Positions 1-64,000 of a stretch of 64,000 bases of DNA are shown one piece after another. The notes below the pieces were generated by a model. It ran no database searches and was not told the DNA's origin. It worked only from the letters and a program-made list of their open reading frames with translations. How positions within the stretch are numbered: the stretch's first letter is position 1; every line of letters starts with the position of its first letter. Source of the DNA: Phycisphaerales bacterium (GTDB lineage Bacteria; Planctomycetota; Phycisphaerae; Phycisphaerales; UBA1924); assembly GCA_020831775.1 (NCBI GenBank), contig JAFIFZ010000053.1, positions 1 to 64,000 of the forward strand, in the 5' to 3' direction. The position numbers were made by a program, and so were the translations under genes.

Positions 1-771
1 CCACGCCGTCACGCTGACCACCACCCGGCTGGCGGCCTCGGCCAGGCGTGTGACGGCCGGGGCGAGCGCCGACCCGATCACGAAGACACCCTGGCGCACC
101 GTCCGCCAGAGAATGTTGAGCGTGTCGGTGAGCATGGCCGCTTCGGCGGCGGCCTCGGTCGAGATTGTCAGGCCCAGCGAACGGGCCTGTTCCTGCAGCG
201 CCTCGATGCCGTCGACCCCGCCCTCGATGAGGGGCAAGAGCCTGGTGCCCGCCCGGCCGAAGAGCTGCATCGCGACCGCGGCCCGCTTGCTCGGATCCTC
301 GATGCGGCTGAGCGCCTCGGCGAGGGTCTTGAACTGCTGATCGGGCGAGAGCCCGCGCAGAGCGTCGGCGGTGAGGCCGAGTTCGGCCAGCGCGTCCTGG
401 GCCGTCGCGAGCCCGCGCTCGGCGTCGTTGAGCGTGCGCTGCATGACGCGGACGCCGTTCTCGAACGTCTGGAGGTCCGCCCCAGACTGCTCGGCCGCGA
501 AGCCCAGCTCGCTGAGCGCCTCGACGCTCACGCCCGTCCGCGCGGCCATCTTGTCGAGCTCATCGCCCGCCTTGGCGAACGATCGCACGCTGGCGGCCAG
601 CGGCGCAAGCCCCGCGGCCCCGATCGCGGCCAGGCGCGTGCCGACGGCGCGGACACCCTCCCCGAAGGCCCTGAGACGACGCTGGGCGCGGCGGAGCCCG
701 GCGGTGAGCTTGTCGCTCACGCCGAGCTCGATAAACGCGCGACCGGCGCGGATGCCTCGGGTGTTGGCCAT
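1..771 (-). CDS. Phage tail tape measure protein (N-terminal part, runs off the left edge)
   Basis: The minus-strand frame is open from the ATG at 771 to the window edge (257 codons). The protein starts MANTRGIRAGRAFIELGV and goes on with a basic, Ala/Leu-rich helical stretch (residues 20-75) with the KAGDELDKMAARTGVS-type pattern seen near the start of tape measure proteins. A Gly/Ala-rich hydrophobic segment follows. In the virion this protein sets tail length and helps DNA ejection. It is the last tail gene visible in an operon that runs from portal through tail tube, as in lambda-like siphophages. The family call rests on motif pattern and position; the C-terminus is not in the window. 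Confidence 0.8.
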   Translation of the reverse strand, partial: MANTRGIRAGRAFIELGVSDKLTAGLRRAQRRLRAFGEGVRAVGTRLAAIGAAGLAPLAASVRSFAKAGDELDKMAARTGVSVEALSELGFAAEQSGADLQTFENGVRVMQRTLNDAERGLATAQDALAELGLTADALRGLSPDQQFKTLAEALSRIEDPSKRAAVAMQLFGRAGTRLLPLIEGGVDGIEALQEQARSLGLTISTEAAAEAAMLTDTLNILWRTVRQGVFVIGSALAPAVTRLAEAASRVVVSVTAW

Positions 772-803
772 CAGGCGATCCCCAACCCAGATACAGTGGG
801 TCT

Positions 804-1328
804 ATGAAACCGTGGGTGGTCACGATTACTTCTGATGCGACGCGGCGGCTGTTGTCGCACGCCGAGCTTGTCGGGCTGGCGAATACCGAGGAGTTCACCT
901 TCCGATCGATGTTCATGGCCCAAGCCGCCGCCGCGCATCCGAGCATGCGCTTCCAAACCGAGTGGAAGCGGTTCGACCTGCTCGCCCAATCCGAAGCGCA
1001 GTCGACGCTCATCGAGTTCAAGTACTATGTTCTCCGTCGAACCTCTAGCCTCGACGGTACCCCCGGCGGGTTCAAAGGCGGAGCGGGGCCCAAGAACGAA
1101 AGCGAGTTCTGGCGATGCGTCGAAAAGATCGCGACGCAAGTTCCCGACAACATCGGTGAACGATTCCTTGTGCTGATCTACGAGCGCGAGTACGGCAGAC
1201 GATCTCGCTACTCGTTCCATACGAGCTTCGGCTCGATCAGGCCGAAAGGATCGGTAACGGATATATGGTCGATCAGCGACGGACCACTCGAAGGGCGCGT
1301 TTTGAAGATCGCTCCGCATGGATCATGA
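804..1328 (+). CDS. Cargo (moron) protein of unknown function, possible PD-(D/E)XK nuclease fold
   Basis: A 174-residue protein encoded against the tail operon, between the tape measure gene and a gp10-like gene. I do not recognise a named family. Residues 48-75 read E-x(4)-FD-x(10-12)-LIEFKYY, an acidic pair followed by a strand ending E-x-K, which is how a PD-(D/E)XK nuclease core often looks. The protein lacks signal peptide and membrane segments. A -10-like TACAGT (792-797) lies only 6 bases before the ATG, so the transcript could be leaderless. Own promoter, reverse orientation and position inside a structural operon are typical of a phage cargo gene. The nuclease idea is an inference from one motif. 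Confidence 0.7.
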   Translation: MKPWVVTITSDATRRLLSHAELVGLANTEEFTFRSMFMAQAAAAHPSMRFQTEWKRFDLLAQSEAQSTLIEFKYYVLRRTSSLDGTPGGFKGGAGPKNESEFWRCVEKIATQVPDNIGERFLVLIYEREYGRRSRYSFHTSFGSIRPKGSVTDIWSISDGPLEGRVLKIAPHGS

Positions 1329-1775
1329 CCTCGTCACGCTGTCGCGCCAGAGCGCCGGCAGCTTGGGGCGTTCCTTCTCGAGCGCGGGGGCCATGTAGGG
1401 ACGCGGAGCGATGCGCACGCGGGTCTTGATGACGCGCTGCCCTCGTCGTGCAGACCGACGCCGACGCACGACCGTGGTCCGCCCGCCGAACTCGAGCACG
1501 TTGGGGGCCGTGCTGCTGCGGAACCCCACCGGACCGACGACGACCGACTCGCGTGTGGGCTCGTATCCGAAGAGGATCATCCGCCGAAGCGAGCCCTCGT
1601 GGGCGTGCGGCGGCTGGCCCGGGCGTGAGGTGCCTCGGCGCTTGCGCATGCTGGTGCGGGCGCGGGTCCGCACGAACGCCCCGGCCCGCGACAGCGCCCG
1701 CCGGTTGGCGTGGCTCACCGCCCGCTGCACCCTCGGACGGTCGAAGAACATGGCTTTGATCTGAAGATCAATCAC
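1323..1775 (-). CDS. HK97 gp10-like tail/neck protein
   Basis: A 150-residue, very basic protein. The segment RPGQPPHAHEGSLRRMI (about 50-67), then VGPVGFRSSTAPNVLEFGG and the C-terminal IAPRPYMAPALEKE motif are the usual signature of HK97 gp10-family tail completion proteins: P-P-x-x-(H)-x-G-x-L-(R), an E-F/H-G-G loop, and RP-(F/Y)-M-x-P-A-L. Members sit at the head-tail junction or tail terminator. The gene overlaps the 3' end of the frame just upstream (stop 1768) and is co-oriented with the rest of the tail operon. The family call is fairly firm; the exact virion position is inferred. Confidence 0.72.
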   Translation of the reverse strand: MIDLQIKAMFFDRPRVQRAVSHANRRALSRAGAFVRTRARTSMRKRRGTSRPGQPPHAHEGSLRRMILFGYEPTRESVVVGPVGFRSSTAPNVLEFGGRTTVVRRRRSARRGQRVIKTRVRIAPRPYMAPALEKERPKLPALWRDSVTRS

Positions 1776-2001
1776 GCCCGCCTCCTTGCTCTTCCTTTCT
1801 GTTGCCGTCCTTGATGAACACGTCCTTGAGCACCCCGATGTCCGCCGGGATCACATCGCCGCGCTCCTGGGTGAACGGGTCGAAGTCCCCCGGCCTGAAC
1901 GCCCGCGACTTCTTGGGGTCGCGGTGGCAGTTGGCCAGCAGCGCGAGCACGCTGCTGGCGATCTGCCAGTCGTGCCGCTGGCGGGCCTCGGCCATCGCCA
2001 A
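1768..2001 (-). CDS. Tail assembly chaperone, second reading frame (GT-like extension)
   Basis: The frame reads PLTLRELLAMAEARQRHDWQ, then ASSVLALLANCHRD and a DFDPF ending, a pattern common after the first tail chaperone in planctomycete prophages. No ATG with a ribosome site lies near its natural beginning: the earliest candidate is a TTG at 2001, while protein-like sequence continues upstream to at least 2019. It sits in the -1 frame relative to the gene ending at 2016. It is therefore probably made mainly as a -1 frameshift fusion, like lambda gpG-T, adding 83 residues from codon 2019. A separate start at 2001 cannot be excluded. Confidence 0.6.
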   Translation of the reverse strand: MAMAEARQRHDWQIASSVLALLANCHRDPKKSRAFRPGDFDPFTQERGDVIPADIGVLKDVFIKDGNRKEEQGGGRD

Positions 2002-2015
2002 GAGCTCGCGCAGCG

Positions 2016-2022
2016 TCAGGGG
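2016..2022 (-). promoter_or_regulatory. Candidate -1 ribosomal frameshift site
   Basis: On the minus strand the upstream chaperone ends GAC CCC TGA. The P-site CCC can slip back one base onto another CCC with perfect re-pairing, and the next codon then becomes CTG, opening the 83-codon frame that ends at 1768. The stop codon itself sits in the A site and would promote pausing. It is not a classical X-XXY-YYZ heptamer, so the call is tentative. Confidence 0.4.
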
Positions 2023-2555
2023 TCCGGGATCGATCCCCGCGAGGGCGGCGCACCGCCAGACGGCGCGCCAGGCGTCGGCCCCTGCAGCGCCGCTTCGGCG
2101 ATCGCGTCGAGCGCCCCCTCGCTGGTCAGTTCGTCGATCCGGCGTTCTACCAGGTCCCGGGCCTTGTCCATCACGTCGCGTGTGGCCGTGAGCACCCGCC
2201 CGAGGTTGGCCCTGTCCCTCGGGCTCGGGCAGAAAGCCACGAGCTCTTCCAAGAGCGCCGCCGTGGCCCGGTCGATCGCGTCGCCGGCCATCGCGCGCCC
2301 GAAGTCCTCGTCGCTGACCTTCCGCTCATCCGCCTGCGGTTTGCACGCGGCGTACACCACGTCGCACAGCAGCACCGGATCGCGGATGAGCCGCTCGACC
2401 AGCGGGCCGTCGATCGCTTCGAGCAGGTCCGTGCCGGTCAGCCCCTTGATCCGCTTGAGCGCGGACACATTGATCTCGACCGTCCAGTCGCGGCCCGCAT
2501 TGTCGGTAAAGCTCTTCATCCATGCGCCTCCGTGCGTTGTATGCTGTTGTGCCAA
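2016..2555 (-). CDS. Tail assembly chaperone (first frame, G-like)
   Basis: A 179-residue acidic protein starting MAQQHTTHGGAWMKSFTDNAGRDW; the ATG at 2520 (MKSFTDNAGRDWTVEINV) is an alternative start. The segment VSALKRIKGLTGTDLLEAI and the following DPVLLCDVVYAACKPQA is the usual sequence of phage tail assembly chaperones, which bind the tape measure protein during tail assembly. The gene lies between the tail tube gene and the tape measure gene, the expected position. Its 5' end overlaps the start of the divergently encoded UDG-like cargo gene, so the 2520 start may be the real one. Confidence 0.68.
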   Translation of the reverse strand: MAQQHTTHGGAWMKSFTDNAGRDWTVEINVSALKRIKGLTGTDLLEAIDGPLVERLIRDPVLLCDVVYAACKPQADERKVSDEDFGRAMAGDAIDRATAALLEELVAFCPSPRDRANLGRVLTATRDVMDKARDLVERRIDELTSEGALDAIAEAALQGPTPGAPSGGAPPSRGSIPDP

Positions 2556-3046
2556 TGAACACCGAGGAACTGAGAGCCAGGTACCGGCCGCATCGCATCC
2601 GCGTGCTGCTGGTTGGCGAGTCTCCGCCTGCCGGCGGGACGTTTTTCTACGCGGCCAACTCCAACCTCTACCGGCACACCCGCGAGGCCTTCGAGTCGGT
2701 CTTTGACCGTGCGTGGCCGGATGAAGAATCGTTCTTCGACTTTCTCCGGGAGTATGGCTTCTTCCTCGAGGACCTCTGCCTTGAGCCTGTCAATGGGATG
2801 ACTTCCTCTGAACGACGTCGTGCGCGCACACTCGGCGAGCCAGCGCTGGCCAATCGGATCGCGACTCTCCGACCGAAAGCAATCGCCGTGACCCCCAAAG
2901 CCATCGCACAGAACGTGACACGGTCGCTCGCAGCAGCTGGCATCGAAGTTGAGCCGTCGATGCTGCCGTTTCCAGCCATGGGCTGGCAGTCCGCATATGT
3001 CACGGCGATGGCGAACTTTCTTCGCTCTGTCACTTCGTCTCCGTGA
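2555..3046 (+). CDS. Uracil-DNA-glycosylase-like cargo protein
   Basis: A 163-residue protein from the ATG at 2555 (MNTEELRARYRPHRIR). The N-terminal strand and loop RVLLVGESPPAGGTFFYA resembles motif 1 of the uracil-DNA glycosylase superfamily (G-(E/Q)-x-P-G plus an aromatic), and the middle strand RPKAIAVTPKAI followed by the late LPFPAMG segment fits the same alpha/beta fold. It lies on the plus strand between the tail tube and chaperone genes, so it is a cargo gene. A TATGCT box (2540-2545) stands 9 bases before the ATG, suggesting a very short or absent leader. The fold assignment is moderate. Substrate is unknown, and it could be a degraded-DNA or defence-related member. Confidence 0.65.
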   Translation: MNTEELRARYRPHRIRVLLVGESPPAGGTFFYAANSNLYRHTREAFESVFDRAWPDEESFFDFLREYGFFLEDLCLEPVNGMTSSERRRARTLGEPALANRIATLRPKAIAVTPKAIAQNVTRSLAAAGIEVEPSMLPFPAMGWQSAYVTAMANFLRSVTSSP

Positions 3047-3055
3047 GGGCACAGC

Positions 3056-3484
3056 TCACCCTCCGATCCACGACGGCGGCGTGTCCGAGTAGGTCACCTT
3101 GGCGGTCACCGACACGGTAATGGCCTCTTCGAGCGACTCGGATCGGCTGAAGGCGGTGATCATGAAGTCCGCCTGCAGCCCCTCACCGTCCGGCCCGTCG
3201 AGGACCTGCAGGCCGATCACGCCGTTGCTGATGTACGCGTTCTTGATGGCCGAGAAGCCCGTGTCGGTGCTGTCCCAGACCATCTCGAACTCGACGCTGG
3301 CCTCCTTGAGCGTCGCGACCGTGGCCCGCCAGCCGCTGTTGGCCCGGGTCGTCACGTCCGCCTCGCCCGTTTCCAGGCTCAGCGTCACATCGCGGACGTT
3401 CGCCAGCTCGTCCCACGAGCCCGCGCCGCCCTGGCCGCCGGTCTTGAAGTTGAGCACGGCCTCCATGCCCAAGCGGATCGCCAT
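3056..3484 (-). CDS. Phage major tail (tube) protein
   Basis: A 142-residue protein that begins MAIRLGMEAVLNFKTGG and continues with ANVRDVTLSLETGEADVTTR, then WRATVATLKEASVEFEMVWD and a late ADFMITAFSRSESLEEAITVSVTAKVTY. This alternation of beta strands, with the conserved (N)-V-x-D-V-x-L-x-x-x-x-x-E-(A/V)-D-(V/T)-T-x-R-x-x-x-G-(W/F) start, is the standard look of TP901-1/lambda gpV-like tail tube subunits. It polymerises into the tail tube. It follows the tail terminator gene at 3488, as expected for siphophage tail operons. Confidence 0.82.
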   Translation of the reverse strand: MAIRLGMEAVLNFKTGGQGGAGSWDELANVRDVTLSLETGEADVTTRANSGWRATVATLKEASVEFEMVWDSTDTGFSAIKNAYISNGVIGLQVLDGPDGEGLQADFMITAFSRSESLEEAITVSVTAKVTYSDTPPSWIGG

Positions 3485-3487
3485 CGC

Positions 3488-3928
3488 TTACCTCCTCACC
3501 CGGTAGGTGACACTCAGGACCGTCGTCAGCGTCGAACGCTCATCGAGGTGCTCGGGAGCGAGCACCGGGTCGTGGGCGATCGACGCCCACGCCGCCTCGG
3601 GGTACTCCGCCAGCCGCTTGTACCGCAGGTGGTCGCCGATGGCCTCGGCCAGCCCGAGCAGCGCGTCGACCCGGGCGTCATCCCCAGCAGTCACGCGCTG
3701 CTGGATGCCGATGTCGACGGTGCACTCGTACTGGCTCTGCAGCCTCGCCAGCGCGGTGATCACCGTCGATCGCGGCACGACGCTCACGCGCAGGTCCCCC
3801 AGCTCTTCGAGGTCGAAGCTCGGGCGGTGGGCCCGCACGGCCTCGAACGGCTCGGGGAACACCCCCTCCCCCGCGGCGGCGTTGATCGACGCGGCCACGG
3901 CGTCGGCGATCTGAACCACAACGCTCAT
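3488..3928 (-). CDS. Tail terminator / neck protein (minor tail U-like)
   Basis: A 146-residue protein from the ATG at 3928 (MSVVVQIADAVAASINAAAG). It has the pattern of phage tail-terminator proteins: N-terminal helix IADAVAASIN, a strand-rich centre with LRVSVVPRS and a hydrophobic EC(T)VDIGIQQRV strand, then a helix DALLGLAEAIGDHLRYKRL and a final strand TTVLSVTYRVRR. Such proteins cap the tail tube and join it to the head. Its start overlaps the stop of the upstream gene (ATGA), and it sits directly before the tail tube gene. Confidence 0.65.
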   Translation of the reverse strand: MSVVVQIADAVAASINAAAGEGVFPEPFEAVRAHRPSFDLEELGDLRVSVVPRSTVITALARLQSQYECTVDIGIQQRVTAGDDARVDALLGLAEAIGDHLRYKRLAEYPEAAWASIAHDPVLAPEHLDERSTLTTVLSVTYRVRR

Positions 3929-4257
3929 GGCTCGTTCCTCCCGTCCCCCACTTCTTGGAGGCCTTGCTCGGTGCACGGCGGCTCGGTTGCCGGCTCCGGC
4001 GGCCGATCGCTCATCGACCGCACCTCGGCCGCCATGGCTTCCAGTCGCTGTTCGATCCGTTCGAGGCTGGCCGAGATCGCATCCCACTGGGAGGTCATCT
4101 CTTCCAGCTGCCTCCCGAACTCGTCGAGCTTCGCGGCGAGCACCATCCAAGGAGCCGCCAGCACGATGACCGCCATGCCCGTAATGGCCACGGTCCCCGC
4201 GCGACGGAGCCTTGCGATGTCGCGATCGACAGTCTGTTGATTCGGCTTTGATCTCAT
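3925..4257 (-). CDS. Small membrane protein with coiled coil
   Basis: A 110-residue protein of unknown function. Residues 21-42 (AGTVAITGMAVIVLAAPWMVLA) form one transmembrane helix, followed by about 45 residues of heptad-like sequence (LDEFGRQLEEMTSQWDAISAS and onward) and a Pro/Glu-rich tail. It is linked by ATGA overlaps to both neighbours (4254 and 3928), so it is co-translated with the head-tail joining genes. Small membrane/coiled-coil proteins in this place are seen in other planctomycete prophages; a role at the cell membrane is only guessed. Confidence 0.6.
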   Translation of the reverse strand: MRSKPNQQTVDRDIARLRRAGTVAITGMAVIVLAAPWMVLAAKLDEFGRQLEEMTSQWDAISASLERIEQRLEAMAAEVRSMSDRPPEPATEPPCTEQGLQEVGDGRNEP

Positions 4258-4634
4258 GAGGTCTCGGTCCTGACAAGTTTGGTGTGGATGCGGAGCGTGC
4301 GGCGCTGCGGATCGCTGTAACGCCAGACAGGCTCGCCCGCTGGGGCGACGACCTCGTACACGTGCAGCCCCTCTTGGCCGTGCTCCTCGATGCGATCGCC
4401 GGCGGTCGCTTGCGTGGGCGCGCCCGCGAGCACCAGGTCCGCGGCCGCGATCAGGTAGTCCCGCGACTCGACGCGATGGATCACGCCGTGGTCGTCGGTC
4501 CGCTCGAAGGCCGTCGAACCGATCGCCGCGGAGAGTTGGGCGCTCTGCTCGCCGCGCCGGTAGGTCACCGGCCGCGCCAGGTGCGCACCGCGCACGCGGC
4601 CGAGCATCTCTGCACCACGGCCCATCAGTTCCAT
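4254..4634 (-). CDS. Head-tail joining protein
   Basis: A 126-residue protein. It contains HLARPVTYRRGEQSAQLSAAIG near the N-terminus, the SRDYLIAAADLVL segment in the middle and a C-terminal EPVWRYSDPQRRTLRIHTKLV strand pair. This layout (R-x-V-x-Y-x-R-G near the start, D-(Y/F)-L-I-x-x-x-D-L-x-L, W-R-(Y/W)-S-D) matches small head-tail connector proteins found between capsid and tail tube genes of lambda-type prophages. It overlaps the next gene by ATGA. The name rests on pattern and position. Confidence 0.62.
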   Translation of the reverse strand: MELMGRGAEMLGRVRGAHLARPVTYRRGEQSAQLSAAIGSTAFERTDDHGVIHRVESRDYLIAAADLVLAGAPTQATAGDRIEEHGQEGLHVYEVVAPAGEPVWRYSDPQRRTLRIHTKLVRTETS

Positions 4635-4650
4635 CGCGGCACCGCCTCCT

Positions 4651-4974
4651 TTACGGGATCAGCAGGGCACGCACGGTCTCGTCGGCGGCGGCCGCCGCGA
4701 GCACGGCCTTGCCGATCCGCTTGTTGCCGCTGGCCGTCGTTGTGGCCACGCCGTTCGACTCGTCCCAGTGCACGACCTCGCCGGCGTCGATCGCGCCCGA
4801 AGCCTTGGGGAAGTCGAAGACGCCCCGGGTCGCGACCGCGCCGAGCGTGTTCGCCGGGATGTCCCGCTTGCTGACGCAGACCAGGTCGCCCTGGACCACG
4901 ACATCGCCGGCCTGGATGTCGGCCGAGGGCGTGATGTCGATCGCGTCGCCGTCGTGGATGAAGATGGTCGCCAT
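4651..4974 (-). CDS. DUF2190 family capsid decoration protein
   Basis: A 107-residue protein from the ATG at 4974 (MATIFIHDGDAIDITPSADI). GDVVVQGDLVCVSKRDIPANTLG and VATRGVFDFPKA are the standard DUF2190 core, with AGEVVHWDES and a final KAVLAAAAADETVRALL strand. DUF2190 proteins are small trimeric capsid cement proteins, encoded next to the major capsid gene, as here. An in-frame GTG at 5061 would add a low-complexity Gly/Pro/Asp-rich stretch of 29 residues and overlap the capsid stop codon. I prefer 4974 because a GGAG stands at proper distance and the conserved part starts there. Confidence 0.8.
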   Translation of the reverse strand: MATIFIHDGDAIDITPSADIQAGDVVVQGDLVCVSKRDIPANTLGAVATRGVFDFPKASGAIDAGEVVHWDESNGVATTTASGNKRIGKAVLAAAAADETVRALLIP

Positions 4975-5057
4975 CGTTGCGTCTCCGTTGTCTGTTCCGT
5001 CCGGCTGATTCGGCTCCGGACCGCCGATCGGGTCCGGGGCATCGCCTCCCGACGAGC

Positions 5058-7073
5058 TCACGCCTCACCCTTGCTCTTGACGCCGCCGCGCGGGTCCTGC
5101 AGCGCCACGCCGAAGTCGTGGTAGCCGCGCATCTGGATCCCCAGCCGGTTGAAGCTCTGCTCGGCGGTCTCGATGGTCGGGGCCTCCTGGCCGTTCAGGA
5201 ACGCCACCTCGATCACCGGCAGGTCCGCCGGTGACGCGAGCATGTACCACGCCTTGGACGACGAGCCGGGATAGGCCGCGTTGCCCAGGTACCGGCTGAC
5301 CTCGACCCTGAACTTGCCCTGGTGCGGGTTGGTCACCGGGTACTTGGCGCTGGACGTGTTGTCGCGCAGCTCCATGCTCTTAAAGAGCTGGCTGCCAAGC
5401 GCCGACAGCGCCGTGGGCACCAGCAGCACCTGGGGCATCACGCCCAGCGGCTTGCCGTCAGAGTCCACCTGATCCATGAAGGCGACCTCGGCCTTGGTCA
5501 GCCCGTCGATCGACAGGGCCGTGTCCGCGCCGGCGAGGTAGTTCTTGTTCCCCGCGGTGAAGAACCCGCCGTTGGCCAGGAACGCCTTCCAGAAGATGTC
5601 GTTGATGGTCTTGCCCGAGCCGGCGCCGAGCTTGCGGGGCACGGTCGTGATCGCGCCCAGGTCGTCGTTGATGATGTCGGTGCGGTCGATCGAGAGCATC
5701 AGGCCGTAGGTCTCGGCCCGGTTGGTGTAGGTCTCCTCGCCCAGCGTGCCGTGCTTGATCTCGCCGCCGGGCGCGACCCGCTCGTACTGATCGTTGCCCG
5801 TCAGCCGGTAGCTCGTGACGGCCTTGAAGTCTGTCACGCTGCGCACGGCGGTGATGTTCCGCCAGGTGCGCTCGACGCTGAAGAAGCCCTCCAGGAGGAA
5901 CTTGTTGGCGACGTTGGAGAGGATGCCGCCGATGCTGAGCGTGCTGTTGGAGGCGTCGATCCCGTGCGGGGGGCGACCGAAGGCGGCGTCCATCACGCCG
6001 TGCCAGTCGCGGAAGGTCCGGCCCGTGTAGCCGTTGGCCCACGCCGCGTGCAGCAGCAGTTCCTGGAGCCCGATCGACTGGCCGAACGCCCGCGTCGCGG
6101 CTTCCAGGTCCTGCTCGGCGCAGTGCCGCTCGGGGCTGGAGAGGCGGCCAGAGAGCACGCACGCGGCCTCGAGCACCCGCTGGTTCATCGCGGGCGCGGC
6201 CGGGGCGTGGATGGCCGGGGCCTTGGGGCGGCTGGCCCGGAGCACTTCGAGTTCGGTCCTGGTCGCGTCCCACCCGTCGCGGATCGCGCGGGCCTCGATC
6301 TCGGCGTGCTGGCCCGCGCACAGCCGACGAACGGCGGCGATCCGCTCGCTCTCGGCGGCGACCTGTGCGCGCATGGCGGCGACGGCCGAGGAGGCTTCAG
6401 ACGCCGGACCTCCGGCTCCGGTCTCCTGAGGACTGAGGTCTGGAGACTGAGGACTACTCCCGCCGGCAGCGATGGTCGCCGAGGTCGAGCCGTCGGCCCC
6501 GAGGTCCACGAAGCTGATCTCGCCGAGCGTGGACTTGCGGACGATGTTCAGCGGGCCTGCGACCTCGCGGCCGTTGACGGTCGCGGTCTGGTTCTCGCGG
6601 AGGAACTCGAACCCCTCGACGCTCGCCCCCACCGACGCCTGCCACGGGAAGCCGTTGCGCGCCGAGACCACGACCTCGCGGGCCGCGGGCGTGTCGCGCG
6701 AGATCATGCCCGTCGCCACCAGACGCCCCTCGTCGACGCTCACCTGGTCGGTGTGCCCCACGCCCGCCGTCGCGTCATGCCCGAAGCGGATCGGCCGCGA
6801 GGGTGAGGGGATCGCCAGCCCGGCCAGGTCGATCACGACCGGGTGCCGCCAGCCGGCGACCTTCATCGGGCCGCCGCTGTAGGCGACCATGCGGAAGCGT
6901 GGCAGGGGCGCAGCAGCGCCGCCGGCGCCCTCGCCCCCTCCCGCCCCCTCGATCTCGAACTCTGCCTGGGCGGTTAGCTCGAGCGTCTTGTGGGGCGAGC
7001 TGGGAGCAGGCTGGGAAGGAGAAGTCGGATGCGCCGCAACAGCGGACGCGAGGATCATGCGGTGGTGTGACAT
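5058..7073 (-). CDS. Prohead protease-major capsid protein fusion
   Basis: One 671-residue frame holds two proteins. Residues about 55-215 (RFRMVAYSGGPMKVAGW, RFGHDATAGVGHTDQVSVDEGRL, PWQASVGASV, EISFVDLGAD) look like the phage prohead protease family. After an Ala-rich linker (about 215-285), residues 290-671 look like a Mu gpT/HK97-related major capsid subunit (SIGGILSNVANKFLLEGF, LLSIDRTDIINDDLGAI, NPHQGKFRVEVSRYL). Such fusions are known in other phages; the protease is thought to cut itself from the capsid subunit during maturation. It stands between portal and decoration protein. The fusion is seen directly; cleavage is inferred. Confidence 0.85.
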   Translation of the reverse strand: MSHHRMILASAVAAHPTSPSQPAPSSPHKTLELTAQAEFEIEGAGGGEGAGGAAAPLPRFRMVAYSGGPMKVAGWRHPVVIDLAGLAIPSPSRPIRFGHDATAGVGHTDQVSVDEGRLVATGMISRDTPAAREVVVSARNGFPWQASVGASVEGFEFLRENQTATVNGREVAGPLNIVRKSTLGEISFVDLGADGSTSATIAAGGSSPQSPDLSPQETGAGGPASEASSAVAAMRAQVAAESERIAAVRRLCAGQHAEIEARAIRDGWDATRTELEVLRASRPKAPAIHAPAAPAMNQRVLEAACVLSGRLSSPERHCAEQDLEAATRAFGQSIGLQELLLHAAWANGYTGRTFRDWHGVMDAAFGRPPHGIDASNSTLSIGGILSNVANKFLLEGFFSVERTWRNITAVRSVTDFKAVTSYRLTGNDQYERVAPGGEIKHGTLGEETYTNRAETYGLMLSIDRTDIINDDLGAITTVPRKLGAGSGKTINDIFWKAFLANGGFFTAGNKNYLAGADTALSIDGLTKAEVAFMDQVDSDGKPLGVMPQVLLVPTALSALGSQLFKSMELRDNTSSAKYPVTNPHQGKFRVEVSRYLGNAAYPGSSSKAWYMLASPADLPVIEVAFLNGQEAPTIETAEQSFNRLGIQMRGYHDFGVALQDPRGGVKSKGEA

Positions 7074-7075
7074 CG

Positions 7076-8602
7076 CTACGCAGCCTCCTTGATGGCTTCG
7101 TCGGTGACGGCCTCGTCGGTACTGGTGTCGTCGGTGACGGCTTCGTCCGTCGTGTCGCCGGGCCCGCCGGTGAGCGGCAGCCCAAGCTCGCGCATGAGGG
7201 CCAGTTCCTTGGCCCGCTGGCGGAGCTCGTCCTCCCAGTCGCGTCCCTGTCGTGCGAACTCATGCGCGAGCGTCGTGGTGTGGTTGGCCAGGCGGGTCGC
7301 CTGCGCGTTGGCTTCCTTGGCCGGATCGACGTGCTCGACCCCGTCCCAGAACCACACGTGCGGCGCGGCCGCGCCGCGCACACGCATCGCCTGGGGGAGC
7401 AGACCCTCGACCAGCGCGGCCTCGTCGAGCCAGGCGCGCAGCAACCGGTCCAGCACCGTCTGCTGGAGGCGGTGCTGCTCGACGCGGATGCTCTTGAAAT
7501 ACGTCTGGTGGTCCAGCCGGCCCGAGGCGTAGTTGTACCCCGAGGAGTTGCCCGCCGCGACGTTGAAGGGCATGTTCAGGCAGCGGGCGATCTCGTTGAG
7601 GATCTCGCGCTTGAACTCGCCGTAGGTCGTCGAGGGATGCTCGGCGTGGACCTGCCCGAGCTTCCAGCCGCCGGGCAGCACGGTGGCCATCCGCTTCTCG
7701 AGCTCGACCTCGTCCATCGGCTCGAGCGGGTCGGCCTCGCCGCTGGCGGGCGCATCGGTGTAGAGCACCGCCGCGAAGTCCGCGGCCGTCTCTGCGGCGG
7801 CGATCACCGCCAGCGTGTACCGGCGCAGCTGCGCAAACAATGGCAGCGCAGGGGTGATGTCGGGGATGCCGCGCCACTGCCCAGGCCGGTCGGGCCGGAA
7901 GTAGTGCAGCACCGACGCGGCGGGGTAGGTGTCGTGGTCGCGGACGGCGTTCCACGCCCCGTCGCCCGGGTGACGCCGCAGCACGTGGTACGCCACCGGC
8001 AGCCCGCTGGCGTCGAAGACGATCCCGTCACAGAGCTGGGAGCGGTCAGCCGGGAGCTTGGAGCTGCCTGCTCCAGGCTCCATGCTCCAGGCTGGTGTTG
8101 CGACCTGGTCGGGCTCGAGCAGGCGCAGGTCGAGCTTGACGGGCGTGTCGAGGGCCGGGCTTGAGATCAGAAGACCGAAGGCCTCGCCGGACTCGGCACG
8201 GGCCATCCGCATCGTGCGGAGCTTGCCGGACAGGTCGATCGCCGCCGACCAGGCCTCGAAGGCTTCCTCGACGCGAGCGTTGACCGACGAATCGGGCGTG
8301 AGCATCTGCAGCCGCGGGCCGGTGCCGATCGTGTCGTTGGCCAGCGTCAGGACGATGCCCTTGGCGTAAGAGTTGTTGGCCACCTCGTAGCGGGCGCGGT
8401 TGCGCAGGATGCGGCGCACCTCGGGGCTCACCGCCGCGTTGGGCGAGAGCCCGTCGGCCGCGGCCCAGTGGCGGCGGTTGTCGGCGGTGGTCTGGGCCGA
8501 GTCGAACCGCGCCCGGACCATCCGCGCCCGGTGCGGCGTCGCGGAGGCGGCACGGACCGGGTCGGCCTGGCGCGAGAGCGGGGCGAGCAGGCGCTTCAGC
8601 AT
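7076..8602 (-). CDS. Phage portal protein, lambda gpB family
   Basis: A 508-residue protein, the usual family length. Visible landmarks are ARYEVANNSYAKGIVLTLAND (residues about 66-87), TIGTGPRLQML, YHVLRRHPGD in the middle, VLHYFRPDRPGQWRGIP and the C-terminal LNEIARCLNMPFNVAAGNSS followed by YNYASGRLDH, all standard in lambda-type portal proteins. It forms the dodecameric ring through which terminase pumps DNA. The tail of the protein is Asp/Thr-rich. The gene overlaps the small upstream gene (8596) and is followed after 2 bases by the protease-capsid fusion, as in a normal head operon. Confidence 0.9.
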   Translation of the reverse strand: MLKRLLAPLSRQADPVRAASATPHRARMVRARFDSAQTTADNRRHWAAADGLSPNAAVSPEVRRILRNRARYEVANNSYAKGIVLTLANDTIGTGPRLQMLTPDSSVNARVEEAFEAWSAAIDLSGKLRTMRMARAESGEAFGLLISSPALDTPVKLDLRLLEPDQVATPAWSMEPGAGSSKLPADRSQLCDGIVFDASGLPVAYHVLRRHPGDGAWNAVRDHDTYPAASVLHYFRPDRPGQWRGIPDITPALPLFAQLRRYTLAVIAAAETAADFAAVLYTDAPASGEADPLEPMDEVELEKRMATVLPGGWKLGQVHAEHPSTTYGEFKREILNEIARCLNMPFNVAAGNSSGYNYASGRLDHQTYFKSIRVEQHRLQQTVLDRLLRAWLDEAALVEGLLPQAMRVRGAAAPHVWFWDGVEHVDPAKEANAQATRLANHTTTLAHEFARQGRDWEDELRQRAKELALMRELGLPLTGGPGDTTDEAVTDDTSTDEAVTDEAIKEAA

Positions 8603-8826
8603 CGGCCCTCCCGTTCCGAGCCGCCGGCTCCGCCCGCCACGATCTTGAACAGCCGGATCCCCAGCCCGCGCCGGCGCGTCGCCCGCTTGGACTCGAGGTA
8701 GCGGTCCGCCTCGATCTGGTCCCGGATGGCGTGCTGCTCGACCGACTGCCCGTCCACCGAGGCCTTGGCAGGCCCGGCGGCGTTGTCGGCGATCGCCTGT
8801 TCAAGATTGGGGGTGGGATCCGGCAC
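8596..8826 (-). CDS. Small head-completion-like protein upstream of portal
   Basis: A 76-residue protein starting at a GTG (8826) with GAGG before it. The core QAIADNAAGPAKASVDGQSV-EQHAIRDQIEADRYLES is the pattern of small proteins found directly before lambda-type portal genes in prophages; the place is that of lambda gpW. Residues 55-68 end in RLFKIVAGG. It overlaps the portal start by 7 bases. I infer a head-tail completion role from position only. Confidence 0.62.
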   Translation of the reverse strand: MPDPTPNLEQAIADNAAGPAKASVDGQSVEQHAIRDQIEADRYLESKRATRRRGLGIRLFKIVAGGAGGSEREGRC

Positions 8827-8864
8827 GGCAACCTCGCGAGCCCCCGCACCTCGCGGAGGCCTCT

Positions 8865-8880
8865 CGGGTCACCTATGCCG
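8865..8880 (-). promoter_or_regulatory. Repeated phage motif, site 1 (before the head-gene operon)
   Basis: On the minus strand the site reads CGGCATAGGTGACCCG. Near-identical copies stand at 19204-19219, 26236-26252 and 43944-43960, each ahead of a minus-strand operon and in no other orientation that I found. Here it lies 39 bases before the GTG at 8826 of the gpW-like/portal/capsid operon. I read it as a promoter core or activator site, possibly used by the phage sigma-like factor encoded at 26273-26872. Confidence 0.5.
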
Positions 8881-8994
8881 TTCAGGGGCCGATTGCACGA
8901 GTTGGCAGGCCAAGCGTGCCGGGACCGGCAGCAGGAGGTCAGAGCGTTCTCGGGCCTCAGGGCCGATTCTCGGCCGCTTTTGTGGTGCCAATTC

Positions 8995-9040
8995 TGTCGC
9001 TTTAGGGGCAAATAGACGATATAGTTGCCAGTATTGGCAC
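8995..9040 (+). promoter_or_regulatory. Promoter and operator of hipBA
   Basis: A TGTCGC (8995-9000) and TATAGT (9020-9025) pair with 19 bases between could be the promoter. Directly after the -10 stands a palindrome TGCCA-GTAT-TGGCA (9026-9039), and a half-site GTGCCAA lies at about 8986. HipB proteins are known to repress their own operon by binding inverted repeats, so this is the likely autoregulatory operator. Confidence 0.45.
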
Positions 9041-9054
9041 TTTACGGACGCCCT

Positions 9055-9423
9055 ATGGACACCCCCAAGTACATGACGGATACCGCGGCTTTAACCGCGA
9101 TCGGCGAACGGATCGCTCAGCATCGCCTCCAGCTCGACTGGACGCAGGCCCAGCTCGCAAAGGAGGCCGGTGTCTCCAAACGCACGGTGATCAGATTGGA
9201 GGGAGGAGAATCCACCCAGCTGACCAACTTGATCAGGATACTCCGCGCGCTCGACCTGCTCGCCAACATCGATGAGCTGCTGCCACCGCCAACCCCGAGT
9301 CCGCTCGAACTGCTGCGATCGAAGGAGAAGCGACGCAAGAGAGCGAGCGGACGCGCAGAGTCCGATGACGAGAAGGGATCACAGGAATGGACTTGGGGCG
9401 ACGAGGAAGGGCCTGACTCATGA
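9055..9423 (+). CDS. hipB: HipB-like antitoxin, XRE-family DNA-binding protein
   Basis: A 122-residue protein from the ATG at 9055. A helix-turn-helix of XRE type covers residues about 17-70 (ERIAQHRLQLDWTQAQLAKE, then VSKRTVIRLEGG and LTNLIRILRALDLL). The C-terminal third is charged and Pro/Lys-rich and may wrap around the HipA partner. Its stop overlaps the hipA start (ATGA at 9420), the usual arrangement of a type II toxin-antitoxin pair. It should bind and silence HipA and repress the operon through the palindrome just upstream. Confidence 0.85.
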   Translation: MDTPKYMTDTAALTAIGERIAQHRLQLDWTQAQLAKEAGVSKRTVIRLEGGESTQLTNLIRILRALDLLANIDELLPPPTPSPLELLRSKEKRRKRASGRAESDDEKGSQEWTWGDEEGPDS

Positions 9424-10736
9424 CCGTCGCCGAAGTCCGTATGTGGGGGCGGCAAATCGGTGCGGTCACGGTCGACGGGCCGGGGGGCGTGGCCTCGTTC
9501 CAGTACACCGAACCGTTCCGCCGAAGCGGCATCGAAGTTGCGCCCTTGATGATGCCCCTCTCCTCCAAGGTCTACCGGTTCCCGGGTCTCGCCGAACGAT
9601 CGTTTCACGGCCTGCCCGGGATGCTGGCCGACTCGCTGCCCGACAAGTTCGGCAACGCCGTCATCGACGCTTGGCTGGTCGCACAAGGACGCCTGCCTCA
9701 CGAGATCGATGCGGTCGAACGGCTGTGCTACACCGGCAAGCGGGGCATGGGCGCACTCGAGTTCGAACCCGCCGAGGGGCCACAAGCCGATGAAGCCGTG
9801 CCTCTGGAAGTCGCGGCACTGGTGCGGCTGGCATCGCAAGTGCTCACGGATCGGGAGCGCTTCAGCACGAACTGGGAAGATGGCCAAGAAGCGGCTGCGC
9901 TACGGCAGATCCTGCAAGTCAGCGCTTCCGCGGGTGGTGCGCGAGCAAAGGCACTCATCGCGTGGAGCCCGACCTCCAATGAGATCCTCTCCGGACAGAT
10001 CACGGCTCCCCCGGGTTTCGAGTACTGGCTCCTCAAGTTTGATGGGGTGTCGAACAATCGCGACAAAGAGCTTGCCGACCCGCAGGGATACGGCGCGATC
10101 GAGTACGCATACTCGCTGATGGCACGAGCCGCGGGTATCCGTATGGCCGACTGTCGCCTGCTCGAGGAGAACGGCCGCCGACACTTCATGACCCGCCGCT
10201 TCGATCGGACAAAGAGCGGCGACAAAATCCACATGCAATCGCTCGGGGCACTGGGGCACTTCGACTTCAACGACGCGGGGTCGCATTCCTACGAGCAGGC
10301 GATCATGGTCATCCGGCGACTTGGACTCTCCATGGACGACATCGAGGAGCAGTTCAGGCGCATGGCCTTCAACATCGTGGCTCGCAATCAGGACGACCAC
10401 GTCAAGAACATCGCGTTCTTGATGGACAAGAAAGGCACATGGTCACTGTCTCCGGCATTTGACGTGTCCTACAGCTACAACCCTTCAGGGGCATGGACTT
10501 CCACCCATCAGATGTCGATGAACCGCAAACGCGACGGATTTACGCGGGCTGACTTCCGCGCGTTCGCAGAAACCGCCGCGATGAAGCGGGGACGGTCTGA
10601 CGCGATCGTCGACGAGGTACTCGACGCAGTAAACCGATGGAAAGAATTTGCGGCTGAAGCCGATGTTGACCCCGACCAGACAGAGCAGATCGCTGCTGCC
10701 CATCGGCTGCGCATCGCCGCTGAAGTGGATGGATGA
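9420..10736 (+). CDS. hipA: HipA-like serine/threonine kinase toxin
   Basis: A 438-residue protein of full family length. N-terminal subdomain: YRFPGLAERSFHGLPGMLADSLPDKFGN (about 58-82). The Gly-rich nucleotide loop SASAGGARAKA is at about 168-178. The catalytic part NIVARNQDDHVKNIAFLMD is at about 318-336, with the metal-binding LSPAFDVSYSYNP motif after it. HipA kinases phosphorylate glutamyl-tRNA synthetase or related targets and stop growth; target specificity cannot be read here. All key residues (the D-D-H-x-K-N segment and the D of AFDV) are present, so it looks active. It is cargo inserted between the portal and terminase blocks. Confidence 0.88.
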   Translation: MTVAEVRMWGRQIGAVTVDGPGGVASFQYTEPFRRSGIEVAPLMMPLSSKVYRFPGLAERSFHGLPGMLADSLPDKFGNAVIDAWLVAQGRLPHEIDAVERLCYTGKRGMGALEFEPAEGPQADEAVPLEVAALVRLASQVLTDRERFSTNWEDGQEAAALRQILQVSASAGGARAKALIAWSPTSNEILSGQITAPPGFEYWLLKFDGVSNNRDKELADPQGYGAIEYAYSLMARAAGIRMADCRLLEENGRRHFMTRRFDRTKSGDKIHMQSLGALGHFDFNDAGSHSYEQAIMVIRRLGLSMDDIEEQFRRMAFNIVARNQDDHVKNIAFLMDKKGTWSLSPAFDVSYSYNPSGAWTSTHQMSMNRKRDGFTRADFRAFAETAAMKRGRSDAIVDEVLDAVNRWKEFAAEADVDPDQTEQIAAAHRLRIAAEVDG

Positions 10737-10796
10737 CTTGATCCTGATTGCCGATACCAGTACCGTTGCCCCGGGTTTCGGCAAAGGACTTCAAGT

Positions 10797-11600
10797 ATGA
10801 TGGACCCCGAGAGCTTCTTCGCACGCTATCCGGTCTTCACGGCCAACGAGTTTGCCGAGCATCACCGGCAGATGGGCTCGGGCCACAGCGCGACCCGGCA
10901 GTCCGTCCTCGCCCATCACGAGTCGCGAGGCCGGATCGTCAGGCTCCGACGGGGCCTCTACATGACCGTTCCACCGGGCAGCGATCCGGCGACGGCTCCC
11001 GTCGATCCGTACCTGGTCGCCTCCCGCATGGCTCCCGACGCAGTGCTCGCGTACCACACGGCCCTCGAACTCCACGGGTACGCCCACAGCGTCTTCGAGC
11101 AGTACCAGTACCTCACCAGGACCTCGAGCCGCCCGGCCAAAGTGCGGTCGTTCTCTTTCCAGCCGGTGCGTGTGCCTAAGGCGCTCGATCACGATGACCG
11201 GATGGGCGTCCGTGTCGTAGACCGACTCGGTCTGGATGTTCGCGTGACCACCTTGGAACGAACCTGCGTCGACGTGCTCGACCGGCTCGATCTCTCTGGC
11301 GGATTGGAAGAGGTCTGGCGTTCGCTGGAGTCCGTGCCGTACTTCGACCTCGATGAGCTTGTCGAGTACGCGCTGCGGCTCGGCTCCGCCACCACCGTCG
11401 CCAAGGTCGGCTACTTCCTCGAAATGCACGCCAGCCGACTCGCCGCCCAGCCCGTCCACCTGGAAGCGCTCCGCAGGCAGCGACCGAAGTCACCGCACTA
11501 CATCGAGCGAGCCGCGACCAAGGCGAACCGCATGGTAAGCACATGGAACATCGTCGTGCCGCTGGAACTGGCCGAGCAGACATGGAAGGAGGTCGGATGA
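10797..11600 (+). CDS. AbiEi-family antitoxin / transcriptional regulator
   Basis: A 267-residue protein. The N-terminal winged helix reads FTANEFAEHHR and RIVRLRRGLYMTVPPG (residues 15-60); then VDPYLVASRMAPDAVLAYHTALELHG, the hallmark of the AbiEi antitoxin family. The C-terminal half contains the TTLERTCVDVLDRLDLSGGLEE and TTVAKVGYFLE segments. In type IV systems AbiEi represses the operon and neutralises the AbiEii nucleotidyltransferase. Here the toxin gene that overlaps its stop (ATGA at 11597) is broken after 22 codons. AAAGGA stands 9 bases before the ATG. It may survive as an orphan regulator or anti-abortive factor. Confidence 0.82.
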   Translation: MMDPESFFARYPVFTANEFAEHHRQMGSGHSATRQSVLAHHESRGRIVRLRRGLYMTVPPGSDPATAPVDPYLVASRMAPDAVLAYHTALELHGYAHSVFEQYQYLTRTSSRPAKVRSFSFQPVRVPKALDHDDRMGVRVVDRLGLDVRVTTLERTCVDVLDRLDLSGGLEEVWRSLESVPYFDLDELVEYALRLGSATTVAKVGYFLEMHASRLAAQPVHLEALRRQRPKSPHYIERAATKANRMVSTWNIVVPLELAEQTWKEVG

Positions 11601-11676
11601 ATCTTTCACGAGAGCGCCTGCTCGCCGAGTCCGCCTCGCTGTCCTTCTGGCCGGAGATCCTTTAGAAGGTTGCGAA
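11597..11676 (+). pseudogene. Truncated AbiEii toxin remnant
   Basis: The ATG overlapping the abiEi stop begins MNLSRERLLAESASLSF, followed by WPEIL, the standard AbiEii start. Codon 23 is TAG where family members normally have Glu, and the frame reads on KVA before similarity ends at about 11676. The remaining 250 or so residues, with the nucleotidyltransferase motif, are gone. One nonsense change plus a deletion or rearrangement has removed the toxin. Confidence 0.72.
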
Positions 11677-11688
11677 CGCATCTGCGAT

Positions 11689-11734
11689 GGATCAAATCCA
11701 CCATACTTATTGCCAATTGTGGTGGTTTTGATCC
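11689..11734. repeat. Imperfect 15-bp inverted repeat at the broken abiEii end
   Basis: Arms GGATCAAATCCACCA (11689-11703) and its near-complement TGGTGGTTTTGATCC (11720-11734) match at 14 of 15 positions around a 16-base AT-rich loop. It begins 13 bases after the point where AbiEii similarity stops. It could be a terminator-like hairpin, a recombination scar or a mobile-element end. No poly-T run follows on either strand. Confidence 0.6.
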
Positions 11735-11988
11735 GTATGGAGCGTGGCATCGAAGCCTCTCACCACTGTGGGGTGACGCTACCAGAGTCGCTGTGCAATA
11801 GTGTTGACGTGTACGCTTACCGATCAATGTTTTTACACACGTGCTCATGATCTCCAGGGCTGAGCGAGTACCGACCCAAGCGAGGGGACTAGGGGAGCGT
11901 ACGAGGCATGAGTGTTTGACAGTCCTCAGGAGTGGCCACGGGGGAGCCCATGGCGCGCAACCGCTTAAAGATCGCTTTGTTCTGCGCA
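11735..11988. other. Intergenic stretch between broken toxin and terminase end
   Basis: About 250 bases of lower GC content than the surroundings, with no convincing gene on either strand. On the minus strand a 36-codon frame (from a GTG at about 11992 to a TAG at about 11887) reads VGDAQNKAIFKRLRAMGS, somewhat protein-like, right after the terminase stop, but it has no clear ribosome site. Confidence 0.4.
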
Positions 11989-14310
11989 TCACCCACGGTG
12001 TTGGCGAAGCGTTGAGAGCTTCAAGCGAGGCCTCGCCGCGACCTTGTGATCTGTCCCGAACAGCACCGCCCCCTGCATCGACGCCGCGACCGCTGATCCC
12101 ACCAGGCAGTCCAGCCAGTGGTTGTCGATGCCTGCCACCCGCAGCTTCCACTCGTCGACCGTGCGGCCGCGCCCCTCGGTCTTCACCCGGTACTCGCTGG
12201 TCAGGTGGTCGGCCAGCAGCCGGTGCCGACGGGCTCCCTCGTGGGGGCGGCCGAAGAGCGACAGGCAGCCCGGGTCGCCCATCGGCACCGCCAGCCTGGC
12301 GTGGACGAAGCTCTTCCAGTAGTTCGTGTCGTACACGACGTGCCGCACGGCCCGCTTGCCGGTGACCAGCGGGACGCGCCAGTTGAGCCCCACCCGCTCG
12401 CCTCGCTTGCGCTTGTAGTCGCTGAAGGGGACGCTGCTCGCGCCGACGTACCGACCGTGGCTGGGCATCAGGATCCCCGCGTGCGCCGACTGGCGGCAGA
12501 ACTGGTAGACCACGTCCGACGACTGGCCCCAGTTCGCGTCGATCAGGCACCGCTCGATGCGCAGGTCGGTCCCGTCGTCGCGGCGCCACGCCTTGCCGAG
12601 CAGCTCGCCGGTCAGCGCCTCGAGCCCGGCGTAGATCGCGCCCTCCTGGCCCGCCCGCGGGAACTCGGTCAGCAGAGTCCGCCGCGCGTCGCGCAGCGAG
12701 AAGTACTGCTGCTTCGGGTCCGGCCACGCGCCGTAGTCGAGCACGTAGCCTGTGAAATCGTCCTCCCACCCCGCCACGAGCCAGAAGAGCAGCTTGCCCT
12801 GCACGTCGATGAACGCCGTCGCTCGCGTGCAGGCGATCGGCGTGACGGCCCGCGGCATCCCGTTGGTCTTCGCGGCGATCTGCTCGGCGGTGAGCAGGTC
12901 GTCGTCGGCCGCGACCTCGGGCAGCGGCTCGTTCTGGTACTCGGCCCAGAACGCGGCCTCGTCCTGGAGCTTGAGGTTCATCGCGTGCTGGACGGCGCTC
13001 AGCTCGTCGTGGTTGAACCGCGCCGGCCAGGCGACCGACGCGCCTTCGTCCATCTTCTTGCGGTTGCGCTTGTAGAACGCCGTCGCCTGGGAAAGACCCC
13101 GATCGGCCCGCAGCCCCTCGGCCCGGATCTCGGAGTACCTGGCCCACAGCGCCTCGTCGGTCGGGAAGGCGTAGACCATCTTCGTCCGCTCGCCCTGCCA
13201 CTGCGGGTGCTTGTCGCGGTCGAGGAGGCGGTCGGCCAGGTCGTCGGGGCGCACGACCGTGACCGTCATGAGCCCGGCGATCTTCTGGCCCGGTCCGGCC
13301 AGGCCGAGGATCGCCCCGGCGAGCACGCGCTCGCGAGCGGCGCACTGGCTCCGGCTCCTGGCGCTCTCGTCGGTCTGCGGGTCGTCGATGAGCACGAGCG
13401 AAGGGCGGACGCTCTGGCCGTCGGGGCGTTTGCGCTTCATGCCGCGGATGCGTCCGGTGATCCCCGCGACCGCGATGATCGCGCCCGACGCCGCGGAGCC
13501 GTGCGGGGGCGCGATGGTCGGCAGCACGATCTCCTTGGCCGTCCACCCGATGTGCGTGGGCTCGCCCTTGTAGAGCTGTCCAGACGCCCGCTGGTGGATG
13601 CCCTCCAGGCAGCGGATCGGGAAACACGCCTCGGGGAAGTCGTCGAGCAGCAGGTCGTTGTTCTCCAGCTCACTCTTGATGCTCTCGAGCATCGACGCCG
13701 CGTGCTCTTCGTCCGAGCCGATCAGGCAGACGAACCGCCGGGCCCCGATCAGGATCGCCCAGAGGCAGGCCGTCTCGCAGAGCGTCGTCTTGCCGCTGCC
13801 GCGCGGCATGGCCATCGCGAACAGCCCGCCCTCGAGCACCGCCGTCTCGAGCTTGGCGATGACCTTGAGGTGGTCGTCCGACCAGGGCAGGTGGAACGTC
13901 TGCGGGAAGTAGGTGTCGCAGAAGGCCTTGAACGACTCGGTGCAGCGGCGCTTGCGCTCGGGGTCGCCGACGGGCGGCAGCTCGCCGATGTTCCGGCCCG
14001 AGAGCGACAGCGCCTTGTTCCGCTCGCGGGCGCGCTCGCGCAGCGCGTCGTAGCCGGCAAGCTCGTCCTCGGCGGGTGCTGGCCTGGGTTCGTGGCGCGT
14101 CGCCACCAGCCACGCGACGTAGCGGAACAGGTCGACGGTCTTGCCGTCCCCACCAACAGACGAGATACGGAATCCCGCACGCGTGCGATGCCGGTGCAGT
14201 TGCCGCTCGTTGATGACCTCGCCCAGCGGGGTCGAGTTCAGCAGCCGGCAGGTCTCCGACGGCTTCAGCGACCGGGGATCAATTTTGGGCGTGTCACTCG
14301 CCACGCGCAC
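11989..14310 (-). CDS. Phage terminase large subunit with N-terminal DNA-binding-like domain
   Basis: A 773-residue packaging motor. Walker A MPRGSGKTT is at about 168-176, Walker B SLVLIDDPQ at about 304-312, and the coupling motif LMTVTVV follows. The nuclease half begins at about 490 with AFIDVQGKLLFWLVAGW and continues with CLIDANWGQSSDVV and AGIDNHWLDCLVGSA, consistent with an RNase H-like site. The N-terminal 70 residues (SETCRLLNSTPLGEVINERQ, then VDLFRYVAWLV) resemble the small protein encoded just upstream and may be a fused small-terminase-like DNA-binding domain. It starts at a GTG overlapping that gene. Core assignment is secure; the N-domain role is inferred. Confidence 0.9.
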   Translation of the reverse strand: MRVASDTPKIDPRSLKPSETCRLLNSTPLGEVINERQLHRHRTRAGFRISSVGGDGKTVDLFRYVAWLVATRHEPRPAPAEDELAGYDALRERARERNKALSLSGRNIGELPPVGDPERKRRCTESFKAFCDTYFPQTFHLPWSDDHLKVIAKLETAVLEGGLFAMAMPRGSGKTTLCETACLWAILIGARRFVCLIGSDEEHAASMLESIKSELENNDLLLDDFPEACFPIRCLEGIHQRASGQLYKGEPTHIGWTAKEIVLPTIAPPHGSAASGAIIAVAGITGRIRGMKRKRPDGQSVRPSLVLIDDPQTDESARSRSQCAARERVLAGAILGLAGPGQKIAGLMTVTVVRPDDLADRLLDRDKHPQWQGERTKMVYAFPTDEALWARYSEIRAEGLRADRGLSQATAFYKRNRKKMDEGASVAWPARFNHDELSAVQHAMNLKLQDEAAFWAEYQNEPLPEVAADDDLLTAEQIAAKTNGMPRAVTPIACTRATAFIDVQGKLLFWLVAGWEDDFTGYVLDYGAWPDPKQQYFSLRDARRTLLTEFPRAGQEGAIYAGLEALTGELLGKAWRRDDGTDLRIERCLIDANWGQSSDVVYQFCRQSAHAGILMPSHGRYVGASSVPFSDYKRKRGERVGLNWRVPLVTGKRAVRHVVYDTNYWKSFVHARLAVPMGDPGCLSLFGRPHEGARRHRLLADHLTSEYRVKTEGRGRTVDEWKLRVAGIDNHWLDCLVGSAVAASMQGAVLFGTDHKVAARPRLKLSTLRQHRG

Positions 14311-14557
14311 CCCCCGCCCCCCCAGATCCCGCGCTCATCTGCTGCACGAGCCACGCGGCGTAGTGCACGAGGTTGAGGCTCCCGTCGGCGTTGGTCGGCG
14401 CGCCCGCGTCGATGTCGGCCCGCAGCATCGCCTCGGTGATCGAGTTGCCCCCCACCCCCCCGAGCCGCGTGAGCACGCGGGCCGCGTCGGGAGGCGACAT
14501 CGCGGCCGGGTTCAACCGCTGCGGCTCGGCACCGCTAGGCGCGTGTTCGGGAGTCAT
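14294..14557 (-). CDS. Small terminase-like DNA-recognition protein
   Basis: An 87-residue protein from the ATG at 14557. Its centre, PPDAARVLTRLGGVGGNSITEAMLR, then ADIDAGAPTNADGSLNLVHYAAWLVQ, has the same layout as the N-terminal 70 residues of the terminase that it overlaps: (C/A)R(L/V)L, a loop, ...I(N/T)E..L..., (V/L)(D/N)L..Y.AWLV. I therefore think both are copies of one DNA-recognition module. A small terminase would be expected just before the large subunit, and this is the only candidate. The Gly/Ala-rich C-terminus is probably unstructured. Confidence 0.6.
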   Translation of the reverse strand: MTPEHAPSGAEPQRLNPAAMSPPDAARVLTRLGGVGGNSITEAMLRADIDAGAPTNADGSLNLVHYAAWLVQQMSAGSGGAGGARGE

Positions 14558-14724
14558 GCGACACCTCCCGGACCTTGCCGCCACATCGCCGCAGAATCTC
14601 GAAAACATCTGCGAAACAAGGCCGAAACGCCTTCCCTTCTGGCGGATGTCATGGCTTCATGTGTCACACGGCGGGGGGGCGGGGCGGAACCCCGCGACAT
14701 AGACCACCAGAAGGAGACCACGCC

Positions 14725-14976
14725 ATGACGACCACGAACGAGACCGCCAGCCAGGCCTACGCCAAGCGCAGCGCCGACATCGCCCGCCTGATCGACGTCC
14801 TGCAGATGGAGCTCGAAGCCCACGCCAAGCGGGCGGCGCTCGCCGACAAGCACTGGGGCTACCCGGGCGACCTCGGCCGCATCCGCGAGGGGCTGATCGA
14901 GCTGGTGATGAGCACGAGCGGCATGGAGCGCGAGCGCATCGAGGACTTCCTGGCCGAATCGAACGAGACCGACTGA
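14725..14976 (+). CDS. Small helical protein of unknown function
   Basis: An 83-residue protein starting MTTTNETASQAYAKRSADIA with AAGGAG 8 bases before the ATG. It is predicted mostly helical (DIARLIDVLQMELEAHAKRA, LGRIREGLIELVMSTSGMERE) and acidic at the end. First gene of a plus-strand series of small phage genes. The sequence CGACATAGACCACC (14693-14706) just upstream matches 10 of 14 bases of the repeated phage motif. Function unknown. Confidence 0.65.
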   Translation: MTTTNETASQAYAKRSADIARLIDVLQMELEAHAKRAALADKHWGYPGDLGRIREGLIELVMSTSGMERERIEDFLAESNETD

Positions 14977-15006
14977 ACGCACCGCATCCGGAAGGAGCGC
15001 ACGACC

Positions 15007-15252
15007 ATGAGCACCGCGCGAGACACCACCATCAACCGCATCGCCCGCGAGGCCCTCGGCCTCGAGACGCTCGAGACCCGACGCGCAGACAGCCTCGACT
15101 TCCACGACCTCGCGGTCTGGACGATCAAGGACGCCCTCGAACGGGCGTACGAAGCGGGCCGCGATGCGGCGCTCCCCCGAACGCCCATCCGAACCACGTG
15201 CCCGGCCTGCAACCGGGACATCGAGATCCGACCCCTCCCACCCCTGACCTGA
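15007..15252 (+). CDS. DUF6900-like small protein with CPxC motif
   Basis: An 81-residue protein. INRIAREALGLETLETRRAD, then SLDFHDLAVWTIKDALERAYEAG is the typical DUF6900 sequence, known mainly from phages and plasmids, function unknown. The C-terminal TTCPACNRDIEI holds a single C-x2-C pair that may be half of a metal site. GGAAGGAG precedes the ATG, and a strong terminator follows immediately. Confidence 0.7.
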   Translation: MSTARDTTINRIAREALGLETLETRRADSLDFHDLAVWTIKDALERAYEAGRDAALPRTPIRTTCPACNRDIEIRPLPPLT

Positions 15253-15282
15253 AGCCCGCTCGTCGCGGGCTTCGCTGTTTTT
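15251..15282 (+). terminator. Rho-independent terminator
   Basis: A perfect 9-bp stem GAAGCCCGC (15251-15259) / GCGGGCTTC (15265-15273) with a 5-base loop, followed by GCTGTTTTT. It overlaps the last bases of the preceding gene. Confidence 0.85.
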
Positions 15283-15303
15283 GGAACCAGAAGGAGTACC
15301 GAC

Positions 15304-15837
15304 ATGACCACCCCGACCAAGAAGACCACAAAGAAGAGCACCGCCAAGAAGACGACCAGCAAGGCGGCGGCGAAGAAGGCCCCCGCCAAGAAGACGACCC
15401 GCACGACCGCCAGCGCGGCGCGGGCCGAGGGCGCGGCCAAGACCAAGCGGGCCCGGCAGGCCAAGGCCGCCCCGCAGGACCATGAGGTGCCCAGCCCGAA
15501 GGAGATCGCCAACGACGCGAATCTGGAGGCGTACGCGAAGAGCAAGGCCCCCAGGAAGCCGCGCTCGAAGAAGACGACGGTCGCTCCAGGCGACGCGAAG
15601 CGCACGAGCGGGCTCGACTTCGCCGCTGCGGTCCTGGCCAAGGCGGGCGAGCCGCTGGCCGCCAAGGCCATCGCCGAGCGCGCCATCGCGGCGGGCTGGA
15701 AGACCAGCGGCAAGACGCCGCACGCCACGCTCTACGCCGCGATCACCCGCGAGATCGCCAGGAAGGGCGACGCGGCCCGCTTCAAGAAGACCGACCGCGG
15801 CCTGTTCGCCGCGGCAGGCGCGAAGGGGGGCCGCTGA
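15304..15837 (+). CDS. Histone H1-like tail fused to a HARE-HTH domain
   Basis: A 177-residue protein. Residues 1-95 are Lys/Ala/Thr-rich with repeated KKTT/KKS/AKK units, like histone H1 and bacterial Hc1-type tails. Residues 102-170 (SGLDFAAAVLAKAGEPLAAK, then AIAERAIAAGWKTSGKTPHATLYAAI, RFKKTDRGLF) match the HARE-HTH/HB1 winged helix, also found at the RNA polymerase delta subunit and in some restriction enzymes. It probably binds DNA through both parts and may compact phage DNA or mark modified bases. A ribosome site AGAAGGAG stands before the ATG. The next gene starts directly at its stop. Confidence 0.78.
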   Translation: MTTPTKKTTKKSTAKKTTSKAAAKKAPAKKTTRTTASAARAEGAAKTKRARQAKAAPQDHEVPSPKEIANDANLEAYAKSKAPRKPRSKKTTVAPGDAKRTSGLDFAAAVLAKAGEPLAAKAIAERAIAAGWKTSGKTPHATLYAAITREIARKGDAARFKKTDRGLFAAAGAKGGR

Positions 15838-16212
15838 ATGGACCGCCCCGATCAAGAGCCCCGGGCGGAGCGCACCGAGACCTTCCGCGTCGACGCCGAC
15901 GGCAACCTGGTCCGCAGCGTCGTCCCCGGGGTCGGCTCGCCCTACGAGCACCGGTGCACGATGTGGGCCTTCAAGCGCGTCTGCTGGCGCTTCGATGAGC
16001 ACGGCGAAGGCGACACCGTCGAGACGCTCGCCGCGGTCGCGCAGATCCCGGTGACCCAGGCCGCCACGGCCCTCGCCTTCCTGCTCGAGCGCGGCATCGT
16101 CACCACCGAGCGCCGGCGCAACTTCCCCGCGACCATCGATGTCCTCCTCGACGGCATGGCCGAGTACTTCGCCCTGCGGGAGAAGGGGCCGGAGCCGGCC
16201 GACGCCGATTGA
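15838..16212 (+). CDS. Winged-helix-like protein of unknown function
   Basis: A 124-residue protein whose ATG follows the previous stop without a gap, so the two are translated together. Residues 45-95 (MWAFKRVCWRFDEHGEGDTV, then LAAVAQIPVTQAATALAFLLERGIVTTERRRNF) look like a winged helix with a basic wing. An N-terminal strand pair (ETFRVDADGNLVRSVVPG) precedes it. I do not recognise the family. It may regulate the HARE protein or act with it. Confidence 0.62.
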   Translation: MDRPDQEPRAERTETFRVDADGNLVRSVVPGVGSPYEHRCTMWAFKRVCWRFDEHGEGDTVETLAAVAQIPVTQAATALAFLLERGIVTTERRRNFPATIDVLLDGMAEYFALREKGPEPADAD

Positions 16213-16239
16213 TCCTCTCTGGACAGCCCGATCCCGCTT

Positions 16240-16263
16240 CCCCGGCCGCCGGCCGGGGTTTTT
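16240..16263 (+). terminator. Rho-independent terminator
   Basis: Stem CCCCGGCC (16240-16247) / GGCCGGGG (16251-16258) with a 3-base loop, then TTTTT. It closes the small plus-strand operon before fic. Confidence 0.85.
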
Positions 16264-16315
16264 CAGTGGCGAACCTCCGAATTTGCCGCTATGAACGGCA
16301 AGTTTCCTAACGGGC

Positions 16316-16371
16316 TTGACTGGGAACGCCGACGTTCTTAGTCTCTCTGGGTAAGAACGTCCACGTTCCCA
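16316..16371 (+). promoter_or_regulatory. fic promoter enclosed in a long palindromic operator
   Basis: A promoter TTGACT (16316-16321), 17 bases, TAGTCT (16339-16344). Two 20-base arms, TGGGAACG-CCG-ACGTTCTTA (16321-16340) and its inverted copy TAAGAACGT-CCA-CGTTCCCA (16352-16371), differ only in the centre three bases. The arms cover the spacer, the -10 and the transcription start and end 3 bases before the ATG. This is a clear autorepressor site, and the C-terminal winged helix of the Fic protein could be the ligand. Confidence 0.7.
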
Positions 16372-16374
16372 GCC

Positions 16375-17556
16375 ATGCCACGAACCACCGGCACATATCG
16401 ACCCACGACCATCGCCGGCCGAGCCGTCGAGGCCTTCATCCCTGCGCCGCTCCCGCTCAAGGATCCGGCGCTCGATCTGGGCGGCACGCGAGAGACACTT
16501 CTTACAGAAGCCCAAGCCTCGCTCGAACGGCTCAGCCTCGTGGGTCGGCTGGTCCCCAGCATCGAATGGTTCATCTACGGGTTCGTTCGCAAGGAGGCGC
16601 TGATCTCCTCGCAGATCGAGGGGACGCAGGCGACGCTCGAGGACGTCCTGGAGTTCGAAGCGACCGAACGGAGCGATCGGCCCGACGATGTCGAGGAGGT
16701 CTGCAACTATGTCGCCGCCCTGACCTACGCCCGCCGCGAACTCTCCAGCGCCGGCGGCCTTCCCGTGAGCACGCGGCTGCTGTGCGAAGCGCACAAGCTC
16801 TTGATGAAGGGGGCGCGAGGCGGGAACAAGGACCCGGGCCACCTGCGCAAGGTCCAGAACTGGATCGGTGGCCGAAGCGCCGACACGATCCGGTTCGTGC
16901 CGCCGCCACCGGACGCCCTGGTCGATGCGATGCACGAGCTCGACCGATGGATTCATTCGGAGGATCCGACCCACCCCTTGGTGAAGGCCGGTCTCGCGCA
17001 TGTGCAGTTCGAGACGATCCACCCGTTCCTCGACGGCAACGGACGCATCGGCAGGCTGCTCATCGCGCTGCTGCTGGAGCACTGGGGCTTGCTCGACCAG
17101 CCGCTGCTCTATATCAGCGCCGCGATCCGACGCGACCAGTCCGAGTACTACCAGCGGCTCAGCGCGGTCCGCACCGAAGGCGATTGGGAGGGCTGGACGG
17201 AGTTCTTCCTCCGCTGCGTGCGCAGCGCCGCGGACGACGGGGTCTCGGTCACGACCCAGATCTCGGCGCTCGTCAGCGACGACCGCAAGCGTCTGGCCCG
17301 GCTTCCGGGGTCCACGCTCGCCGCGGTGCAACTCTTCGACATGCTGCCGGAGCACCCGGTCGTCACCGGCCCGCTGGTGATGAAACTCATGGACACCAGC
17401 GCCCCGACCGCCCGGCGCTCGATCGATATTCTCCAGAGAGCTGACATCCTTGTCGAGACGACCGGCAAGCTCCGCGACCGCGCCTTCACCTACCGGCGGT
17501 ACGTCAAGGCGCTCACCGGCGAGGACAGCGGCGACGTCGCAGACGATGTCTCGTAG
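16375..17556 (+). CDS. Fic-domain protein (AMP-transferase) with inhibitory helix and C-terminal winged helix
   Basis: A 393-residue protein. The inhibitory motif SSQIEGTQAT (S-x-x-x-E-G) is at 78-87, the Fic catalytic motif HPFLDGNGRIGR at 216-227 with all residues intact (H, P, F, D, G, N, G, R), and a C-terminal region (about 320-385) is predicted as a winged helix (VVTGPLVMKLMDTSAPTARR). It belongs to the large class II Fic group (N-terminal inhibition), whose members transfer AMP to proteins. Targets cannot be told from sequence. It is monocistronic, sits among phage genes, and is preceded by the long palindromic operator. Role may be self-limiting toxin or regulator. Confidence 0.9.
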   Translation: MPRTTGTYRPTTIAGRAVEAFIPAPLPLKDPALDLGGTRETLLTEAQASLERLSLVGRLVPSIEWFIYGFVRKEALISSQIEGTQATLEDVLEFEATERSDRPDDVEEVCNYVAALTYARRELSSAGGLPVSTRLLCEAHKLLMKGARGGNKDPGHLRKVQNWIGGRSADTIRFVPPPPDALVDAMHELDRWIHSEDPTHPLVKAGLAHVQFETIHPFLDGNGRIGRLLIALLLEHWGLLDQPLLYISAAIRRDQSEYYQRLSAVRTEGDWEGWTEFFLRCVRSAADDGVSVTTQISALVSDDRKRLARLPGSTLAAVQLFDMLPEHPVVTGPLVMKLMDTSAPTARRSIDILQRADILVETTGKLRDRAFTYRRYVKALTGEDSGDVADDVS

Positions 17557-17591
17557 GAGCGACAACCGGCTGACCATGGCGTCGGTGCTGC

Positions 17592-18953
17592 TCACACCCC
17601 GCTCCCAGTCTCGACGGGCTCCGCAGCGTTCGCGGGGACCCGCTCCGCCTTCTTCCCCGTGAACGCCTCCCACCGCTGCACGATGACATCGCAGTACAGC
17701 GGGTCGAGCTCCATCAGGAACCCGCGTCGGCCCTGCTGCTCGCAGGCGATCAGCGTCGAGCCGGAGCCGCCGAAGAGGTCGAGCACGTTCTCGCCTGGCT
17801 TGGACGAGTACTCGATCGCCCGCGCGGCCAGCTCGACGGGCTTCTCGGTCAGGTGGACCATGCTCTGGGGGTTGACCTTCTTGACATGCCAGAGGTCGGT
17901 GGCGTTGTTGGGGCCGTAGAAGTGGTGCCCCGCCCCCTCCTTCCAGCCGTAGAAGCAGATCTCGAACGCACCCATGAAGTCCTTGCGGGTCAGGACGGGG
18001 TGCTGCTTGTCCCACACGATCCCCTGGCTGAAGTACAGCCCGCACGCCTCAAGCGGGCCGGGGTAGTTGCCCAGGTTCGCGTAGCCGCCCCAGATGTAGA
18101 ACGAGCCGCCCGGCTTGAGCGCCCGAGCCGCGTTGCCGAACCACGCCAGCAGCAGCGCATCGAACGCGTCGTCGGTCACGAAGTCGTTGGCCAGCGGCCG
18201 GTCCTTCGCACGCATCTTGCCGCCGGTCGGCTTGGCCTTCTCGGGGTGCCGCGCGAGGTCGAGTTTCTGGTGGTGCGTCTGGGCCTTGCCGCCTGCCTTG
18301 CCGCCCTGCTTGCTGAACGAGCTGTTGCCCGCCGCGATGGCGTTGTTGCTCCGCGGCTCGACCTTCACGTTGTACGGCGGATCGGTGTTGACCAGGTCGA
18401 TCACCTGCCCGTCGAGCAGGCGGTCGAGATCGTCCGGGCTGCCGCTGTCGCCGCAGAGCAGCCGGTGCTTGCCGAGGATCCACAGGTCTCCCGGGCGCGT
18501 GGTCGGCTCATCGGGCGGCGAGGGCACTTCGTCGGGGTCGGTCAGCCCCGCGTTGCCGCCGGCGCTGAGCAGCTTGGTGAGCTCCTTCTCGTCGAAGCCC
18601 AGCGACGCGAGGTCGAAGTCCATCGCCTGGAGATCGCCGAGTTCGATGGGCAAGAGGTCGAAGTTCCACTCGGCCAGCTCGCCGCTCTTGTTGTCGGCGA
18701 TGCGGTACGCCTTGATCTGCGCGGGCGTGAGGTCCTTGGCGACATGGACCGGGGCCTTCTCCAGCCCGAGCCTGAGCGCCGCCTTGTACCGCGTGTGCCC
18801 GCAGACGATGACGCCCTCGGTGTCCACCACGATCGGCTGGCGGAAGCCGAACTCCCGCAGCGATGCCGCGACGGCGTCGACCGCCTGGTCGTTCAGGCGG
18901 GGGTTGTTCTCGTACGGGGTAATGTCCGCGAGCGGACGCAGTTCGATCTTCAT
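17592..18953 (-). CDS. ParB-domain DNA methyltransferase
   Basis: A 453-residue protein of two parts. Residues 1-110 are a ParB/sulfiredoxin-like domain (PYENNPRLNDQAVDAVAASL, VDTEGVIVCGHTRYKAALRLGL). Residues 150-445 are an amino-methyltransferase: the DPPYN catalytic motif lies near 195, and LDLFGGSGSTLIACEQQGR near 400 binds SAM. The order (catalytic before SAM site) is that of beta-class N4-cytosine or N6-adenine enzymes. Such ParB-MTases are common phage orphan methylases that protect phage DNA from host restriction. GGAGG precedes the ATG. The preceding small frame overlaps its start by ATGA. Confidence 0.88.
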   Translation of the reverse strand: MKIELRPLADITPYENNPRLNDQAVDAVAASLREFGFRQPIVVDTEGVIVCGHTRYKAALRLGLEKAPVHVAKDLTPAQIKAYRIADNKSGELAEWNFDLLPIELGDLQAMDFDLASLGFDEKELTKLLSAGGNAGLTDPDEVPSPPDEPTTRPGDLWILGKHRLLCGDSGSPDDLDRLLDGQVIDLVNTDPPYNVKVEPRSNNAIAAGNSSFSKQGGKAGGKAQTHHQKLDLARHPEKAKPTGGKMRAKDRPLANDFVTDDAFDALLLAWFGNAARALKPGGSFYIWGGYANLGNYPGPLEACGLYFSQGIVWDKQHPVLTRKDFMGAFEICFYGWKEGAGHHFYGPNNATDLWHVKKVNPQSMVHLTEKPVELAARAIEYSSKPGENVLDLFGGSGSTLIACEQQGRRGFLMELDPLYCDVIVQRWEAFTGKKAERVPANAAEPVETGSGV

Positions 18954-19195
18954 GGCAGGAGCCTCCGTGCTCTGGGGTTTGGGGTGAACACGCCGGCGGC
19001 CCGGCGGGCGACGTTCGCCCGTGCGGGATCGGTTGGCGGGATCGGGGGCTGGTTCGGGGGTGCGCCGCCGGGCGCGACACGGGCCAACGTCGGGCGGCCC
19101 GTGGCCAAGCGGGCGAGGGCGTGGGGACCGGACCGGACAAGCGAAACAAACTCAATCGGGGATTGCGGCTGTTCCCGCGGGCGTCGGCTGACCAT
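18950..19195 (-). CDS. Possible 81-residue Pro/Ala/Arg-rich leader protein
   Basis: A minus-strand frame from the ATG at 19195 (GAGGGGGG just before it) to a TGA that overlaps the methyltransferase ATG (ATGA). It starts MVSRRPREQPQSPIEFVSLV and becomes Pro/Ala/Arg-rich. No known family. A translation-coupling position and a copy of the phage motif just upstream (19204-19219) favour a real gene; the biased composition in GC-rich DNA argues against it. Confidence 0.35.
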   Translation of the reverse strand: MVSRRPREQPQSPIEFVSLVRSGPHALARLATGRPTLARVAPGGAPPNQPPIPPTDPARANVARRAAGVFTPNPRARRLLP

Positions 19196-19203
19196 CCCCC
19201 CTC

Positions 19204-19219
19204 GGAAGTACCTATGCCG
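19204..19219 (-). promoter_or_regulatory. Repeated phage motif, site 3 (before the methyltransferase operon)
   Basis: Minus strand CGGCATAGGTACTTCC, matching the common CGGCATAGGT core but diverging at the GACCC part. It is 9 bases before the 19195 ATG and 250 before the methyltransferase ATG. It is the weakest of the four copies. Confidence 0.4.
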
Positions 19220-19391
19220 CCCGCGCTGGCCCGCGCCCTCGCGCCCACGGCCCGCCCAGGCGGCCCACGTTCCGCCGTGTCGCGTCCGGGCCGCAGAGTT
19301 GATCCGCTGGGCCACTCGGGCCGGGGCGCCACACGGGCCAACGACGGGGATCGCGCCCCGGCTCAACCGGGCGAACCTCGAACCTCCCGCG

Positions 19392-19618
19392 CGAACCAAC
19401 CAAGCGCGCGCAGTTGGTTCGGGTGCGGCGGCCAACTGGCCGCACGCGACCCGGGGGGGTATGGGGGGGTGCTTGCAGTTAGTTAGTTCGGCCGTTTTGG
19501 TCCCCCTGGGGTGCCGAACCTCGCGCACCGGATCAACGGGCTGCGCGAGGTTCGCGCTGTCCGGGCGAACTAACCGCGCGCACGGAATCACCGAGTTTGC
19601 GCGCAGTTGGTTAGTTCG
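19392..19618. repeat. Cluster of five short repeats in both orientations
   Basis: Copies of a (GC)GCAGTTGGTT(AGTT)CG motif: plus strand at 19410-19421, 19475-19490 and 19599-19618; inverted at 19392-19401 and 19566-19581. They lie in the 440-base non-coding stretch between the primase/helicase stop and the methyltransferase operon. A further direct pair CACGGGCCAACGWCGGG stands at 19078-19094 and 19332-19348. Clustered repeats next to a replication gene suggest an origin with initiator sites, or a multi-site operator. Confidence 0.55.
19515..19554. repeat. Perfect 13-bp stem-loop within the repeat region
   Basis: CGAACCTCGCGCA (19515-19527) and its exact complement TGCGCGAGGTTCG (19542-19554) enclose a 14-base loop. 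There is no poly-T run, so it is more likely part of an origin or a processing/attenuation structure than a simple terminator of the primase gene. Confidence 0.6.
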
Positions 19619-19635
19619 AAGGCATCCGGAAAGGT

Positions 19636-21822
19636 TCACGATGCGCCCCCTTCCCGCTCGGATCCAGGCAGCACGAAGCCCACCGGTCCGCCCCTCCCGG
19701 GCAGCTTGCGTCGCTCAATGAGTTGGCGGGACTCCGCGATGCTGAGCAGGTCCTCGGCTCGCCTCACGGGCAGGCCCTTGACAGGCTTCACGCGCTCGCG
19801 GAGCTCGGCGAGCGACAGGGGTTCGCTGGAGATGAACTCCGCCACGAACCGCTCGGCCGTCCACGACGGCTCGGCGGGCTTCTCGGGCTTCGGCGGCGCG
19901 TCCTTCTTCTTGCCCGGCCGCTCGTTCTTGAGCGACCCCGGGTCGAGCGTCTCGTCGACCGACCACACCGGGAAGTTCCACCGCAGGCAGGCCGGATCGA
20001 TCGGCGGCCAGGAGCGGACCGCCGCGTCGAGCACGACGACCCCGTTCTCCTCGTGCGGCCGCAGGACCAGGTGCGTGTCGGTCGCCCGGCTCTGCGCGCC
20101 CGCGCCGGCCCCGACGTCGGTCACGCTCTTGCCGCTCTGGCTGCCCTTGGTCGAGTGGTGGATGAGCACGAAGCAGCAGCCGAGGCGGTCGGCGAAGGCG
20201 TCGATGCGGTTGTAGATGTTGGCCATCGTGCCGTTGTCGTTCTCGTCGCCGCCGGCGGGCATGAACCGGTAGAACGCGTCGAGCACGATGACCTTGAACC
20301 GCCCGGGCTCGAGGGCCTCGAAGTACGGCGCGAGCGTGAAGATGTCCTGGAGTCGGCCGCGGAGGTTGTCCACGAAGATGCGATCGGCGATCTCGCGCAT
20401 CGCCACGCCGCGTGCCTGGGCGACCTTGGGCAGGCGGTGGGCGCTGGTCTCGCGGTGCAGCTCGTTGTCGATGATCAGGACCGGCCCGGCCTCGGTCTGG
20501 TAGCGGCCCAGCCACGGGCGGCCGGTCGCCACCGCGATCGCCAGGTCGAGCGTCAGCCAGCTCTTGCCGGTCTTGGGGCTGGCGATGACGTTCATGGTTT
20601 CGCCGGCGCGGAGCAGGCCGTGGATTACCGGCTCGCGGAGCTCGGGGTACGCCGCGACGAGCTCGCCGACCGGCACCGGGCACGGCTCGAGCGGCGAGGC
20701 GGCTTCCGCCGGCGGATCGGTCATGAAGGCCGAGAGGTCGACGCCGGTCGCGGACTCGCGAGAGCCGTAGCCCTCGGACGCCAGCGCCGACGCCGCGGCC
20801 GCGAAGTCCCCGTGGTGCTCGAGCAGGGCGTAGACCGCGAACGGCGAGTAGCCCTTGTGGGCCTCGAACGGCTGGGCGTTGGTGCTGAAGACGTAGAAGA
20901 CCCGGTCCTTGAGCGTCGCGCTCGTGCCCGCGGACTTGCCGGGCCGGCGCCAGTGCTCGTTCCCCCCCACATCGCCCGCCTTCGCCATCGCCCAGCCGTG
21001 CCGGAGCAGGATCTCGCGGGGGTCTCCGCGCTCGTTGAAGTCGTCGCCCGGTCTGGTGGAGCAACGATCCGGAAGTCCCGGAGAGTTGGAGTGCGTCGGC
21101 GCGCCGCCGACCACCGGCTTGGGTGATTCGTCCAGCGCCCACGCGCAGCCGAGCAGCACGTCCCGCTCGTCGGCGGTGATCACCGGCGGCTCGCGAAGAT
21201 CGCCCTGGACGACCGCGTACCCGGGCGAGGGGTCGCACAGGAACAGCCCGCCCTCGCCGCGCGTCTCGATGATCGTGACGATCGCGACCCACGCGCCCGA
21301 CGCGTCACGCCTGGGCGTGTACTCCTTGCTGCCGATGACCACGGGCCCGCCGCATTCGTCGCCTTCCCCGAGTTCGATCCGGCGCTGGGCCAGCTTGGTG
21401 TTGCCCGAGACCTGCGTCTCGCAGCGGTACACCACATGACGCCCGCCCGAGGGCGTGGTCTCGATGACCAGCCGATCCAGCAGGCCGGGCGACGCCGCCT
21501 CGACCGCCTCGCGCCACGCCTCGAAGGCCTCGCCGCCGCCGCCGTCCCAGTTGTCGAAGTCGATCATCTCGAGGTGGCCCGAGACCGCGCCGCACACGAG
21601 GCACATCGCTTGCCCGGCCTCGGCCGAGGCGGCGAACCACGCCCCGATCTCGTCGCCCGACGGCAGGCGCGTCTGGTACGGCTTCCACGACGGCAGCGCG
21701 ACGCGCTTCTCCTCGCCGCGGCGGAAGGCGGGGAGCACGCAGAGCCCCGCTGCCACGCAGGCGGAGGCGTGCGACGCGAGCGTCCCGTTCGGGCTCGCGG
21801 GTTGCATGGGGTGCGCAGCCAT
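19636..21822 (-). CDS. Phage primase-polymerase / RepA-like helicase
   Basis: A 728-residue protein from the ATG at 21822 (MAAHPMQPASPNGTLASHAS). Residues 10-200 match the bifunctional primase/polymerase domain (VAAGLCVLPAF, HLEMIDFDNWDG, VIETTPSGGRHVVYRC with catalytic D-x-D and the S-G-G-x-H signature). Residues 370-590 are a RepA/AAA-25-like RecA fold: Walker A ASPKTGKSWLTLDLA, VLIIDNELHRET and Walker B VIVLDAFYRFMP. It likely initiates and unwinds phage DNA. The C-terminus (about 640-720) looks like a winged helix. The start overlaps the upstream helicase stop (ATGA), and a repeat-rich region lies downstream. Confidence 0.85.
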   Translation of the reverse strand: MAAHPMQPASPNGTLASHASACVAAGLCVLPAFRRGEEKRVALPSWKPYQTRLPSGDEIGAWFAASAEAGQAMCLVCGAVSGHLEMIDFDNWDGGGGEAFEAWREAVEAASPGLLDRLVIETTPSGGRHVVYRCETQVSGNTKLAQRRIELGEGDECGGPVVIGSKEYTPRRDASGAWVAIVTIIETRGEGGLFLCDPSPGYAVVQGDLREPPVITADERDVLLGCAWALDESPKPVVGGAPTHSNSPGLPDRCSTRPGDDFNERGDPREILLRHGWAMAKAGDVGGNEHWRRPGKSAGTSATLKDRVFYVFSTNAQPFEAHKGYSPFAVYALLEHHGDFAAAASALASEGYGSRESATGVDLSAFMTDPPAEAASPLEPCPVPVGELVAAYPELREPVIHGLLRAGETMNVIASPKTGKSWLTLDLAIAVATGRPWLGRYQTEAGPVLIIDNELHRETSAHRLPKVAQARGVAMREIADRIFVDNLRGRLQDIFTLAPYFEALEPGRFKVIVLDAFYRFMPAGGDENDNGTMANIYNRIDAFADRLGCCFVLIHHSTKGSQSGKSVTDVGAGAGAQSRATDTHLVLRPHEENGVVVLDAAVRSWPPIDPACLRWNFPVWSVDETLDPGSLKNERPGKKKDAPPKPEKPAEPSWTAERFVAEFISSEPLSLAELRERVKPVKGLPVRRAEDLLSIAESRQLIERRKLPGRGGPVGFVLPGSEREGGAS

Positions 21823-23555
21823 CAGAAGGGGATCTCGTCGTCTGGGATGCCGTAGGTGTGGCCCGCGCCGATTGCGACGGGCGAGCGGGGTTCGCTCGGC
21901 AGGTCGTCGCACGACTCCAGCCGCGGCGGCTTGTCGCCGAGCTGGTAGCCGACGATCCGCTCCCACCTGTCGCCCGGCTTCATCTCGAGCGTGATGCGCT
22001 CCGTCCGGGCCACCGCGCCCGCGTTCGCCCACTCCACCGCCTCCTCGACCGAGAGCGGCACCGGGTCGCGAGACCGCTCTCGCCACCACCGCTCAGCCTT
22101 GCGGCGCGCGAAACCGCCCTCGGGATGCTCGAAGCAGCACCACTCCTTGGCCCAGCGGTTGAAGCCGATGCGGTACTCGACGCGCATCGTCGGCTTGGCC
22201 AGCGGATCGCTGCGCTTGTGGTGGACGTAGTACGCGACCTCGATGACGCGCTCGTCGCGCCGCGTCGGGCCTTCCGAGCCGGTGACCACCGCTTCGTCGG
22301 AGGCGACCGCCGCGTGCTTGACCTGGCGGGGCGGGAACGCGTGTCCGCACTCGGGACAGACGGTGTAAGCCGCGTGGATCAGGGCGTCGCACTCTGGGCA
22401 CTGCTTGGCGGGGGGGGCGGGGGGGTCGCCCGAAGCGTCCTTGGTGTCCGCCAGGCGGATCGCGTCCACCGGGCCGTGGCGGAGCACGTTGCCGCCGAAG
22501 TCGAGCACGAGGCAGTCGGTCTTGCCCTCGGCCATGCGGAAACCCCGCCCGACCATCTGGTAGTAGAGCCCGGGGCTCATCGTCGGGCGCAGCATCGCCA
22601 CGCAGTCGACATTCGGGGCATCGAAGCCCGTCGTCAGCACGTTCACGTTCGCTAGGTACTTCAGCCCCCCCGCGCCGCCCGACTTGAAGCGGGCGATCAG
22701 CGCATCGCGCTCCTTGGCCGGAGTCCCGCCCTCGACGAACCCGCATTCAACGCCGTGCTTCTCCCGCAGCACCCGCACCACATGCTCGCCGTGCCGAACG
22801 CCCGAGCAGAACAGCAGCACGCTCCGCCGGTCGGTCGTCGCGGCGACGACCTCGGCGCACGCCGCCTCGACCAGCCCGTCCTCGTCCATGCGGTCCTCAA
22901 GCTCGCCGGCGACGAACTCGCCGCCGCGCACATGGATGTCGCTGGTGTCGGCGACGGCCTTCCCGGCGCGGCTCTTGAGCGGGCAGAGGTAGCCCTGCAC
23001 GATCAGCTCGCGCACGCCCGCCTCGAAGCACACCTCGTGCAACACCGAGTCAGGCCCGCAGATCATGCCGGTCTTCATGCGGTAGGGCGTGGCGGTGAGC
23101 CCGATCACACGCTGGTGGTCGCACAGATCGCGGGCGTCGGCGAGGAAACGGCGGTACATGCCTTCTCCGTCCGGCGGGATGAGGTGGGCCTCGTCCACGA
23201 TGACCAGGTCGAGCGGACCGAGGTCGTGCGCCCGCTGGTACACCGACTGGATGCCCGCGATCGTCACGGCGTAGCCGAGGTCGCGCCGCCCGAGCCCGGC
23301 GCTGAAGACACCGACCGGCAGGTCAGGGGCCACGGCCCGCAGCTTGCCCGCCGTCTGTTCGAGCAGCTCTTTCACATGAGCCAGCACGACCACACGCCCG
23401 TCCCACTTCTGCACCGCGTCGCGGCACAGCTCGGCGATGACGTGCGTCTTGCCCGATCCGGTCGGGAGCACGACGGCGGGGTTGGTTTCGCTCTTGGCGA
23501 TGTGGTTCCACACCGCGCCGACCGCGTCGCGTTGGTAGGGCCTCAACGCTTCCAC
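21822..23555 (-). CDS. DEAD/DEAH helicase of type-III-restriction-like superfamily 2
   Basis: A 577-residue protein starting at a GTG (23555) behind GGAGGGA; ALRPYQRDAV follows at once. Motif I VVLPTGSGKTH (about 24-34), motif Ia VVLAHVKELLEQ, motif II VIVDEAHLI, motif III GLTATPYR, and C-domain motifs NVLTTGFDAPNVDC and YYQMVGRGFRM are all intact. A zinc ribbon (C-P-E-C ... C-P-E-C) follows at about 370-395. The last 150 residues hold a region (VIEVAYYVHHKR, MRVEYRIGFNRWAKEW) seen in phage helicases of this group. It overlaps the DUF669 stop, so it is translation-coupled. It probably acts in phage replication or recombination. Confidence 0.87.
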   Translation of the reverse strand: MEALRPYQRDAVGAVWNHIAKSETNPAVVLPTGSGKTHVIAELCRDAVQKWDGRVVVLAHVKELLEQTAGKLRAVAPDLPVGVFSAGLGRRDLGYAVTIAGIQSVYQRAHDLGPLDLVIVDEAHLIPPDGEGMYRRFLADARDLCDHQRVIGLTATPYRMKTGMICGPDSVLHEVCFEAGVRELIVQGYLCPLKSRAGKAVADTSDIHVRGGEFVAGELEDRMDEDGLVEAACAEVVAATTDRRSVLLFCSGVRHGEHVVRVLREKHGVECGFVEGGTPAKERDALIARFKSGGAGGLKYLANVNVLTTGFDAPNVDCVAMLRPTMSPGLYYQMVGRGFRMAEGKTDCLVLDFGGNVLRHGPVDAIRLADTKDASGDPPAPPAKQCPECDALIHAAYTVCPECGHAFPPRQVKHAAVASDEAVVTGSEGPTRRDERVIEVAYYVHHKRSDPLAKPTMRVEYRIGFNRWAKEWCCFEHPEGGFARRKAERWWRERSRDPVPLSVEEAVEWANAGAVARTERITLEMKPGDRWERIVGYQLGDKPPRLESCDDLPSEPRSPVAIGAGHTYGIPDDEIPF

Positions 23556-24004
23556 GGCGGCGTCCCTCCGTCGGCGGCCGCCACCGGGCGCTGGGCCGTC
23601 GCGGTCGTGTCCCGCTTGGCGTACCCCTTGATCGTGTTGGTCGGCTCGCCCGTGTCCTCGCGGTTCTTGATCGCCACGCTGACAACGAGCGGGAGGTTGT
23701 GCAGCTCGACCGAGTCGCGCGGGCGCAGCACATTCACCGCCCGGCAGATCGCCGACAGCGTGCCGCGTGCGATCTCGACCGTCTGGGTGTTGGGGTGCTT
23801 GAGCGTGAGCCGGTCCCAGAGCTTGCGGCCCTTGTACGGCCCCTCCAGCACCTCCATCTCGAGTTCGAGGTACTCGCCCTTGCCGTTCTTGGTCGGCTTC
23901 ATCTCGGTGGCCGTGATCGCGGCCAGGTACTTGCCGGTGGGGATGGGGTCGAAGCCGGCGTTGGGCTCCACGTTCGTCGCGTCGAATCCGTTCAGGTCTG
24001 CCAT
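23543..24004 (-). CDS. DUF669 protein
   Basis: A 153-residue protein. AGFDPIPTGKYLAAITATEM, then KNGKGEYLELEMEVLEGPYKGRKLWDRL, ARGTLSAICRA and the C-terminal NTIKGYAKRD are typical of DUF669, a phage family always near Sak4-like recombinases and probably single-strand-DNA binding. GAGGAG precedes the ATG. It stands between the Sak4-like ATPase and the helicase, the usual neighbourhood. Confidence 0.85.
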   Translation of the reverse strand: MADLNGFDATNVEPNAGFDPIPTGKYLAAITATEMKPTKNGKGEYLELEMEVLEGPYKGRKLWDRLTLKHPNTQTVEIARGTLSAICRAVNVLRPRDSVELHNLPLVVSVAIKNREDTGEPTNTIKGYAKRDTTATAQRPVAAADGGTPPWKR

Positions 24005-24106
24005 GGTTCGGGCTCCTCGTATCTCGGGGGCTCGGACGCATCTGTGCGCCCGATCGTGGTGGTTCGTGTGCGATGGACGGCGCGCAACTCGCTGCGCCGA
24101 CTCCGG

Positions 24107-24889
24107 TTAGGCGTTTTCTTGATGGCTCTCGACGGGCGGCTCTGCGGGTGTCTCGCCGCGCGCACACGCCGCGAACACGCGGTAGTCCAGCGGCAGCTCG
24201 TCGGGCAGGTTCAGGCGGTTCTTGGCGACATGGGCGGGCCGCTCGGTCGTGCGGAGGATCCGCTCGCCCGTGCCGATGCCCTGCGTCCGCTTGCGGTCGA
24301 AACCCTCGCTCTGGGTCTTGGTGTGGACGCGGTAGGTCGCGAAGAGCACCTCGTCGCACCACTCCTGCACCAGGGCCGAGGCCTGCTTCTGGAGGCGGGG
24401 CACGTAGCGGTCGTAGGTGTCGGTCTCGGGGTTGGCGAACTTCTCGATCGCCGCGTGGGCGATCAGGACGACCTGCATGCCGCGCTCGGTCCGCAGAGCG
24501 TCGAGGCCCGCCAGGACCTCGCGCCACTGCGTCAGCGCGAAGATGTAGCCCTTCGCGTACCCGATGTCCTCGATCGTCTCGACGCCGCGCTTGGCGCAGA
24601 CCTCGGCCCAGATCAGCCGCTCGAGCCAGTCGAGCGAGTCGATGACCACCGTCTGGTAGCCGTGCTCCTCGCTGTAGAGGGCCGAGAGCGACCCGAGCAC
24701 GTCGGCGTACTTCGTCGCCAGCGGGAAGCGGTCGCAGTCGATGTCGTTGGTGCCCTCCTCGGTCGTGATGAAGACGGGCGTCTCTGCCATCGCGCCGAAG
24801 GTGGACTTGCCGACGCCGTGGACGCCGTAGAGCATCACGCGGCGCGGCATCAACGCGCGGCCTTTCTGGATGTGTGCGAGTGCGGTCAT
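24107..24889 (-). CDS. Sak4-like RecA-fold ATPase (single-strand annealing recombinase group)
   Basis: A 260-residue protein from the ATG at 24889. PRRVMLYGVHGVGKSTFGAM is the Walker A at about 17-30, VVIDSLDWLERLIW carries Walker B (about 82-93), and GMQVVLIAHA (about 135) is the sensor strand. The layout (short RecA core, no N-terminal domain) is that of phage nucleotide-binding/Sak4 proteins, which promote strand annealing with a partner SSB. DUF669 follows and the exonuclease-like gene precedes, so the set looks like a recombination cassette. Confidence 0.85.
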   Translation of the reverse strand: MTALAHIQKGRALMPRRVMLYGVHGVGKSTFGAMAETPVFITTEEGTNDIDCDRFPLATKYADVLGSLSALYSEEHGYQTVVIDSLDWLERLIWAEVCAKRGVETIEDIGYAKGYIFALTQWREVLAGLDALRTERGMQVVLIAHAAIEKFANPETDTYDRYVPRLQKQASALVQEWCDEVLFATYRVHTKTQSEGFDRKRTQGIGTGERILRTTERPAHVAKNRLNLPDELPLDYRVFAACARGETPAEPPVESHQENA

Positions 24890-24923
24890 GATCGATCGGT
24901 CTCCTTGCGGTTGGTGTGCTGGT

Positions 24924-25784
24924 TCAGGACTGGCTGGGCGGAAGAGGGATGCGGTCGTACAGCCGCAGCGACTCGAATCGCGTCGGCCACCGACCGGTCT
25001 CCCGGCAGCGGACGAGCTCTTCGATGGCGCGGTCGTTCTCGGCCTGGGCCGCATCGAGACAGCGCGGCGCGATCTGCCACACGCCGCAGCGAAACGGCTC
25101 GCGCTTCTCGACGGCGATGATGTGAACGGGGAGGACGACGCCGCCGACGCTGGCGAGCAACGCCCTGTAGAAGGCGAGCTGGTGCAGGTACTGGAACGAG
25201 TCGATGTGCCGCTCGAACGAGTCGAGCGAGTCGGTGGTTTTCAGATCGACCAGCCCGCGTCCGTCGGTGGGGTTCACCCAGTCGAGCCGGGCCTGGCAGA
25301 GCACGCCGCCCATGCGACCACGCACGACACCTTCGGCGACGCCCTCGGCCAGCAACTCGCGGGCGAAGAGGTGCTCGCGCACGCTCGCCGCCATCTGCTC
25401 GACCATCGCGGCGTCGGTGTCGGCCAGCACGGGCTTGCCGCGCTTCTCGGCCCACGCGGCAAACGCCTTGGTGTTCGAGCCGAAGGGCTGACCGGTCCTT
25501 GGATTGATCGGCCCGCCGACGGCGTACTCGGCCTCGTACCGCTCGCGGCCTTCGAGGATCAGCATGTGCCCCGCCCGCCCGACGAGGAACGCGTGGCTGT
25601 CCCGCTCGGGGATCAGCCCCATCTCCTTCCGCCGAAACAGCAGCGGGCACGAGCGGAACTCGGCCAGCCGGTGCGAAGTCAAGCACTCGCCGCGGCGGGC
25701 GTGGTAGGTCTCGGCGGGCTCGCGGGTGAGGACGCGGATGAGGGAAGCACGCTGTTCGTCGGTGCAATGGCTGGCAACGCTCAT
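24924..25784 (-). CDS. PD-(D/E)XK exonuclease (exodeoxyribonuclease VIII-like)
   Basis: A 286-residue protein from the ATG at 25784. The N-terminal RLAEFRSCPLLFRRKEMGLI is the usual start of RecE/Cas4-like nucleases; AFLVGRAGHMLILEG follows. The core is LCQARLDWVNPTDGRGLVDLKTTDS (about 160-185): D then D-x-K, the PD-(D/E)XK site. Q-Y-x-x-Q-x-(A)-F-Y (FQYLHQLAFY) is the last family motif. It likely makes 3' single strands for the Sak4 partner. It overlaps the upstream small gene by ATGA. Confidence 0.87.
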   Translation of the reverse strand: MSVASHCTDEQRASLIRVLTREPAETYHARRGECLTSHRLAEFRSCPLLFRRKEMGLIPERDSHAFLVGRAGHMLILEGRERYEAEYAVGGPINPRTGQPFGSNTKAFAAWAEKRGKPVLADTDAAMVEQMAASVREHLFARELLAEGVAEGVVRGRMGGVLCQARLDWVNPTDGRGLVDLKTTDSLDSFERHIDSFQYLHQLAFYRALLASVGGVVLPVHIIAVEKREPFRCGVWQIAPRCLDAAQAENDRAIEELVRCRETGRWPTRFESLRLYDRIPLPPSQS

Positions 25785-26104
25785 CAGGCGGCCACCCCGC
25801 GAGCTTCGCGTGCCGGGCTTCCCTTGGGCGTGGCGCACGGCATCCGGCGGACCGTGAACCCGTCCGCGCCGAACTCCTTGATCAGGAACGCGGTGAAGAT
25901 CCGGACCACCGCCGCTCCGCACGGCGAGCCGCCGTCCACGAGCAATACACCGCGCGGCGGGTCGGCGTGGTACGACACATCGGTGCGGACCCGGGCCTCG
26001 CCGAACAGCCCCTCGGCGGCCAGGATCGACAGGTGCAGCGTGGCCTCGGCCTCCGCCAGAGCGGCGCTGGAGGCGAACCGGAATCGGAAGACGTCGGTCA
26101 TCAT
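25784..26104 (-). CDS. Conserved small phage protein of unknown function
   Basis: A 106-residue protein with AAAGGAG 6 bases before the ATG at 26104. The central segment AEATLHLSILAAEGLFGEAR, then VRTDVSYHADPPRGVLLVDG, and RIFTAFLIKEFGADGFTVRR give a compact alpha/beta look. Proteins of this pattern are found with RecE/Sak4-type cassettes in other planctomycete prophages. It is the first gene of the recombination operon, behind motif site 2. No function can be given. Confidence 0.7.
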   Translation of the reverse strand: MMTDVFRFRFASSAALAEAEATLHLSILAAEGLFGEARVRTDVSYHADPPRGVLLVDGGSPCGAAVVRIFTAFLIKEFGADGFTVRRMPCATPKGSPAREARGVAA

Positions 26105-26235
26105 CGGGGCTCCTTTCGCAGAGCGCACCGACCGCCGCCCGCGAGGCCCGGCCCCCCGAGCCGCGGCGTGAACCGTGGTCGAGGGGCCGAGGCCTCCGGA
26201 AGGAAGAGAGAGGTCCGGCGGTCGGGGGGCGCTTC

Positions 26236-26252
26236 TTGGGTCACCTATGCCG
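26236..26252 (-). promoter_or_regulatory. Repeated phage motif, site 2 (before the recombination/replication operon)
   Basis: Minus strand CGGCATAGGTGACCCAA, identical to site 1 over 15 bases. It stands 20 bases after the stop of the sigma-like gene and 132 bases before the ATG at 26104. A GCGCACC lies 14 bases upstream of the CATAGG core here and 15 bases upstream at site 4, a possible -35-like partner. Confidence 0.5.
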
Positions 26253-26272
26253 CGACCGCCGCCGGTGCGCGG

Positions 26273-26872
26273 TCAGGCCGTCCCGAACCCGGCCGCCTCG
26301 AAGCGGGCGCGGAGGCGCTCCAGGGCGTTCTGGATCTGGCGGCGACTGACGGGACCGCCGGACCGCCGCGACCACTCGCGTGCGGCGGCCGACTTGCCGT
26401 GCTCGGCGACGAGCCGAAGCAGGTCCCGGTCCTCCGGGGTGAGCGTTTCCATGACCGCCTTGACGGCCTCGGCGACCCCGGCGGCGTCGAACTGGGAAAC
26501 GGGGGCGGACTGGTTGCGGCGCTGCCGGTCGGCCTGGCCGAGCACCGAGCGGAGCGGGACGGCATCCCCGTCGCACTCGACGAGCGTCCCCTCGAGAGAG
26601 ATCGCCTCGTAGTCGCCGCGCCGCTTTTGGCGGCCGCGGAATCGCAGCTCCATCGCCACCCAGGAGTCGAGGGCGCTCGTGACGAAGGCCTCGATGTTGC
26701 CCCGGGCGGGATCGAAGAGGTGGGCCTTCTCCAACAGGTAGAGGAGCATCCCCTGCGTCAGGTCGTCGCGGTCCGACCTGGAGAAGTCGGTCCGCCGGCA
26801 GAGCTGGGCGGCCTTGATTCGGATGAGGGTTGCGGTGAACGGGCCAGAAACAACATCGTGGCGGTCGGCCAT
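26273..26872 (-). CDS. Phage sigma-70-like (ECF-type) transcription factor
   Basis: A 199-residue protein. Residues 28-85 (SRSDRDDLTQGMLLYLLEKA, FDPARGNIEAFVTSALDSWVAMELRFRGRQKR) look like sigma region 2 (D-x-x-D-L-x-Q, then F-D-P-x-R-G-x-x-x-x-(F)-V). After an acidic linker, residues 135-190 (TLTPEDRDLLRLVAEHG, VSRRQIQNALERLRARF) look like a region-4 helix-turn-helix. Sigma-like proteins of this build are common in planctomycete prophages. It would direct host RNA polymerase to phage promoters, and the motif found before four phage operons is a natural candidate. GGAG precedes the ATG. Confidence 0.72.
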   Translation of the reverse strand: MADRHDVVSGPFTATLIRIKAAQLCRRTDFSRSDRDDLTQGMLLYLLEKAHLFDPARGNIEAFVTSALDSWVAMELRFRGRQKRRGDYEAISLEGTLVECDGDAVPLRSVLGQADRQRRNQSAPVSQFDAAGVAEAVKAVMETLTPEDRDLLRLVAEHGKSAAAREWSRRSGGPVSRRQIQNALERLRARFEAAGFGTA

Positions 26873-27034
26873 CGGAAGCTCCGAGGCCGACCTCCCTGCT
26901 CACCGACCAGCCACGGAGCCGCACAACGAGGTCTGTGCCGCGACGACATGCCGCGGAGATGCACAGGTGCGCCCGTGACTGGCCGGTTATGAGCCGGCCG
27001 GCCTCGGACGAGGGCCCGGGTGTCGCGGATGGCG

Positions 27035-27064
27035 CAAGAAACAGGGCGGGCCGACGGCCCGCCC
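27035..27064 (-). terminator. Rho-independent terminator (minus strand)
   Basis: A perfect 9-bp stem GGGCGGGCC (27044-27052) / GGCCCGCCC (27056-27064) with loop GAC; on the minus strand it is followed by TGTTTCTTG. It ends the operon of the gene at 27096. A second hairpin GGCCGG-TTATGAG-CCGGCC follows at about 26982-27000. Confidence 0.7.
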
Positions 27065-27095
27065 CGTTGTCCGGAACTCGTTGTGGCGCAAAGAC

Positions 27096-28061
27096 TTAGC
27101 GACGCTGAGAGAAATTTTTTGACCTGTCGCGTGGCTGCGACGCGACAGTTCGGATGACGGAGTTGGAGTCCGCGCCCTGCTTGACGGCGTCGGGCCCACC
27201 TGCGGTCTTGACCGCGCGCTCAACCGCATACCGATTGGTTCTGTAGCCCGCGGCGACGAGGGCGTCTGCGGCCTTGCGGTACGAACCGCGGATGCGGTAC
27301 TCCTGTACCAGCGCCTCGTTCGAGAGCATGGACTTGATGGCCTTGTCGACTTGCTGGCGGACTTTCTTGGCGGCCAGTTGCTCTTGGGGGATCTCTCCCC
27401 GCTCCAAAGCCACGGCGTCCGCCTCCGCGACCGCTTCCATGAGCGCCACTCCGTCGATCACGAACCGATCGTCGTCGAGCTCGGCAACGCGTTCCAACGC
27501 CACGACCGCGGGCACACGCCCGGGCCAGACGCGATCGTCGGGCACCTGTCGCGGCACCAGGACAATCGCCCGCCCACCCACGCCCACAGGCGCCGCGACC
27601 GAAGCGCCGTCCGGGTCGCCCAGCCGCGTCGCGAGCATGACCTCCCTCGTGTTGCCCTCCCACGGGATCCGGCCCAGACGCCAGAGCCGGTTGGGGATCA
27701 GGGGTTTGGGCTTGCCCTTGAGCTCCATCGCCGAGTTCAGAAGGGTCGCGAGGCCGTCAAGGTCTACCTCCCAGCCCCGGCACATCTCAGCGCTGACTTC
27801 GAGGCGGAGCTGCTCGGGGCAGTAGATGTAGAGCCGCGGCTCTCCGTCAGGGCCCGGCCGCTGAGAAACCAGCTCGACATGACCGTCGTCGCAACTCGGG
27901 CAGGAAGCCATTAGGCCGCCAGCGGATTGGCGGAGGATGCCTAACTTCAGAAAGACCCGGTGCGACCCGGCGGGCCACTCGGCGAGGTCACGGTGGTCGA
28001 AGGTTCGTCCGACATCATCGGCCGCTGCGAACAGGAGATTCAGGATTGCATCACTGGTCAT
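27096..28061 (-). CDS. Unknown protein with zinc finger, next to the defence switch
   Basis: A 321-residue protein that I cannot assign. CPSCDDGHVELVSQ and YIYCPEQLRLEV (residues about 54-90) give a possible four-ligand metal site (C-x2-C, then C). The middle (GKPKPLIPNRLWRLGRIPWE, then RAIVLVPRQVP) is strand-rich. From 225 to 300 (AAKKVRQQVDKAIKSML, YRKAADALVAAGYRTNRYAV) it looks like a helix-turn-helix. It overlaps the upstream gene by 11 bases, and that gene follows the ImmA gene, so both could belong to the XRE/ImmA arm. The Zn finger plus HTH suggests nucleic-acid binding. Confidence 0.65.
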   Translation of the reverse strand: MTSDAILNLLFAAADDVGRTFDHRDLAEWPAGSHRVFLKLGILRQSAGGLMASCPSCDDGHVELVSQRPGPDGEPRLYIYCPEQLRLEVSAEMCRGWEVDLDGLATLLNSAMELKGKPKPLIPNRLWRLGRIPWEGNTREVMLATRLGDPDGASVAAPVGVGGRAIVLVPRQVPDDRVWPGRVPAVVALERVAELDDDRFVIDGVALMEAVAEADAVALERGEIPQEQLAAKKVRQQVDKAIKSMLSNEALVQEYRIRGSYRKAADALVAAGYRTNRYAVERAVKTAGGPDAVKQGADSNSVIRTVASQPRDRSKNFSQRR

Positions 28062-29229
28062 CGGTCACCCCCCACCTCCGCAGGCATCGCTCACCGACAA
28101 CTCGCTTCTCATCGGGCATGCTCTTGAGGTTGCAAGTGTTTGGCACGGAGACATAGAACCTCAGTGTGCTTCCGTGTCGGTCTTGCTGGAACTGCAGGGC
28201 AAAGTGGGTCGACATGACCTTCGCACCAGCGATCGTGACGTTCTCCGTGCGCAGCCACCGCTCGAACTTCCGGTAGATGTCGTTCGCGGACGCCTTGGGA
28301 TCGGCCTTAATCTCCACCCAGCCGCTACTCCCACGCGGGGCGACACGCATCTGGGTGATCCGAGCATCCACAACTCCGTCAGACGCTTCGAGCGCCAGCG
28401 GAAAATCGGGATTGAGCAGATGGTCGAGCTTGAAGGTCGGTCGCAGCGGGTCGGCGGGGTCCACATCGCGTCCGAGGACCGCCTTGCAGAAGGCGATCTG
28501 TAGCGGTTCCCAGACGGGCTTTCCCCCTTGGGCGAAGACCTCCATCGAGCCATCGTCGCCGTTGTAGACGAACACGTTCTCAAAGGCGTAGCGGTCCGAC
28601 CGCACGGTCGGCTCGTCGTCGTCACTGTCGAAGACGATGTGCTTGTCCGGGTAGTCGTCGAGGTATGCGAAGAAATAGTCCGAACCGCCCTGGCGCCGGT
28701 AGTGGACGACCTTGCAGCAACCGCCGCGCATCTGCTTCGGCGCGTAGTAGGCGGTGAGCGCCGCGCCGAGCTTGCTCAGCATCTCCGGCGTCACGCCGAG
28801 CGTCACCTTCGGGAGGCCGTTACGGCGCTTCCAATGGCGGCCCGCTGCCAGCGCATCCGCCCGCGCGAACAGCGTCGCCTCGGAGAACGCCTCCGGCAGG
28901 TGCAGGTAAATCCACATCGCCTTGTCCACCTTGCTGGCCTGCGCCTTGAACTGCTCCGCAAGGCCGGGAGCCCGCCCCCGGATCTCCTCCGCGAGGACCG
29001 CCATGCCGCGGTGATCGGCGAGCTCGTTGATGTCCCGCAGGATGACCTGCACCTCCAGACGCTGCCGCTCGGGCAGGGCCTGCCACCCCTCGAAGACGGG
29101 CTCGATCTTGTGCTCGGTAATCCTGTCCCACGGCACATCGAGCAATTCGCCGCGCCGCGAAAAAAATTCGCGGAGCAGGGGGTTGGCGATCTGCTTGAGG
29201 ACCTTGCGGGGTTCGAACGACTGTGCCAT
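28051..29229 (-). CDS. Unknown 392-residue protein, next to the defence switch
   Basis: The protein starts MAQSFEPRKVLKQIANPLLR at 29229. N-terminal half: helical (LLREFFSRRGELLDVPWDRI, EAFSEATLFARADALAAGRH). Then a strand-rich block (GCCKVVHYRRQGGSDYFFAY, HIVFDSDDDEPTVRSDRY, NVFVYNGDDGSMEVFAQGG). C-terminal half: ARITQMRVAPRGSSGWVEIK and STLRFYVSVPNTCNLKSM, then a final CLRRWGV. I know no family with this look. It follows the ImmA gene after 54 bases and overlaps the next unknown gene, so the pair is co-translated. A role in defence or in prophage control is possible. Confidence 0.65.
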   Translation of the reverse strand: MAQSFEPRKVLKQIANPLLREFFSRRGELLDVPWDRITEHKIEPVFEGWQALPERQRLEVQVILRDINELADHRGMAVLAEEIRGRAPGLAEQFKAQASKVDKAMWIYLHLPEAFSEATLFARADALAAGRHWKRRNGLPKVTLGVTPEMLSKLGAALTAYYAPKQMRGGCCKVVHYRRQGGSDYFFAYLDDYPDKHIVFDSDDDEPTVRSDRYAFENVFVYNGDDGSMEVFAQGGKPVWEPLQIAFCKAVLGRDVDPADPLRPTFKLDHLLNPDFPLALEASDGVVDARITQMRVAPRGSSGWVEIKADPKASANDIYRKFERWLRTENVTIAGAKVMSTHFALQFQQDRHGSTLRFYVSVPNTCNLKSMPDEKRVVGERCLRRWGVTDDQ

Positions 29230-29242
29230 GGCTCGTACCTTT

Positions 29243-29257
29243 CTGTCCCGTGGACAG
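29243..29257. promoter_or_regulatory. Palindrome upstream of the two-gene unknown operon
   Basis: CTGTCC-CGT-GGACAG (29243-29257) stands 14 bases before the ATG at 29229 in the short gap after the ImmA gene. It could be an operator or a weak hairpin. A TTAAC box lies beside it. Confidence 0.4.
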
Positions 29258-29283
29258 TTAACACCCAAGGCAAAAAGGGATGC

Positions 29284-30003
29284 CTACAAGCCACCCTCGA
29301 ACAGCCCGGGTTCGATCTCCTTCACGAACAGCCCGACGCTTTCGAGCCGGATCCGCATGGCCATCGCCGAAACCTCGAACCGTTCGGCCAGCGGCTTGCA
29401 GAACGCCTCTCTGGCGATCTCCACATCGCGCTTGCGGTCGCCCTCGAACTGACGCACACGCAGGTCGGCGTCCTGCACCGGGGCCTCGTCTCCACGCCAG
29501 TCTTTCCACTGGGCACGCAGGAGCGCCCGCGGCATGAGCAGGCAGCCCGCGAACATGTCCGCCTGAATCTCCTCCCGCGCTCGATTGCTATCGCGACAGA
29601 CGAACGCGGGCTGGCTGTCGGTCTCGAAGAGCACCCGCTCATTCGGATCCTCCTGGAGCTGCACTCGGTGCAAGCGCCAGTGCCCCACCTCGTGGGCCAC
29701 GGTGAAGTTGTAGCGACCGCGCAGGTGCGGATACTCAACGGGATCAAGCGAAGCATCGATGCAGATGGTGCCGTCGTTGAACCAGATCGCGCCGATGACA
29801 TCGTTGCCGCCGAAGCGAGACCGCAAGTCCTCGATCTCGAACGGCAGCCCAAGGTGGATCTCGACCAACTCGTCGAGCGGGATTGGGACGGTGATCTCGT
29901 TGCCCTTGGCGGCCCACTCGTCGAGCAAGAGGTTGGCCTCCCGCTCGATGTGAACCGGCGGCATGTACTTCACGCGGTGCTTCTGGTTCGAGCCGGAGGC
30001 CAT
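29284..30003 (-). CDS. ImmA/IrrE-family metallopeptidase
   Basis: A 239-residue protein. REANLLLDEWAAKG opens the domain, GAIWFNDGTICIDASLDP precedes the zinc site, and RYNFTVAHEVGHWRLH (about 95-110) carries H-E-x-x-H with all ligands. A glutamate follows at about 140 (REEIQADMFAGCLLMPRALL), completing the third-ligand motif E-x-x-A-x-x-F. ImmA/IrrE proteases cut XRE repressors and lift repression of mobile elements. Its start overlaps the stop of the XRE gene (ATGA), the classical pair. It likely destroys that repressor when the cell receives a signal. Confidence 0.86.
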   Translation of the reverse strand: MASGSNQKHRVKYMPPVHIEREANLLLDEWAAKGNEITVPIPLDELVEIHLGLPFEIEDLRSRFGGNDVIGAIWFNDGTICIDASLDPVEYPHLRGRYNFTVAHEVGHWRLHRVQLQEDPNERVLFETDSQPAFVCRDSNRAREEIQADMFAGCLLMPRALLRAQWKDWRGDEAPVQDADLRVRQFEGDRKRDVEIAREAFCKPLAERFEVSAMAMRIRLESVGLFVKEIEPGLFEGGL

Positions 30004-30368
30004 CAGTCGCCACCCCCTTTGCCCTCGCGTTCTGCTTTGGCGATCAGCCTCTTGAGCTGCTCGGGGGTCAGGTTCTTGGCGGCCCGCAGCAGCGCCGGCA
30101 TCGACTCCGGATCCTTCAGGATGATCTTCTTCACGTCCTCGGGCATCCGACCCGCCAGAGCGATCCAGTGGTCCGGGTCGGCCCCCAGCAACTCGGCCAT
30201 CTTTCGCACCCGCTCGGCGGCCGGGGCGTACTCGGCCTTGCCGGTCTCGACTAGCGACAGGTATGTCGGGCTGATCTCCACCAGCTCGGCGAACTTCCGT
30301 AGGCTGTAGCCCTTCTCGAGCCGCCGCTTGCGGAGGACGGCACCGAAATGCTGGAGGGGGTCGCTCAT
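30003..30368 (-). CDS. XRE-family repressor paired with ImmA
   Basis: A 121-residue protein from the ATG at 30368. VLRKRRLEKGYSLRKFAELV, EISPTYLSLVETG is a complete XRE helix-turn-helix (residues 10-55); a helical C-terminus (PEQLKRLIAKAERE) follows. It lies divergent to the DUF499 operon with a symmetric regulatory region between. I infer that it represses its own arm and the defence operon, or serves as phage lysogeny repressor. Confidence 0.84.
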   Translation of the reverse strand: MSDPLQHFGAVLRKRRLEKGYSLRKFAELVEISPTYLSLVETGKAEYAPAAERVRKMAELLGADPDHWIALAGRMPEDVKKIILKDPESMPALLRAAKNLTPEQLKRLIAKAEREGKGGGD

Positions 30369-30381
30369 GCGGGTATGCTCG

Positions 30382-30438
30382 CTTGACCCGGACAGGGGCC
30401 TGCGTTTACGATATCCTGCACATAACCGGCGGGTCAAG
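30382..30438. promoter_or_regulatory. Divergent overlapping promoters with flanking inverted repeat
   Basis: The plus-strand promoter TTGACC (30383-30388), 18 bases, TACGAT (30407-30412) faces a minus-strand TTGACC (complement of 30432-30437) with a TATCGT box 18 bases away. The -10 boxes overlap around the palindrome GATATC. The outer arms CTTGACCCG (30382-30390) and CGGGTCAAG (30430-30438) are perfectly inverted. A dimeric repressor bound here would control both the XRE/ImmA arm and the defence operon. Confidence 0.65.
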
Positions 30439-30541
30439 TGGCGGGCAGGCCCCAAGCCTCGACCGCGGAGCCGGCGGGGCTTCCAGGGTACCGTGGCACA
30501 CCAGGAACGCGGGAGTCCATCCCGCCCACGAGAAAGACAGC

Positions 30542-33500
30542 ATGAAGAGCCTGAAATCCCTGTGTGTGCCGCGAGAAAGCGTCTTCGACGAGTCGAAGCG
30601 TGACACCGTCTTGAATCTCTCACGGCTCATCGAAAACAAGATCGAGCCAGACTCCTTCTTCGCCGAGAACTACGTCACTGCCGGCATGAGCACGCTTCTC
30701 CAGGAAGCTTTCCGCCGATTGACCGGTGAGTCCGAGCAAGCCGTCTTCAAGCTCACCCAAGCGATGGGTGGCGGCAAGACGCACAATCTCATCACGCTTG
30801 GGCTTCTTGCCAAGCATCCGCAGCATCGGGCGGGTGTCCTCAGCGGTTTACCGTCGCCGTCGGAGCTGCCCGAGGTCCGCGTCGTTGCCTTTACCGGTCG
30901 TGAGTCTGACATCCCTCACGGCGTCTGGGGCGAGATCGCGCAGCAGCTCGGCAAGCACGAGGCCTTCAAGGACTACTACCAGCCGCTCAAAGCACCCGGT
31001 CGATCCGCTTGGGTGAACCTCCTGAAGGGCCAGCCCACGCTCATCCTGCTCGACGAGTTGCCTCCCTACCTCGACAACGCCAAGGCGACCTCCGTTGGCA
31101 ACTCCGACCTCGCCAAGGTCACGAGCACGGCGCTGACGAATCTCTTCGAAGCCGTGGCGGAGGAGGAACTCTCCCAGGTCTGTGTCGTGCTCACAGATCT
31201 CGTGGGCACATACGCCGAAGCGAGCGAACAGATCAAGCAGGTGCTGGACCAGTTGCAGGACGAAGCCCAGCGTCACGCGATGGACCTCACGCCGGTCCGC
31301 ATCAACACCGACGAGTTCTACCAGATTATCCGGAAGCGCCTCTTCAAAGACCTGCCCAAAGAGCACGACATCACCGAGATCGCCCAGGGCTACGCCAAGG
31401 CCATCCGTGAAGCCAAGCAGATGGACATCACGGCGCAGTCGCCCGAGCAATTCGCTCAGCTGATCCAGACAAGCTACCCGTTCCACCCTGCGATCAAGGA
31501 CCTGTACGCACGATTCAGGCAGAATCCGGGTTTCCAGCAGACGCGTGCGTTGATCCGCCTGATGCGAATCATTACATCACGGCTCTGGGAGTCGGGGCAG
31601 GCGGACTCGCGGTACCTGATCTCCGTGCACGACATCGACCTGAACGATGCCGCGACGCTCTCCGAGATCCGCCAGATCAACCCCAACCTCGAAAACGCGA
31701 TCTCGCACGACATCGCCAACCAGGGCGCATCGGTCGCCGAGGTGATGGATCAGAACATCGGCTCGAACGACGCAACCGACGCCTGTCGCCTGCTCTTCAT
31801 GGCGTCGCTCGCGAATGTCCCAAACGCCGTCTTGGGGCTCTCGATTGCGGAGCTTGTCGCCTATCTCTGCGCGCCTGGACGAAATCTGGCGAAGCTGAAG
31901 GGCGAGGTGCTCGAAAAGCTCGCCACCGCGGCCTGGTACCTCCACTCCAACCGCGACGGCAAGCTGTTCTTCAAGAACACCGAGAACCTGAACGCCAAGC
32001 TGGAGTCATTGGCCAGGGCTTACGTGCGAGAGCAGTCGCTCAAGGAACTCCGCGAGCGGCTGGACACGCTGTTTGCGCCGTCAACCTCGTGGTGTTACCA
32101 GAATGTTCTTGCGCTGCCTGCGATCGACGAGATCGAGCTCGTCGTCGACAAGGTCACGCTCGTCATCTCCGAGCCCTTTGTCGGCCAGGGGCTGAGCCCG
32201 CAGCTCCGGGCCTTCTGGGATCAGACAACTTTCAAGAACCGGGTCTGCTTCCTCACGGGATCCAGGAACACTTTCGAGAGCCTCCTTGAGAACGCAAAGC
32301 GCCTCAAGGCCGTGCAGCACATCATCGAGGAGATGGAGGCGGAGAAGGTTCCCGCCACGGACCCGCAGTTCAAGCAAGCCGATGAGCTGAAGGACCGCAT
32401 CCTGGGGCAGTTCCTCTCGGCCGTGAAGGAGACCTTCTCGACGCTGTGGTATCCGACCCGTCAGGGAACCGCAGACGAGCTCGCCAGCGCGGACTTCCTG
32501 ATGAAGTTCGACAGCAACAAGTACAACGGCGAGGATCAGATCATCCAGGCTCTCAAGGACAAGATGAAGTTCACGGAAGAGGTCACCGGCGACACCTTCC
32601 GCAAAAAGATCGAGGCCCGCCTGTTCACCCAGCCGCAGATGCTGTGGTCCGAGATCAAGAAGCGGGCGGCCATGAACCCGCAGTGGCAGTGGCACCGCCG
32701 CGACGCCCTCGACGAACTCAAGAACGATCTGGTTCACCGGGAGGTGTGGCGAGAGGACGGCGGCGGCTATGTCGATCGCTCCCCTCCGCCCGCGAAATCC
32801 ACCAGCGTCCAGATCCGCGAGCTGAGCCGCGACGACGACACGGGCGAGGTGATCCTCAAGCTGACACCCGTTCACGGCGACACCGTCTACGCCGAAGTCG
32901 GCGGGGAAGCGACGACCGCGTCGTACAAGGTCGAGAACGGCGAGTACCGCACCTCCGAGATGGAGGTCTCGTTCCTCGCCGTCGACTCCAGCGGCGCCCA
33001 CCCCGCCGGCCCGACCTCAACATGGAAGAACCGCGTCACGCTGAAGCACCGTATCTATTCTGGAAGCAACGGCGACCGGATGCTCGAACTCAAGGCCGCG
33101 CCGAACAAGCACGGCAAAACCGAGATCCGCTTCACGACCGACGGCTCCAGCCCCATGATCGCGGGGGGCGTTTACGACGATCCCATCGCCCTCAGGCCCG
33201 GCACGCCCTTCGTGCTGGCCTACGCCATCTGCGAGGGAGTTGAGTCTGAGGTCGAGCCGATCTCGCTCGACTGGTCGCAGAGTGACCCCGAAGCCAAACC
33301 CATCGATCCGGCCAAGCCCGCAACCTGGAAGCGACGCCACGAACTCCAGATCACGAAGGAGTCATACGAATTCGTCCAGCGTCTGACCAAGCACGAAGCC
33401 AGTAGTAGCGGCATCCGTGTCAGCTGCGGGGAGGGCGACCGTTGGGCGGACTTGTCATTAGCCGAGAGTGTCGAGCTATCGGCCGTTGAACTGCACAAGG

Positions 33501-33643
33501 TAGTGGAGACCGTTCGCGAAGTGGCGGGCGTCGGCCAAGTCGCGATCACAGCCCAGGCTGTCCACTTTCCGACAGGACAGCGCTTGCTTGATTGGGTCAA
33601 CGAGGTCAAAGCTGAGCTCAAGCCGGGCGAGGTCGACCAATGA
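30542..33643 (+). CDS. Anti-phage-associated DUF499 ATPase (BrxC-like)
   Basis: A 1033-residue protein from the ATG at 30542 (MKSLKSLCVPRESVF). The Walker A TQAMGGGKTHNLITLGLLA is at about 72-90, the strongest DUF499 signature. Walker B LILLDELPPYLD is at about 168-178. The middle contains FHPAIKDLYARFRQNPGFQ and TRALIRLMRIITSRLW, also typical. The C-terminal 250 residues are beta-rich (a chitobiase-like HARDLR region: FTTDGSSPMIAGGVYDDP). Large ATPases of this type are shared by BREX-like systems. First gene of the defence operon, with a GAAAGAC ribosome site. Confidence 0.87.
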   Translation: MKSLKSLCVPRESVFDESKRDTVLNLSRLIENKIEPDSFFAENYVTAGMSTLLQEAFRRLTGESEQAVFKLTQAMGGGKTHNLITLGLLAKHPQHRAGVLSGLPSPSELPEVRVVAFTGRESDIPHGVWGEIAQQLGKHEAFKDYYQPLKAPGRSAWVNLLKGQPTLILLDELPPYLDNAKATSVGNSDLAKVTSTALTNLFEAVAEEELSQVCVVLTDLVGTYAEASEQIKQVLDQLQDEAQRHAMDLTPVRINTDEFYQIIRKRLFKDLPKEHDITEIAQGYAKAIREAKQMDITAQSPEQFAQLIQTSYPFHPAIKDLYARFRQNPGFQQTRALIRLMRIITSRLWESGQADSRYLISVHDIDLNDAATLSEIRQINPNLENAISHDIANQGASVAEVMDQNIGSNDATDACRLLFMASLANVPNAVLGLSIAELVAYLCAPGRNLAKLKGEVLEKLATAAWYLHSNRDGKLFFKNTENLNAKLESLARAYVREQSLKELRERLDTLFAPSTSWCYQNVLALPAIDEIELVVDKVTLVISEPFVGQGLSPQLRAFWDQTTFKNRVCFLTGSRNTFESLLENAKRLKAVQHIIEEMEAEKVPATDPQFKQADELKDRILGQFLSAVKETFSTLWYPTRQGTADELASADFLMKFDSNKYNGEDQIIQALKDKMKFTEEVTGDTFRKKIEARLFTQPQMLWSEIKKRAAMNPQWQWHRRDALDELKNDLVHREVWREDGGGYVDRSPPPAKSTSVQIRELSRDDDTGEVILKLTPVHGDTVYAEVGGEATTASYKVENGEYRTSEMEVSFLAVDSSGAHPAGPTSTWKNRVTLKHRIYSGSNGDRMLELKAAPNKHGKTEIRFTTDGSSPMIAGGVYDDPIALRPGTPFVLAYAICEGVESEVEPISLDWSQSDPEAKPIDPAKPATWKRRHELQITKESYEFVQRLTKHEASSSGIRVSCGEGDRWADLSLAESVELSAVELHKVVETVREVAGVGQVAITAQAVHFPTGQRLLDWVNEVKAELKPGEVDQ

Positions 33644-34458
33644 TGCCGACACAGGTGCGTATGCCAAAGCGACCGGACAAGACGACGACAGAAACCCTGA
33701 GCGGGGCCTTCGGCTTCGATCCGGACGAATCCACCGCCCACTTCATCGTCCAGGTCCCTCGCTCGAACACCCAGCATGTCGAGGTCAGCGAGCACCTGTC
33801 GTGGAACCCCGAGCGGATCACCCTCGCCGCCCACTACGGCACCGAACGCGACGACGGTCAGATCCGCTGCCGCCTCGCCCGCCCGAAGTGGAACGAGATC
33901 GCCGATGTCGTCCGGGCGGAGTTCAACGCCCGCCTCAAGCGTGAGGGCAAACGCCCCGGGCGGTGGAAGGCCGGGTTCAACCCCGTCGCCCGCCTCCTCG
34001 GCAAGGAGCTCGCGGTCCTCATGTGGGCCATCGAGGACGCCGACCCCGCCACCATCCCCATCGCCATCGCCAACTGGCAGGGCCTCACGCCCGAAGAGCG
34101 CTGGTGGCTCTACACGATGACCGCCGCCGCGACCGGCAACGCGATCTCCGACCGCGGGCGGGGCTGGCGCAAGGCCCTCCGTTTCGCCCTCACCGAAAAC
34201 CCCGTCACCGGTCGCCATGTCGAGCAGTCCATCGTCCCGGAGTTTTTCCGCCTCGTCGCAGAGACACCGGCAATCTCGGGCGAAGACGCGCCCCCTCCCG
34301 AGGAGCCCTCCGACAAGCCCGCGGCCGAGGACGACCGCCCCTCCACAGTCGAACGCGAGACCGACACCGCCGAGGTCCTCAAGCCCGTCCGCAAGACCAC
34401 CAAGAAATCCACGAAGGCGACCGGCAAGAAAACGACCCGCAGGAAGAAGAACCCGTGA
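33640..34458 (+). CDS. Anti-phage-associated DUF3780 protein
   Basis: A 272-residue protein starting at ATGATG that overlaps the DUF499 stop. GAFGFDPDESTAHFIVQVPR, VSEHLSWNPERITLAAHYG and REGKRPGRWKAGFNPVARLL, GKELAVLMWAIEDAD are the DUF3780 pattern. The last 60 residues are acidic and then Lys/Thr-rich (KPVRKTTKKSTKATGKKTTR), a likely DNA-binding tail. DUF3780 is known only with DUF499 and DUF1156 genes; its job is unknown, perhaps an adaptor for methylation. Confidence 0.85.
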   Translation: MMPTQVRMPKRPDKTTTETLSGAFGFDPDESTAHFIVQVPRSNTQHVEVSEHLSWNPERITLAAHYGTERDDGQIRCRLARPKWNEIADVVRAEFNARLKREGKRPGRWKAGFNPVARLLGKELAVLMWAIEDADPATIPIAIANWQGLTPEERWWLYTMTAAATGNAISDRGRGWRKALRFALTENPVTGRHVEQSIVPEFFRLVAETPAISGEDAPPPEEPSDKPAAEDDRPSTVERETDTAEVLKPVRKTTKKSTKATGKKTTRRKKNP

Positions 34459-37454
34459 CCGTGAGCAGCACCGGCAAGCCCGCCATCGAAGTCGAGGCCA
34501 AGCGGGCCACCCCGCTCGGCGACACCTGCTTCATGGAGACGCAGTTCCCCGTCTCCAAGATGAGCAAGGAGTCGTACACCGAGCGCAAGGCAGTCGCGGG
34601 TCAGACGCTCACGGGCCTCGGCAAGTGGTGGGGACGCAAGCCGCTGGTGCTCTGCCGCGCGACCATCCTTGCGCTGCTGCTCCCCGCGACCGACGACCCG
34701 CAGATGGATCGCGAGGTCTTCCTGCGTCTCATGACGATGGACGACGATGGCCTGCTCCGCCGCATGCAGTCCATCCCGCAGAAGGTGGTCTTCGCCAAGC
34801 TCCCCCCCGCCGACAGGGCGAAGTATTTCAAGCCCGAGTCCACCGAGACAAAGGCAGCGTTCAAGAAGGGCGTCAAGAAGGATGTGAAGGCGGCGCTCGC
34901 CCGCCGTGTCTTCCTCTCGATGTCGTACGACGAGCGGCTCGACTTCTGCGACCGCCCGGAACAGATCGACGGCCCCTCCGAGGCCTCGTGGAAGGCCATC
35001 AACGCCCACCTGGGCACGACCGCCTCCACGCTGCCCGAGCTCGTTGCCGAACTGGGCCAGCGCCGCTTCGGACGCGTGCCCCGCGTCGGCGACTCCTTCT
35101 GCGGCGGCGGCTCGATACCCTTCGAAGCCGCACGCATCGGCTGCGAGGCATACGGCAGCGACCTGAACCCCGTCGCCGCGCTGCTGACCTGGGCCGCCCT
35201 CAACATCGTCGGCGGCGGCGAAGAGGTCGCCAAGGAAGTCCAGAGGGCCCAGCGCGAGGTGTACGAGGCCGTTGATCGGCAGATCACCGAGTGGGGCGTC
35301 GAGCACCGCGAGCCGGACCCAGAAACAGGACGGCGCTGGCGTGCCGACGCGTACCTGTATTGCACGGAGTGCACCTGCCCCGAATGCGGCTGGTGCGTGC
35401 CCATGGCGCCTTCCTGGGTGATCGCGGAGAAGACGAATGTCGTCGCCAAGCTCATCCCGGACGAGAAGGGCAAGCGATTCGATTTCGAGGTCATAGTGGA
35501 CGCGCCCCCAGCGGAGCTCGCGGCCGCAAAGCACGGCACCGTTGGCGACTCAGAACTGCACTGTCCGCACTGCCGGAGCCGGACGCCCATCAAGGTCATC
35601 CGTGGCGACGGCCGGGGCGACTTCGGCGAGAGCAAGAGCCGTCTCCGCGGATGGGACAATGAGGATGTTGTTCCTCGCCCGAATGACATCTTCGGCGAGC
35701 GACTGTATTGCGTCCGCTGGGTCGATACATGGACGGAGTGGGTCGAAAACGTCCGTGGAGAGTTGGTCGAAAAGACCATGACAGAGCGCCACTACCTTGC
35801 CCCGGACGACGCCGACATCAAGCGTGAATGTCAAGTGCTTGAGCTTCTGCGTGAACGATTCAGGCAGTGGCAGCACGAGGGGTTCATTCCTCGGCGAAAG
35901 ATCGAGCCCGGGGCAAAGACCGACGAGCCCATCCGCACTCGCGGGTGGACGCATTGGCATCACCTATATACGCCGCGCCAGCTACTGCTGCAGGGCGAGT
36001 TCTCAAAGCGACTTGGTTCGCTTGATGGCGCAGAAGGTGCTGCGGCGCTCCTTCTGCTTGGGAGGTTCGCTAATTGGAACTCAAGGCTCTGTCGATGGCA
36101 AACTGGGCAAGGGGGCGGCATCGGCGGTGGCAAAGACACATACAGCAATCAAGCATTAAATACCCTGTACAACTTCTCCACACGCGGTTATCTCGGGCTT
36201 GGCAGCGCCACGGTGGAGCTGGCTAGTGATGCTTCGATCTCCTACGGCGTGTCAGTGTGCGATGGCCGAGAAGTTCAAACGGAATGTGATCTGTGGATCA
36301 CTGATCCTCCGTATGCGGACGCGATTTGCTACGAGGAAGTCAGCGAGCTCTTTCTGGCGTGGTATGAGGGGCACCTTCGCCGCTTGTTCCCAGCATGGGC
36401 AACCGACTCGCGACGTGCGCTCGCAGTTCGGGGGCAAGGCGAGAGTTTCGCGAACTCGATGATTGCTTGCTATCAACGGCTCGCTCGCATGATGCCGAGT
36501 GACGGCCTGCAGGTCGTCATGTTCACCCATCAGGATGCGGGGGTCTGGGCTGATCTCGCCCTCATCCTTTGGGCAGCGGGCTTGCGAGTGACCGCCGCGT
36601 GGTGCATCGCGACCGAGACGGGCCCCGCCGTCGGCGAGGGGAACTACGTCCAAGGCACGGTCCTACTGGTTCTCCGCAAACACACCGACTCCGAGGTTGC
36701 ATTCCTCGACGAGGTCTATCAGGAGGTGGAGTCGGAGGTCCGCCGCCAGCTCGACTCCATGAAGGATCTCGACGATTCCAAGGACCCCAACTTCAGCGAC
36801 ACCGACTACCAGCTCGCTGCCTACGCCGCGGCCCTCCGCGTGCTCACCAGCAAAACCATCGAGGACATCGATGTGGCCTACGAGCTCAGCCGCACGCGGG
36901 TCAGGGGCGAGAAGTCGAAGGTCGAGGAGATCATCGACAAGGCCGTCAAGATCGCCTGCGACCACCTCGTGCCCGCCGGTATCGAGCCGCACCTCTGGAA
37001 GTCCCTCTCCGCCCTGGAGCGCCTGTACCTCAAGGGGCTGGAGATCGAGGGCCACGGCGAGCACCGCCAGGGCGTCTACCAGGAGCTCGCCCGCGGCTTC
37101 GGTGTCGACGAGTACAGGTTCATGCTCGCCAGCACCAAGGCCAACCAGACGCGTCTCAAGACCGCCAGCGAGTTCGGCAGCCGCGAGATGGGCAGCATCG
37201 GTTTCGGGGCCTCGCCCGTCCGCCACGCCCTCTTCGCCGCCTTCAAGACCGCCGAGACCGACAGCCCGGTCGACGGCATCACCTGGCTCAAGACCGAGGT
37301 GACCGACTACCGCGCCAACCGCCAGCGGCTGATCGAGATCCTGGAGTACCTGGCCGCGATCGCCAACAACGCGTCGATGGAGCACTGGCACACCGACGCC
37401 CACGCCGCGGGCCTGCTCGCCGGCGCGTTGCGGAATCGTCAGGATAATGTGTAA
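34455..37454 (+). CDS. DUF1156 adenine-specific DNA methylase (PglXI-like)
   Basis: A 999-residue protein from the GTG at 34455, which overlaps the DUF3780 stop (GTGA). The N-terminal DUF1156 block has KWWGRKPLVLCRATILA (57-72). The SAM-binding region is VGDSFCGGGSIPFEAARIGC (about 210-230), two zinc knuckles CTECTCPECGW (about 302) and CPHC (about 370) follow, and the catalytic motif DPPYADAI (about 615) lies in the later half, alpha/beta permutation as in this family. It is expected to methylate adenine in a short site and mark self DNA. In BREX type 3, the DUF1156 enzyme is called PglXI. Confidence 0.88.
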   Translation: MTVSSTGKPAIEVEAKRATPLGDTCFMETQFPVSKMSKESYTERKAVAGQTLTGLGKWWGRKPLVLCRATILALLLPATDDPQMDREVFLRLMTMDDDGLLRRMQSIPQKVVFAKLPPADRAKYFKPESTETKAAFKKGVKKDVKAALARRVFLSMSYDERLDFCDRPEQIDGPSEASWKAINAHLGTTASTLPELVAELGQRRFGRVPRVGDSFCGGGSIPFEAARIGCEAYGSDLNPVAALLTWAALNIVGGGEEVAKEVQRAQREVYEAVDRQITEWGVEHREPDPETGRRWRADAYLYCTECTCPECGWCVPMAPSWVIAEKTNVVAKLIPDEKGKRFDFEVIVDAPPAELAAAKHGTVGDSELHCPHCRSRTPIKVIRGDGRGDFGESKSRLRGWDNEDVVPRPNDIFGERLYCVRWVDTWTEWVENVRGELVEKTMTERHYLAPDDADIKRECQVLELLRERFRQWQHEGFIPRRKIEPGAKTDEPIRTRGWTHWHHLYTPRQLLLQGEFSKRLGSLDGAEGAAALLLLGRFANWNSRLCRWQTGQGGGIGGGKDTYSNQALNTLYNFSTRGYLGLGSATVELASDASISYGVSVCDGREVQTECDLWITDPPYADAICYEEVSELFLAWYEGHLRRLFPAWATDSRRALAVRGQGESFANSMIACYQRLARMMPSDGLQVVMFTHQDAGVWADLALILWAAGLRVTAAWCIATETGPAVGEGNYVQGTVLLVLRKHTDSEVAFLDEVYQEVESEVRRQLDSMKDLDDSKDPNFSDTDYQLAAYAAALRVLTSKTIEDIDVAYELSRTRVRGEKSKVEEIIDKAVKIACDHLVPAGIEPHLWKSLSALERLYLKGLEIEGHGEHRQGVYQELARGFGVDEYRFMLASTKANQTRLKTASEFGSREMGSIGFGASPVRHALFAAFKTAETDSPVDGITWLKTEVTDYRANRQRLIEILEYLAAIANNASMEHWHTDAHAAGLLAGALRNRQDNV

Positions 37455-37469
37455 CCAGAGGACCGCCGC

Positions 37470-40232
37470 ATGGGAGAGACCGAGCCCAGCCCGATCCGCC
37501 GGTTCTCGTCCAGGCGGCAGCGCCTCGATCGGTCGTTCCTCGCCGAGCGGCTGAACGGCGCGAAGGCGTACGACCGCATCGCGGGCTACTTCAGCGGCTC
37601 GATCATCGAGACAGCGGGCGAGACGCTAGAGACCGTCGAGGGACGGATCCGGGTGATCTGCAACTCCGGCCTGGATCCGAGCGATGTCGCGACCGCCCGG
37701 GCCGCCGCGACTGCCATACGCCAGGAGTGGTGCGCGACAAAGCCGGAGGAGGCCGTCGAGCGAGGCGGCGATGCCGCCAAGCAACGGCTCTCCCGGCTGC
37801 ACGAGTTCTTGCGGAGCGGGAAGCTTGAGGTGCGCGTGCTGCCGGACAAGCACTTCGGGCTCGTGCACGGCAAAGCCGGCGTGATCACCCTGGCGGACGG
37901 CGGCAAGACATCCTTCCTCGGAAGCGTGAACGAAACGCACTCTGGTTGGGCGCTGAACTACGAGCTGATGTGGGAAGACGCATCGCCCGAAGCGATCGCG
38001 TGGGTCCAGGAGGAGTTCGATGCGCTCTGGACCCATCACGCCGCGGTCCCGCTGGCCGAGTTTGTGATCGAGGATGTCGCGCGGCTGAGCCGCCGAACGG
38101 TGGTCTCATCCGTTGGAGAGTGGAAGAAGCCCGAGCAGACTGGCGGAGCGGACCCCGACCCCGCCGAGGTGTTCATCGAGACGCCGGTCTACCGCCGCCA
38201 GGCCGGGCTCTGGCAGCACCAGAAGTACTTCGTGAAGCTCGCGTTCGACGCCCACCTGCACAACCCGGGCGGGGCCCGTTTCGTGCTCGCCGACCAGGTG
38301 GGCCTGGGCAAGACGATCCAGCTCGCGATGGCCGCGGAGCTCATGGCGCTCTCGGGGAGCCGCCCGGTGCTCGTGCTCGCCCCGAAGTCGCTCGTCTGGC
38401 AGTGGCAGGCGGAGCTCATGGAGCTTCTTGGAACGCCTTCCGCTGTTTGGACGGGCAATCGGTGGGTCGATGAGCACGAAGTGGAGTACCCCACGAGCGG
38501 TCCCGAGGGCATCAAGCAATGCCCCAGACTCATCGGCATTGTGCCCACATCGCGAGCGATCTTCGAGTGCGAAGATGCGCAGCATCTCAAGAAGCTGAAC
38601 TTCGAGTGCGTCATCGTCGATGAGGCCCACAACGCCCGGCGCAAGAATCTCGGCGAGGGCAAGGACAACGAGAAGCCCGAGCCGAACAACCTGATGAAGT
38701 TCCTGTACGAGATCTCGGCACAGACCAAGAGCATGCTGCTCGCCACAGCGACCCCGGTGCAGCTGAGACCGATAGAGGCGTGGGACCTCCTGGATGTGCT
38801 CTCCCGCGGCAGCGATGCGGTCCTCGGAGGCGCATGGAGCAGATGGCGACAGCGGCCGGAGGACTCGCTCGGCCTCGTCATGCGCGAAATCGATCCGCCG
38901 GACGATGACCTGGAGCGATGGGAGTGGGTGCGGGCCCCGCTGCCGCCCCGATCGGAGCATCGAGACTTTGAGTTGATCCGACGAGCTCTCCGGATCGACG
39001 ATTCAGACGTCACCGCGGACGGAAGTGCGTGGGGCCGGCTGCGGCCGCCGGATCAGAGCCGCGTACGCCAGCTCTTCCAGCGGTTTGTGACGGACCACAA
39101 TCCGTTCATCCGGCACATCGTCCGCCGCAGCCGCAAGTACCTCGAAGAGACGATCGACCCCGAAACCAAGGAACCGTTCCTGAAGCCGATCAAGGTGGAG
39201 TTGTTCGGCGAGGACGACGACGACGCAATCAAGCTGCCCCCCTACCTCAAGGACGCCTACGAGACGGCGGAGGCCTTCTGCCGCGAGCTCGGATCGCGTG
39301 TGAAGGGCGCTGGCTTTCTCCGCACACTGCTGCTCCGTCGCGTCGGCAGCACGATCGCCGCGGGGAAGTCCACCGCTGAGCAGATGCTGGGTTCATGGCG
39401 TGATCTCGACCAGCTTCAGCTTGGCCGCGAGGCTGAGGATGAATCGGATGCTCCACGAGCCGGCCAGTCGAAGTCACTCACCGAGTCCGAACGGTCGCTG
39501 CTAGAACGCTTTGTCAAGGCGCTTGACGCCAACACCGAGCGCGATCCGAAATACGCGGTCGTTCTTGAGTGCCTACGCGACCGCTCCTGGCTGGATCGGG
39601 GCTGCATCATCTTCAGCCAGTACTACGACTCGGTGCGGTGGCTGGCCGAGCAGCTCATCAATGACTTTCCCGACGAACCGATCGCGATCTACGCCGGCTC
39701 TGGCCGATCAGGGGTCTACCGGGACAAGCGCTTCCAAGTCTGTGATCGCGAGGAGATCAAGGCCGATGTGGCTCGCGGCGCCTTGCGGCTCCTGCTGGGA
39801 ACCGACGCCGCCTCCGAAGGCCTCAACCTTCAGCGTTTAGGCACGCTAATCAACCTCGACCTTCCGTGGAATCCGACGCGGCTAGAGCAGCGCAAGGGTC
39901 GAATCCAGCGTATCAATCAGCGTCACGATGTAGTGCTCATCTATAACATGCGCTACCTCGGGTCGGTGGAGGATCGGGTCCACGAGCTTCTGTCCTCTCG
40001 TCTCCAGGGCATATTCACGCTCTTTGGACAGGTGCCGGATGTGCTGGAAGATGTGTGGATCGACCTCGCGATGGGCGAAGAGGAGCACGCTCGGCGGGTG
40101 ATAGATGCCGTGCCGCAGAAGCACCCGTTCGAAGTTCGATACAACGCCGTTTCGCCGGTGAACTGGGAGAGCTGCGAGCGAGTCTTGGCTCGTGCTGCAA
40201 AAGACGAGATTCTTCGTGCCGGGTGGCAGTAA
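37470..40232 (+). CDS. PLD-SNF2 helicase of the defence operon
   Basis: A 920-residue protein. Residues 1-210 are a phospholipase-D-like domain: DRIAGYFSGSIIETAG start, then LVHGKAGVI (H133, K135) and FLGSVNETHSGW. Only one HxK copy is seen, so it may dimerise to act. Residues 250-880 are an SNF2-type helicase: ADQVGLGKTIQ (about 275), IVDEAHNARR (about 382), ATATPVQ, LLLGTDAASEGLNLQ and QRKGRIQRINQ (about 806). DNA translocation joined to a nuclease-like domain suggests the effector or DNA-scanning engine. A 15-base gap separates it from the methylase gene. Confidence 0.87.
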   Translation: MGETEPSPIRRFSSRRQRLDRSFLAERLNGAKAYDRIAGYFSGSIIETAGETLETVEGRIRVICNSGLDPSDVATARAAATAIRQEWCATKPEEAVERGGDAAKQRLSRLHEFLRSGKLEVRVLPDKHFGLVHGKAGVITLADGGKTSFLGSVNETHSGWALNYELMWEDASPEAIAWVQEEFDALWTHHAAVPLAEFVIEDVARLSRRTVVSSVGEWKKPEQTGGADPDPAEVFIETPVYRRQAGLWQHQKYFVKLAFDAHLHNPGGARFVLADQVGLGKTIQLAMAAELMALSGSRPVLVLAPKSLVWQWQAELMELLGTPSAVWTGNRWVDEHEVEYPTSGPEGIKQCPRLIGIVPTSRAIFECEDAQHLKKLNFECVIVDEAHNARRKNLGEGKDNEKPEPNNLMKFLYEISAQTKSMLLATATPVQLRPIEAWDLLDVLSRGSDAVLGGAWSRWRQRPEDSLGLVMREIDPPDDDLERWEWVRAPLPPRSEHRDFELIRRALRIDDSDVTADGSAWGRLRPPDQSRVRQLFQRFVTDHNPFIRHIVRRSRKYLEETIDPETKEPFLKPIKVELFGEDDDDAIKLPPYLKDAYETAEAFCRELGSRVKGAGFLRTLLLRRVGSTIAAGKSTAEQMLGSWRDLDQLQLGREAEDESDAPRAGQSKSLTESERSLLERFVKALDANTERDPKYAVVLECLRDRSWLDRGCIIFSQYYDSVRWLAEQLINDFPDEPIAIYAGSGRSGVYRDKRFQVCDREEIKADVARGALRLLLGTDAASEGLNLQRLGTLINLDLPWNPTRLEQRKGRIQRINQRHDVVLIYNMRYLGSVEDRVHELLSSRLQGIFTLFGQVPDVLEDVWIDLAMGEEEHARRVIDAVPQKHPFEVRYNAVSPVNWESCERVLARAAKDEILRAGWQ

Positions 40233-40246
40233 CTGGAGAGCGCACC

Positions 40247-41098
40247 GTGCTTGGAAAAACGATACAGATCTACTGCCCATCCGGCGATCCTCGTGGTGTA
40301 CGAATCGCGGAGATTACGACCCGCATCGTACAAGCGGTCGTCGCCCCCAGAGCGAGGCTGGAAGAAGCGGCGAAGCGTCAAGAGCTTGCCGGCGTAGGAG
40401 TCTACTTCTTGTTCGGCGAGTCCGACATCGGCGGACTTCCTGTCGCGTACATCGGAGAGGCGGAAGACTGCACCGTTCGCTTCAAGCAACACAATGCAAA
40501 CAAGGACTTCTGGAACATCGGGGTAGCGATTGTGTCCAGAACTGGTAGTTTCACGAAAGCTCATGTAAGAATGCTGGAATGGATGGCGATCGAGAAGGCG
40601 AAGGCTGCAGGCCGCTTTGATCTCGATAACGGAAATGCAGGCATGAAGCCGACCATGCCAGAGTGGATGGCCGCGGACGTCGCTGAGGTGTTCGAGACTG
40701 CGGATGTGTTGCTCAGTACACTAGGCTTCCCACTCTTCGAGCCAGCAGCTGAACAAAAGACCGATGTGGAGAATGTGTTTTTCTGCCGTCGTGGCGGTGC
40801 TGAAGCTCGGGGCATCTACAACGAGGAGGGCTTCGTAGTCCTAAAGGGCTCGATTGCACGCAAGAACACTACCGAGTCCTCCCATGATACGGTTGGTCCA
40901 AAACGCGAGGAACTTGTCGGCGCAGGTGTGCTGCTCAACACTTCGGATGGATATCAATTCCAGCGCGACTGGGCCTTCAGCTCGCCGAGTGCCGCTGCAG
41001 CGATCATCTGCGGCAGCAGTGCGAATGGCTGGGTTGAATGGAAAAACTCTCGCGGCCAAACGCTCGACGAAATCTATCGCCAGCCTTCGGCCGAATGA
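40247..41098 (+). CDS. GIY-YIG nuclease-like protein with DUF4357 C-terminus
   Basis: A 283-residue protein starting at a GTG (40247) behind GGAGAG; no ATG is suitable. Residues 40-80 (GVGVYFLFGESDIGGLPVAY, IGEAEDCTVRFKQHN) are the GIY-YIG motif with the later R and H. The C-terminal 60 residues (LVGAGVLLNTSDGYQFQRDW, SSPSAAAAIICGSSANGWVEWK) are DUF4357, often found at the end of defence and restriction proteins. It is the last gene of the DUF499 operon, 14 bases after the helicase. It may cut unmodified DNA. Confidence 0.82.
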   Translation: MLGKTIQIYCPSGDPRGVRIAEITTRIVQAVVAPRARLEEAAKRQELAGVGVYFLFGESDIGGLPVAYIGEAEDCTVRFKQHNANKDFWNIGVAIVSRTGSFTKAHVRMLEWMAIEKAKAAGRFDLDNGNAGMKPTMPEWMAADVAEVFETADVLLSTLGFPLFEPAAEQKTDVENVFFCRRGGAEARGIYNEEGFVVLKGSIARKNTTESSHDTVGPKREELVGAGVLLNTSDGYQFQRDWAFSSPSAAAAIICGSSANGWVEWKNSRGQTLDEIYRQPSAE

Positions 41099-41104
41099 CT
41101 CCCA

Positions 41105-41512
41105 TTACATGATCGATGTGGGCAGAGCGCTATTCGTGATGTTCGCCCATTGTCGCCGCTGCCTTGGCCAAGCCGCCGTAGTCACGATGTCCCTCAAATC
41201 CCTCTCCGTCACCGGATCCCGCCCCTCCGTCACCGGCGGCAGGAACAGGATCTCCTCCTGGATGTCCGGGGCCAGATGCAGCAGGTTCATGATCTGCGTC
41301 ATCCGCGGCTGGGTCACGCGGGCCAGAGCCGCCAGGTCGGTCTGGCTGCCCACGACGCCGTCCTGAAGCATCTTGTCGAACTTGATCGCCAGAGCCAGGA
41401 GCCGGGCGACTCGGGGCACTCGTCCGGGCGGCGTGGCCGGGGCCGGCCCGGTGACGATCCGCCGCCGGGTTTCGCGGACGCGGAAGTGGATGGGTCGGGT
41501 GACGGTGGTCAT
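41105..41512 (-). CDS. Small HTH protein next to the serine recombinase
   Basis: A 135-residue protein. PPGRVPRVARLLALAIKFDK and LAALARVTQPRMTQIMNLLHLAPDIQEEIL, then the FLPPVTEGRDPVTERDLRDI tail are typical of a family always found beside planctomycete serine recombinases. The middle is a helix-turn-helix. Its ATG overlaps the recombinase stop (ATGA), so it is co-made. A recombination directionality factor is one possibility, not shown. Confidence 0.72.
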   Translation of the reverse strand: MTTVTRPIHFRVRETRRRIVTGPAPATPPGRVPRVARLLALAIKFDKMLQDGVVGSQTDLAALARVTQPRMTQIMNLLHLAPDIQEEILFLPPVTEGRDPVTERDLRDIVTTAAWPRQRRQWANITNSALPTSIM

Positions 41513-43104
41513 GCCGCTTCCTCCTTGATGCGGTCGAGGAACGCCCGGATGCTCGTCGGCCGGAATGTCACGCTCACGCTCGAATTCACGGCGTCGTACT
41601 CCACGGCCGAGATCAGCAGCCGGATCAGCCGTGCCTGCTCACGCGGGATCAGGTTCTCCCACACGGGGTCGAAGCCCCGGAGAGCCACCTCCGCCTGGGC
41701 TTGGGTGATCGTCTCCGCGTCGAGCTCGGCGATCCGCTTCTCGACCTCGGGCAGCCGCCTGTCGCCCGTGGTGATCTGTTCGTGCAACTCGGCGATCCGC
41801 CGGGTAACGTCTGCATCCGCGAGCCCGCCCGCCGCGAGGGTTTGGAGCTCGCGGTGGCACCGGTCCAGGGTCCGCTTCACATCCGACCGCTCGGTGACCA
41901 GACCCTCGCGCTCCTCGGCGATCGTTGCGTGCGCGTCCGCCAGGACCTGCTTGAGCAGGGCGGGGTCAGACCCCAGCCCGCGGATCTCGTCAACGACCAC
42001 CCGCTCGATCTCCGCCGCGGGGAGCGACCGTGACGGGCACTCGGCGGCCCCGTTCTTGATGGCGTGCGTACACCGGTAGTAGCGGTAGAACCGCGGCCCG
42101 CCCTTCTTGTCCTTCGTGAAGGTGTGCGTTAGCGCGTAGCCGCACGACTTGCAGGTGATGAGCCCGCGAAGCAGGGCACCGTACTTGTTGCGGACCTCGA
42201 AGCCCCCGGTCCGGCCGTTGTACCGCAGCAGCTTCTGGACCCGCTCGAAGATCTCCGGATCCACGATGGCCTCATGCACGCCGTCGTAGATTTCGCCCTT
42301 GTGGGTGATCTTCCCGATGTAGACCGGGTTTATGAGGTGGTTGTGCAGCGTGGCTTTGTTGAAGGGCTTCCCGCCGATGACCTTGCCGGCCTTCTTCGTC
42401 ACCCGCTTCTTGTTGGTCCACTCGCGGTGGCGCAGCTCGCGGACGACCGGCAGCAGCGACTGCTTCTCCAGGTACAGATCGAACAGAGCACGGACCCGCA
42501 CGGCCTCGCGGGCGTTGACCACCAGCCGCGGGCTCGGCCCGGACCGGTCCACGTCGTAGCCCAGCACCGGCACGCCGCCGGCCCACTTGCCCTTGCGTTT
42601 CTGGGCCGCGATCTTGTCCCGGATCCGCTCGCCGATGATCTCCCGCTCGAACTGCGCGAACGAGAGCAGGATGTTCAGGGTTAGGCGACCCATCGAGCTC
42701 GTCGTGTTGAACTGCTGCGTCACCGAGACGAACGACACGCCTTTGCGGTCGAACGCCTCCATGATCTTGGCGAAGTCCATCAGCGAGCGGCTGAGCCGGT
42801 CGACCTTGTAGACCACCACGCAGTCGATCTTGCCCGCCTCGATATCGCGGAGCAGGTGCTCGAGCGCCGGCCGCTCCATGCTCCCTCCGGAGAAGCCGCC
42901 GTCGTCGTACCGGTCGGGCAGGCAGACCCACCCCTCGGTCTTCTGGCTGGCGATGAACGCTTCGGCGCTCTCGCGCTGGGCGTCGAGCGAATTGAACTCC
43001 TGGTCGAGCCCCTCGTCGCTGGACTTGCGGGTGTACACCGCACACCGCATACGGCTGCCCGGGGCCGGGGCCTCCTTCGGCCTATCGCGCTTGCGTACCT
43101 TCAT
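41509..43104 (-). CDS. Large serine recombinase (integrase)
   Basis: A 531-residue protein from the ATG at 43104. MRCAVYTRKSSDEGLDQEFN (catalytic Ser28), QRESAEAFIASQKTEGW, and VVYKVDRLSRSLMDFAKI are the resolvase-type catalytic domain; AGGVPVLGYDVDRSG opens the recombinase domain; LLRGLITCKSCGYALTH begins the zinc ribbon. A C-terminal coiled coil (about 395-475) follows, as in phiC31-like integrases. It should integrate and excise the element at the initiator tRNA. The start overlaps the DUF2924 gene stop (ATGA). Confidence 0.9.
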   Translation of the reverse strand: MKVRKRDRPKEAPAPGSRMRCAVYTRKSSDEGLDQEFNSLDAQRESAEAFIASQKTEGWVCLPDRYDDGGFSGGSMERPALEHLLRDIEAGKIDCVVVYKVDRLSRSLMDFAKIMEAFDRKGVSFVSVTQQFNTTSSMGRLTLNILLSFAQFEREIIGERIRDKIAAQKRKGKWAGGVPVLGYDVDRSGPSPRLVVNAREAVRVRALFDLYLEKQSLLPVVRELRHREWTNKKRVTKKAGKVIGGKPFNKATLHNHLINPVYIGKITHKGEIYDGVHEAIVDPEIFERVQKLLRYNGRTGGFEVRNKYGALLRGLITCKSCGYALTHTFTKDKKGGPRFYRYYRCTHAIKNGAAECPSRSLPAAEIERVVVDEIRGLGSDPALLKQVLADAHATIAEEREGLVTERSDVKRTLDRCHRELQTLAAGGLADADVTRRIAELHEQITTGDRRLPEVEKRIAELDAETITQAQAEVALRGFDPVWENLIPREQARLIRLLISAVEYDAVNSSVSVTFRPTSIRAFLDRIKEEAA

Positions 43105-43628
43105 TGCGTGCTCCTGCTCTGGCCGAGCCGGAAGAAGCGGAAGCCGTTGATGTGGCTCCCGGTGACGTGCTTGGCCACGCCGCTGAGCGTCTTGAACCGC
43201 TCGCCGTCGCACTCGAAGCCTTTGCCGTAGGGCAGAACCAACACCCGGATGGTCCGGCCCTGATACTCGCGGACGATCGCCGAGCCGGGGGCGGGCAGGC
43301 GCGGGTCGCGCTCCGCCTCCGGATCGAGACCCCGCGTCACCGTGGACGACCGTCCGGTCTGCGGCGGCGTCACGAGCGTCTTCGGGGCCATCACCCGCAC
43401 CTCGGCGTCGTCGGCAAGCTCTGCAGCACGCTTCCGCGCCCGCTCGCTCAGGTCTCCCTCAGCGTTGGCCTGGAGCCGCCAGGCGATCTTGCGGATGAGG
43501 TACGTCCGGTGTCGCGTCCGGGTCTGGTAGCCGTGCAGCTCGACGAACCTCTCCACGAGCTCGTTGGTGGACATGCCTTTCAGCGAATCGATCTCGACTT
43601 CGATCCGCGTCGCCGTTGCATGCTTCAT
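43101..43628 (-). CDS. DUF2924 protein
   Basis: A 175-residue protein from the ATG at 43628, with AGGAGG before it. LKGMSTNELVERFVELHGYQ, TRTRHRTYLIRKIAWRLQANAEG is the conserved DUF2924 N-part; the C-part REYQGRTIRVLVLPYGKGFECD, KTLSGVAKHVTGSHINGFRFF is the second half. It always stands before a large serine recombinase and is thought to help it, maybe by binding DNA. Stop overlaps the recombinase ATG. Confidence 0.85.
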   Translation of the reverse strand: MKHATATRIEVEIDSLKGMSTNELVERFVELHGYQTRTRHRTYLIRKIAWRLQANAEGDLSERARKRAAELADDAEVRVMAPKTLVTPPQTGRSSTVTRGLDPEAERDPRLPAPGSAIVREYQGRTIRVLVLPYGKGFECDGERFKTLSGVAKHVTGSHINGFRFFRLGQSRSTQ

Positions 43629-43654
43629 GCGGCCTCCTGTGGCTGGTGTCTCCA

Positions 43655-43903
43655 TCACTCGCACCCTTCACCCGCCGGTCGGGGTTTGGATCGCGTCGCC
43701 ACAGTGAGGCTCGGATCGCTCGGAAGTTCAAGGCATGTCGCCGCACCTTCTTCAACTTCGCGAGATGCCCGCGAAGCGGCGTCGCGTTCGATGCGAACCG
43801 CACGCACCAGGCCTCTGGCGAGGATGCGCGAGATCTCGTCCCGCCGTTCTTCGGATGTCATCGCTTCGGAGTTGCGCCGGCTGTCGTCGATCGCTCGTGG
43901 CAT
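43655..43903 (-). CDS. Small protein at the start of the integration operon
   Basis: An 82-residue protein from the ATG at 43903 with GGAG 8 bases before. MTSEERRDEISRILARGLVR is the recognisable core of a small family that precedes DUF2924 genes; the rest is Arg/Pro/Ser-rich. Motif site 4 lies 41 bases upstream. Unknown function. Confidence 0.6.
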   Translation of the reverse strand: MPRAIDDSRRNSEAMTSEERRDEISRILARGLVRAVRIERDAASRASREVEEGAATCLELPSDPSLTVATRSKPRPAGEGCE

Positions 43904-43943
43904 GGGTCGCTCCGGGGCGACCCGCGTGCATCGCGTCGTCGCC

Positions 43944-43960
43944 ACGGGTGACCTATGACG
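43944..43960 (-). promoter_or_regulatory. Repeated phage motif, site 4 (before the integration operon)
   Basis: Minus strand CGTCATAGGTCACCCGT, two differences from site 1 over the 15-base core. It stands 41 bases before the ATG at 43903, almost the same spacing as site 1 (39). GCGCACC lies 15 bases upstream of its CATAGG. Confidence 0.5.
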
Positions 43961-44284
43961 CACGGCACCAACGGTGCGCGCTTCGTTCACCACGGCGCAG
44001 CAGTTCGGTCATCGTCGCGAGCGATCCCTGCGATTGATGACCCTCGTCTTACCCGCTCGGCCGGTCGAACGGAGACTTCACCGCGGCGGGAGTCTCTCGG
44101 TTGGGCGCAGAGACTTCGAGGCGATTCGGGCGGAATGGTCGCCAACCGGCGACCGGACCGGTTATCTCGGCGTCCAGGCCAGAGACCACGCCACGGTTGA
44201 GGAGGGCTGGCCAACCGCCCCCACAGACGCGGGAACGGGGCCGATCGGGCCGGATGGACGGAGGAGTCTCTGGTCGGCCCGATC
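43961..44284. other. Non-coding right end of the element
   Basis: About 320 bases with no convincing gene. It should contain the right attachment site next to the tRNA 3' end. Because the left end of the element is outside the window, the att core cannot be seen by comparison. Confidence 0.4.
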
Positions 44285-44320
44285 CAAAAACCACAAAGCC
44301 GGCTGCTTTCGCAACCGGCT
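44285..44320 (-). terminator. Terminator downstream of the initiator tRNA
   Basis: Minus strand AGCCGGTTGC-GAAA-GCAGCCGGCT (44320-44297, one mismatch) followed by TTGTGGTTTTT. It ends the tRNA transcript. It lies just outside the tRNA 3' end. Confidence 0.75.
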
Positions 44321-44326
44321 AAGAAA

Positions 44327-44400
<74 letters not shown>

Positions 44401-44647
44401 ATCGGACACAGTTGTAGGCCGGAAGGACGCGAGGGTCAACGCGGCGAGGGCTTGCGCCCGCGCTCGGCAGCCTCCGCCTCGACCCCTCGCGACTCCAAAC
44501 CCACGGCGACGGTCCGTTCATCGCGGAGTGCGAAAGGTGTTGCCGCAAGTATATTTGTTGGAACACACACCTGGCCCGCGGGGTTCTATCCTCTGTCGTG
44601 GCGGATGGGCCGCCGCGGCCATTCAAGCCTCTCGACAGGAGTAAACG

Positions 44648-45598
44648 ATGCCACCGAAACTTCACGGCATCCACCATGTCACCGCACTCGCCAAGGACCC
44701 CTCAAGGAACATCCGGTTCTACCGCGATGTCCTCGGCATGCGGTTCATTAAGAACACCATCAACTTCGACGACCCCGGCACCTACCACTTCTACTTCGCC
44801 GATCGCGTCGGCACGCCCGGCTCGGTCTTTACGACCTTCCCCCACCCCCACGCCGGGCTCGGACGCAAGGGCGCGGGCGAGGTCTCCACGACCAAGCTGG
44901 CGATCCCCGAGGGCTCGGTCGGCTACTGGAAAGCCCGCCTCGCCGAGCACGGCATCAAAGACATCCGCGAGACCGGCGGCGGTGATCGCCCCACCACCAT
45001 CGAGTTCGAAGACCACGATTCCATGGCCCTCGCACTGGTCGAGCGCCCAGATACCCAGGCGCCGCTGGCGTTCGACTTCTGGGAGGACGGCCCGGTCTCG
45101 CGTGAACACGCGATCCGCAGGATCGACGGCGTGCGCCTTCGCGTCCGCGATACCGCGCCCAGCCGCGAGCTGCTGACCGACGCGATGGGCTTCGCGGTCG
45201 AGTCCGAGGGGGACGGGCGCCTGAGCCTCACGCTCGGCGAGGGCGGGTCGTCGCAGCGGCTGGAGCTAGTCGCCGACCCCGACGCCCCGCGGGCGCGGAT
45301 GGGCGCGGGCTCGATCCACCATGTCGCGTGGCGCGTCGCCGACGACGCCGACCACCTCGCGATGCAGCGACGGCTCATGGATGCGGGCGTCGGCGTCACC
45401 GAGGTCAAGGAACGCTTCTACTTCCGCTCGATCTACTTCCGCGAGCCCGGCGGCGTGATCTTCGAGATCGCCACCGATGGCCCCGGCTTCACGGTCGACG
45501 AAGACGAGGCGTCGCTGGGCACTTCACTGCGGCTGCCGCCGATGTACGAGGGCAACCGCAAGAACATCGAGCAGGCCTTGCCGGAGGTGAAGGCGTGA
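44648..45598 (+). CDS. mhqO: MhqO-like ring-cleaving dioxygenase (two VOC domains)
   Basis: A 316-residue protein from the ATG at 44648 with AGGAG. The N-terminal VOC domain begins GIHHVTALAKDPSRNIRFYR (metal His9), and the second begins GAGSIHHVAWRVADDADHL with IFREPGG and IFEIATDGPGF at the end (metal His and Glu). This is the pattern of MhqO/MhqA/LinE-type extradiol dioxygenases that open hydroquinone rings. It overlaps the esterase gene by GTGA, as in the Bacillus mhqNOD operon, which detoxifies quinones. Confidence 0.85.
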   Translation: MPPKLHGIHHVTALAKDPSRNIRFYRDVLGMRFIKNTINFDDPGTYHFYFADRVGTPGSVFTTFPHPHAGLGRKGAGEVSTTKLAIPEGSVGYWKARLAEHGIKDIRETGGGDRPTTIEFEDHDSMALALVERPDTQAPLAFDFWEDGPVSREHAIRRIDGVRLRVRDTAPSRELLTDAMGFAVESEGDGRLSLTLGEGGSSQRLELVADPDAPRARMGAGSIHHVAWRVADDADHLAMQRRLMDAGVGVTEVKERFYFRSIYFREPGGVIFEIATDGPGFTVDEDEASLGTSLRLPPMYEGNRKNIEQALPEVKA

Positions 45599-46263
45599 GT
45601 TCGACGAGCGTGTTCAAGCTGGATGTCCCCGGGCACTCCGCAAAGATCGAGGTGCTCTCGATCGGCCCGGACAATGCGACGGGTGTGCTGATCGGCGTAC
45701 ACGGGCGGGGCGGGCGCGCAGAAGACTTCGCGTCGGTCGCGACGCGGGTCGTGCCGGACGGTGTGCGCGTGCTGCTCCCGCAGGCCCCGGGGCAGACCTG
45801 GTATCCCAAATCGTTCATGGCCTCCACTTCTGAGAACCAGCCGGATCTCGACCGGGCGCTTGCGACGCTCGATGCGTTGGCCGAGAAGGTCCGCGCCTCC
45901 GGCGTCAGCAACGAGCGCATCGGCTGGATCGGGTTCTCGCAGGGCGCCTGCCTGACGCTGGAACACCTCGCCCGCAACCCCGCTCGATACGCGGGCGTCG
46001 TCGGCGTCTGCGGCGGCCTCATCGGCCCGGAAGGAACGGCCTTCGATCACCAGGGCGACACGGAGGGCACGCCGGTCTATCTCGGCGGGGTCGATCCGGA
46101 CCCGCACGTGGCGTGGTCGCGGATTGAGGCGACAGCGGGTGTCTTTGAAAGACTCGGGGCGAGGGTCACCTTGGAGCGGACGCCCGGCGCGCCGCACACG
46201 GTCCTCCCCCTCCACGCCGATCGGGCGGCGTCGATCCTCGGGTCCTTGGGAGACGCCTCGTGA
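45595..46263 (+). CDS. mhqD: MhqD-like carboxylesterase/phospholipase
   Basis: A 222-residue protein from a GTG that overlaps the dioxygenase stop. GVLIGVHGRGGRAEDFASVA holds the oxyanion loop, IGWIGFSQGACLTLEHLARN the nucleophile elbow G-x-S-x-G, VYLGGVDPDPHVAW the Asp and PGAPHTVLPLHA the His of the alpha/beta hydrolase triad. It belongs to the predicted esterase group with MhqD/YpfH. Together with the upstream dioxygenase it should process quinone-derived products. Confidence 0.82.
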   Translation: MSSTSVFKLDVPGHSAKIEVLSIGPDNATGVLIGVHGRGGRAEDFASVATRVVPDGVRVLLPQAPGQTWYPKSFMASTSENQPDLDRALATLDALAEKVRASGVSNERIGWIGFSQGACLTLEHLARNPARYAGVVGVCGGLIGPEGTAFDHQGDTEGTPVYLGGVDPDPHVAWSRIEATAGVFERLGARVTLERTPGAPHTVLPLHADRAASILGSLGDAS

Positions 46264-46622
46264 CCGTGTTCAGGCTGACGAAGATCGTGGAGGACGACCG
46301 GGGGGTCTCGGCGTTCGAGGACGCCGTGGTCCCGCTGACCGACTCAGGACCGATCGGCTCCCTCTCGGAGCTGATGCTGGCCGAGGGGGCGATTCTCCGG
46401 CTCTCCCCCGGGCCGTTCGATCACGACTGGCACCCGGCGCCGGCCCGCCAACTCCTCGTGCTGCTCGACGGCGAGATCGAGATCGAGGTCGGCACCGGAG
46501 AACGGCGCAGGTTCGGGGGCGGAGATGTGGTGCTGGCCGAGGACACCGAGGGGCGGGGCCACCGGACCGTGACGCTGAGCGAGGGTCCGCGGCGGTCGCT
46601 GTTTGTTCCGCTGGGCCTCTGA
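46260..46622 (+). CDS. Cupin-domain protein
   Basis: A 120-residue protein starting at a GTG that overlaps the esterase stop. One cupin: DHDWHPAPARQLLVLLDGEI, then EIEVGTGERRRFGGGDVVLA, EDTEGRGHRTVTL. It has the G-D-x(4)-P-x-G replacement GGGDVVLAEDTEGRGH, with His residues for a metal. Third gene of the operon, likely part of the same detoxification path. Confidence 0.8.
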   Translation: MTVFRLTKIVEDDRGVSAFEDAVVPLTDSGPIGSLSELMLAEGAILRLSPGPFDHDWHPAPARQLLVLLDGEIEIEVGTGERRRFGGGDVVLAEDTEGRGHRTVTLSEGPRRSLFVPLGL

Positions 46623-46669
46623 GGGCTGTCCGGCGATCTCTCTGCGTTCGGGCATGGGGTCGGTGAAGG

Positions 46670-46690
46670 CGGCGTGAATTTCTCACGCCG
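46670..46690 (+). terminator. Hairpin after the mhq-like operon
   Basis: Perfect stem CGGCGTGA (46670-46677) / TCACGCCG (46683-46690) with a 5-base loop and a weak TCTCTT tail. It sits directly before the next promoter and may end the operon. Confidence 0.45.
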
Positions 46691-46694
46691 TCTC

Positions 46695-46734
46695 TTGACG
46701 CGTGCCACGCCAGTAATGATAATGCGATATCATT
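46695..46734 (+). promoter_or_regulatory. Promoter with Fur/Zur-like palindrome
   Basis: TTGACG (46695-46700), exactly 17 bases, GATAAT (46718-46723). The palindrome AATGATA-ATGCGA-TATCATT (46715-46734) covers the -10, and a further GCATCA half follows. This is the look of a Fur-family binding site and would make the PEP-CTERM gene iron- or zinc-regulated. Confidence 0.6.
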
Positions 46735-46805
46735 CGCATCACTGCCCCGCGTCCGTCTGCGGGGAGGCAGAGAGAGCAAGCAGAGAGTAAGTAAGGAAGA
46801 CCACC

Positions 46806-47531
46806 ATGAACCGGACAATCTCCACCGTTGCCGCCGCGGGCCTCCTCGCCTTCGCCGGATCCGCCCACGCCGTGATCAACACCCACATCGGGATTGATGT
46901 CGTCGACGGCCAGCTCTCGACCCAGGGCTGGGTCGGCGGGACCGGCTACACCGGCGAGCTCCGCGTCTTCGTGCAGACGCTCGACCCGACGCTCTTCTTC
47001 AACGACGCCCCAGGCACCAACAGCCCCGGCGGCACCTTCGCCACCCCCGGCGCCATCGGCTTCAACTTCCTCGACGCCCTGCACGTCTGGAACCCGGGCA
47101 CAGAGCAGTTCGATGCCGCGGCCGAGAGCTTCACCATCGCCTTCGGCCTGACACAGTCGGCGACGACCGACACGGGCTTTGTCCCGGGCTTTGCGACAGC
47201 GGTCCGCGACGAGAACAGCCACCCGACCAACCAGGCCCAGTGGGGCCGCCACCACACCCACCACGACTTCATCCTCAACGGCGCGGGCGGGGCCGATCCC
47301 GCTGCCGGGATCTACATGCTCAACCTCGAACTGTACTACGAGGCGGGCGCCGGCAACACGACCACCTACGCCAACTCCGACCCGTTCTGGATGCTCTTCG
47401 GCCTGAACGCCTCGCCCGCCGAGCTCGAGACTGTTCGCGACTGGGTGCAGATCAACGTGGTCCCCGCACCGGGCGCGATGGCGCTCCTGGCCGGTGCCGG
47501 CCTGCTCGGCCTGCGTCGTCGGCGCGCCTGA
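46806..47531 (+). CDS. Exported PEP-CTERM protein with His cluster
   Basis: A 241-residue protein. An N-terminal signal peptide (MNRTISTVAAAGLLAFAGSA, cleavage after AHA at about 22) and a C-terminal VPAPGAMALLAGAGLLGLRR tripartite signal (P-A-P, hydrophobic helix, Arg cluster) mark a PEP-CTERM protein for exosortase sorting. The body holds GRHHTHHDFILNGAGGADPA, a His cluster that could bind a metal. It stands alone behind the Fur-like promoter, with a terminator after. No enzyme fold is seen. Confidence 0.82.
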   Translation: MNRTISTVAAAGLLAFAGSAHAVINTHIGIDVVDGQLSTQGWVGGTGYTGELRVFVQTLDPTLFFNDAPGTNSPGGTFATPGAIGFNFLDALHVWNPGTEQFDAAAESFTIAFGLTQSATTDTGFVPGFATAVRDENSHPTNQAQWGRHHTHHDFILNGAGGADPAAGIYMLNLELYYEAGAGNTTTYANSDPFWMLFGLNASPAELETVRDWVQINVVPAPGAMALLAGAGLLGLRRRRA

Positions 47532-47564
47532 GACCGACGCGACAAAGAGAAAATCCCGTTCACG

Positions 47565-47586
47565 CCCCGCTCCGGCGGGGTTTTTT
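47565..47586 (+). terminator. Rho-independent terminator
   Basis: CCCCGC (47565-47570) / GCGGGG (47575-47580) with TTTTTT. It lies between the PEP-CTERM gene and the convergent transporter gene. Confidence 0.8.
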
Positions 47587-47592
47587 CTGCGC

Positions 47593-49623
47593 TCAACCCG
47601 GCGTGTAGTAGGTCGGCGCCCCGGGCCCCACGGGCATCCCGAGGATGAACACCCAGAAGTAGAACAACGCCACCCAACCGATGATGAAGAAGATCGAGTA
47701 CGGCAGCATCGTCGAGATCAGCGTGCCGATGCCGAGTTTTCGGTCATATCGACAGGCGAAGGCGAAGATGATCCCGAAGTAGCTCATCATCGGGGTGATG
47801 ATGTTCGTCGTCGAGTCGCCGATGCGATAAGCCGCCTGGATCACCTCGGGGCTGTAGCCGACGAGCATGAGCATCGGCACGAAGATCGGCGCCGTCACCG
47901 CCCACTGCGCACTGGCGCTGCCCAGCATCAGGTTGACAAAGCAGCACATCAGGATGAACGGGATGAAGACCAGCGGGTTGTCCAGGCGCATCGCCCTGAT
48001 CGCGTCGGCCCCCACCACCGCCAGGATCGAGCCGAGGTTCGTCCATGCGAAGTAATTGACGAACTGGGCCGCGAAGAAGACCAGCACGATGTACAGCCCC
48101 ATCGAGCCCATCGCCGTCGCCATCCCGTCGATGACATCGCGGTCGCTTCGGATCGTGCCGACCACGCGTCCGTAGGCGACGCCGGGCACGATGAAGAAGA
48201 TGAAGATCATCGCGACGATGCCGCGGGTGAAGGGCGAGCGGAGGAGCTGGCCCGACTCCGGATCGCGCAGGACGCCGTAGCCGGGGATCACGAACAGCGC
48301 GTTGTTGATGGTCCCCTTCAGCCCGTCCTTGTGGGGGATGATGAGCGTGACAGATTTCGGCCGGACACTGGGCCTGTCTTCAAGCAGCCCGACCCCGATG
48401 ACTTTGAAGGGGATCCGATCCTCGCCGATGCGTTCGCCATCGGGCGTCGAGACGACCATCGAGCCCGGAGGCCTGGCGGCCCACTCCAGCACCGCCCGCG
48501 CGTGGCGCTCGGCCTCATCGCTGAGCCGCTGCGACGACCACTCGTCCTTGGACTCTTCGAGCGTCGTGCCCTCGGGGAGCAGGTATTCGCCCGCGAACTG
48601 CGGGCCGGCGAAGTACGCGAACAGCACGCACATGCCCAGCGCGGCCACGCCCGCGTGCTTCATGCCCCGCTTCTCTTCGGGCTTGAGCGGCTCCATCGAC
48701 ATGATCTGGTCGATGCCCTCCTCCGCCCGCGAGTCGTCGTAACGCCCGAGCTTGGGCTCGACGATCCGCGTGGTCACCCAGGTCCCGATCCCGGTGATGA
48801 AGAAGACACTGATGACCATGAAGTACCAGTTGACCGTCGGGGGCACCTCGTAGCCCGGGTCGATCATCCGCGCCGCTTCCTCGGTAATGCCCGCCAGCAG
48901 GGGATCGATCGTCCCGATGAGGAAGTTGGCGCTGTACCCGCCAGACACCCCCGCGAACGCCGCGGCAAGCCCCGCCAGCGGGTGACGCCCCAGCGAGTGA
49001 AAGATCACCGCCCCCATCGGCACGATGACGACATACCCCATCTCCGAGGCGGTGTTCGAGAGCACGCCCGCCAGCACCAGCGAGGCCGTCACGAGGGTCT
49101 TGGGGGCGCCCAGCACAATCGAGCGGACCGCGGCCGTCAACAGCCCGCTCTTCTCTGCCACGCCCACGCCCAGCAAGGCGACGAGCACCGTGCCCAGGGG
49201 GACGAAGCCGACAAAGTTGCTCACGAGGTTCTGGATGATCCTCCGGAAGCCGTCGCCGTTCATCAGCGACTCCGCACGGATCATCCCGTCCTCGGCCCGG
49301 TCGCTGGCGCCCTCGGGCCTGGGGTCCTCCACGGCGATCTGCAGCAGGTCGCCCGCGATCCCGCTCAGCAGGATCACACCGAGGGCGAAGAGCGCAAAGA
49401 GCGTCACCGGGTGCGGCAGCAGGTTGCCCAGCCACTCGACCACCGCGAGGAACTTGGCGAACCAGCCGCCCTGCTTCTCGGGGCCGCCCGCGCCGGCGTC
49501 GTCCTCCCCCTGCTCACCCGGGTTCTCGGGCGTCGGCCGGTCTTGCGGCGGGGTGCCGGGATCGCCTTCGGGCTCGGGGCGGTCGCCCGGGCCCGGCTGG
49601 TTGCTGCTGGGCGTGTCGCTCAT
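47593..49623 (-). CDS. AbgT-family transporter
   Basis: A 676-residue membrane protein. Residues 1-50 are a Pro/Gly/Asp-rich cytoplasmic leader, unusual for the family. Then about 12 transmembrane helices with LPHPVTLFALFALGVILLSG, GLLTAAVRSIVLGAPKTLVT, LSNTASEMGYVVIVPMGAVI and VSGGYSANFLIGTIDPLLAG, the AbgT signature. A long soluble insertion (about 340-430) lies in the middle. AbgT proteins carry p-aminobenzoyl-glutamate or export sulfa drugs. The loop length is longer than in E. coli AbgT. Confidence 0.85.
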   Translation of the reverse strand: MSDTPSSNQPGPGDRPEPEGDPGTPPQDRPTPENPGEQGEDDAGAGGPEKQGGWFAKFLAVVEWLGNLLPHPVTLFALFALGVILLSGIAGDLLQIAVEDPRPEGASDRAEDGMIRAESLMNGDGFRRIIQNLVSNFVGFVPLGTVLVALLGVGVAEKSGLLTAAVRSIVLGAPKTLVTASLVLAGVLSNTASEMGYVVIVPMGAVIFHSLGRHPLAGLAAAFAGVSGGYSANFLIGTIDPLLAGITEEAARMIDPGYEVPPTVNWYFMVISVFFITGIGTWVTTRIVEPKLGRYDDSRAEEGIDQIMSMEPLKPEEKRGMKHAGVAALGMCVLFAYFAGPQFAGEYLLPEGTTLEESKDEWSSQRLSDEAERHARAVLEWAARPPGSMVVSTPDGERIGEDRIPFKVIGVGLLEDRPSVRPKSVTLIIPHKDGLKGTINNALFVIPGYGVLRDPESGQLLRSPFTRGIVAMIFIFFIVPGVAYGRVVGTIRSDRDVIDGMATAMGSMGLYIVLVFFAAQFVNYFAWTNLGSILAVVGADAIRAMRLDNPLVFIPFILMCCFVNLMLGSASAQWAVTAPIFVPMLMLVGYSPEVIQAAYRIGDSTTNIITPMMSYFGIIFAFACRYDRKLGIGTLISTMLPYSIFFIIGWVALFYFWVFILGMPVGPGAPTYYTPG

Positions 49624-49774
49624 GGGCCCACGCTAGCCGAGAGCGGCGCTGCCGACAACACAACAGGCCCCGGCCCGACCAGACGCAAGCGAATGCGCCG
49701 GTCGGCAGTGCCTGCGCCGTGCGATCCGCGGGCCGCCGCGATCGCTGTGGGGAAAAGGCTGAAGGGGAAGAAAG

Positions 49775-49848
49775 TCAGGGCGACAGGATTCGAACCTGCG
49801 ACCTCGTGGTCCCAAACCACGCGCTCTACCAAGCTGAGCTACGCCCTG
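49775..49848 (-). tRNA. tRNA-Pro (TGG)
   Basis: A 74-base cloverleaf; anticodon loop TTTGGGA on a GTGG stem, T-loop TTCGAAT, acceptor CAGGGCG/CGCCCTG, discriminator A, no encoded CCA. Confidence 0.92.
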
Positions 49849-49978
49849 GTCTGGGGCAACTGTACCCGGCCTCCCGCCCGGAAGGGACGGGCGACGGCGC
49901 AAAAGAACGCGGCCGACTCGCGTGAGCGACGCCGGCCGCGTGGCGTGGGGCAGGTTCTAGCGCCCGGCTCGCGGACGC

Positions 49979-52900
49979 TCAGTTGGGGATCGGCACCTCG
50001 CGGAGGAAGACGATCCGGGGCTTGTCACCCGGGCGGACGACATTCGACCGGTCGACCACCATCACAAAGCGGCGGGCGACCGAGGGCGTCAGCGGGTCGG
50101 TCTCGCTCAGGTTCTCGACATCCGAACGCCGGTACCCGTGCAGCAAGAACCAGACCGCGAAGTAGTCACTGCGGACGCTGGTCGGGTTCATCGCCGCGTT
50201 GGCCAGCAGCAGCTCGGACTGGTACCCGCCCGCCAGAGCACTGATGCCGTCGATCTGCGGCAGCGAGCCGACGCCATAGCGGGTGATCGGCTGGTTCCCG
50301 GCCGCGAGGCGGTCGATGGAGTTTCGGCTCTGGACCTGGTCGCCGGGGGTGTAGGGCTGTCCGGGATTTTCGCGGTTGCGGAGGCGGAGAGCGCCCAGCT
50401 CGCCGGGCGTCCGCACGCCTCTCGCCTCACGCAGACCGGGGATCTGCGCCGTCGCGAGACGCCCGAAGCCTTCTTCGTTGATGTCAGTGAAGTCGACGAA
50501 GTAGTCGTCAAGATTGCCCGAAACCCCAGCGTCGAGCCTGGGGAGCAAGCGGGTCTTGTCGCGGTAGGCGGCGAGCGTGGAGGCGATGTCGGTGCGGCTG
50601 TCGTGGATCTGGGTCCACCACCACGAGTTCTGCTGCGGCAATGAGCCGACATAGCGGTCGCGGCTGGGGCTGAGCATCGGGATGGTGCGCAGCACCGCAC
50701 GGGACGCGGTATTGACATTGATCGTGCCAGGGATCACCTCGCCGGCGCCCGTATAGCCGGGGACGGCGCTGACCATCTCGGGGATCATCAGCGCCATGGG
50801 CACGCCGAGCCCGAAGACCACATCCCCGTTCGCCCGTGTCGGGCCGAAGACATCGGCGACCTTCGTTCGCGGAGCGCTGCTCACGAACGGCACGAAGTCG
50901 TCGAGCACCAACTGCCCGCGATCGAGGAAGACCGGCGGGCGGGCGAACCCCGCGACGAGTTGGTCGGTGCTGGCAGGCTGCGGGCGAACCCCGCCGGCGT
51001 CTTGATAGAGCTCCTCTGCAGGGTGACCGGTCCGGAGACCGTCGGCGTAGCCGGCGCTCAGCGCCAGCGCCTCAGAGAGCGTGACCCATCGGTCGCCGTC
51101 ATTAAAGTTCTCATTGTTCAGCGTGGCGGCGCTGAAGTCGGGCGTGTACGACGCGCCGACGGCCAGCGGCAGCAGCATGTCCGCCGGACGGCGCAGGTTG
51201 CCCAGCCGCCCCGCGCTGAACTCGATCCGGACATCGCTGGCGGACCGCCCGTCGGGGGTGCTGCCGATCACTTCACCCGTTACATTCTTCTCGCTGGCAT
51301 CGGTCCTGAAGTATGAGGCTCGCAGGAAGCGGTTGTCGATCTGTTCGACACCGGCCACGGGGATGCTCTCCCCGTCATGGAGCACCGTACCGAGGAAGGA
51401 CTGATGGTCCGCCGACCCCGGATCACCGAAAGTCAGGAAGGTTGTCGCTCTCGTAGACGACCGCACAGGCGGCGAAGGGAAGTCGGACGCGGCAAGGTTG
51501 CCGGTGCGGATGGAGGCCACTCCCGACGGCCGCTCGGCGCGGATGTTGAGCGCACCGTCCGGATCCTCAAAGCAGTACGCGGGCCAGGCGCCGACAGGCG
51601 AGTTCGGATCGCTGGGCCGACGCCAGACATCGAAGCTCATGATGGTTGCGCCGCGGTTGTAGTTCGGCACACCCTGGAAGCTGGTGGTCTGCTGGCGGTC
51701 GAAAATGCCCCACGCCTCGCGGATGCGCCCGCCTTGGATCGTGGTTGGCACAGTGGTCGTGCCGTTGTCGGTGATGTTGAGCTTCGGAGCGTCGAGGCGA
51801 TCGCTTTCGGGCAGGCGGAAACGATCTGCGAGGTAGTCGTTCGCCCGGAGGTTGACGCCGGTCGTGCCGGGCACATCGCTGTGGTCGATCACCTCGCCGT
51901 CGCCATCGCGGACCTCGGCGACCTTGGCTCTCCAGAGGCGCACTTCGTCCATCGGCGCGCCGTCAACACCGGCCAACAGATCGAAGAAGCCCGCGAAGGT
52001 TGCGCTCTGCTGGTACGCCGAAGGCTGCGGGTTGCCGGGGTCGCCGGGAAAGTTGACCATCGGCTGGGCCGGGTCGCCCTGGATCGGCTCGCAGATCACC
52101 AGGTTCATCCGTCCGCCGCTCGTGCCCGAGGCGAGGTTCTGGCGAAGGAAGCGCCCGATGACACCGACGCCGGTCGGGATCGGGCTGTCGTCCTCGACAC
52201 TTTGCATCCGGCCCTGGATCTCCGAAAGCGTCTCATTGAGGATCACGAATGTTCGCGACTGACCCGCCGGGATCGTGATCGGTTCGGAGCCCTTGATGTC
52301 CGCCGAACGGGAGAGCTCGGGCATCGTGGGATCGCCGCCGCCCGAATCGAGCATGCGGAACCCGTCGAGGTCGAAGAAGCGGCCGGCGATCTCGAAGTAG
52401 TACGGCGCGCCGCCCGGCGTGATCCGCTCTTGGGTGATGTTGATGGAGCTGTCGAACGGGTTGTGGAGCTGGATCGCGATGAAGCTGAAGACCGCGTCGC
52501 GATTGCCGCTGCCCCAGTTTGAATTGATCGTGATCTCGTACTGCTCCAGCGGCGGGGGCGGTTCGATTCCTTGCCAGTCCTGCCTCCGCAGGTAGTCCTG
52601 GTCGTCATTCCAATCACGCTCTGCGTCGGCGTACACATAGTAAGTTGCGACCTCGGTGATGAACGGCTGCGGCGAGATGCCGTAGATATTCACCGCGCGG
52701 GCCGTGATGTCCTGGTTTGCGCCCTGCGCGAGTCGTTCCTCGCCCGCGTCGAAGAGGTTCAGCACCGCGTTGAGCGTCTGCCCGGGGGAGCTGGCGGTCC
52801 AGGCCGCCCACGGGAAATCGCGGTTGGGCAGCGGGTTGCCGATGGCGTTGTTGAGCTCGCCTTGGAATGTCCCGTCCAGGAGCAGCGTCACGAACGGGGG

Positions 52901-55012
52901 CCCGCCCAGCGTCCCGCCGCCCCACAGATTGGTCGCCATGTGCGCCGCGGTGCGGAGCGCGAGCTCCGGCCCGCGGTACCCGTAGTGCAGCGTGTGCTGC
53001 TGGCTCGCCCCGGGGTTCCACGACCCGCCGACCGCCGAGGCGTAGGGCATCAGTGCGTCGGCGTAGATCTGGAACATCGACCGCGCCGCGTTCATCGACG
53101 ACACGGTCGAAGGCATCCGAACCTTCGCGTCGCGCTCCGGACGGAGCGCCAGATCCCGCTGCGTCGGCTCGCCCGGCTGCGAGAGTTCCAGCACCGTCGA
53201 TCGGAGCGGGCGGTGGCCGCTCATCGTCGTGATCCAGCGCCGGACATTCGAAGCGAACAGGAGCTGCGCATCGCGCTGCTCGCCGCTGCGATCCAGGCGC
53301 GTCGTCCGCATCGAACGGAGCGGGCCGAAACTGTCGGACTCCAGCGACCGGCCGTCGAACATGCTCTCGAGCGTGGTCTGCGTCGAGGAGTCGTTCAGAC
53401 CCTCGTAGGTCAGCAGGCCCGAGAGATCCGAAATCCCGAAGAGAGCCGGCATGCTCCACGCCGGATTGCCGCTGGAGATGCGGCCCGCTCCGACCAGTCT
53501 GCCGTAATCGGCGTACGCCATGACCCGGCCCAGCGGCGTCTGCGTCCACTCGCCGGTCTGCGGCGCGACGAACCAGATATCCGACGCATCCTTGACGCGT
53601 GCGTCACTCAGCAGCGGGCCGAAATAATCGCTGTTGAAGAAGGCGCTGAGGTCGTCGCCCTGACCGATCACATCCACCGGCGGCTTGTTGCCGACAAACC
53701 GCGAGAGCGCGAGCAGGTTGTACGCCGCGGTGCCGACCCGGCCCCGGACATCGTTGCCCGGAGAGCTGGGCGACTCGGTGTAGCCGGAATAGTCGCCGGG
53801 GAGGCCCTGCTGCTGCGGCTGGGGCAGGCCTCGATAGCCCAGGCCCTCCGAGCCCGGCGCGCTGCCGGGCTGGCGTGTGTCCTCGTACGCGTCCTCCATG
53901 CGGAGAAGGCGGAGCAGATCGACATCGGAGGGCGTGACGCCCGCAAAGGCGTTGAGCGAGCCGCCGACTTCCGGCGCCATCACGAAATCGCCGGCGGTGT
54001 TGACATTCACCCGCCCGGAGAGATCCACGATCCTCGCCGCGACAAACCAGCGGAAGGATGGATCACCGGTGATGAGATTCGAAGGGGCGGTCGGTTCGGT
54101 CGCGTCGACGAGGTGCGTCCAGCGAGAGTCGATCACGCCGTCGCCGCTGGCGTCGGCGTACTGGTAGAGCAGGAAGTTCGGGTCATCCCACGCAGGGTCG
54201 AGCGAATCGACGCGTCTGGCGGTGTTGACCTGGTTGGTGAACCAGTCGAACGGGCGGTTGGTGTCGGCCGCGTCGCCCGTCAGCGGGCGGGTCGTGCCCA
54301 TGGTCTGGGCGTTGGCCTGGGGCTGCAGCAGCCCGCTGCTGATGCCGTTGTCCTGCGTGGTCGGGGGCGCGTCGAAGTCCTCACGCAGTTTGAACAGGTT
54401 GACCGCCCGCCCGTCGGGGGCGATGTTGCTCATCGCCGGCCAGTCGAGGCGCCGGATCCACTCTGACTCACGGGCCGCGTTGGGCAGACCCGGGAAGCTC
54501 CGGTCCTCGCCAAGCAGATCGACCGGCTCGGGCGAGGCGAGGAACGGGTCGGCGCCGACGGGCGTCACCGACTGCGCCGTGGGCGGCGCTGTCGGCAGCA
54601 CGGGAACCGAGCCCGACGGACGGAAGCGCAGGAGGTCGCGCTGGCCCGCGGGGGGCGCGCTGCGCACATTCGGATCGATCGACGGGTAGTCCCATGTCTC
54701 GCGCCGGAAGCTCCACTGCGGATTACCCGCGTCGCCGACACGCTCGGGCGAGGGATACACCGAGAAGACATCCTCGGCCAGGATCGATGCGATGTAATCG
54801 GCCACCTGGCGCGGGACATCGTCCGTCGCCGCACGCGTCACAAAGGCGCGTCCGGCCCTGCGGTCGCTCTTGCCGATCGCGGCGTAGAAGACCGCGAGCA
54901 CGGTCATCAACGCGATCGTCCCGAGCACGAGCACGAGGATCGAGCCCCGCCGGCGACGCATCGTCGCGAGGATTCCCACGCCCCCGCTCTGCTGTTGTCC
55001 GCCATTGCGCAT
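49979..55012 (-). CDS. Very large GspK-like minor pseudopilin
   Basis: A 1677-residue protein from the ATG at 55012 with AGGAGAT. The N-terminal basic patch and helix GSILVLVLGTIALMTVLAVF (residues about 24-46) is the PilX/GspK-type membrane anchor. Late in the sequence (about 1420-1440) the helix-hairpin-helix GTINVNTASRAVLRTIPML, as in GspK, appears. The middle is long, Asp/Pro-rich and beta-structured, about five times the size of normal GspK. It ends the pseudopilin operon. Confidence 0.75.
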   Translation of the reverse strand: MRNGGQQQSGGVGILATMRRRRGSILVLVLGTIALMTVLAVFYAAIGKSDRRAGRAFVTRAATDDVPRQVADYIASILAEDVFSVYPSPERVGDAGNPQWSFRRETWDYPSIDPNVRSAPPAGQRDLLRFRPSGSVPVLPTAPPTAQSVTPVGADPFLASPEPVDLLGEDRSFPGLPNAARESEWIRRLDWPAMSNIAPDGRAVNLFKLREDFDAPPTTQDNGISSGLLQPQANAQTMGTTRPLTGDAADTNRPFDWFTNQVNTARRVDSLDPAWDDPNFLLYQYADASGDGVIDSRWTHLVDATEPTAPSNLITGDPSFRWFVAARIVDLSGRVNVNTAGDFVMAPEVGGSLNAFAGVTPSDVDLLRLLRMEDAYEDTRQPGSAPGSEGLGYRGLPQPQQQGLPGDYSGYTESPSSPGNDVRGRVGTAAYNLLALSRFVGNKPPVDVIGQGDDLSAFFNSDYFGPLLSDARVKDASDIWFVAPQTGEWTQTPLGRVMAYADYGRLVGAGRISSGNPAWSMPALFGISDLSGLLTYEGLNDSSTQTTLESMFDGRSLESDSFGPLRSMRTTRLDRSGEQRDAQLLFASNVRRWITTMSGHRPLRSTVLELSQPGEPTQRDLALRPERDAKVRMPSTVSSMNAARSMFQIYADALMPYASAVGGSWNPGASQQHTLHYGYRGPELALRTAAHMATNLWGGGTLGGPPFVTLLLDGTFQGELNNAIGNPLPNRDFPWAAWTASSPGQTLNAVLNLFDAGEERLAQGANQDITARAVNIYGISPQPFITEVATYYVYADAERDWNDDQDYLRRQDWQGIEPPPPLEQYEITINSNWGSGNRDAVFSFIAIQLHNPFDSSINITQERITPGGAPYYFEIAGRFFDLDGFRMLDSGGGDPTMPELSRSADIKGSEPITIPAGQSRTFVILNETLSEIQGRMQSVEDDSPIPTGVGVIGRFLRQNLASGTSGGRMNLVICEPIQGDPAQPMVNFPGDPGNPQPSAYQQSATFAGFFDLLAGVDGAPMDEVRLWRAKVAEVRDGDGEVIDHSDVPGTTGVNLRANDYLADRFRLPESDRLDAPKLNITDNGTTTVPTTIQGGRIREAWGIFDRQQTTSFQGVPNYNRGATIMSFDVWRRPSDPNSPVGAWPAYCFEDPDGALNIRAERPSGVASIRTGNLAASDFPSPPVRSSTRATTFLTFGDPGSADHQSFLGTVLHDGESIPVAGVEQIDNRFLRASYFRTDASEKNVTGEVIGSTPDGRSASDVRIEFSAGRLGNLRRPADMLLPLAVGASYTPDFSAATLNNENFNDGDRWVTLSEALALSAGYADGLRTGHPAEELYQDAGGVRPQPASTDQLVAGFARPPVFLDRGQLVLDDFVPFVSSAPRTKVADVFGPTRANGDVVFGLGVPMALMIPEMVSAVPGYTGAGEVIPGTINVNTASRAVLRTIPMLSPSRDRYVGSLPQQNSWWWTQIHDSRTDIASTLAAYRDKTRLLPRLDAGVSGNLDDYFVDFTDINEEGFGRLATAQIPGLREARGVRTPGELGALRLRNRENPGQPYTPGDQVQSRNSIDRLAAGNQPITRYGVGSLPQIDGISALAGGYQSELLLANAAMNPTSVRSDYFAVWFLLHGYRRSDVENLSETDPLTPSVARRFVMVVDRSNVVRPGDKPRIVFLREVPIPN

Positions 55013-55067
55013 TACGATCTCCTGCTGCTTTGACCCGTCCCGTTCGGGCGCTCGGCGCCCGGCCCTC

Positions 55068-57125
55068 TCAGCTTCCAAGGTCGAAGATGAACTGGTAGGT
55101 CTGCTCGAAAGTCGGATCTTCCGGGTCCGCAAGCGTCATCGTGATCCGGACCAGCTTTGGCCAGGGCCACTCCATCGTTTCCTTCGGCTGCACGGCCGCC
55201 GCCTCCGCCCGCGCGATCGGATCGGCGATGTTGGCGAGTTGCTGCGGCGTGCGGAAGTTGTCTTGGGCCCGCGGGTCGTAGATCGGGTCGGTCCCGGGCG
55301 CGAAGTAGGCGTAGACCGGGCCGCTCGCCACGATCGGATCGATGCCGTGGATGAGCCCCTCCTGCGCTGTCCAGAACCGATCCTCCCCATCGATACCACC
55401 GCCATAGTTCCGGCTCTCGATCGCCCGGAGCGATGGGCTGCGGTCCGCTTGACGGTCGGCGTCGGTGAGGAACTGACCGGTGACATTGTCGACCACCAGC
55501 GGACGCACCGCGTCTGGATCGAAGGAGATGTCGCTGCGGTAGAGCTTGATGAACGCCTGGTCCGAGCCCGGGGTGAAAGCCCCGGAGTTGTTGTTGTCCT
55601 CAAAGTCCGCCGAGCCGTACCAGATCAGCTCGCCGTGCCGGGGCGAACCGGGATCGTGCTCGACCTGACCGAAAGACCACTCGACGATGAACTCGCTGCA
55701 CGCGGCCGAGCGAGGCCTCGACGGCGCACGCACGCGGTCGCTGGAGGCGGTCCTGGGCCGGAACCCGACCGACCGAGCGCCGACGAAGTTGTTGTTCACC
55801 AGCGCGAGCTGGTCGTTGGGCCGGTCGGCCCGCTGGAACTCGTTGGCGTACTCGCGGAAGAGGTTGGGCGGCGAGAAGGCCGTCCGCATCCGCACGCCGC
55901 CGAGCGAACCGAGCTGACTGGGGCCGAACTCGGCGTCCTCGCCGTCGCTGTCGACGGGCATGAGCTGACGCATCCACGCGTGCATGGTCGAGACGAGCCC
56001 TGCGAGTTCCGCCTCGCTCTGGGGCAGCGGCGTGCCCCCGCCCGGCGCGTTGCGACGCGGGCGGACGCCGATCGGATCGTTGACGAACTCAGAGTCGTAC
56101 GGGCCGATCGGGTTGAACGCGCCGGCGCCGGGCCCGATGCCGGTGTGCATCGCACGGACATACGCCATCGCGTCAGGCAGGTCCATGGTCGCGATGTCGA
56201 TCAGACCGCTGGCTGCGATCATCCGCGCCGAGCGCGCCGCGCCGCCCTGGTGACGCAGCGTGGGTTCGGGCTGGCCGGAGTAGTCGAGCGCCTCGCCCAG
56301 GAGCGCGTTGGGATAGCGGAAGAGGGTCGGCATCGCCGGCTGGAACGCGATCTGACGCGAGCCGTCGCGCAGCCGCGGGTTGTTCGCGAGATTGCCCGTA
56401 AAGCCCGGGAACGCGTTGGGCACCTCGACAAGGTTCGCTGAAGGCGGGATGAGCACCGTCACATGGCGGAGCAGCGCCCACTCCGAGGCGAGCTCGTTCA
56501 CGCCGCCGGGCTGGCCGAGGTAACCCATCACCTCCGCGTCGTCGTGGAGGTTGAACCCCTCGCCGATGCCGAAGTTGAAGTCCGGCTCTTCCAAAAACTC
56601 GCGCTGCTGGTTGTTCAGCCGCGGAGAGTTGAGGTCCAGGAGCGAGCCGTGCCCGTAGTAGATCCTCGCTGTCGTGCCCGAGCGGTTCGCCAGCGTCGAC
56701 AGGGGCGACCTCGCCGTGGAGAAGTTCCCGTTGGCGAAGAAAACGATCTCGTCCACCCGCCGTGGGCGGCGCTCGGTCGTCGGCTGGTCGAGGTAGAGAG
56801 GCACCAGCAGCGGCTCGGGAATGCCGGAGGAACTGTACAGCGGACGGTCGTACGCGTAAGCGTGCCGGATCACCAGCGCGCCCTCGCGAGTGATCGCCCG
56901 GAAGTCCGCACGCATCTGGTGCTCGACCGACGCCGCGATGCGGTTGAGCTTGCTCACCCGCTGGCCGACACTGACCGTCGCGCCGGCGGACGCGAAGAGC
57001 GTCGCCAGTGCAAGCGTGATCAGCACCGCGGCGGCGATGCCCGCGAGCAATTCCAGAAGGGTGAACGCCTGACGCCGGCGCGACGAGGGCTTGGCCGGAG
57101 GCTGTGCTTGGAGGTGCTTGTTCAT
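55068..57125 (-). CDS. GspJ-like pseudopilin
   Basis: A 685-residue protein. RRQAFTLLELLAGIAAAVLI is a prepilin leader; the residue before the cut is Ala rather than Gly, and Glu5 is present. The body is about three times longer than usual GspJ and ends in ...QYIFDLGS. It overlaps the next gene by ATGA. It is placed between GspI- and GspK-like genes. Confidence 0.72.
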   Translation of the reverse strand: MNKHLQAQPPAKPSSRRRQAFTLLELLAGIAAAVLITLALATLFASAGATVSVGQRVSKLNRIAASVEHQMRADFRAITREGALVIRHAYAYDRPLYSSSGIPEPLLVPLYLDQPTTERRPRRVDEIVFFANGNFSTARSPLSTLANRSGTTARIYYGHGSLLDLNSPRLNNQQREFLEEPDFNFGIGEGFNLHDDAEVMGYLGQPGGVNELASEWALLRHVTVLIPPSANLVEVPNAFPGFTGNLANNPRLRDGSRQIAFQPAMPTLFRYPNALLGEALDYSGQPEPTLRHQGGAARSARMIAASGLIDIATMDLPDAMAYVRAMHTGIGPGAGAFNPIGPYDSEFVNDPIGVRPRRNAPGGGTPLPQSEAELAGLVSTMHAWMRQLMPVDSDGEDAEFGPSQLGSLGGVRMRTAFSPPNLFREYANEFQRADRPNDQLALVNNNFVGARSVGFRPRTASSDRVRAPSRPRSAACSEFIVEWSFGQVEHDPGSPRHGELIWYGSADFEDNNNSGAFTPGSDQAFIKLYRSDISFDPDAVRPLVVDNVTGQFLTDADRQADRSPSLRAIESRNYGGGIDGEDRFWTAQEGLIHGIDPIVASGPVYAYFAPGTDPIYDPRAQDNFRTPQQLANIADPIARAEAAAVQPKETMEWPWPKLVRITMTLADPEDPTFEQTYQFIFDLGS

Positions 57126-58237
57126 GGCTTCACCGTCATAATCCGCACCGCCGAGGGTGTCTGGGGCACGAACACGACCTCGCCGAGTTCACTCGATGTG
57201 CTCACCGTCCCGGGTACGGGCGGATCGACGATCAGCGCATTACTGCGTGCACTGTCGACGCCGCGGACCGTGTACACAACCCCGAGACGATCGACGAACT
57301 TCTGTCCGGGACGCGAGAGCTGCTGCCAGTTGACATTGTCAGAGCCGCCGCCGACGCGAATCAGCACACGGTCCCGCGGGAACTGCGTGCCGACACCCGG
57401 CTCGCCCGGCGGGGCGTAATTCACGCCCGGCTCGACCTCGAGGCTCACGATGTGCCCATAGGTCCCAAAGCCGTCGCCGGTCGCCCGGCCCGCCTCCGGG
57501 CCAGTCGGCCTGACCGCGGTCGCGATCCGCCTGCGATCAGCGGGGACATCCGCGTCCGCCAGCCGGTCGTACAGCGTGATCAGTCGGTTGTTTCGTCGCT
57601 CGTCGGGCAGGTTCAGCAGGCGGGCGTCGATCGGGCGGACGAAGAGCGCGATCTGGATCGGGTCGAGCACGCTGGGCTGCACCTGGCCGCCTGAACTGAA
57701 GCGTGTCGGCACCCGCCGGGCGACAAAGTCCCACACCAAGCGCGGACGCCCCGAGTTGTACGAGGTCGGGCGGGGCCAGAGCCGGTCGCCGACGCGGACG
57801 AGCAACTCCTCCCCGTCGTCGCTGACGGCCACGAGGATGTCGCCGAAGTCGATGCCCTGGATCTCGCCGGTGCTGGTGAGGAAGCTGTTGTTCTCATCGA
57901 TCAGGACCCACTCGCCGTCGCTCGACCAGTCCAGGTCCCGCCTCCAGGCGTCAAAGCCCCGGGGCATGTCGATCCCGTCGCTCTGCGCCTGCCCGGGGCG
58001 GGGCGGGAGCACGGCCCGGAAGCCGAGCGACTCGTGGGAGCGCAGCCAGCTCTCGGCGGCCGCGGCAGCCTCGACACCGCGCGTCTCGTCGACGGCGATG
58101 CGCTGCTCGCGCACCACCACCGGGAAGACCGCCGCCAGACCGAGCAGACCCAGCGACAGCACGAGCACCGCGATGAGGATCTCGACCAGCGTGAAGCCGC
58201 GACGGGCGCGGCGGGTGTTGATGCGTGCGTGTGCCAT
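57122..58237 (-). CDS. GspI/PilV-like pseudopilin
   Basis: A 371-residue protein. RRGFTLVEILIAVLVLSLGLLG with G at -1 and Glu5 is a classic prepilin leader. The rest is beta-rich. ATGA overlap with both neighbours. The size is two to three times that of usual GspI. Confidence 0.76.
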   Translation of the reverse strand: MAHARINTRRARRGFTLVEILIAVLVLSLGLLGLAAVFPVVVREQRIAVDETRGVEAAAAAESWLRSHESLGFRAVLPPRPGQAQSDGIDMPRGFDAWRRDLDWSSDGEWVLIDENNSFLTSTGEIQGIDFGDILVAVSDDGEELLVRVGDRLWPRPTSYNSGRPRLVWDFVARRVPTRFSSGGQVQPSVLDPIQIALFVRPIDARLLNLPDERRNNRLITLYDRLADADVPADRRRIATAVRPTGPEAGRATGDGFGTYGHIVSLEVEPGVNYAPPGEPGVGTQFPRDRVLIRVGGGSDNVNWQQLSRPGQKFVDRLGVVYTVRGVDSARSNALIVDPPVPGTVSTSSELGEVVFVPQTPSAVRIMTVKP

Positions 58238-59349
58238 CAGCCGCCCTCCTCCGGCGGAAGCACCGGAATCACATCGCCGTTGTAGCGGTCGACGACGAAC
58301 ACACTCGCCCCCTCGCCCTCTGCGAACAGTTCGTTGAGCCCCTCGACGATCTGGGTGGGGATCGAGGGCGCCGGCCTGCCGCCCCGCTGCCAGTCGTCGT
58401 AGAAACTCCCGCTGACCGAGCCGATCCGGGCGTTTTCAAGACCACGCTGGCGGAGCAGGCCGACCATCCGCGACGCGTCGTAGAGCGCAAAGCGGGAGAC
58501 GGGCCTCGCGAGCACGGTGTCCGGCGAGCGGTCACCGATCAGCCGTTCACGGGCGACCTCGTTCACCGACGAAGCGAGCGCTTCCTTGACCAGCGCGATG
58601 TGGTCCACGCGCCGATCCGGGCGGAAACGGTCCTGGTCCCAGGGCCCAGTGCCTCTGAACGAAGTGCTCGGGGCGGGGTCGTAAAACAACGCCGGCCGGT
58701 TGTCGCCCGAGGCCAGACGCCCCGTGCCCGACTCGAAACGAACGAAGAAGCTCTGACGCTTGCGCCCCTCGCGATCCGCATCGCTCGCGCCCGAGACCGT
58801 CCGGTCGTAGAACCCGCTCTCGGGGAACATCCAGTGGCTCATGTTCCGCCGATAGCGGGACTCGCTGTACCACCCGTAGTCCTGCGTGTCGTCCTGCCCG
58901 ACGATCTGGCCCGCAGACACGAAGCCCTGCACAAAGAAATTCGGGGGAAGCCGGATCGGCTCGCTCGAAGGATCGGCGACGAACACCTCGATCTCCCGAG
59001 GCATCCCCACCTGCAGCAGCAAGTCGTCGCCGGCGATCGCGGCCGGGATGCGGTGCACCCCCACGCGACGGCAGGCCACGATCGTCACCCGCCCGCCGGG
59101 GTCAAGCAGGAACAACGCCGCGGAATCGCCGCCGTCGACAGACTGCAGCGCAACATCCTTGGCGTTAGCGACCGCGACCCTGAGCTTGGTGTCCGCCAGC
59201 GACTCCGACGAGCCTCGCAGCATCGCGTTAAAGCCGGGCACCGCGAACGCCGCCAGCAGGATCAGGATCACCACGACCCCGAGGATCTCGATCAGCGTGT
59301 ACCCCGGGCGTGCGCCGGAGGTGTGATTGACGCTCGTTGTGCGCATCAT
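58237..59349 (-). CDS. GspH-like pseudopilin
   Basis: A 370-residue protein (start ATGATG at 59349). ARPGYTLIEILGVVVILILL is the prepilin leader, followed by AFAVPGFNAMLRGSSESLAD as in GspH. It overlaps the upstream gene. Confidence 0.76.
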   Translation of the reverse strand: MMRTTSVNHTSGARPGYTLIEILGVVVILILLAAFAVPGFNAMLRGSSESLADTKLRVAVANAKDVALQSVDGGDSAALFLLDPGGRVTIVACRRVGVHRIPAAIAGDDLLLQVGMPREIEVFVADPSSEPIRLPPNFFVQGFVSAGQIVGQDDTQDYGWYSESRYRRNMSHWMFPESGFYDRTVSGASDADREGRKRQSFFVRFESGTGRLASGDNRPALFYDPAPSTSFRGTGPWDQDRFRPDRRVDHIALVKEALASSVNEVARERLIGDRSPDTVLARPVSRFALYDASRMVGLLRQRGLENARIGSVSGSFYDDWQRGGRPAPSIPTQIVEGLNELFAEGEGASVFVVDRYNGDVIPVLPPEEGG

Positions 59350-60380
59350 CTGCCCCCCAGAATCACGATGTTGTCTCGCCACACCCGCTCGCGGACCTCC
59401 GCGTCGGGGACCGTCGCCGGGACATTGGTCAGCCGGCGCAGGTCGCTGATGTTTTCTGTTCCGAACAGGCCGTCACGCCCCGCCCCGACGATCGCCCAGC
59501 TCGCACCCATCAGCTCGGTGAGCTCCGCTTCCGGCCGCGACTCGCGGTCGTCGGCGGGCCACGAGGTCCGGCCGGCTTCGTCCCAGGTCCTGGGGTTGCG
59601 CAGCAGCAGCGGCACATTCGTGAAATCCGCCCGACGGTCCTCGGGTCCGATGTTCGAGAAGTTGCGCCACCGGTAAAAACGCCAAGCCCGGCCGTTGGAG
59701 TCGACGATCGCGATCACACTCTCGTCGGGGTTGCTCGAGGGCGAGCCGGCAGCGTGCTCCCCGAACTCCAGCTCGTCGACATACCCGCGCTGCAGCGCCG
59801 AGCCCCGCGGCGTAAAGAACGCCTGGTACTCCCGCCCACGCCCGTCGAAAGCGCCATCGGCGCGGGGCGCACGCATCGCCGGACCCCGCACGCCGTCGAT
59901 CGGATTGCCCTCGCCGTCGTCCATGTCGGCGGCGCCGCCGAGGTAGTACGCCAGCGAGACCTTGCTGTATCTCTTGTCGCTCACGCCCGCCCCGACACTG
60001 ATCGTGTTGGTGTCCCACGCCTCGCCCGGGGCGGTGCGTCCGGCGAAACGGAACTGGCCCGAGTCCTCCCGCACCGCGATGCGGTTGCGGTCGTTGACCG
60101 AGACAATCGGCCCCTCGTTCGCCGGCGCCAAAGGTTGCCCGTCGATCACCAGGGGAGGCAGGAAGCCGAACTCGTTGGCGAACTGCGTCGTCGCCACGCG
60201 GATCGAGTTGGCCGTCGCGGTGTCAGAAGCGGTCCTCGCCACGCGGAGCGCCCCGGCGATCCCCACCACGAGGATCGCCGCCAGCACCCCGACGACGACG
60301 ATCGTCACCAACAACTCGATCAGCGTGAAGCCGTATCGGCCGGGACCCCGGCGCGGAATGTTTGCGATCGCGTTGGCCAT
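59346..60380 (-). CDS. GspG-like pseudopilin
   Basis: A 344-residue protein. RYGFTLIELLVTIVVVGVLA is the prepilin leader with G-1 and Glu5. After the N-terminal helix the sequence ATANSIRVATTQFANEFGFL resembles the helix of major pseudopilins. GGGAGGG precedes the ATG. Confidence 0.77.
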   Translation of the reverse strand: MANAIANIPRRGPGRYGFTLIELLVTIVVVGVLAAILVVGIAGALRVARTASDTATANSIRVATTQFANEFGFLPPLVIDGQPLAPANEGPIVSVNDRNRIAVREDSGQFRFAGRTAPGEAWDTNTISVGAGVSDKRYSKVSLAYYLGGAADMDDGEGNPIDGVRGPAMRAPRADGAFDGRGREYQAFFTPRGSALQRGYVDELEFGEHAAGSPSSNPDESVIAIVDSNGRAWRFYRWRNFSNIGPEDRRADFTNVPLLLRNPRTWDEAGRTSWPADDRESRPEAELTELMGASWAIVGAGRDGLFGTENISDLRRLTNVPATVPDAEVRERVWRDNIVILGGR

Positions 60381-60402
60381 GGCAGCCCTCCCAGTTCGGG
60401 CC

Positions 60403-61698
60403 TTAGACCGCCCCGCCCTGCAGCGAGTTGATCATCTCCACAAGCGGGAGGAACATCGCCACGACGATCGTGCCGACCATCCCGCCCAGCACGACCACCA
60501 TCAGAGGCTCGAGCAGCGACACCAGACCGGCGACCGCAACATCGACCTCTTCGTCGTAGTTGTCGGCGATCTTCATGAGCATCACATCGAGCTCACCGGT
60601 CTCCTCGCCGACATCGACCATGTTCACCACGATCGCGTCGCAGACCTTGCTCTCACGCAGCGGCTCGGCGAACGACTCGCCTTCCTGGATCGAGTCGTGC
60701 ACCCTCCCGAGCGCCTTCTCGAACACATAGTTGCCGCAGGTCTCCTTCGTGATCGTCACCGCTTCGAGGATCGGCACGCCCGCGGCGATCAGCGTCCCCA
60801 GCGTCCGGCTGAACCTCGCGGTCACCGTCTTCTTGACCAGATTGCCGAAGATCGGGAGCTTCAGGATCATCCAGTCCGTCGCCGCCTTGCCAGGACCCGC
60901 GGCCCGGATCAGCTTCCAGAAAATGAACGCGAACGGGATGCCCAGCAGGATGAACACCGCGCCGGGGATCTGCTGGCCCGGGTTCGTCCCGGCCACCCAG
61001 CGGCTCGTCTCTGTCAGCCACACAGTCAGCGCCGGCAACGCCACGCCGAAGTCCGTGAAGATCTCCTCGAACCTCGGGATGATGAAGACCATGATGCCCG
61101 TCAGGATCAGGACCGCCACGCTGATGACCGCAATGGGGTACACCATCGCGCCCTTGATCTGACGCTTGAGCTTCTCGGCCTTCTCCATGAACTCCGCGAG
61201 GCGCTGGAGGATGACATCCAGCACGCCGCCGATCTCGCCCGCGTTGACCATCTTCACATAGAGCTTATTGAACGCCTTGGGGTTCTTGCTCATCGCCTCC
61301 GACAAACTCGAACCGCCCGAGACCTCCTCGCACACGCTGATCAGACATGTCTTCAGCTGGCCCGGCTTGGCCTGGTCCTCAAGGATCTGCAGCGACCGCA
61401 GGAGCGGCAGGCCCGCGTCCTGAAGCGTCGAGAGCTGCCGGGTGAACATCGTGAGCTGCTTGGGCTTGACGCGCCCGAACGACAGCCCGCTGCTCTTCTT
61501 CTTGTTGCCCGTCTCGCCAGCGCCCGGCACGCCCTTCTGCGCCTCGGCCTGCTTCTTCACCTTCTGCTGGCGGACCTCGGTCGGGTACAGGCCCTGGGCA
61601 CGGATCCGCGCGACCGCCTCGTTCGGGTCGTTCGCCTCGATCGAGCCCTTGCGGTTCTTCCCGGTCGCGTCCATCGCTTCGTATGTGAATGTCGCCAT
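60403..61698 (-). CDS. pilC: PilC/GspF inner-membrane platform protein
   Basis: A 431-residue protein. FTYEAMDATGKNRKGSIEAN opens it; LTMFTRQLSTLQDAGLPLLR and TRTLGTLIAAGVPILEAVTI-type repeats are the two T2SSF domains; three membrane helices (VYPIAVISVAVLILTGIMVF, AVFILLGIPFAFIFWKLI, PLMVVVLGGMVGTIVVAMFL). It couples the ATPase to pilin assembly. Normal length. Confidence 0.9.
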   Translation of the reverse strand: MATFTYEAMDATGKNRKGSIEANDPNEAVARIRAQGLYPTEVRQQKVKKQAEAQKGVPGAGETGNKKKSSGLSFGRVKPKQLTMFTRQLSTLQDAGLPLLRSLQILEDQAKPGQLKTCLISVCEEVSGGSSLSEAMSKNPKAFNKLYVKMVNAGEIGGVLDVILQRLAEFMEKAEKLKRQIKGAMVYPIAVISVAVLILTGIMVFIIPRFEEIFTDFGVALPALTVWLTETSRWVAGTNPGQQIPGAVFILLGIPFAFIFWKLIRAAGPGKAATDWMILKLPIFGNLVKKTVTARFSRTLGTLIAAGVPILEAVTITKETCGNYVFEKALGRVHDSIQEGESFAEPLRESKVCDAIVVNMVDVGEETGELDVMLMKIADNYDEEVDVAVAGLVSLLEPLMVVVLGGMVGTIVVAMFLPLVEMINSLQGGAV

Positions 61699-61805
61699 GC
61701 CTGCGTTCCTCGTTTGTCCGCCCGCGGCGGGTTGTCATCGGTGATCGCCAATGCCCCTCGGCCCGGCCCGGGCCGCACACCCCTACTCGCCCCATACCCG
61801 TCCAA

Positions 61806-63542
61806 CTACTCGTCCAGAATGGTCTCGCGCACCACCTCGTCGACCGAGGTCAGGCCCTCGTAGAGGGCCATGATCCCCGACTCGCGCAGCGTCCGCATTC
61901 CGCGCCGACGCGCGTGCTCGCGCAGGATCGCCGTGCTCGCTTCCTTCATCACCATCTCGCGCATCTCGTCGTCCATGTGCATCAACTCGAAGATCGCCAT
62001 ACGCCCCTTGTACCCCGAGTTGTGGTTCGACTCGTGCGGCAGGCCCCGGTAGAACTTCCGGCCACGCATCTCCTCACGCGTCACCTGGAGCTCCATCAGT
62101 TCCTCGTCGGTCGGGTCGTACTCCTCCTTGTGGTTCTGATCGACCTTGCGCACCAGGCGCTGGGCGACCACGCCCTCGATCGTCGCCGTCAGAAGGAACG
62201 GCTCCATCCCGAGGTCCACAAGGCGGATGATCGAGCTCGGCGCGTCGTTGGTGTGCAGCGTGCTGAGCACCAGGTGGCCCGTCAGCGACGCCTGCACCGC
62301 GATCTGCGCAGTCTCGAGGTCGCGGACCTCGCCCACGAGGATGATGTCGGGGTCCTGGCGGAGGAAGCTCCGCAGGCAGCGGGCGAAAGTCAGCCCGACA
62401 TCCTCGTTGATCTGGCACTGGCAGAGCCCGTCGATGTCGTACTCGACCGGGTCCTCGGCCGTCAGGATCTTCGTCTCGATCCGGTTCAGCTCCGCAAGGG
62501 CCGCGTACAGCGTCGTCGTCTTGCCAGAACCCGTCGGCCCGGTCACGACCACGATCCCGTTGGGCTTTCTGATAAGGCCCCGGAAGGTCTCCAGCTCGTC
62601 GTCGCGGAACCCGATCCGATCCAGGTCCAGTTCGACATTGGACCGGTCCAGCACACGCATCACGCACGACTCACCGAAGATCGTCGGCAGCACCGCCACG
62701 CGGAGGTCGACAGGCCGCCCGCCCACCGAGAGCTCGATGCGGCCGTCCTGAGGCAGACGGCGCTCGGCGATGTCCAGGTTCGACATGACCTTGATGCGGC
62801 TGATGATCGCGGCGCCGAGCGCCCTGGGCGGCGGCACCATCTCGTACAGCACGCCGTCGATGCGGTACCGCATCTTGAACTCTTCTTCGAACGGCTCGAA
62901 GTGGATGTCCGAGGCCTTGTCCTTGATGGCCTGCAGCAGCACCATATTCAAGAGCTTTATGACCTGATTGTCCTCGGCGGCCTCCATGACCGCGTCGAGG
63001 TCGATCGAATCGGCGCTCCGGCCCGCCATCGACTTGAACTTCTCGTCCTTGGCGATGTCGCTGACCAGGTCCACCACCGACGATGACTTCGAGTAGTGCT
63101 TCTCGATCAGGGCGTCGATCGCCTCGGCCTTGGTGACCACCGCCTCGACCTCGAACCCCATCAGCAGGCGGAGGTCGTCGACGGCGCGGAAGTTGTCCGC
63201 GCTCTTGAGGGCCACCTTGAGCTTGCGGCTCTTGGCGTTGTATTCGATCGGCACCACCTGGTACGCCTGGGCGCTCTCGGCGGGGATCGCGTCGATCACT
63301 TCCGCAGACAGCTCCTTCCCGGTCAGGTCGATGAACTCCATCCCAGCCTGACCCGCCAGCGCCGCGGTCACATCCTCCTGGGAGCAATACCCCAGCTCGA
63401 CCAGAATCTGCCCGATCTGCTTCTTCCGGGTCTTCTGGACTTCGAGGGCCTCGTGCACCTGCTCGCGCGTCACCTTCCCCATCTTGGTCAGCACGCGACC
63501 GAGCTTGCGACCCTTCAATTCACTTGGAGGAACCTGCGTCAC
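61806..63542 (-). CDS. pilB: PilB/GspE assembly ATPase
   Basis: A 578-residue protein starting at a GTG (63542) behind GAGGTGG. MshEN domain (residues 15-75, LGRVLTKMGKVTREQVHEAL). Walker A GPTGSGKTTTLYAA is at about 333-346, the Asp box and Walker B IILVGEVRDLETA and the His box follow. The zinc site expected before GYKGR reads GLPHESNHNSGYKGRMAIFE with no Cys, so the tetracysteine zinc motif is lost. It powers pilus or pseudopilus assembly. Confidence 0.9.
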   Translation of the reverse strand: MTQVPPSELKGRKLGRVLTKMGKVTREQVHEALEVQKTRKKQIGQILVELGYCSQEDVTAALAGQAGMEFIDLTGKELSAEVIDAIPAESAQAYQVVPIEYNAKSRKLKVALKSADNFRAVDDLRLLMGFEVEAVVTKAEAIDALIEKHYSKSSSVVDLVSDIAKDEKFKSMAGRSADSIDLDAVMEAAEDNQVIKLLNMVLLQAIKDKASDIHFEPFEEEFKMRYRIDGVLYEMVPPPRALGAAIISRIKVMSNLDIAERRLPQDGRIELSVGGRPVDLRVAVLPTIFGESCVMRVLDRSNVELDLDRIGFRDDELETFRGLIRKPNGIVVVTGPTGSGKTTTLYAALAELNRIETKILTAEDPVEYDIDGLCQCQINEDVGLTFARCLRSFLRQDPDIILVGEVRDLETAQIAVQASLTGHLVLSTLHTNDAPSSIIRLVDLGMEPFLLTATIEGVVAQRLVRKVDQNHKEEYDPTDEELMELQVTREEMRGRKFYRGLPHESNHNSGYKGRMAIFELMHMDDEMREMVMKEASTAILREHARRRGMRTLRESGIMALYEGLTSVDEVVRETILDE

Positions 63543-63664
63543 AAAACCACCTCACACGGCGTGCGCGGCACGCCACTCTCTGATTCGACCATACCGCCCA
63601 TCCGGTTCAAAGCACAAAGCCCACAAAACCGGACTTTCAGGGATACGACTCGTTGCATTGCACT

Positions 63665-63688
63665 AAAAAACGGGTCCCGGGACCCGTT
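63665..63688 (-). terminator. Terminator after pilT
   Basis: Perfect palindrome AACGGGTCCC-GGGACCCGTT (63669-63688) followed on the minus strand by a T run (TTTTTT). It separates pilT from pilB. Confidence 0.8.
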
Positions 63689-63704
63689 CACAATCCGATC
63701 AACT

Positions 63705-64000
63705 TCACTCCGCGGCGTTCAGCTCGTCGTCGTCCAGCTCCGGACGACCCTCGATCGTGCGCCCGATCCGATGGACCCGCTCCTTCAGATCCGCCGCATT
63801 CTTCGCCTTGTCGACCATCTCTTCCGCGGCGATCTTGCCCTCGGTGTAGAGCTGCCACAGGTGCTCGTCCAGAAGCTGCATGCCGAACTTCTTGCCGGTC
63901 TGGATCATCGAGTCGATGCGATAGCTCTTGTTGTCACGAATAAGGTTGCTGATGGCGGGCGTGACCACGAGGAACTCGTACGCCGCCACCATCCCCGCCT
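63705..64000 (-). CDS. pilT: PilT retraction ATPase (C-terminal part, runs off the right edge)
   Basis: The frame is open to the window edge; the 95 residues from the internal ATG at 63992 read VAAYEFLVVTPAISNLIRDN, then SMIQTGKKFGMQLLDEHLWQ LYTEGKI, the C-terminal domain of PilT/PilU. The motif (V)AAYE-x-(L)-x-x-TPA is conserved in the family. It retracts type IV pili. The gene lies 5' of pilB in the same direction; a terminator separates them. Confidence 0.87.
   Translation of the reverse strand, partial: AGMVAAYEFLVVTPAISNLIRDNKSYRIDSMIQTGKKFGMQLLDEHLWQLYTEGKIAAEEMVDKAKNAADLKERVHRIGRTIEGRPELDDDELNAAE

Follow-up and report, generated by a model that had tools for sequence, protein, structure and literature searches.

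Zinc is imported with high affinity across the inner membrane by ZnuABC, which has a binding protein of its own. Zinc gathering outside the cell envelope is little known, and one precedent was met: ZepA (All3515) of Anabaena sp. PCC 7120, described in 2024 as a Zur-repressed, zinc-handling PEP-CTERM exoprotein that supplies zinc to the cell (PMC10957091). According to the same report, two overlapping Zur sites lie over the -10 boxes of zepA, and members of the PVC superphylum have ZepA homologues encoded close to a Fur-family gene (PMC10957091). ZrgABCDE of Vibrio is likewise described as a Zur-repressed zinc system (PMC9817125).

The gene analysed here lies in the window, a 64,000-nt stretch of DNA from a Phycisphaerales bacterium (contig JAFIFZ010000053.1), and its features are collected in Table 1. 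Compared by published description, the system looks like an analogue of ZepA. The original prediction had held that a metal-collecting surface protein would be new among PEP-CTERM proteins; with the publication of ZepA in 2024 (PMC10957091) this is outdated, and the idea is not new in kind, given the cyanobacterial precedent. As far as the ZepA report describes them, ZepA and the window protein have in common export, a PEP-CTERM-type tail, a histidine site and an Ig-like beta-sandwich (predicted here), and both genes have two overlapping Zur-type sites over the -10, those of the window gene being assigned by sequence alone. There are also differences from that description. ZepA is longer (a 915-bp ORF) and has a second domain, B; its motif is H-X2-9-H-F/Y-H, which the H-X9-HHTHH of the window protein does not match, and its tail reads VPEP, whereas that of the window protein reads VPAPG. 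The reported PVC zepA neighbourhoods include a Fur-family gene, whereas phmmer searches with all three Fur paralogues of the window's genome did not detect one among the ORFs of the 41 family loci defined below. No ZepA-named model was among the NCBIfam matches of the window protein or of the 20 members in set A1.

Table 1. Coordinates of the window gene, its control region and its terminator-like element (window numbering)
Feature	Position	Strand	Remarks
Sigma-70-type promoter	46695..46723	+	TTGACG 46695-46700, 17-nt spacer, GATAAT 46718-46723
Candidate Zur-type operator A, TGATAATGCGATATCA (7-2-7)	46717..46732	.	2 mismatches to box pattern; 20.75 bits
Candidate Zur-type operator B, TGCGATATCATTCGCA	46723..46738	.	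6-bp offset, overlaps A; 2 mismatches; 13.9 bits
Exported protein, family without name, 241 aa	46806..47531	+	Signal-peptide-like N-terminus (by eye), VPAPG sorting-type tail
HHTHH codons, residues 149-153	47250..47264	+	
C-terminal sorting-like segment, VVPAPGAMALLAGAGLLGLRRRRA	47457..47528	+	TIGR02595 12.9 bits
Intrinsic-terminator-like stem-loop with T run	47564..47581	+	3' of window gene; 0.5 expected in shuffles

No family in Pfam or NCBIfam covers the window protein, which gave weak matches to sorting-tail models only. Searches of its own genome and those of relatives gave matches at E <=0.001 in 73 of 101 genomes, many of the weaker ones spanning the tail only. Forty regions around the better matches, together with the window, make up the 41 loci used here, which contain 64 family ORFs, 63 of them aligned (alignment A2). 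A phylum-wide profile search, with matches in 21 of 246 genomes, was inflated by dockerin tails, and no count of true members was therefore taken from it. Two family genes occur together in 23 of the 41 loci, and as a rule one member of the pair has a dockerin-type tail and the other a VPxPG...RRRR tail.

Upstream of the window gene, TTGACG-17-GATAAT gives 10 of 12 promoter matches and is the sole such promoter in 1.2 kb, against a mean of 0.0 (sd 0.2) in 50 shuffles; the sister species G001 also has TTGACG. Both the strong promoter and the palindrome over its -10 that had been proposed from the sequence were recovered, the latter as two perfect inverted repeats overlapping GATAAT, AATGATA-N6-TATCATT (46715-46734) and ATGCGA-N6-TCGCAT (46722-46739). 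ATGATAN6TATCAT has a single exact occurrence in the 3.55-Mb genome, at this promoter. A scan of the 41 loci for the half-site TG[AC][GT]AAT revealed a class of 16-bp boxes with a 2-bp spacer (7-2-7, consensus TGAGAATNNATTCTCA), of which operators A and B are imperfect copies; the two interlock and span the -10 together with the positions immediately downstream. A matrix built on 13 sites that were chosen, after the pattern had been seen, in relatives of other genera ranked operators A and B first and second in the window, followed by a third-best site at 7.0 bits. Classic 7-1-7 Fur/Zur boxes (TGATAATNATTATCA, up to three mismatches) were also sought in the window and none was found, the 16-bp boxes with spacer 2 being those that fit. 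Unsupervised motif finding in 480-nt regions returned GC-rich motifs resembling coding signal, which were discarded.

That the palindrome came to lie over the strong promoter by chance is very improbable. When 2000 first-order-Markov sequences were simulated from the 150 nt upstream, none reached the score of operator A, although 2 of 200 simulated 64-kb sequences did reach it (mean best score 12.5, sd 2.8, so that the score of operator B alone is unremarkable at that length). Similarly, both boxes are two bases off the pattern, a level at which the genome holds 22 sites as against 9 for the reversed control, but all 29 nucleotides from 46710 to 46738, which include both boxes, are identical in G001, next to diverged DNA: only 24 of 72 columns are identical between the upstream gene and the -35, while the leader downstream of the boxes is also well kept (57 of 67). 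Boxes of the same class also stand before other operons of the family, an example being TGATAATGCATTCTCA in G015 and G019.

The upstream neighbour (46260-46622) is cupin-like, under the Pfam cut-off, and the downstream neighbour encodes a convergent AbgT-type transporter; given these neighbours and the terminator-like stem after it, the window gene is most likely transcribed alone. Elsewhere in the window, the - strand at 41509-43664 has ORFs that by eye resemble a large serine recombinase (MRCAVYTRKSSDEG...), accompanied by a small ORF.

The box pattern TGMKAATNNATTMKCA was then located genome-wide. The box is rare: a search of 61 genomes yielded 11 exact sites, and the reversed control yielded 0. 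Operons of the family to which the window protein belongs account for five of them (G015, G017, G019, G023 and G031), the genes in G017 and G023 being confirmed as family members by profile (E 2.7e-61 and 2.9e-32). Two precede a znuABC-like operon (G000, the window's genome, and G001), and one, in G084, precedes a CobW gene whose score is higher than the ZigA cut-off (630.5 vs 600 bits). The remaining three lie at other genes (G025, G080 and G084:C259, the last before a lipoyl-synthase-like gene). Within the window's genome the pattern matches exactly at one place only, C81:76149. This copy lies 62 nt before a ZnuA-matching gene (Pfam E 9.6e-53), which is followed by genes for an ABC ATPase and an ABC-3 permease; in G001 the copy is kept ahead of the same znuA-, ATPase- and ABC-3-type genes, as typed by Pfam on the G000 genes. 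The ZnuABC-like operon and the window gene thus have an operator class in common within one genome, which strengthens the observation made at the window gene. Sites with one mismatch in this genome number two before the family operon on C15 and one each on C39 and C28.

Several further observations were made around these sites. The box on C39 (L106:6544, G000:C39:33543) stands just before a gene for an exported-looking DUF4397 protein, a possible further regulon member, and that on C28 (L105:6944, G000:C28:46943) lies between an MFS gene and lepA. On C81, three tandem exported-looking paralogues (L104:7649-10661; NEILQANPGP...), the first with a weak EF-hand match, are divergent from the znuABC-like operon and its box.

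Three Fur-family genes are present in the genome, on C34, C28 and C29. All three paralogues score under the NCBIfam cut-offs, with Fur, PerR or Irr as the best models and Zur best for none; Zur is consequently named here from its targets and not from its own sequence. Only the paralogue at C34 has the pattern HHHHFxCxxC with a further CxxC, as in metal-sensing Fur proteins. Control of the window gene by a putative metal-sensing Fur-family regulator is well supported at the level of sequence. The Fur/Zur-like control of the original prediction therefore holds, by sequence, as far as a Fur-family operator is concerned, and of the two metals zinc, with a Zur-like repressor, is favoured over iron because the box is shared with a ZnuA-type operon and a zigA gene.

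Alternatively, the operator could belong to an iron or manganese regulator of the Fur, Mur or PerR type, the protein serving one of these metals or merely sharing the regulon. TGATAAT-like half-sites resemble Fur boxes, and the scores of the Fur paralogues with the Fur, PerR or Irr models agree with this reading. The putative ZnuA can be read either way: its Pfam match is strong and its best NCBIfam match is AztC (zinc), but it falls under every NCBIfam cut-off, with MntC (manganese) second, so that manganese is still a candidate metal. Against such a regulator, the ZigA zinc chaperone in G084 is encoded behind the same box, and no iron gene was recognised by Pfam among those examined at sites of the window's genome with at most one mismatch. 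We therefore consider an iron or manganese regulator unlikely, and zinc with a Zur-like repressor is the reading followed below.

The box is found at a part of the family loci. From 1000 nt upstream to approximately 100 nt inside the first recognised ORF, a site of at least 15 bits occurs in 14 of 41 loci, with 0 among 680,697 other scored positions; nine of the 14 supplied training sites, and the other five (the window, L035, L036, L037 and L038) all belong to the window's genus. A further perfect site, TGAGAATGAATTCTCA, lies in L053 just outside the scan range, 109 nt inside the first ORF as called. By both the half-site and the matrix scan, 26 of the 41 loci have no 7-2-7 box, so control through the box is either not universal in the family or replaced by another motif. 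When the first six other palindromes of each box-less locus were compared, one was shared, by L043 and L060 only: TGCAAC-N3-GTTGCA, upstream of family operons in both, which perhaps represents a different regulator or a variant of the motif. The second family locus of the window's genome, C15, encodes a pseudopilin-like protein and a dockerin-tailed family member and has two boxes of its own; the window gene and the C15 member lie apart in the genome, and both retain boxes.

Pseudopilin-like genes are the most frequent neighbours of the family. By a home-made profile they are present in 37 of 41 loci, encoding proteins with a type IV pilin or type II pseudopilin start and several shared histidines, and PF07963 was confirmed on the four representatives scanned; the protein of L035:7659-8552, for example, has the histidine motifs GLPHGG, SDHVHxExW and AHGG. 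The partner is absent at the window gene, at its sister locus L036 (G001), and at L039 and L072. At L039 (G015), upstream of 8690-9463 (- strand), a different PEP-CTERM-like protein with an IPSPG tail is encoded between the box and the family gene, in the place of the pseudopilin-like gene. A DUF2946-like gene was assigned by a home-made profile in 18 of 41 loci, and these assignments are weak, as Pfam placed 5 of 10 such genes over the cut-off and 2 below it and gave no match for 3. DUF2946 is also an ambiguous marker of zinc uptake, since in the Zur-regulon table published for Caulobacter two DUF2946 genes are listed as downregulated, one of them adjoining czr and zntA genes (PMC4176598).

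An FtsX/MacB-type permease gene and a DUF3299-type gene adjoin family genes in 4 of 41 loci (L041, L053, L064 and L069), with an ABC ATPase gene in three of these, as called by Pfam on the L041 genes and by BLAST clustering at the other loci. In terms of the published Zrg description (PMC9817125), these are the part types of ZrgB, ZrgE and ZrgC. The link to a Zrg-like system is occasional, since DUF3299, found in 16 of 101 genomes, occurs at a fetched family locus in just two (G011 and G052). The window's genome gave no DUF3299 match, no Pfam match to DUF2796 (ZrgA) at E 1 was found in the 20 A1 members, window protein included, and the window gene stands alone, with a Zrg-type ATPase, FtsX permease and DUF3299 protein all absent among the ORFs listed or scanned beside it.

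The window protein is 97% identical to its counterpart in the sister record REET01000225.1. Its C-terminus consists of VPAPG, a helix (residues 224-240) and RRRRA, that is, a short motif, a hydrophobic stretch and an arginine cluster, in which the Glu of PEP is absent. TIGR02595 (PEP-CTERM) misses its cut-off of 16 bits (Table 1), and the label PEP-CTERM, part of the original prediction, is thus used by resemblance; it is backed by the architecture of the tail and by two exosortase genes (PF09721, over cut-off) in the same genome. Matches to TIGR02595 at E <=1 were obtained for 8 of the 20 A1 members (best 1.8e-6). The predicted histidine stretch is in place as well, in the second half of the protein and in the arrangement H139-X9-H149-H150-T151-H152-H153. 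In the 63 aligned sequences H152 (window numbering) is invariant, while the residue aligned with H150 is His in 49 and Asp in 14, giving a family motif HxH or DxH. Judged from this alignment, the HHTHH run is a local, enlarged form of the conserved motif. An insertion of the type SHPTN...WGRHH is found in 5 of 63 sequences (the window, L036, L039, L040 and L041).

An AlphaFold2 model from the 63-row alignment (pLDDT 90.8, pTM 0.83) consists mostly of strands, with helices at 204-217 and 224-240, and the domain is predicted to be an Ig-like beta-sandwich. Foldseek returned no PDB match at E <=0.001 for the model, and its nearest PDB structures, Ig-like pilins and adhesins, reach VIA-align Z values of 6.9 or less; as such a value may reflect just the common Ig-like arrangement, fold matches were left out of the functional argument. 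A profile search of PDB sequences was set aside, as the dockerin and calcium-binding chains that it matched did so via the tails of some members.

This likeness to pilins and adhesins, low as the Z values are, and the pseudopilin-like genes beside relatives would also suit a structural or adhesive surface protein that is expressed incidentally in zinc limitation, its histidine motif stabilising the fold. We judge such a role quite unlikely, as the HxH/DxH motif includes one histidine that is invariant in all aligned members, and a permease and a DUF3299-type gene, in part with the ATPase, adjoin family genes as in Zrg. The invariant histidine, together with the genes that accompany the family in the operons of relatives, makes a metal-collecting role plausible. 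For the window gene, a role in gathering zinc is the most likely one, since its control site resembles that of a zinc importer and its product is exported and has a conserved histidine motif.

Taken together, we consider it rather probable that the window gene is a member of a zinc-limitation regulon repressed by a Zur-like protein, and that its product binds zinc at the surface and hands it on. When zinc is plentiful, one or two dimers of a Zur-like repressor of the Fur family would bind the interlocked pair of 16-bp operators and, lying over the -10, would block RNA polymerase; when zinc is scarce the repressor would leave, and the protein would be made. The protein would be exported via its signal peptide, after which an exosortase would anchor it to the surface or release it. 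Outside, the Ig-like beta-sandwich may offer the HxH histidine site (H-X9-HHTHH) for binding zinc, which would be handed to the rest of the uptake route, with ZnuABC at the inner membrane. The window protein differs from ZnuABC in its sorting-type tail, and Pfam gave no ZnuA match for it.

More tentatively, the family may be part of a separate zinc-scavenging surface system of the Phycisphaerales. This would comprise a histidine-bearing, type II pseudopilin-like protein and a pair of HxH beta-sandwich proteins, one dockerin-tailed and one exosortase-tailed, often with a DUF2946-like protein, in some cases with a Zrg-like ABC module, and partly under a 7-2-7 Zur box; the window gene would be its exosortase-sorted member, apart from the operon and still in the regulon. 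Literature searches found no report that links PEP-CTERM proteins of the Phycisphaerales with zinc, and none on topic for a pseudopilin in Zur-controlled zinc uptake. From these and from the Pfam and NCBIfam searches, neither the family and its pseudopilin-like partner nor the 7-2-7 operator of the Phycisphaerales appears to have been described. The window protein's family would add to ZepA a second, sequence-distinct family in another lineage and provide a defined operator for searches. The partners encoded in the operons of its relatives (pseudopilin-like, DUF2946-like and Zrg-like ABC proteins) would make a route from surface to importer testable. If true, the collection of zinc at the cell surface by a pilin-like protein would amount to a new principle.
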